NCBI GenBank assembly: GCA_003480425.1
Contig: QUJA01000058.1
Coordinates: 1-13,341, forward strand
Source: Firmicutes bacterium AM31-12AC
GTDB lineage: Bacteria; Bacillota; Clostridia; Lachnospirales; Lachnospiraceae
DNA: 13,341 bases
Direction of reading: 5' to 3'
This document shows positions 1 through 13,341 of this stretch, piece by piece. How positions within the stretch are numbered: the stretch's first letter is position 1; every line of letters starts with the position of its first letter. A program made the translations under genes and the position numbers. Under the pieces are notes generated by a model, which was given only the letters and a program-made list of their open reading frames with translations, was not told the DNA's origin and did not search any database.

Positions 1-1
1 T

Positions 2-106
2 TTATTACGTCATAAAACAAGGAAAGATTATTTCACTGTTGGTGTTCCATTAATAATGGTAATGCAAGTAGTGGTGATTTTTTACGCAATGAATGCAGGA
101 TGGTAA
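2..106 (+). CDS. DUF1294-family membrane protein, C-terminal end only
   Basis: An open frame enters from the left edge and gives 34 residues before TAA. The piece begins with LLRHKTRKDYF and then runs into a hydrophobic helix (VGVPLIMVMQVVVIFYAM). A basic HKT(R/K)K loop followed by a membrane helix is the hallmark of the end of DUF1294 proteins, small multi-helix membrane proteins of unknown function. The frame carries no start inside the window, so it is partial at 5'. A paralogous DUF1294-like gene begins near the right edge. Family assignment rests on this short motif and is moderately sure; function is unknown. Confidence 0.6.
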   Translation, partial: LLRHKTRKDYFTVGVPLIMVMQVVVIFYAMNAGW

Positions 107-170
107 CATTTCGTATTTGCTGAAGGTACATGAAAGTGTTTTCCTGTTAAATAATGGAATTACCTCTCTT

Positions 171-229
171 TTAATAATAAAATAAAAACGCAGAAAAAGC
201 GAGTTTTCGTGAAATAGTTTTTCCTGCGT
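171..229 (-). terminator. Intrinsic terminator of the diguanylate cyclase gene (repeat copy A)
   Basis: On the minus strand, ACGCAG (229-224) pairs with CTGCGT (193-188), with A-rich/T-rich arms extending the stem and a TTTCACGAAA apex. It is followed by a TTTTTATTTTATT tract. It starts 12 nt after the stop of the minus-strand GGDEF gene. A near-copy sits upstream of the same gene at 1769-1832. Confidence 0.75.
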
Positions 230-241
230 GAACAACCAGCA

Positions 242-1660
242 CTATCGTCCACCGTTTTCGTTATAAAAGCGTTCTTTACTTTCATACATTCTCTTATCTG
301 CGGCTTTTGAAACCTCATACACACTATTCCAATTTCTCTCTGTACTGAAAACCCATCCGTATGAGACACTCATTGAATCCACAAATTCACCGCTCCAATT
401 TGCCACATGAACATCAAAACTATGTCTTATATCTTCAAACTGCTCTGTCTTCTCTGTAATGATAACAACAAACTCATCACCGCCGACTCTATATATCTTC
501 CCATATTCATTAAAGCTGTTCTTCATGCAATCTGCCGCTGCACATATAAGTTCATCACCTGCCGCATGTCCATAAGAATCATTCGCCCGTTTCAATCCGT
601 TCAAATCCATGGACATATATATCCACGAATCACTAAGCTTAAGCAGATTTATATCATTCTCGTATGCTCGCCTATTAAAACATCTGGTAAGTTCGTCTGT
701 ATTTGACGTATATATCAATTTCTCTTTTTCTAATCTTTCTTTTAAAATTTTCGAAAACATATATGTTATACAACATGATGCTAATACCAGATATGCACCT
801 ACTATAAAAATTGCCATGATACTTCCTTGCAAATAAAATGCGTCCTCTACTGTTACAACAACAATATATTTATCATCCTGCCGCACCATACATCTACAAC
901 GTTTTCCGTCCACTCTAATATGGGTTGCGCTTGCATCATCAACACAGAGATTATCCAATGACATTCCAATTTCATCCAGCTTTTTTCCAATTTTATTGCT
1001 GTCTGTTGCACCCTTGATAACCTGAGTATCCTCATCCGCAACAACAATTTCCATACCTTTATATACCGGCATTCCAGCCACTACACTAGAAACTGCATTC
1101 TGCTTCATCTCTTTAAGAAGTCGCTTTGGCTCAATCCCAACCTGGATCATCTTCGTTCCATCCTCATTCCAGGTAATTGCATACATCATTTCCTTACTTT
1201 CAGAAGTATTCGGAGTAACATCCTGGCACATTGTCAACGATTTATTCTCCAACATCGGCTTAAAATATCCTATCTGTGCTCCGGAATTAAAGCTATAACC
1301 GAAATACTTTGGCAGCGAACCGCTATAAATATATCCCTGCTCATTAAACAAATGTATCTCATCAATCGCCATCAACTTTGCAATTTTCTGCAACTCATCA
1401 ACATCATATTCAACTTCCGGCTTGGCATCGATAATATAAGACACCGCCTCAGCTCTTACAATATAATCATCCTTCAACGATTCGATAAGCTCTGCCTTAC
1501 TTTTATCATTTTTATCAAGCACAGTAATCACACGATCAAGAAGCACCTTCGATGTTCTATACGCATTCTTATCATTAACATATTTCAAAATATTTTCTTC
1601 AAGTAATAACGCAATAACAATTATTGCTATAGATAAAATTACAACTTTTCTCTTCTTCAT
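242..1660 (-). CDS. Membrane-anchored diguanylate cyclase (sensor-GGDEF)
   Basis: Predicted to make c-di-GMP from two GTP at the membrane. The start at 1660 gives 472 residues. The open frame extends further upstream, but through a terminator hairpin, and has no plausible ribosome site there. The site before 1660 (AAGAAAG, with GGAG further back) is weak. Residues about 5-24 form a membrane helix, about 30-275 an extracellular Cache-like sensor of unrecognised specificity, and about 279-303 a second helix. The catalytic domain follows: DELT, then GGDEF at residues 393-397, the active motif intact. The inhibitory RxxD motif expected just before it is replaced by NEYG, so product feedback at the usual I-site is unlikely. 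No EAL domain is present. The gene diverges from a cyclic-dinucleotide riboswitch that governs a histidine kinase, which suggests a local signalling circuit. A cGAMP-type (Hypr) product cannot be excluded, but Hypr activity is known mainly from Geobacter-like proteins. The GGDEF call is firm; sensor class is inference. Confidence 0.92.
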   Translation of the reverse strand: MKKRKVVILSIAIIVIALLLEENILKYVNDKNAYRTSKVLLDRVITVLDKNDKSKAELIESLKDDYIVRAEAVSYIIDAKPEVEYDVDELQKIAKLMAIDEIHLFNEQGYIYSGSLPKYFGYSFNSGAQIGYFKPMLENKSLTMCQDVTPNTSESKEMMYAITWNEDGTKMIQVGIEPKRLLKEMKQNAVSSVVAGMPVYKGMEIVVADEDTQVIKGATDSNKIGKKLDEIGMSLDNLCVDDASATHIRVDGKRCRCMVRQDDKYIVVVTVEDAFYLQGSIMAIFIVGAYLVLASCCITYMFSKILKERLEKEKLIYTSNTDELTRCFNRRAYENDINLLKLSDSWIYMSMDLNGLKRANDSYGHAAGDELICAAADCMKNSFNEYGKIYRVGGDEFVVIITEKTEQFEDIRHSFDVHVANWSGEFVDSMSVSYGWVFSTERNWNSVYEVSKAADKRMYESKERFYNENGGR

Positions 1661-1768
1661 ACTTTCTTTTTTATTGTGTTCTCCATAATGTAATTTTCCT
1701 CGCTTTTTCAATTCCATTTTGTAGATTTGATCAGGTGTAAAAAAAGTTTCAAAAGGAAATGTATTATT

Positions 1769-1832
1769 TTTAGTATAAAATAAAAACGCAGAAGAAGTGG
1801 TTCCTTTTCGTGAAAGAAGGCTTTTTCTGCGT
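1769..1832 (-). terminator. Second copy (B) of the same minus-strand terminator, upstream of the GGDEF gene
   Basis: ACGCAGAAAAAG (1832-1821) pairs with CTTCTTCTGCGT (1797-1786), with the apex GAA/TTTC around the same CACGAAAA loop as copy A. It is followed on the minus strand by TTTTTATTTTATA. It resembles copy A at 171-229 along about 60 nt, including the loop. It lies about 125 nt upstream of the GGDEF start, so it is either the terminator of a lost upstream gene or a leader attenuator. Confidence 0.65.
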
Positions 1833-1903
1833 GAATAAATCGTATGAAATTTTATGAAAGGAAGAAGATATATAATAAGCAATAAGACAAGACCGATTTG
1901 TAA

Positions 1904-1932
1904 TAGACTTACTTCAAGAAAAAATGTATAAT
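1904..1932 (+). promoter_or_regulatory. Sigma-A-type promoter for the riboswitch-histidine kinase transcript
   Basis: TAGACT (1904-1909, four of six matches to TTGACA), then exactly 17 bp, then a perfect TATAAT (1927-1932). Transcription would begin near 1939, eight bases before the first paired base of the riboswitch. No other equally good promoter is seen in this gap. Confidence 0.75.
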
Positions 1933-1946
1933 AAGAGAAAAAGATT

Positions 1947-2015
1947 CGTTAGCAAATCAGCCGAAAGTCTGAGACACAAAGTATAAGAGTTGCAAAATAG
2001 CAGCCAGTTACAACG
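1947..2015 (+). ncRNA. GEMM-I cyclic-dinucleotide riboswitch aptamer (c-di-GMP-I type, A20 variant)
   Basis: The core matches the GEMM-I fold position by position. P1 is CGTT (1947-1950) with AACG (2012-2015). The conserved AGCAAA (1951-1956) follows. P1b is TCAGCC/GTCTGA closed by a GAAA tetraloop (1963-1966), the same length as in the Vibrio Vc2 aptamer. Then comes GACACAAAG (1973-1981), which contains the A (1978) that intercalates between the ligand bases, and finally CCAGTTAC with the ligand-pairing C (2011). P2 is short: GTTGC (1989-1993) with GCAGC (2000-2004). By alignment to Vc2 numbering (from memory), position 20 is A1951 instead of the common G, a change associated with relaxed or cGAMP-preferring recognition. 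A terminator follows at once, so control is likely by transcription termination. Which state the ligand favours cannot be read with certainty. Confidence 0.85.
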
Positions 2016-2021
2016 TTTAGG

Positions 2022-2052
2022 ATGCATTGTCTGAAAAGGCAATGCGTTTTTT
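2022..2052 (+). terminator. Intrinsic terminator, expression platform of the riboswitch
   Basis: GCATTGTC (2024-2031), loop TGAAAA, then GGCAATGC (2038-2045), followed by G and six T (2047-2052). It lies six nt beyond P1 and before the kinase ribosome site. ACAA (2010-2013), on the 3' side of P1, could instead pair with TTGT (2027-2030). A ligand that stabilises P1 would then favour termination (an off switch); that direction is inference. Confidence 0.85.
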
Positions 2053-2110
2053 GTTTCAGAATATTGATTGGGGACAGGCAGCTAATAATTATAAATTGGG
2101 GAAAAGTGAT

Positions 2111-4660
2111 ATGAAAGAAAATAGAGATGATATAAAAAGTCAATTGTATTACATGGATGAAATCCTTCATAAGATTTCTTCTATGAGTCAGGCAGAGAAT
2201 GAAAAACAACTGGATAATATGACATTATCTATGCTGAAGAGCATTGGAAAATATACAGCAGCAGACAGAGCGTATGTTTTTGAATGGAGTTCAGAAAAAA
2301 AGGAAAGTTTTAAAAATACATTTGAATGGTGTGCCGCAGGAATCGAACCACAGATACAGAATCTGCAGGAAGTTCCTGTCTGCCTGATGCAGAACTGGGT
2401 AGAAACATTTATCCAGAAGAAAAATATCATCATTTATGATCTGGAAGAAATCGCAAAAGAAACTCCACAGGAATATGAAATTTTAAAGCCTCAGAATATT
2501 CATTCCCTGATTGCTATGCCGATTTATACAAATCATAAATTTATCGGATTTATCGGATTGGATAACCCGAATCTGAATCAGGATAGGATGTCCATGAATC
2601 TGTTATCTGATGTGGGATGCCATCTGGGAAGTGTTCGTGAAAACCTGAGAATGATGAAGGAACTGATGATAAAGAACAGGATTTTGTCAGGACTGAGCCG
2701 TGATTATACGACAGCTTTTGTTTTAAATCTGGATACGGATGAGTATGAGTTTGTATTTAATCAGAAGACAAATCATGCCCAGAAACATGAAGAGCTCAGA
2801 GCATTTTCAGATTATGTGGATGCATATGCTTCTACATTTGCACTTCCGGAATTTCGTGATGTAATGCGTCGGGAACTGGACCGTAACGAGATTAAAAAGC
2901 ATTTTGAAACAGAAGACGAATATCATTTCTCTTTTGAGACGTCACCAAATGCAGCAGGGCTGTCCTGTTTTCAGGCACATATTGTAAAAGAGTACGAGGA
3001 AGGCAGCCATTTTGCGTTCCTTGGTTTCCGAAGTATAGATGAGATCGTACAGAAAGAGCGTTTTTATAAAGATTCTTTGCAAAAAGTAAATCAGGCACTT
3101 AAGCATCAGCTGGACATGATCACATCTGCACTGCCGGGTGGTGTGAAAATCAGCAATGATGATCCGGAATATTCTTTTAAGTATGTTTCAGAGCATTTTG
3201 CACAGATGCTGGGATATGATACTCCGGAGGAATTGATGGAAGCTTCTGGAGGGACGATTGTTGACCTGGCGCATCCGGACGATCTGGAACAGGGAATTGC
3301 ACAGGCGTTGGAGCAGTATAGTAAAGCGGATCATTATGAAATCACATATCGAATGAGATGCAAAAATGGATCTTGGAAATATATTGAGGACAGGGGACAC
3401 AAAATCCGCAAACCGGATGGAGTAATCGAACACTGGAATCTGATTCTGGATAAAAATGAACTGGTGGAAAAAACCATTGCCCTGGAAAGCGAGAAAAAAG
3501 CAAACCAGAGTAAATCGGATTTTCTTTCCAGAATGTCCCATGATATGCGGACACCATTGAATGGAATTATCGGACTTATGGATATCTGCATGAAGCACCC
3601 GGAGGACAGAATATTGGTGGATTCCAGTCGTCTTAAGGCAAGAGTAGCGGCAGACCATCTGTTGTCGCTGATCAATGACACGCTGGAACTGAGTAAACTG
3701 GAAAATGAAGAGGTAAAACTGGCTAAAGAAGATTTTTATCTGCCGGAGCTGCTTCATGAGGTGGAAACCATTGCACAGATGAGGGCAGATGAAGAGTGTA
3801 TTACGATTCATTTTATGGATGCTCCTTATTCGATTCCATATCCGAATCTTATCGGAAGTTCCCTGCATGTAAAACAGATATTTTTAAATTTGATCACAAA
3901 CAGTATTAAATACAACCATAAAAATGGAACTGTGGATTGCTACTTGAAAGAAGAGAAGGAATCCGATGAAAGAGTGCTGGTAGATGTGACTATAAAAGAT
4001 ACGGGAATCGGAATGTCAGAGGATTTCCTGAAGAATATATTTCGTCCATTTGTTCAGGCTGATCAGGGAGCAAGATCGCAGTATAAAGGTACTGGACTAG
4101 GCATGGCGATTGTAAAGGAACTGCTTGATCGCATGGGTGGAACCATTCAGATTGACAGTGTGGAAAATCAGGGCACTACCATACATGTGGTCATACCTTT
4201 TGAAATAGCAGAAGAACCTGCAGCTGTACAGGAAATGTCTGAGTTACCAAAGGAAAACCTGTCCGGGTGCCGTATTCTATTGGCAGAGGATAACGAGCTC
4301 AACAGGGAAATTGCGGCATTCCTTCTGAAAGATGAGGGGATTTCCGTCACAGAGGCGGAAGATGGACAGCAGGCAGTGGAATGTTTCCTAAAAATGCCGG
4401 AAGGATATTACGATGCGGTTCTAATGGATATCATGATGCCTGTGATGGACGGATATCAGGCAGCTAGGGCGATTCGTGGCAGTGGAAAGAAAGATGCAGA
4501 AATGATTCCAATCGTTGCCATAACAGCCAATGCTTTTGCTGAAGATAAAAGAAAGACGATGGAGGCAGGGATGGATGCGCACTTGTCAAAACCTTTAAAT
4601 GTACAGGAACTGATGGATACAATCCGAAAATTCTGTGCTGGTAAGCAGATATGTCAGTGA
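2111..4660 (+). CDS. Soluble hybrid histidine kinase (GAF-PAS-HisKA-HATPase-REC)
   Basis: Predicted cytoplasmic sensor kinase that autophosphorylates on His and passes phosphate to its own receiver. The ATG at 2111 follows GGGGA at good distance and gives 849 residues. The frame also opens from a TTG at 2027, but that lies in the terminator stem and cannot be the start. Residues about 37-180 are GAF-like, about 190-335 a degenerate PAS-like region, and about 340-455 a PAS fold. HisKA carries the H-box SHDMRTPLNG with His477. The ATPase domain has the N-box (Asn593/597), DTGIG, and GTGLGMAIVKELL. The receiver (about 720-840) has Glu726/Asp727, phosphoacceptor Asp773 and Lys827. All catalytic residues are present and no membrane helix is seen. 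There is no separate response regulator or output domain nearby, so the phosphorelay partner is unknown. It is the first gene behind the riboswitch, and a second sensor gene follows after 30 bp. Confidence 0.93.
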   Translation: MKENRDDIKSQLYYMDEILHKISSMSQAENEKQLDNMTLSMLKSIGKYTAADRAYVFEWSSEKKESFKNTFEWCAAGIEPQIQNLQEVPVCLMQNWVETFIQKKNIIIYDLEEIAKETPQEYEILKPQNIHSLIAMPIYTNHKFIGFIGLDNPNLNQDRMSMNLLSDVGCHLGSVRENLRMMKELMIKNRILSGLSRDYTTAFVLNLDTDEYEFVFNQKTNHAQKHEELRAFSDYVDAYASTFALPEFRDVMRRELDRNEIKKHFETEDEYHFSFETSPNAAGLSCFQAHIVKEYEEGSHFAFLGFRSIDEIVQKERFYKDSLQKVNQALKHQLDMITSALPGGVKISNDDPEYSFKYVSEHFAQMLGYDTPEELMEASGGTIVDLAHPDDLEQGIAQALEQYSKADHYEITYRMRCKNGSWKYIEDRGHKIRKPDGVIEHWNLILDKNELVEKTIALESEKKANQSKSDFLSRMSHDMRTPLNGIIGLMDICMKHPEDRILVDSSRLKARVAADHLLSLINDTLELSKLENEEVKLAKEDFYLPELLHEVETIAQMRADEECITIHFMDAPYSIPYPNLIGSSLHVKQIFLNLITNSIKYNHKNGTVDCYLKEEKESDERVLVDVTIKDTGIGMSEDFLKNIFRPFVQADQGARSQYKGTGLGMAIVKELLDRMGGTIQIDSVENQGTTIHVVIPFEIAEEPAAVQEMSELPKENLSGCRILLAEDNELNREIAAFLLKDEGISVTEAEDGQQAVECFLKMPEGYYDAVLMDIMMPVMDGYQAARAIRGSGKKDAEMIPIVAITANAFAEDKRKTMEAGMDAHLSKPLNVQELMDTIRKFCAGKQICQ

Positions 4661-4690
4661 CCGGGAAGAGAATAACAGAGGGATAGCAGA

Positions 4691-5170
4691 ATGAAAAAAG
4701 ACAGCGAACTATATAAAAAGATAAGAGTACATTGCTATATTGTTGGATTGATTGCTTTTCTGACAGCATTGATTGTTGGCGTTTTTCTGCTTCATAATTT
4801 GGAAAAGGATGAAAAGACAACCGGAAAATATATGGCGCAGATTACTGAGAAAAGAGTCAGGGCAAGACTGGATCAGTATAGCATGCTTTCTGCTCTTTTG
4901 GAAAATTATATCAGTGCAGGAGAGAATCTGGATGAGAATACATTTTCTGAACTGGCAGAAAAGATTCCTAATGAAGATGGAGTGATAAAGGCATTTGAAC
5001 TGGCACCTGAAGGGATTGTTACAGACATTTATCCGAAACAGGGAAATGAGGGGGCTTTTGGACTGGATATGCTGCAGGAACATGAACGGAAAAAGGATGC
5101 AATTTTGGCAAGGGGTAGCGGGAAATCAACCTCCGACAATTATGATACCTTAATTATATCAGATATATGA
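4691..5170 (+). pseudogene. CHASE-domain membrane sensor, 3'-truncated
   Basis: A frame of 159 residues starts with ATG preceded by GAGGGA, 30 bp after the kinase stop, so it is probably in the riboswitch-controlled operon. Residues about 12-35 form a membrane helix. The extracellular part has clear CHASE features: VIKAFELAPEGIVTDIYP, then NEGAFGLDML and KKDAILARGSGK. CHASE domains run about 180-200 residues, end in a second membrane helix and precede a kinase or GGDEF output. Here homology stops at about residue 155 (around 5160) and the frame ends with ISDI. No second helix and no output domain remain. The break adjoins a structured non-coding block (5176-5350). If still translated, it would make a one-helix anchored stub. 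The original output domain cannot be told. Confidence 0.8.
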
Positions 5171-5175
5171 TTTTA

Positions 5176-5350
5176 CGACCACTTTTTCAGTGGCGTCCTT
5201 TAGGTGGTGAGTAATAGCAAATTTGTCTCAGTGGGAGTCCAATCTCCGACTGAGATAAACGCCCCGCGAGGATGCGCAGTGATTCTGATAGGAATATGTC
5301 AGCTTCGCTGACCAGAATCACGCGCCAAGTCTCACGGACGTTCGACTTGA
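5176..5350. other. Compact structured non-coding block between two broken genes (possible mobile-element remnant)
   Basis: The stretch is richer in G+C than its surroundings and is packed with hairpins. CCACT/AGTGG lies at 5179-5192. TCTCAGT/ACTGAGA lies at 5225-5255 with an inner GGGAG/CTCC pairing. A long composite stem pairs GTGATTCTG (5279-5287) with CAGAATCAC (5313-5321) and encloses GTCAGC-TTC-GCTGAC (5298-5312). Outer GCGC/GCGC pairs may extend it. ATTTTA occurs just outside both ends (5170-5175 and 5351-5356), which may be a target duplication or chance. I recognise no protein in it. The form could be the end of an IS200/IS605-type element with its guide-like RNA, or a MITE. No transposase or TnpB is present, and terminal inverted repeats are not evident. 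Confidence 0.45.
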
Positions 5351-5384
5351 ATTTTATATTGTGCACAGAAAGGAAAAATTGTAG

Positions 5385-5871
5385 ATGGGAAACGAATTCA
5401 CAAATAAGATTTTGAAACTTGCTCTGCCCATTACAGCACAACAATTTATGTTAGCACTTGTAAGTGCATGCGATACTTTTATGTTGGGTATTAAGATATG
5501 TATTCATAATTTCCATTCTCTTTCTGCTTGCAGCATTCTTTATTCCTGAAACGCTCATGCGACTGTTTACAAACGATACTATACTGATTGATTATGGTAT
5601 TAAGTATTTGAAAGTGATTGGATTATCCTATAACTTTTCAGGAGTTCTGCAGGTTTTGCAGGGAATCTTGAAAAATTGTGGTTATGCAGGTAGATGTACC
5701 ATGTGGTGCTTTGCAGTTCCACTGGGATGTATCGCAGCATTTGTATTTAAATTGCCGGTAATGATGGTGTATTTTGTCTTAAATCTGGATGAACTGGTAA
5801 AACTTCCGGCAGTATTTAAATATTATAAACAATATAAATGGTTAAAAAATTTAACAGAAATGGAGAATTAA
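5385..5871 (+). pseudogene. MATE-family efflux transporter, internally deleted and frameshifted
   Basis: MATE proteins are multidrug or metabolite antiporters of about 450 residues with 12 helices. An ATG after AGAAAGGA opens typical MATE N-terminal sequence (KILKLALPITAQQFMLAL, then SACDTFMLG). That frame stops at 5549 after 54 residues. From about 5493 the next frame carries MATE C-terminal sequence: FLLAAFFIPETLMRLFTND, then a GLSYNFSGVLQVLQGILKNCG segment, then VPLG..AFVFKLPV, ending at 5871. Only about the first 35 and last 130 residues remain, and the last part also looks shortened after NCGYAG, where a helix is usually longer. The deletion joins the two ends out of frame. It is not functional as a transporter. 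The upstream side abuts the structured block at 5176-5350. Confidence 0.82.
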
Positions 5872-5874
5872 ATT

Positions 5875-6132
5875 ATGGATATGAAAAAAAGAAGAGATAT
5901 GCAGCTTGCTTACATTTCAGATGAAGCGGTTATGGAAGAACAGAGGATAGGTAGAAAAATTCTGCAAAAACTTAATTTTGCAGATCGGTCGGATTTTGAT
6001 GGGATTGCAGAAATAGTAAAAGAACTTTTGGGAAAATCGGAAGGTGCATGGATTAACCCACCTTTTTACTGCGATTATGGTTCGCATATAGAAGTAGGTA
6101 AAAATTTCTTTGCAAAATATAACAGTTATTAA
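5875..6132 (+). pseudogene. Sugar O-acetyltransferase (maltose/galactoside type), N-terminal fragment
   Basis: The frame of 85 residues starts 3 bp after the MATE remnant, with GGAG inside the end of that remnant. It matches the start of the Mac/LacA family, including the helical Mac domain and the entry strand WINPPFYCDYGSHIEVGKNF with FFAKYNSY. Full-length enzymes are about 185-210 residues, with a left-handed hexapeptide-repeat helix that carries the catalytic His. Here the frame stops exactly where that helix should begin, so no acetyl transfer is expected. Downstream sequence does not resume the family in another frame that I can see, so this looks like a deletion and not a point mutation. 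Confidence 0.8.
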
Positions 6133-6178
6133 ATTTCTTAAAACAAGTGAAATCTCAATCGGGATTTAAGGAGGTCAC

Positions 6179-6340
6179 ATGAGTTTTACGATGTTATTGC
6201 TTCTCGCATACATAGTAATGGGTGTGGGAAGTTTTATCGCTTTTAAGCGAAAGCACAAAGCAATTGGTATAGCATTGCTGCTTGTAATAGTGCTTAGTAT
6301 CTTGATTTTGGGATACATGTGGATTCATTCGCCAATGTAA
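6179..6340 (+). CDS. Small two-helix membrane protein (53 residues)
   Basis: The ATG follows a near-perfect AAGGAGG with 4-nt spacing (6168-6174), the strongest ribosome site in this block. The product begins MSFTMLLLLAYIVMGVGSF (helix 1). A short basic loop FKRKHK follows, then helix 2 (IGIALLLVIVLSILILGYMW), ending in HSPM. The basic loop between two helices predicts both ends outside and the loop inside. I do not recognise a family. Its intact frame and strong ribosome site, among broken neighbours, argue that it is a real gene. It could also be the 5' part of a gene family cut elsewhere, but the stop follows a natural-looking tail. Confidence 0.7.
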   Translation: MSFTMLLLLAYIVMGVGSFIAFKRKHKAIGIALLLVIVLSILILGYMWIHSPM

Positions 6341-6390
6341 CAACTTCAAGTTTTTAGAAATGATATAGCTTTGATATGAAAGGAAATCCT

Positions 6391-6897
6391 ATGAGTGGTG
6401 CAATAAAAAAGGCTTTGGAAAATTTGGAAGAAATAGTGCCGGCTGGTGCTGATGGTTCTTATTATCAGGGACAGAAATTGGCTGAAAAAAGATGTCAGGA
6501 AGTAGCCGCATTCCCCGGGATTGATACATTACATAAGTTGTATGCAGTGTTGAGAAAAACGTGGACGGCAGAGACAGCATATCCGTCATGTCAGGCAGAA
6601 TGGGTTTCGACCGATCCTTCCTATGGGCAATGTGCTATTACAGCAATGCTTGTTTATGATATGTTTGGAGGAAGTATTCATCGTATCAGAGTGAACGGAG
6701 GAGGAACACATTATTTCAATAAAATTGATGGATGTTATGTCGATCTTACCCGTGAGCAATTCGATTTATACGATATTCCGATCGTATACGAACCTAATGA
6801 GCAAATGAAAAGAGAGTATTGTGGAAAGAATCCTGACACTAAAGGGCGATACCATCAGTTGCAGAAAAATATTATTCGTTATTTAAAGATTGAATGA
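6391..6897 (+). CDS. YunG-like protein of unknown function
   Basis: The start at 6391 is chosen over an in-frame ATG at 6376 because GAAAGGA lies just before it; this gives 168 residues. The sequence resembles the Bacillus YunG family: LRKTWTAETAYPSC, then DPSYGQCAITAMLVYDMFGG, then GGGTHYFNKIDGCYVDLT. Cys81 at the start of a helix after GQ, His107 and Asp118 are spaced and placed like the Cys-His-Asp triad of papain/transglutaminase-fold enzymes. That is my inference; the family has no function I can name. No signal peptide or membrane helix is visible, so it is likely cytosolic. The next gene starts 25 bp later with its own strong ribosome site, so both are probably cotranscribed. Confidence 0.75.
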   Translation: MSGAIKKALENLEEIVPAGADGSYYQGQKLAEKRCQEVAAFPGIDTLHKLYAVLRKTWTAETAYPSCQAEWVSTDPSYGQCAITAMLVYDMFGGSIHRIRVNGGGTHYFNKIDGCYVDLTREQFDLYDIPIVYEPNEQMKREYCGKNPDTKGRYHQLQKNIIRYLKIE

Positions 6898-6922
6898 AAT
6901 TCAAGGGAACGGAGGCAGTGAA

Positions 6923-7099
6923 ATGGATATATCAAAAGCAGACTGGAAACTTTATCGTGAGCGTGTCTCAGACTGGCAAGAACATTATATGGAAAAACTC
7001 ACAGCAGAATATGTAAAATTACTAACTTCTCCCGGCAACGCATCAGATCATTTTTGGGAACTGGAAAAAAGACAGCGCACAATCAACAAATTCAGCTGA
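6923..7099 (+). CDS. Small conserved Clostridia protein, probably 3'-shortened
   Basis: ATG at 6923 follows GGAGG (6911-6915) at ideal spacing. A TTG further upstream at 6890 overlaps the previous gene and is unlikely. The 58-residue product opens with DWKLYRERVSDWQEHYMEKL and continues to FWELEKR. That opening is typical of a small Clostridia family of about 100 residues that often carries an uninformative transporter-like name in annotation. The family normally continues after the ELEKR helix with a basic linker and a second helical half. Here it stops soon after with QRTINKFS. The tail is therefore probably lost, and whether the stub works is open. It contains no membrane helix. The stop is 7 bp from the end of the convergent regulator gene, and both are separated only by a terminator. 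Confidence 0.6.
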   Translation: MDISKADWKLYRERVSDWQEHYMEKLTAEYVKLLTSPGNASDHFWELEKRQRTINKFS

Positions 7100-7106
7100 T
7101 AACCAG

Positions 7107-7769
7107 CTAATACTTCAAAGAGAAGGTGTTTTTCTTGTAAGAGAGGACACCTTCTTTTTGTAATTTGCTTAATTCATTAGATAGAGCACTTCGATCTGCA
7201 TTCAGATAATCTGCCAGCCCTTGCCTATCGTAAGGGATTGTAAATGTGTTAGAGCCGGCATGCATAGATTCGCCAGACAAGTAATTAAGTATCTTGTCAC
7301 GTAAATTTTTCTTAGAAATATGATCTATTTTGTTCATCAATCTTACATTTTTTCTTGCTATTATCTCTAACAGGTTATGAATCAATCTTGTATGGAAACT
7401 GCAAGATGAAGAACAGGTTGTAATAATATGATTTATATTGAAAAGCATGACGGTGAGATTTTCATTGGCAATGACACTGATTTGAGCAGGAACACTGCTG
7501 ATGCAGGCATAGCTTTCGCCATAGAGCATTCCTGATGACAGCTCTGTAATAATATTGCGATTCCCCCAGACATCATCATTTATTATGAGAGCCTGACCAG
7601 ATAGAATCATGCCGATAGTTTGTACCTTATCGCCACTTCTTAGCAGGTATTCACCTTTTGAATAATTTTTAATGCTGACAGATAGACATTTAAGCATTGG
7701 AAGAATTTCTGCTTCTGAAATTCCTTGAAACAAAGGTGTATTCGTTAAGATGTTCATATATTTTTCCAT
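7107..7769 (-). CDS. Crp/Fnr-family transcription regulator (HcpR-like by context)
   Basis: The protein has an N-terminal cyclic-nucleotide-type effector barrel (about residues 10-125, including the loop GEYLLRSGDKVQTIGMILSG) and a long dimer helix. A C-terminal winged helix-turn-helix follows, with DRQGLADYLNADRSALSNEL as recognition region. I start at 7769 (220 residues). The ATG at 7802 touches the -10 box, while 7769 has AAGAAGGA upstream inside the predicted transcript. The cysteine arrangement of oxygen-sensing FNR near the N-terminus is absent. Several cysteines (a CSSSC run mid-protein) are present but not a recognised cluster motif. It diverges from hcp across a 14-bp palindrome. Known HcpR proteins of this family sense nitric oxide stress and activate hcp, so that role is likely. 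The name rests on context. Confidence 0.87.
   Translation of the reverse strand: MEKYMNILTNTPLFQGISEAEILPMLKCLSVSIKNYSKGEYLLRSGDKVQTIGMILSGQALIINDDVWGNRNIITELSSGMLYGESYACISSVPAQISVIANENLTVMLFNINHIITTCSSSCSFHTRLIHNLLEIIARKNVRLMNKIDHISKKNLRDKILNYLSGESMHAGSNTFTIPYDRQGLADYLNADRSALSNELSKLQKEGVLSYKKNTFSLKY
7121..7159 (+). terminator. Plus-strand terminator nested in the 3' coding end of the regulator gene
   Basis: AGAAGGTGT (7121-7129) pairs perfectly with ACACCTTCT (7147-7155), followed by TTTTG. It ends the plus-strand transcript of the preceding genes, yet the hairpin lies in codons of the minus-strand regulator (the KEGVLSYKKN region). On the minus strand no T tract follows, so it serves one direction only. 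Confidence 0.7.
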
Positions 7770-7802
7770 GAGTTCTATAATCCTTCTTTTCATCTTTTCC
7801 AT

Positions 7803-7808
7803 AGTATA
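7803..7808 (-). promoter_or_regulatory. -10 box of the regulator gene promoter
   Basis: Minus-strand TATACT directly before an ATG at 7802. About 17-18 bp further up is TTGTTT, a weak -35 box. The palindrome at 7837-7850 lies around -47 from the expected start, just upstream of the -35 box, which would allow autoregulation. Confidence 0.5.
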
Positions 7809-7836
7809 TCACAAAAATCGAAAACAAAACAAAAAT

Positions 7837-7850
7837 GTTGTCTGGACAAC
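7837..7850. promoter_or_regulatory. Crp/Fnr-type operator between regulator and hcp
   Basis: Perfect inverted repeat GTTGTC-TG-GACAAC in the divergent gap. Its centre (7843.5) is 41.5 bp before the start predicted from the hcp -10 box, the exact class II activator position. It is the only long palindrome in this gap. Confidence 0.75.
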
Positions 7851-7869
7851 GGAATAATTGTTGTGAGTT

Positions 7870-7878
7870 TGATATAGT
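7870..7878 (+). promoter_or_regulatory. Extended -10 promoter of hcp
   Basis: TGATATAGT (TGn plus -10). The -35 position (about 7850-7855, CGGAAT) bears no resemblance to TTGACA, as expected for an activator-dependent promoter. The predicted start is near 7885. Confidence 0.68.
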
Positions 7879-7929
7879 ACCATTAAACAACAAGAAATAA
7901 TGAATAAAGCAATAGAAAAGGAGAAAAAC

Positions 7930-9534
7930 ATGGAAAATAAAATGTTTTGTTATCAATGTGAACAGACCGCAGGATGTACAGGATGTACCGGAAATGCAGG
8001 AGTATGCGGAAAGTCCGCCAATACTGCAAGATTACAGGATGAGCTTACAGGAGCATTAATCGGACTTGCTCGTGCAGTCGAGGGCAATGAGCACCTTGTA
8101 AACGAAGAGATGAATCAATTAGTTCTTGAGGGATTGTTTACAACCGTTACAAACGTAAACTTTAATGATGAGACATTAAAAATTTTAATTTATAAGATAG
8201 AAAATGAAAAAAAGAAATTAGTACCAAATTGCTTTACATGTTCCGGCTCATGTGGAAGAAACGATAATTTTGATATGAATACTCTCTGGACTACTGATGA
8301 AGATGTTCGTTCCTTAAAATCCTTAATACTTTTTGGGATTCGTGGAATGGCTGCATATGCATATCATGCAAGTGTACTTGGATATACCGATGAAACAATC
8401 AGCAAATTCTTCTATAAGGCACTTTTTGCAGTCGGAATGAAGGATTGGGGAATGAATGAACTACTTCCTATTGTATTAGAGGTTGGAGAAGTGAATTTAA
8501 GATGTATGGAGCTTTTAGATCAGGCAAATACTACAACTTATGGAACTCCTGTACCAACAACAGTACCTCTTACAATTGAAAAAGGACCATTTATTATTAT
8601 TACCGGTCATGATTTAAAAGATTTACAACTTTTATTAGAGCAGACAAAAGATAAAGGAATCAATATTTATACACATGGTGAAATGCTCCCGGCGCATGCA
8701 TATCCAGAATTTAAGAAGTACTCTCATTTAAAGGGAAACTTTGGTACAGCATGGCAGAATCAGCAGAAAGAGTTTGATAATATTCCTGGGGCAATTCTTT
8801 ACACGACGAACTGTCTTATGCCTGTAAAACCAAGCTACGCAGACAGAGTATTTACAACAGAAGTTGTATCTTATCCGGAAATGGTACACATAGGAGAAGA
8901 AAAGGATTTTACACCGGTGATTGAAAAGGCACTCGCCTTAGGTGGATATACCAAAGACCAGCATATGACGGGAATTAATGGTGGAATACAGGTGACAACT
9001 GGTTTCTCACATGGAACTGTATTATCTGTAGCAGATCAGGTGATTGAAGCAGTAAAGAATGAAGATATTAAACATTTCTTCCTGGTTGGTGGATGTGATG
9101 GAGCCAGAGTAGGAAGAAACTACTACACAGAGTTTGTAAAACAGTCTCCTGCAGACAGCATTATTTTGACGCTTGCATGTGGAAAATATAGGTTCAACGA
9201 TTTAGATTTAGGAACAATCGGAGGACTTCCGAGAATCATGGACATGGGACAGTGTAATGATGCTTATAGTGCAATCAAGGTCGCAATCGCTTTAGCAGAA
9301 GCATTTGAATGTGATGTAAATGAACTTCCGCTATCGATGGTACTTTCATGGTACGAGCAGAAGGCCGTATGTATTTTACTTACACTTCTCTATCTCGGAA
9401 TCAAGAACATTCACCTCGGACCAACATTACCAGCATTTATTTCGCCAAATGTGCTGAATTTCCTAGTAGAGAATTATGGGATTTCTCCAATTAGTACACC
9501 GGAAGAGGATCTAAAAAAGTTATTAAATAAATAA
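7930..9534 (+). CDS. hcp: Hybrid cluster protein (hydroxylamine/NO reductase)
   Basis: Hcp carries a [4Fe-4S] and a hybrid [4Fe-2S-2O] cluster. It reduces hydroxylamine in vitro and acts as a nitric oxide reductase in cells. The start at 7930 (534 residues) has AAAAGGAG before it; an ATG at 7900 lacks one. The N-terminal cluster ligands are Cys7, Cys10, Cys19 and Cys25, in the CxxC-x8-C-x5-C spacing of the anaerobe type, with an extra Cys16. Hybrid cluster ligands are all in place: His227, Glu251, Cys295, Cys389 (the persulfide one, in VGGCDGAR), Cys417, Cys442, Glu476 and Lys478. Their spacing matches the Desulfovibrio enzyme almost to the residue. No NADH-dependent reductase (hcr) follows; the next gene is a DUF438 protein. 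Control by the divergent Crp/Fnr regulator is likely. Confidence 0.97.
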   Translation: MENKMFCYQCEQTAGCTGCTGNAGVCGKSANTARLQDELTGALIGLARAVEGNEHLVNEEMNQLVLEGLFTTVTNVNFNDETLKILIYKIENEKKKLVPNCFTCSGSCGRNDNFDMNTLWTTDEDVRSLKSLILFGIRGMAAYAYHASVLGYTDETISKFFYKALFAVGMKDWGMNELLPIVLEVGEVNLRCMELLDQANTTTYGTPVPTTVPLTIEKGPFIIITGHDLKDLQLLLEQTKDKGINIYTHGEMLPAHAYPEFKKYSHLKGNFGTAWQNQQKEFDNIPGAILYTTNCLMPVKPSYADRVFTTEVVSYPEMVHIGEEKDFTPVIEKALALGGYTKDQHMTGINGGIQVTTGFSHGTVLSVADQVIEAVKNEDIKHFFLVGGCDGARVGRNYYTEFVKQSPADSIILTLACGKYRFNDLDLGTIGGLPRIMDMGQCNDAYSAIKVAIALAEAFECDVNELPLSMVLSWYEQKAVCILLTLLYLGIKNIHLGPTLPAFISPNVLNFLVENYGISPISTPEEDLKKLLNK

Positions 9535-9618
9535 TCAGACGGGAACGGAAAGAGACAGATTTACAATTGTGAGATAGATTTTTCTTAAAACAAAATAGGG
9601 GAAAGGCGGTAAAATATT

Positions 9619-11130
9619 ATGAGTAAAAAAATTGATTTAAACTGGTCGGTGTATGATATTACGAAAACTTATCCAGAAGTGATTGATATTATGGCAAATC
9701 TTGGGTTTGATGAAATTAAGAAGCCGGCTATGCTAAACTCCGTTGGACGAATTATGACAATTCCTAAGGGTGCAAAGGCAAAAGGAATTTCGATTCCGGT
9801 TGTTATAGCAGAACTGATAAAAAATGGTTTTGAAATTACTGGTAATATGCCAGATATTTCTTCTATGGGGAGCAAACAATTTCAAGCCAAAGAGACTGGC
9901 AATACAGTATTACTGAAGGATTATTTAAAGAGACTTGGAAATGGAGAAGATTTAGAAAGTGTAAAAAAAGATTTTGTCCAGAATTTTTCTGATGTAGATG
10001 CTTCTGAAATTATGAAGGCAGAGCAGGAACTTATAAAAGAGGGAACACCTATTACAGAGGTGCAGAAACTGTGTGATGTGCATAGTGCATTGTTTCATGG
10101 CTTAACCAAAGAAGAAAAAATAGCAAATGCTGAAAAGGCAGTCGAAGAATCTTTAAAAAAGGAAGAAACATCCGGAATGACAACTATGACGGATGCATAT
10201 GTCAGAAAACATGAGCTTGCAAAAGCACTCAGAGAAACAAAGGGTCATCCTCTTTATTCTTTTACAGAAGCAAATGAGAAGTTTAGCAAAGAAATAGCAG
10301 ATATTAGAGGTGCACTGGAAAAGGGCGAAGATGTAAGCAAAAAAATATCAGATTTTAGACAAATAGCAATACACTATGCAAAAAAGGGTGATTTGATTTA
10401 TCCACTCCTTAAAGTTCGCTATGAAATATCAGGACCATCGTATGTTATGTGGTCTGTTGATGATGAAATCAGAGATGAATTAGCAGCAATAGATAAGGAA
10501 TGCAATCATGACGAAGAATGGATTAAAAGAGTACAGGCTGTTTTAACAAGAGCAGATGAAATGATTTATAAAGAGACTAATATACTGTTCCCTATCTGCG
10601 CAATGAATTTTACAGCCGAAGAATGGTATGAAATCTATGAAGATGCCAAAGACTATGCATTAGTGTATGGCATTGATAATAGATGGGAAGAAGCAGAAAA
10701 ATATGTGCAGGATAAAAAGAATCGTCATGAGGCGGCTATTTATGAAGGTGAAATAGTAATGGGCGGTGGACATATGAGTGCAGCACAGTTGGAAGCTATG
10801 CTTAATACGTTGCCAATAGAGATTACATTTATCGATGATAATAATATAAATCGTTTCTTTAATGAAGGAGCGAAAGTGTTCAAACGCCCTGGCATGGCAA
10901 TTGACAGAGAAGTATTCTCTTGTCATCCGCCTAAGATAGAACCAATGGTTCGCTCCATTATAGAAAGTTTTAAAAATCATACTCGTGATAGCGTTCCGGT
11001 TTGGATGGAAAAGCAGGGAAAACCATTTTTAGTTACTTATTATGCAGTGAGAGACAAAAAAGATAATTATCTTGGAACTGTAGAAGTGGTACAGGATATG
11101 CAGTTTGCAAAAGAGCACTTTACAAGTTAA
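9619..11130 (+). CDS. DUF1858-DUF438-hemerythrin-like-PAS protein
   Basis: Cytosolic protein of 503 residues, 84 bp after hcp, with GGGGAAAGGCGG before the start. Residues about 5-75 are DUF1858, about 95-165 DUF438 (with CDVHSALFHG), about 205-350 a hemerythrin-like four-helix region, and about 380-500 a PAS domain ending VRDKKDNYLGTVEVVQDM, with CHPPK inside. In family members the helix bundle has His, His-x4-Glu, a VMWGVHDEIR motif and KEENILFP. Here His210 and His252 remain, but the Glu is Gly257 and the His of the third motif is Asp281 (VMWSVDDEIR). Iron binding may therefore be altered or lost. Position after hcp suggests a role in sensing or handling nitrosative or redox stress. No enzyme activity can be named. 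I see no clear terminator between it and hcp, so they likely form one operon. Confidence 0.88.
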   Translation: MSKKIDLNWSVYDITKTYPEVIDIMANLGFDEIKKPAMLNSVGRIMTIPKGAKAKGISIPVVIAELIKNGFEITGNMPDISSMGSKQFQAKETGNTVLLKDYLKRLGNGEDLESVKKDFVQNFSDVDASEIMKAEQELIKEGTPITEVQKLCDVHSALFHGLTKEEKIANAEKAVEESLKKEETSGMTTMTDAYVRKHELAKALRETKGHPLYSFTEANEKFSKEIADIRGALEKGEDVSKKISDFRQIAIHYAKKGDLIYPLLKVRYEISGPSYVMWSVDDEIRDELAAIDKECNHDEEWIKRVQAVLTRADEMIYKETNILFPICAMNFTAEEWYEIYEDAKDYALVYGIDNRWEEAEKYVQDKKNRHEAAIYEGEIVMGGGHMSAAQLEAMLNTLPIEITFIDDNNINRFFNEGAKVFKRPGMAIDREVFSCHPPKIEPMVRSIIESFKNHTRDSVPVWMEKQGKPFLVTYYAVRDKKDNYLGTVEVVQDMQFAKEHFTS

Positions 11131-11395
11131 AACGCATAAAACCATAGATTGTAATCGAATAAAAAGGGAAATATTCTATGAGGTGTCGGATAAAACTGAC
11201 ACCTCAATGAGATGAATAAAAAGAATAAAGTAGAAAAAAGCGGTAGAAAGAACAGTATGTTCTGGAAGAGGTGAAAGATTTTCACCAGTATACAGATCAC
11301 ATTGTATTTATAGATCGTCACCGGATGAGATGAAGTATTACAGTATTTTACCGAATTATCATATGTCGGTAAGAAATCAAAACCTTCCGGATTAG
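11131..11395. other. Gap between DUF438 gene and symporter remnant
   Basis: Holds one perfect hairpin (11179-11206) and only short open frames. A 28-codon plus-strand stretch (KEQYVLEEVKDFHQYTDH and on) looks mildly protein-like but is unassigned. No promoter is convincing. The missing 5' half of the adjacent symporter was presumably lost here. Confidence 0.5.
11179..11206 (+). terminator. Strong hairpin after the DUF438 gene, without a clear T tract
   Basis: GAGGTGTC (11180-11187), loop of 10, GACACCTC (11198-11205), plus an outer T-A pair. It is followed by AATGAGATG and not T residues, so it may be a weak terminator, an mRNA 3'-end stabiliser, or a repeat. It lies about 50 nt beyond the stop. 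Confidence 0.45.
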
Positions 11396-12280
11396 AAGGA
11401 ACTGGTATCTATTCTTGGTAAAGGAGACAGCGCTGTTGGATATTCTGCACTTGCGAAAATTATTGCAGTGATTTTTGTAATTACTTCTATTATTACTGTT
11501 GTATTTGTAAAAGACCGCAGCTGTCAGGAAGCGAAGTCTGGTAAAGAAGCAGAAAGACTTACAATCAAAGACGCGCTTCATGTTATTGGCGGAAATGATC
11601 AGCTGAAAGTATTTATCGGAATCGTGCTTTGCTACAACCTTGTTGTACAGCTTGCCGGTGGTATTGCAATTTATTACTTCAAATATGTAACCGGAAATGA
11701 AGGCTTATATCCGATCTTCACAACTGCAGCACAGTTTGCAGAGATTGCAGCTTTGTTCCTTTTCCCAATCCTTTCTAACTATTTTACAAAGAAACAGGTA
11801 TTTGCAATTGCCAGCTTCAGCCCTGCAATTGGTCTTGCAGGAGTTGTACTTTGCGGATTTTTTGCATCACAGAACATGGTAATTGTAGCAATCAGTGGTA
11901 TCTTCTATAAATTGGGTTCTGGTCTTACATTAGGAGCAACAACCGTTATGCTTGCTGACGTCATCGACTATGGACAGGTAAAATTAGGAAGTAGAAATGA
12001 AAGTATTATCGCTTCATTCCAGACACTGCTTGTTAAGACCGCCTCTGCAATATCTGCCTGGCTGATCGGTGTAGGACTTACAATTGTCGGCTATGTAGCA
12101 AACGCAGAACAGAGCGCGTCTACAATCCTGGGAATGCGAGTATTAATGGGTGTTGTACCTTCTGTAATTACAATCCTTGCATTTGTGATCTACGCAAAAG
12201 GCTACAAACTGGAAGGCGCATATCTGGAAGAGATCATGGAAAAAGTAAAAGGTAACAAAACGGAAGAAACAGAAGAATAG
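11396..12280 (+). pseudogene. GPH-family sugar:cation symporter, 5'-truncated
   Basis: Glycoside-pentoside-hexuronide symporters (about 450-500 residues, 12 helices) import sugars with Na+ or H+. The open frame begins after a stop at 11393 with KELVSILGKGDSAVGY, which matches the middle of such proteins. It runs through about six helices to an acidic tail (KGNKTEETEE). Recognisable segments include ITSIITVVFVKDRS, NDQLKVFIGIVLCYNL, GGIAIYYFKYVTGNE, LGATTVMLADVIDYGQ and SRNESIIASFQTLLVKTASA. About the first 190 residues are missing and no start or ribosome site suits the remaining part; a GTG at 11468 is inside a helix. The rest of the frame is intact, so loss was probably recent. The substrate cannot be told. 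Confidence 0.82.
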
Positions 12281-12289
12281 AAAATAGGA

Positions 12290-12411
12290 AAATGGAATCG
12301 CAAGTGCCTGTCGGTCATGAAAAATATAATAGAAATATCCGATCAGCACCGCATGGTGTTCATAATCTAATCCCAGATTCATTGCAGCAAAGCACAATAC
12401 AAAACTATACA
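12290..12411 (-). pseudogene. Possible scrap of a TraX-like membrane protein
   Basis: The minus strand reads about 40 residues with a membrane-protein look: LYSFVLCFAAMNLGLDYEHH, then AVLIGYFYYIFHDRQALAIPF. The pattern of LDYE, then GVL-type helix, then YIFRDR-like basic turn resembles the later part of TraX family proteins. No start and no flanking family sequence remain. It lies right after the symporter remnant on the opposite strand. It could be chance; I am unsure. Confidence 0.3.
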
Positions 12412-12436
12412 AGGTGTCAGGCACCAATGTGGGCAT

Positions 12437-12466
12437 AAAGGTGGAAGCAATAGTTTCCACCTTTTT
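12437..12466 (+). terminator. Intrinsic terminator downstream of the symporter remnant
   Basis: AAAGGTGGAA (12437-12446), loop GCAATAGT, TTCCACCTTT (12455-12464), then TT. A small hairpin GGTG-TCAGG-CACC lies just before it (12412-12424). Confidence 0.7.
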
Positions 12467-12538
12467 CCATTGAAAAAGTGTGGGAAATGTCTAGGAAATC
12501 AAAATTAAAAACTAATACCAAAAAATGAATAATTTTAA

Positions 12539-13009
12539 AAAAGTGGGAATAGAATTAAGGTCGAGGACAGACAGTATGATTACGTTAGGGATGTGTATTC
12601 AACCATTCTTATCAGAGATTTGGTTGAAAAGTATAAGATAAGAAATAAATCAGAGTTCACCAACATATCTGAATTCATGATGGATAACATCGGTAATTTA
12701 CTTTCGCCTAATAATATCAGCAAAACTTTAAAAAATGACCAGAGCGAGATAATCAGAAAGACGGTGTCAAAATACATTGGGTATTTGGAAAATGCATTTC
12801 TGTTCTATGAGGCAAAACGCTATGATTTAAAAGGGAAAAAATATCTGGCAAATAATAGTAAATATTATCTTTGTGATACATCATTTCGTTATGCAGTCAA
12901 TGGTACACGAAACATGGACTTTGGAAGAGTTTACGAAAATATTGTTTATCTGGAGTTGCGTAGCAGAGGATATGAGGTATATGTGGGACAACTTTATAAA
13001 AAGGGGTGA
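12539..13009 (+). pseudogene. AAA ATPase with DUF4143, C-terminal fragment truncated at both ends
   Basis: The frame is open from 12539, with no good ribosome site for the GTG at 12593. It reads YDYVRDVYSTILIRDLVEKY, which is the entry to the DUF4143 region of the AAA_14 ATPase family. It goes on through NIGNLLSPNNISKTLKN, YIGYLENAFLFYEAKRYDLKGK and VYENIVYLELRSRGYEVYVG, then stops after LYKKG. Full proteins are about 400 residues, with Walker A and B motifs in the first 200; these are absent. The nuclease-like end after YEVYVG is also gone. No ATP binding is possible, so this is a remnant. It directly precedes the ribosome site of the next gene, so the deletion joined the two. Confidence 0.8.
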
Positions 13010-13014
13010 AGTGT

Positions 13015-13341
13015 TTGGGAATATTTGAATACTACCTTATTGGGGTTAATATAATTGGATTTTTTCTATATCTGCTTAATATGTTTTTATATTCGCATAC
13101 CGAAAATGCACAAATTGATGCTATTTTAACTATCGGGGCATTAATTGGTGGTTCTGCAGGAATATTGTTGGCAATACTGCTATTTGATCGTAAAACTGTC
13201 AAAGACAATATGATGTCAAGAGTGTTTATCGTATGTGTATTTGTGATACAAGTTATAATATTATTGATGGTAAAAGGACATCATGCAGATCACATAACAC
13301 TGGCATTTTGGGAGTTTTTTGCAAAATATAAAATATTACTG
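13015..13341 (+). CDS. DUF1294-like membrane protein, N-terminal part (runs off the window)
   Basis: A TTG start follows AAGGGGTG by about 7 nt and opens 109 codons to the window edge. The product has three hydrophobic helices: EYYLIGVNIIGFFLYLLNMF, ILTIGALIGGSAGILLAILL, and VFIVCVFVIQVIILLMV. The GALIGGSAGILLAILLFDRKT core corresponds to the GG-G-LGML-RHKT core of DUF1294, though the HKT is DRKT here. After the third helix comes HHADHITLAFWEFF, a tail typical of the longer Lachnospiraceae members. The gene continues past the edge. Function is unknown. The start codon is the least sure part, since no ATG is in reach until residue 23. Confidence 0.7.
   Translation, partial: MGIFEYYLIGVNIIGFFLYLLNMFLYSHTENAQIDAILTIGALIGGSAGILLAILLFDRKTVKDNMMSRVFIVCVFVIQVIILLMVKGHHADHITLAFWEFFAKYKILL

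Follow-up and report, generated by a model that had tools for sequence, protein, structure and literature searches.

A GEMM-I riboswitch leader with a damaged aptamer and a retained terminator ahead of a hybrid sensor kinase gene in a Lachnospiraceae bacterium

Introduction

A leader upstream of a hybrid sensor kinase gene in Firmicutes bacterium AM31-12AC resembles the GEMM-I (c-di-GMP-I) riboswitch and carries A, not G, at ligand-contact position 20. Does such a leader sense 3',3'-cGAMP, c-di-GMP, or no ligand at all? The original prediction, made from the sequence, held that every conserved GEMM-I element is visible and that the leader may be a cGAMP-sensing or promiscuous switch. Here we analyzed the whole 13,341-nt stretch of contig QUJA01000058.1 that contains it (the window) together with related leaders from Lachnospiraceae. 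Most likely, the leader belongs to a known riboswitch family and is degraded, although its attenuator survives; the cGAMP reading of A20 is not supported.

Results

The leader descends from a GEMM-I aptamer

An Rfam scan of the window returned no family at or above its gathering score. With a permissive threshold, the c-di-GMP-I model RF01051, which had been proposed as a check, did match at positions 1941–1997, but with 22.6 bits, under its gathering score of 35 (E-value 0.018 or 0.011 for a short stretch of the window). On a comparison scale of eight related whole genomes, the same model gave 13.9–17.1 bits for matches below the cut-off and 38.5–67 bits for those above it, and the ortholog in genome G001 reached 52.0 bits; by itself, the 22.6-bit score is suggestive, not decisive. 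Weak matches of CRISPR-DR62, sR44, STnc240, and GibS to the same bases were all below their cut-offs and were taken as chance, including that of STnc240, which in one scan scored 26.5 bits, above the RF01051 value and still under its own cut-off.

A family-specific covariance model, R1, was built from 50 Lachnospiraceae GEMM-I aptamers (alignment A1), excluding the window and its two orthologs. The source of A1 was 60 aptamer rows, 8 further heads without a recognizable 3' end never having become rows; removal of the window, L194, L209, L205, cores longer than 80 nt, and duplicates left 52 rows, from which L174 and L183, the rows of the two orthologs, were also removed. A1 strongly supports the native fold, with 93.9% of cells paired, 9 of the 15 pairs changed on both sides, and a covariation of 0.495 versus 0.199 when shuffled. 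R1 places the aptamer at 1951–2011 with a score of 40.2 bits; searched over the whole window, this corresponds to E = 1.7e-8, E-values of such models being rough. The orthologous leaders L111 and L248, neither of them in the model, score 77.0 bits each, and eight other leaders (five of them used to build R1) score 61.7–82.7 bits; a cut-off copy (L133) scores 63.5 bits and a degraded one (L252) 43 bits, while R1 gives no match on L194. A chance resemblance to GEMM-I was rejected on the R1 score and on the orthologous leaders, 80–81% identical to that of the window, that stand before related kinases. We take the descent of 1951–2011 from a c-di-GMP-I aptamer as secure, which bears out the original prediction on this point. 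The features of the locus are listed in Table 1.

Table 1. Features of the leader and adjacent genes in window coordinates
Feature	Position	Strand	Basis and remarks
Divergent GGDEF protein (diguanylate cyclase-like)	242–1660	−	PF00990, 80 bits; ATG picked within ORF 242–1882
Promoter-like site	1904–1932	+	TAGACT, 17 nt, TATAAT; 10/12 matches
Possible P1 5' strand CGUU	1947–1950	+	4 possible pairs with AACG 2012–2015, read from sequence
A at ligand-contact position 20	1951	+	Sequence and R1 alignment; same base in L111 and L248
Lower P2	1952–1977	+	G1952-C1977 kept; C1953-A1976 broken (G45 to A)
P2	1957–1962/1967–1972	+	GAAA tetraloop 1963–1966
A47 equivalent	1978	+	R1 alignment; A in 49/50 relatives
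P3 region	1982–2007	+	C51 missing; native P3 3/7 pairs
Alternative hairpin	1989–1993/2000–2004	+	Loop 1994–1999; minimum-energy fold
C92 equivalent	2011	+	R1 alignment; C in 50/50 relatives
Putative antiterminator	1957–2034	+	Truncated-transcript fold
Putative antiterminator pairing, first half	1957–1960/2031–2034, 1962–1964/2027–2029	+	
Putative antiterminator pairing, second half	1967–1970/2020–2023, 1972–1975/2015–2018	+	
Intrinsic terminator	2019–2050	+	Stem 2019–2032/2037–2050 (14 bp), loop 2033–2036, T run
Hybrid sensor kinase	2111–4660	+	GAF-PAS-HisKA-HATPase-receiver, 849 aa, ATG 2111

Two further variants, c-di-GMP-I-GGC (RF03167) and c-di-GMP-I-UAU, belong to the same clan as the family of the window. 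RF03167 was the clan model reported in six of seven related loci (L112, L250, L113, L248, L111, and L132), with scores of 44.6–55 bits, all below its cut-off of 59, and none was reported in L252. The window carries the triplet A20/A47/C92, unlike the triplets that, reading the variant names, we assume to define c-di-GMP-I-GGC and c-di-GMP-I-UAU. Among 13 aligned leaders, L112 (genome G396) has a G47 of the GGC type (GACGCGAAG); its best clan match is c-di-GMP-I-GGC with 55 bits (cut-off 59), and it is followed by ORFs named by eye as a solute-binding-like protein and a hybrid kinase.

The aptamer has lost conserved pairs

The window shares with the Lachnospiraceae short-P3 form of c-di-GMP-I the GCAAA motif, P2 with its GAAA loop, the GAC...CAAAG elements, the AGCCAGUUaC end containing C92, the terminator, and the gene order. 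It differs from this form by A45 in place of G45, by the missing C51, and by its incomplete native P3, and the claim that every conserved element is visible fails on these three points. Specifically, A1976 turns the C22-G45 pair into a C-A mismatch and the deletion of C51 removes the C51-G pair, both of which are unchanged in 50/50 relatives. Together with three more P3 pairs, the window loses five native pairs that are kept by both orthologs, while one further P2 mismatch is common to most relatives. In total, 9 of the 15 native pairs are present in the window, versus 14 in each of L111 and L248 and 13–15 in the other ten leaders; the computed energy of the native fold is +8.6 kcal/mol for the window and −6.6 and −7.1 kcal/mol for the orthologs. 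Retained are A47, which presumably stacks between the ligand bases, and C92, which we take to make a Watson-Crick contact to the ligand in GEMM-I. The counterpart of C92 in the cGAMP riboswitch is C75, which pairs with the ligand (PMC9262584).

The tetraloop had been correctly described as kept, and an 11-nt tetraloop receptor as missing. A short P3 without this receptor is common in the relatives, 27/50 of which have a core of 60–62 nt and 12/50 a receptor-like CTAAG...TATG. The five-pair hairpin with a 6-nt loop, also noticed earlier, can be read in the sequence and is part of the minimum-energy fold, but it lies in a register other than that of native P3, which covariation supports in the relatives. 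A45 occurs in 0/140 helix-checked Lachnospiraceae heads among the matches listed (the census is described below), and an A45 pattern gave 0/391 in a draw of Clostridia genomes made without a positive control. Four A45 pattern matches (G194, G363, G151, and G323) had fewer than four P2 pairs each and were treated as chance. By eye, the Watson-Crick pairs of the possible P1 are not conserved in the orthologs. Such a weak P1 fits Cd1, the c-di-GMP-I OFF switch of C. difficile, for which no P1 helix was seen by NMR (PMC9262584).

A at position 20 is common in the family

Alignment to the cGAMP riboswitch numbering agrees with the earlier assignment of A1951, the base before GCAAA, to position 20. 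The base just before P2 is the equivalent of this position, because the junction A9–A14 of the cGAMP riboswitch precedes the P2 pair C15-G40, which is followed by A41 (PMC6274999). We then counted the base in a pattern census over 397 Lachnospiraceae genomes, which required R20, GCAAA, a GAAA loop, and R45 with no mismatch, so that GEMM-I aptamers differing there are outside the count. The pattern matched in 124 genomes with at least 150 rows, and the removal of 10 of the 150 listed rows with fewer than four P2 pairs left 140 heads; a reversed-pattern control on the same 397 genomes gave 9 matches, close to the number removed. Among the matches listed, 20 of the 140 helix-checked heads have A20 and 120 have G20. 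A20 is also found in 8 of the 50 A1 aptamers, all eight retaining the G-C/C-G lower P2, and in both orthologous kinase leaders. As the key oddity of the window, A20 was rejected, since other family members commonly carry it, both orthologs among them; given its frequency among the matches listed, it seems by itself a weak indicator of a cGAMP riboswitch.

Published mutants are informative here. Changing G11 of Cd1, the position-20 equivalent, to A and C had no large effect, and the authors regard the site as a selectivity factor and not a hard filter (PMC9262584), while in Geobacter the replacement of A20 by G turns selectivity from cGAMP to c-di-GMP (PMC6456294). The cGAMP-sensing GEMM-I variants are called rare in a review (PMC7266159). 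Our literature search found no paper joining c-di-GMP riboswitches, cGAMP, and Lachnospiraceae in the collection searched.

The divergent GGDEF protein of the window has canonical GHAAGD and GGDEF motifs, the D of which we take to be the site setting nucleotide choice; S at this site marks the cGAMP-making Hypr enzymes. In a survey of GGDEF domains, 30 of 34 matches were taken as loci, and a strict motif scan of these matched 24 domains, 23 of them with D and one with N, from the two genomes with orthologous leaders, G001 and G421. No positive sign of cGAMP signaling was found in the neighbor GGDEF protein or in the GGDEF motif matches of these two genomes. The one domain with N for D at the guanine-contact site (GHDMGN) is that of locus L223 (G001, contig C1).

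The changes are concentrated in the lineage of the window

The two orthologous leaders precede related kinases: L111 lies in G001, to which the Blautia sp. MSJ-19 locus L071 belongs, and L248 in G421. The kinase of the window is 60.0% and 61.0% identical to the two orthologs, which are 73.0% identical to each other; for the C-terminal part of the kinase the search identities are 66 and 67%. Eight aptamer changes are specific to the window, versus one and one in the orthologs, and six of the eight changed columns are unanimous in 10 other leaders. The platform differs at 4 positions between the window and each ortholog, and at 3 between the orthologs. Simple arithmetic on the three kinase identities gives the window a branch roughly double the length of the ortholog branches. 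Part of the aptamer excess is therefore expected; branch length does not by itself explain all of it, although the counts are low.

No leader closer than 81% was found in two family draws, made up largely of the same genomes, in a genus draw, or in the relatives of G421; another genus draw, of 12 genomes around Mediterraneibacter agrestimuris, gave no match. Searches of phages, and of viral contigs for the leader head, gave none either, and an antisense ORF across the aptamer, used as a probe for sister strains, gave no match. A Fusicatenibacter kinase relative (L253, L254) was rejected as an ortholog, as it is about 41% identical in two blocks and no RF01051 match was listed on its contig.

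The terminator is retained with a putative antiterminator

A terminator-bearing leader before the hybrid kinase, as originally described, holds up: the terminator scan found one site, versus 0.2 expected in shuffles. The promoter scan of the region gave 3 sites versus 2.9 expected, which is chance level on its own; ATGTATAAT is found at a similar distance upstream of both orthologous aptamers. For transcripts ending before the 3' arm of the terminator, the minimum-energy fold pairs the P2 arm with the post-aptamer strand that holds the terminator 5' arm, and 15 of the 16 pairs of this putative antiterminator are possible in the window.

Support across the family is uneven. The antiterminator appears in the minimum-energy fold of 4 of 15 leaders (the window, L174, L176, and L132). 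Over 13 leaders, 85.9% of cells are standard pairs, versus at most 41.3% when the strands are slid, a score obtained on the same 13-leader sequences from which the structure was derived. Among 500 shuffles, 5 equaled this degree of pairing and 99 the covariation score; covariation over the 13 leaders is practically nil. In duplex shuffles, duplexes as good were obtained 3 times out of 1000 for L132, 7 for L251, 17 for L248, and 18 for L114, versus 63 for the window and 73–494 for the other eight leaders, including 316 for the ortholog L111. On this mixed evidence, an antiterminator is likely in part of the family.

In the full-length fold, a 9-bp complementarity of 1967–1975 with 2052–2060 encloses the terminator. 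By eye, 8/9 of these pairs are possible in L111, with G45-C in place of the A45-U of the window, and none was seen in the few other leaders inspected; this pairing lies beyond the terminator and was set aside as a functional part.

Probable decay of an OFF attenuator and its alternatives

We consider it probable that the leader is a c-di-GMP OFF attenuator that has decayed and now responds to ligand weakly or not at all. The ancestor would have been a GEMM-I transcription attenuator controlling the hybrid kinase. In intact relatives, the ligand is proposed to stabilize the P2/P3 aptamer and thereby to block the P2-arm antiterminator, so that the terminator forms; since the putative antiterminator uses aptamer bases, ligand binding would favor termination. 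In the window, the aptamer would have decayed: C22-G45 is broken, C51 is lost, and a hairpin of different register takes the place of native P3. The terminator is retained, as are most pairs of the putative antiterminator. The lost P3 predicts weak or no ligand binding, and the leader would show weak or no response to any cyclic dinucleotide and serve chiefly as a fixed attenuator, with a probable bias to read-through because nearly all pairs of the putative antiterminator are retained. A45 and the loss of C51 and of native P3 argue for loss of function rather than for a new ligand.

Cd1, also a Firmicute GEMM-I with an absent or weak P1, provides the topology that we propose for the window: aptamer and terminator coexist, and an antiterminator made from aptamer bases competes (PMC9262584). 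Cd1 differs from the window by G at position 20 and an intact P3, and its function was measured, whereas we infer that of the window. Binding in Cd1 is lost when either the P2-P3 contact through the tetraloop or that between G79 and C35 is broken (PMC9262584). By our own numbering, C35 and G79 correspond to C1975 and G2003; the window retains the two bases, but G2003 is paired in the new hairpin. It counts against decay that the window still has A47, C92, the GAAA tetraloop, C1975, and G2003.

The main rival of decay is a still working c-di-GMP switch of lower affinity, in which the A20/A47/C92 pocket and P2 would suffice and P3 would fold enough with ligand. Its appeal lies in the commonness of A20 and the mild effect of the matching change in Cd1, in the canonical GGDEF protein next door, in the kept order of promoter-like site, aptamer, terminator, and kinase, and in the dispensability of P1 for Cd1 binding, yet we judge it unlikely given the loss of five pairs found in both orthologs, of which two never vary among the 50 relatives, the native fold computed as unfavorable, and the need of Cd1 for the tetraloop contact (PMC9262584 for Cd1). 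More improbable, in our estimate, is an adaptive change, by which the lineage of the window would have rebuilt the aptamer (A20, A45, and the shifted P3) on a conserved attenuator into a rearranged pocket for another ligand, perhaps with a new cyclic-dinucleotide specificity, or into a ligand-independent regulatory hairpin. Window-specific bases do pair in the new hairpin (G1989-C2004, U1990-G2003, and C1993-G2000) and the platform is kept; but the hairpin engages G2003, which by our numbering is the G of the contact required in Cd1 (PMC9262584), the A45 searches, with the scope given above, yielded no second case, and a five-pair hairpin arises easily by drift. If true, a rebuilt aptamer would regulate a signaling kinase in human gut bacteria.

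Sensing of 3',3'-cGAMP, alone or together with c-di-GMP, has the slightest chance of all. The window does carry the triplet that the cGAMP riboswitch (GEMM-Ib, Geobacter) has at the corresponding positions (A14, A41, and C75; PMC6274999 and PMC9262584), and in Geobacter the base at position 20 switches selectivity (PMC6456294). In Lachnospiraceae, however, A at position 20 is not diagnostic, since it occurs in 20/140 heads among the matches listed, and Cd1 showed no large effect of the corresponding change. The first P2 pair (21–46) is G1952-C1977 in the window and G-C in 50/50 relatives, versus C15-G40 in the solved cGAMP riboswitch (PMC6274999). The neighbor GGDEF protein has the canonical D, as do 23/24 motif matches from G001 and G421, and no cGAMP enzyme was seen beside the switch; the fold damage would apply to cGAMP as well. 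Many cGAMP riboswitches are described as ON switches in Geobacter; the direction proposed for the window is OFF. The suggestion of a cGAMP-sensing or promiscuous switch is thus not supported, and decay of a c-di-GMP attenuator remains our preferred reading. Intact A20 leaders permit a direct test of cGAMP preference in such Firmicute GEMM-I aptamers.

Degraded leaders near other hybrid kinases

A second degraded GEMM-I leader, L252 (G421:C27:53576-53680; L255:11078-11139), has A20 and a conserved-looking terminator, with the tetraloop and the CAAAG motif altered (43 bits). It stands 92 nt before a 966-aa ORF covering a relative of the kinase of the window, and elsewhere on its contig two intact GEMM-I leaders precede ORFs of 950 and 557 aa. 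In Coprococcus catus (L133/L216; G004, contig C9), the aptamer ends abruptly after GACAGC and is fused to what by eye is an apparent receiver-domain end. GEMM-I leaders close to hybrid kinases may have been lost repeatedly in this group, but three cases do not suffice to give a rate. With intact copies in G001 and G421, a degraded one in the window, and a second degraded one in G421, these leaders form a natural series for riboswitch decay with a surviving attenuator.

The kinase and neighboring genes

The kinase has an alternative TTG start at 2027, inside the terminator, which gives the 877-aa form seen in databases. Among the matches listed, it is 100% identical to proteins of Ruminococcus hominis, Mediterraneibacter sp. 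NSJ-151 and HCN-7094, and Firmicutes bacterium AM43-11BH, and many further relatives are 94–97% identical. A 1143-aa relative, P0063, from a cluster of 439 sequences, aligns with the kinase over its full length apart from a single clean gap of 294 residues following residue 182, which is suggestive of the in-frame loss, or the gain, of an internal repeat block. Downstream, the short ORFs 4691–5170 and 5464–5871 match no more than part of a CHASE domain (24.4 bits, cut-off 25) and part of a MatE transporter, and look like gene remnants. At 7107–11130, a CRP/FNR-like regulator gene is divergent from that of a prismane-family (hybrid-cluster-like) protein, followed by a gene for a DUF438/hemerythrin/PAS protein, presumably an ordinary nitrosative-stress group.
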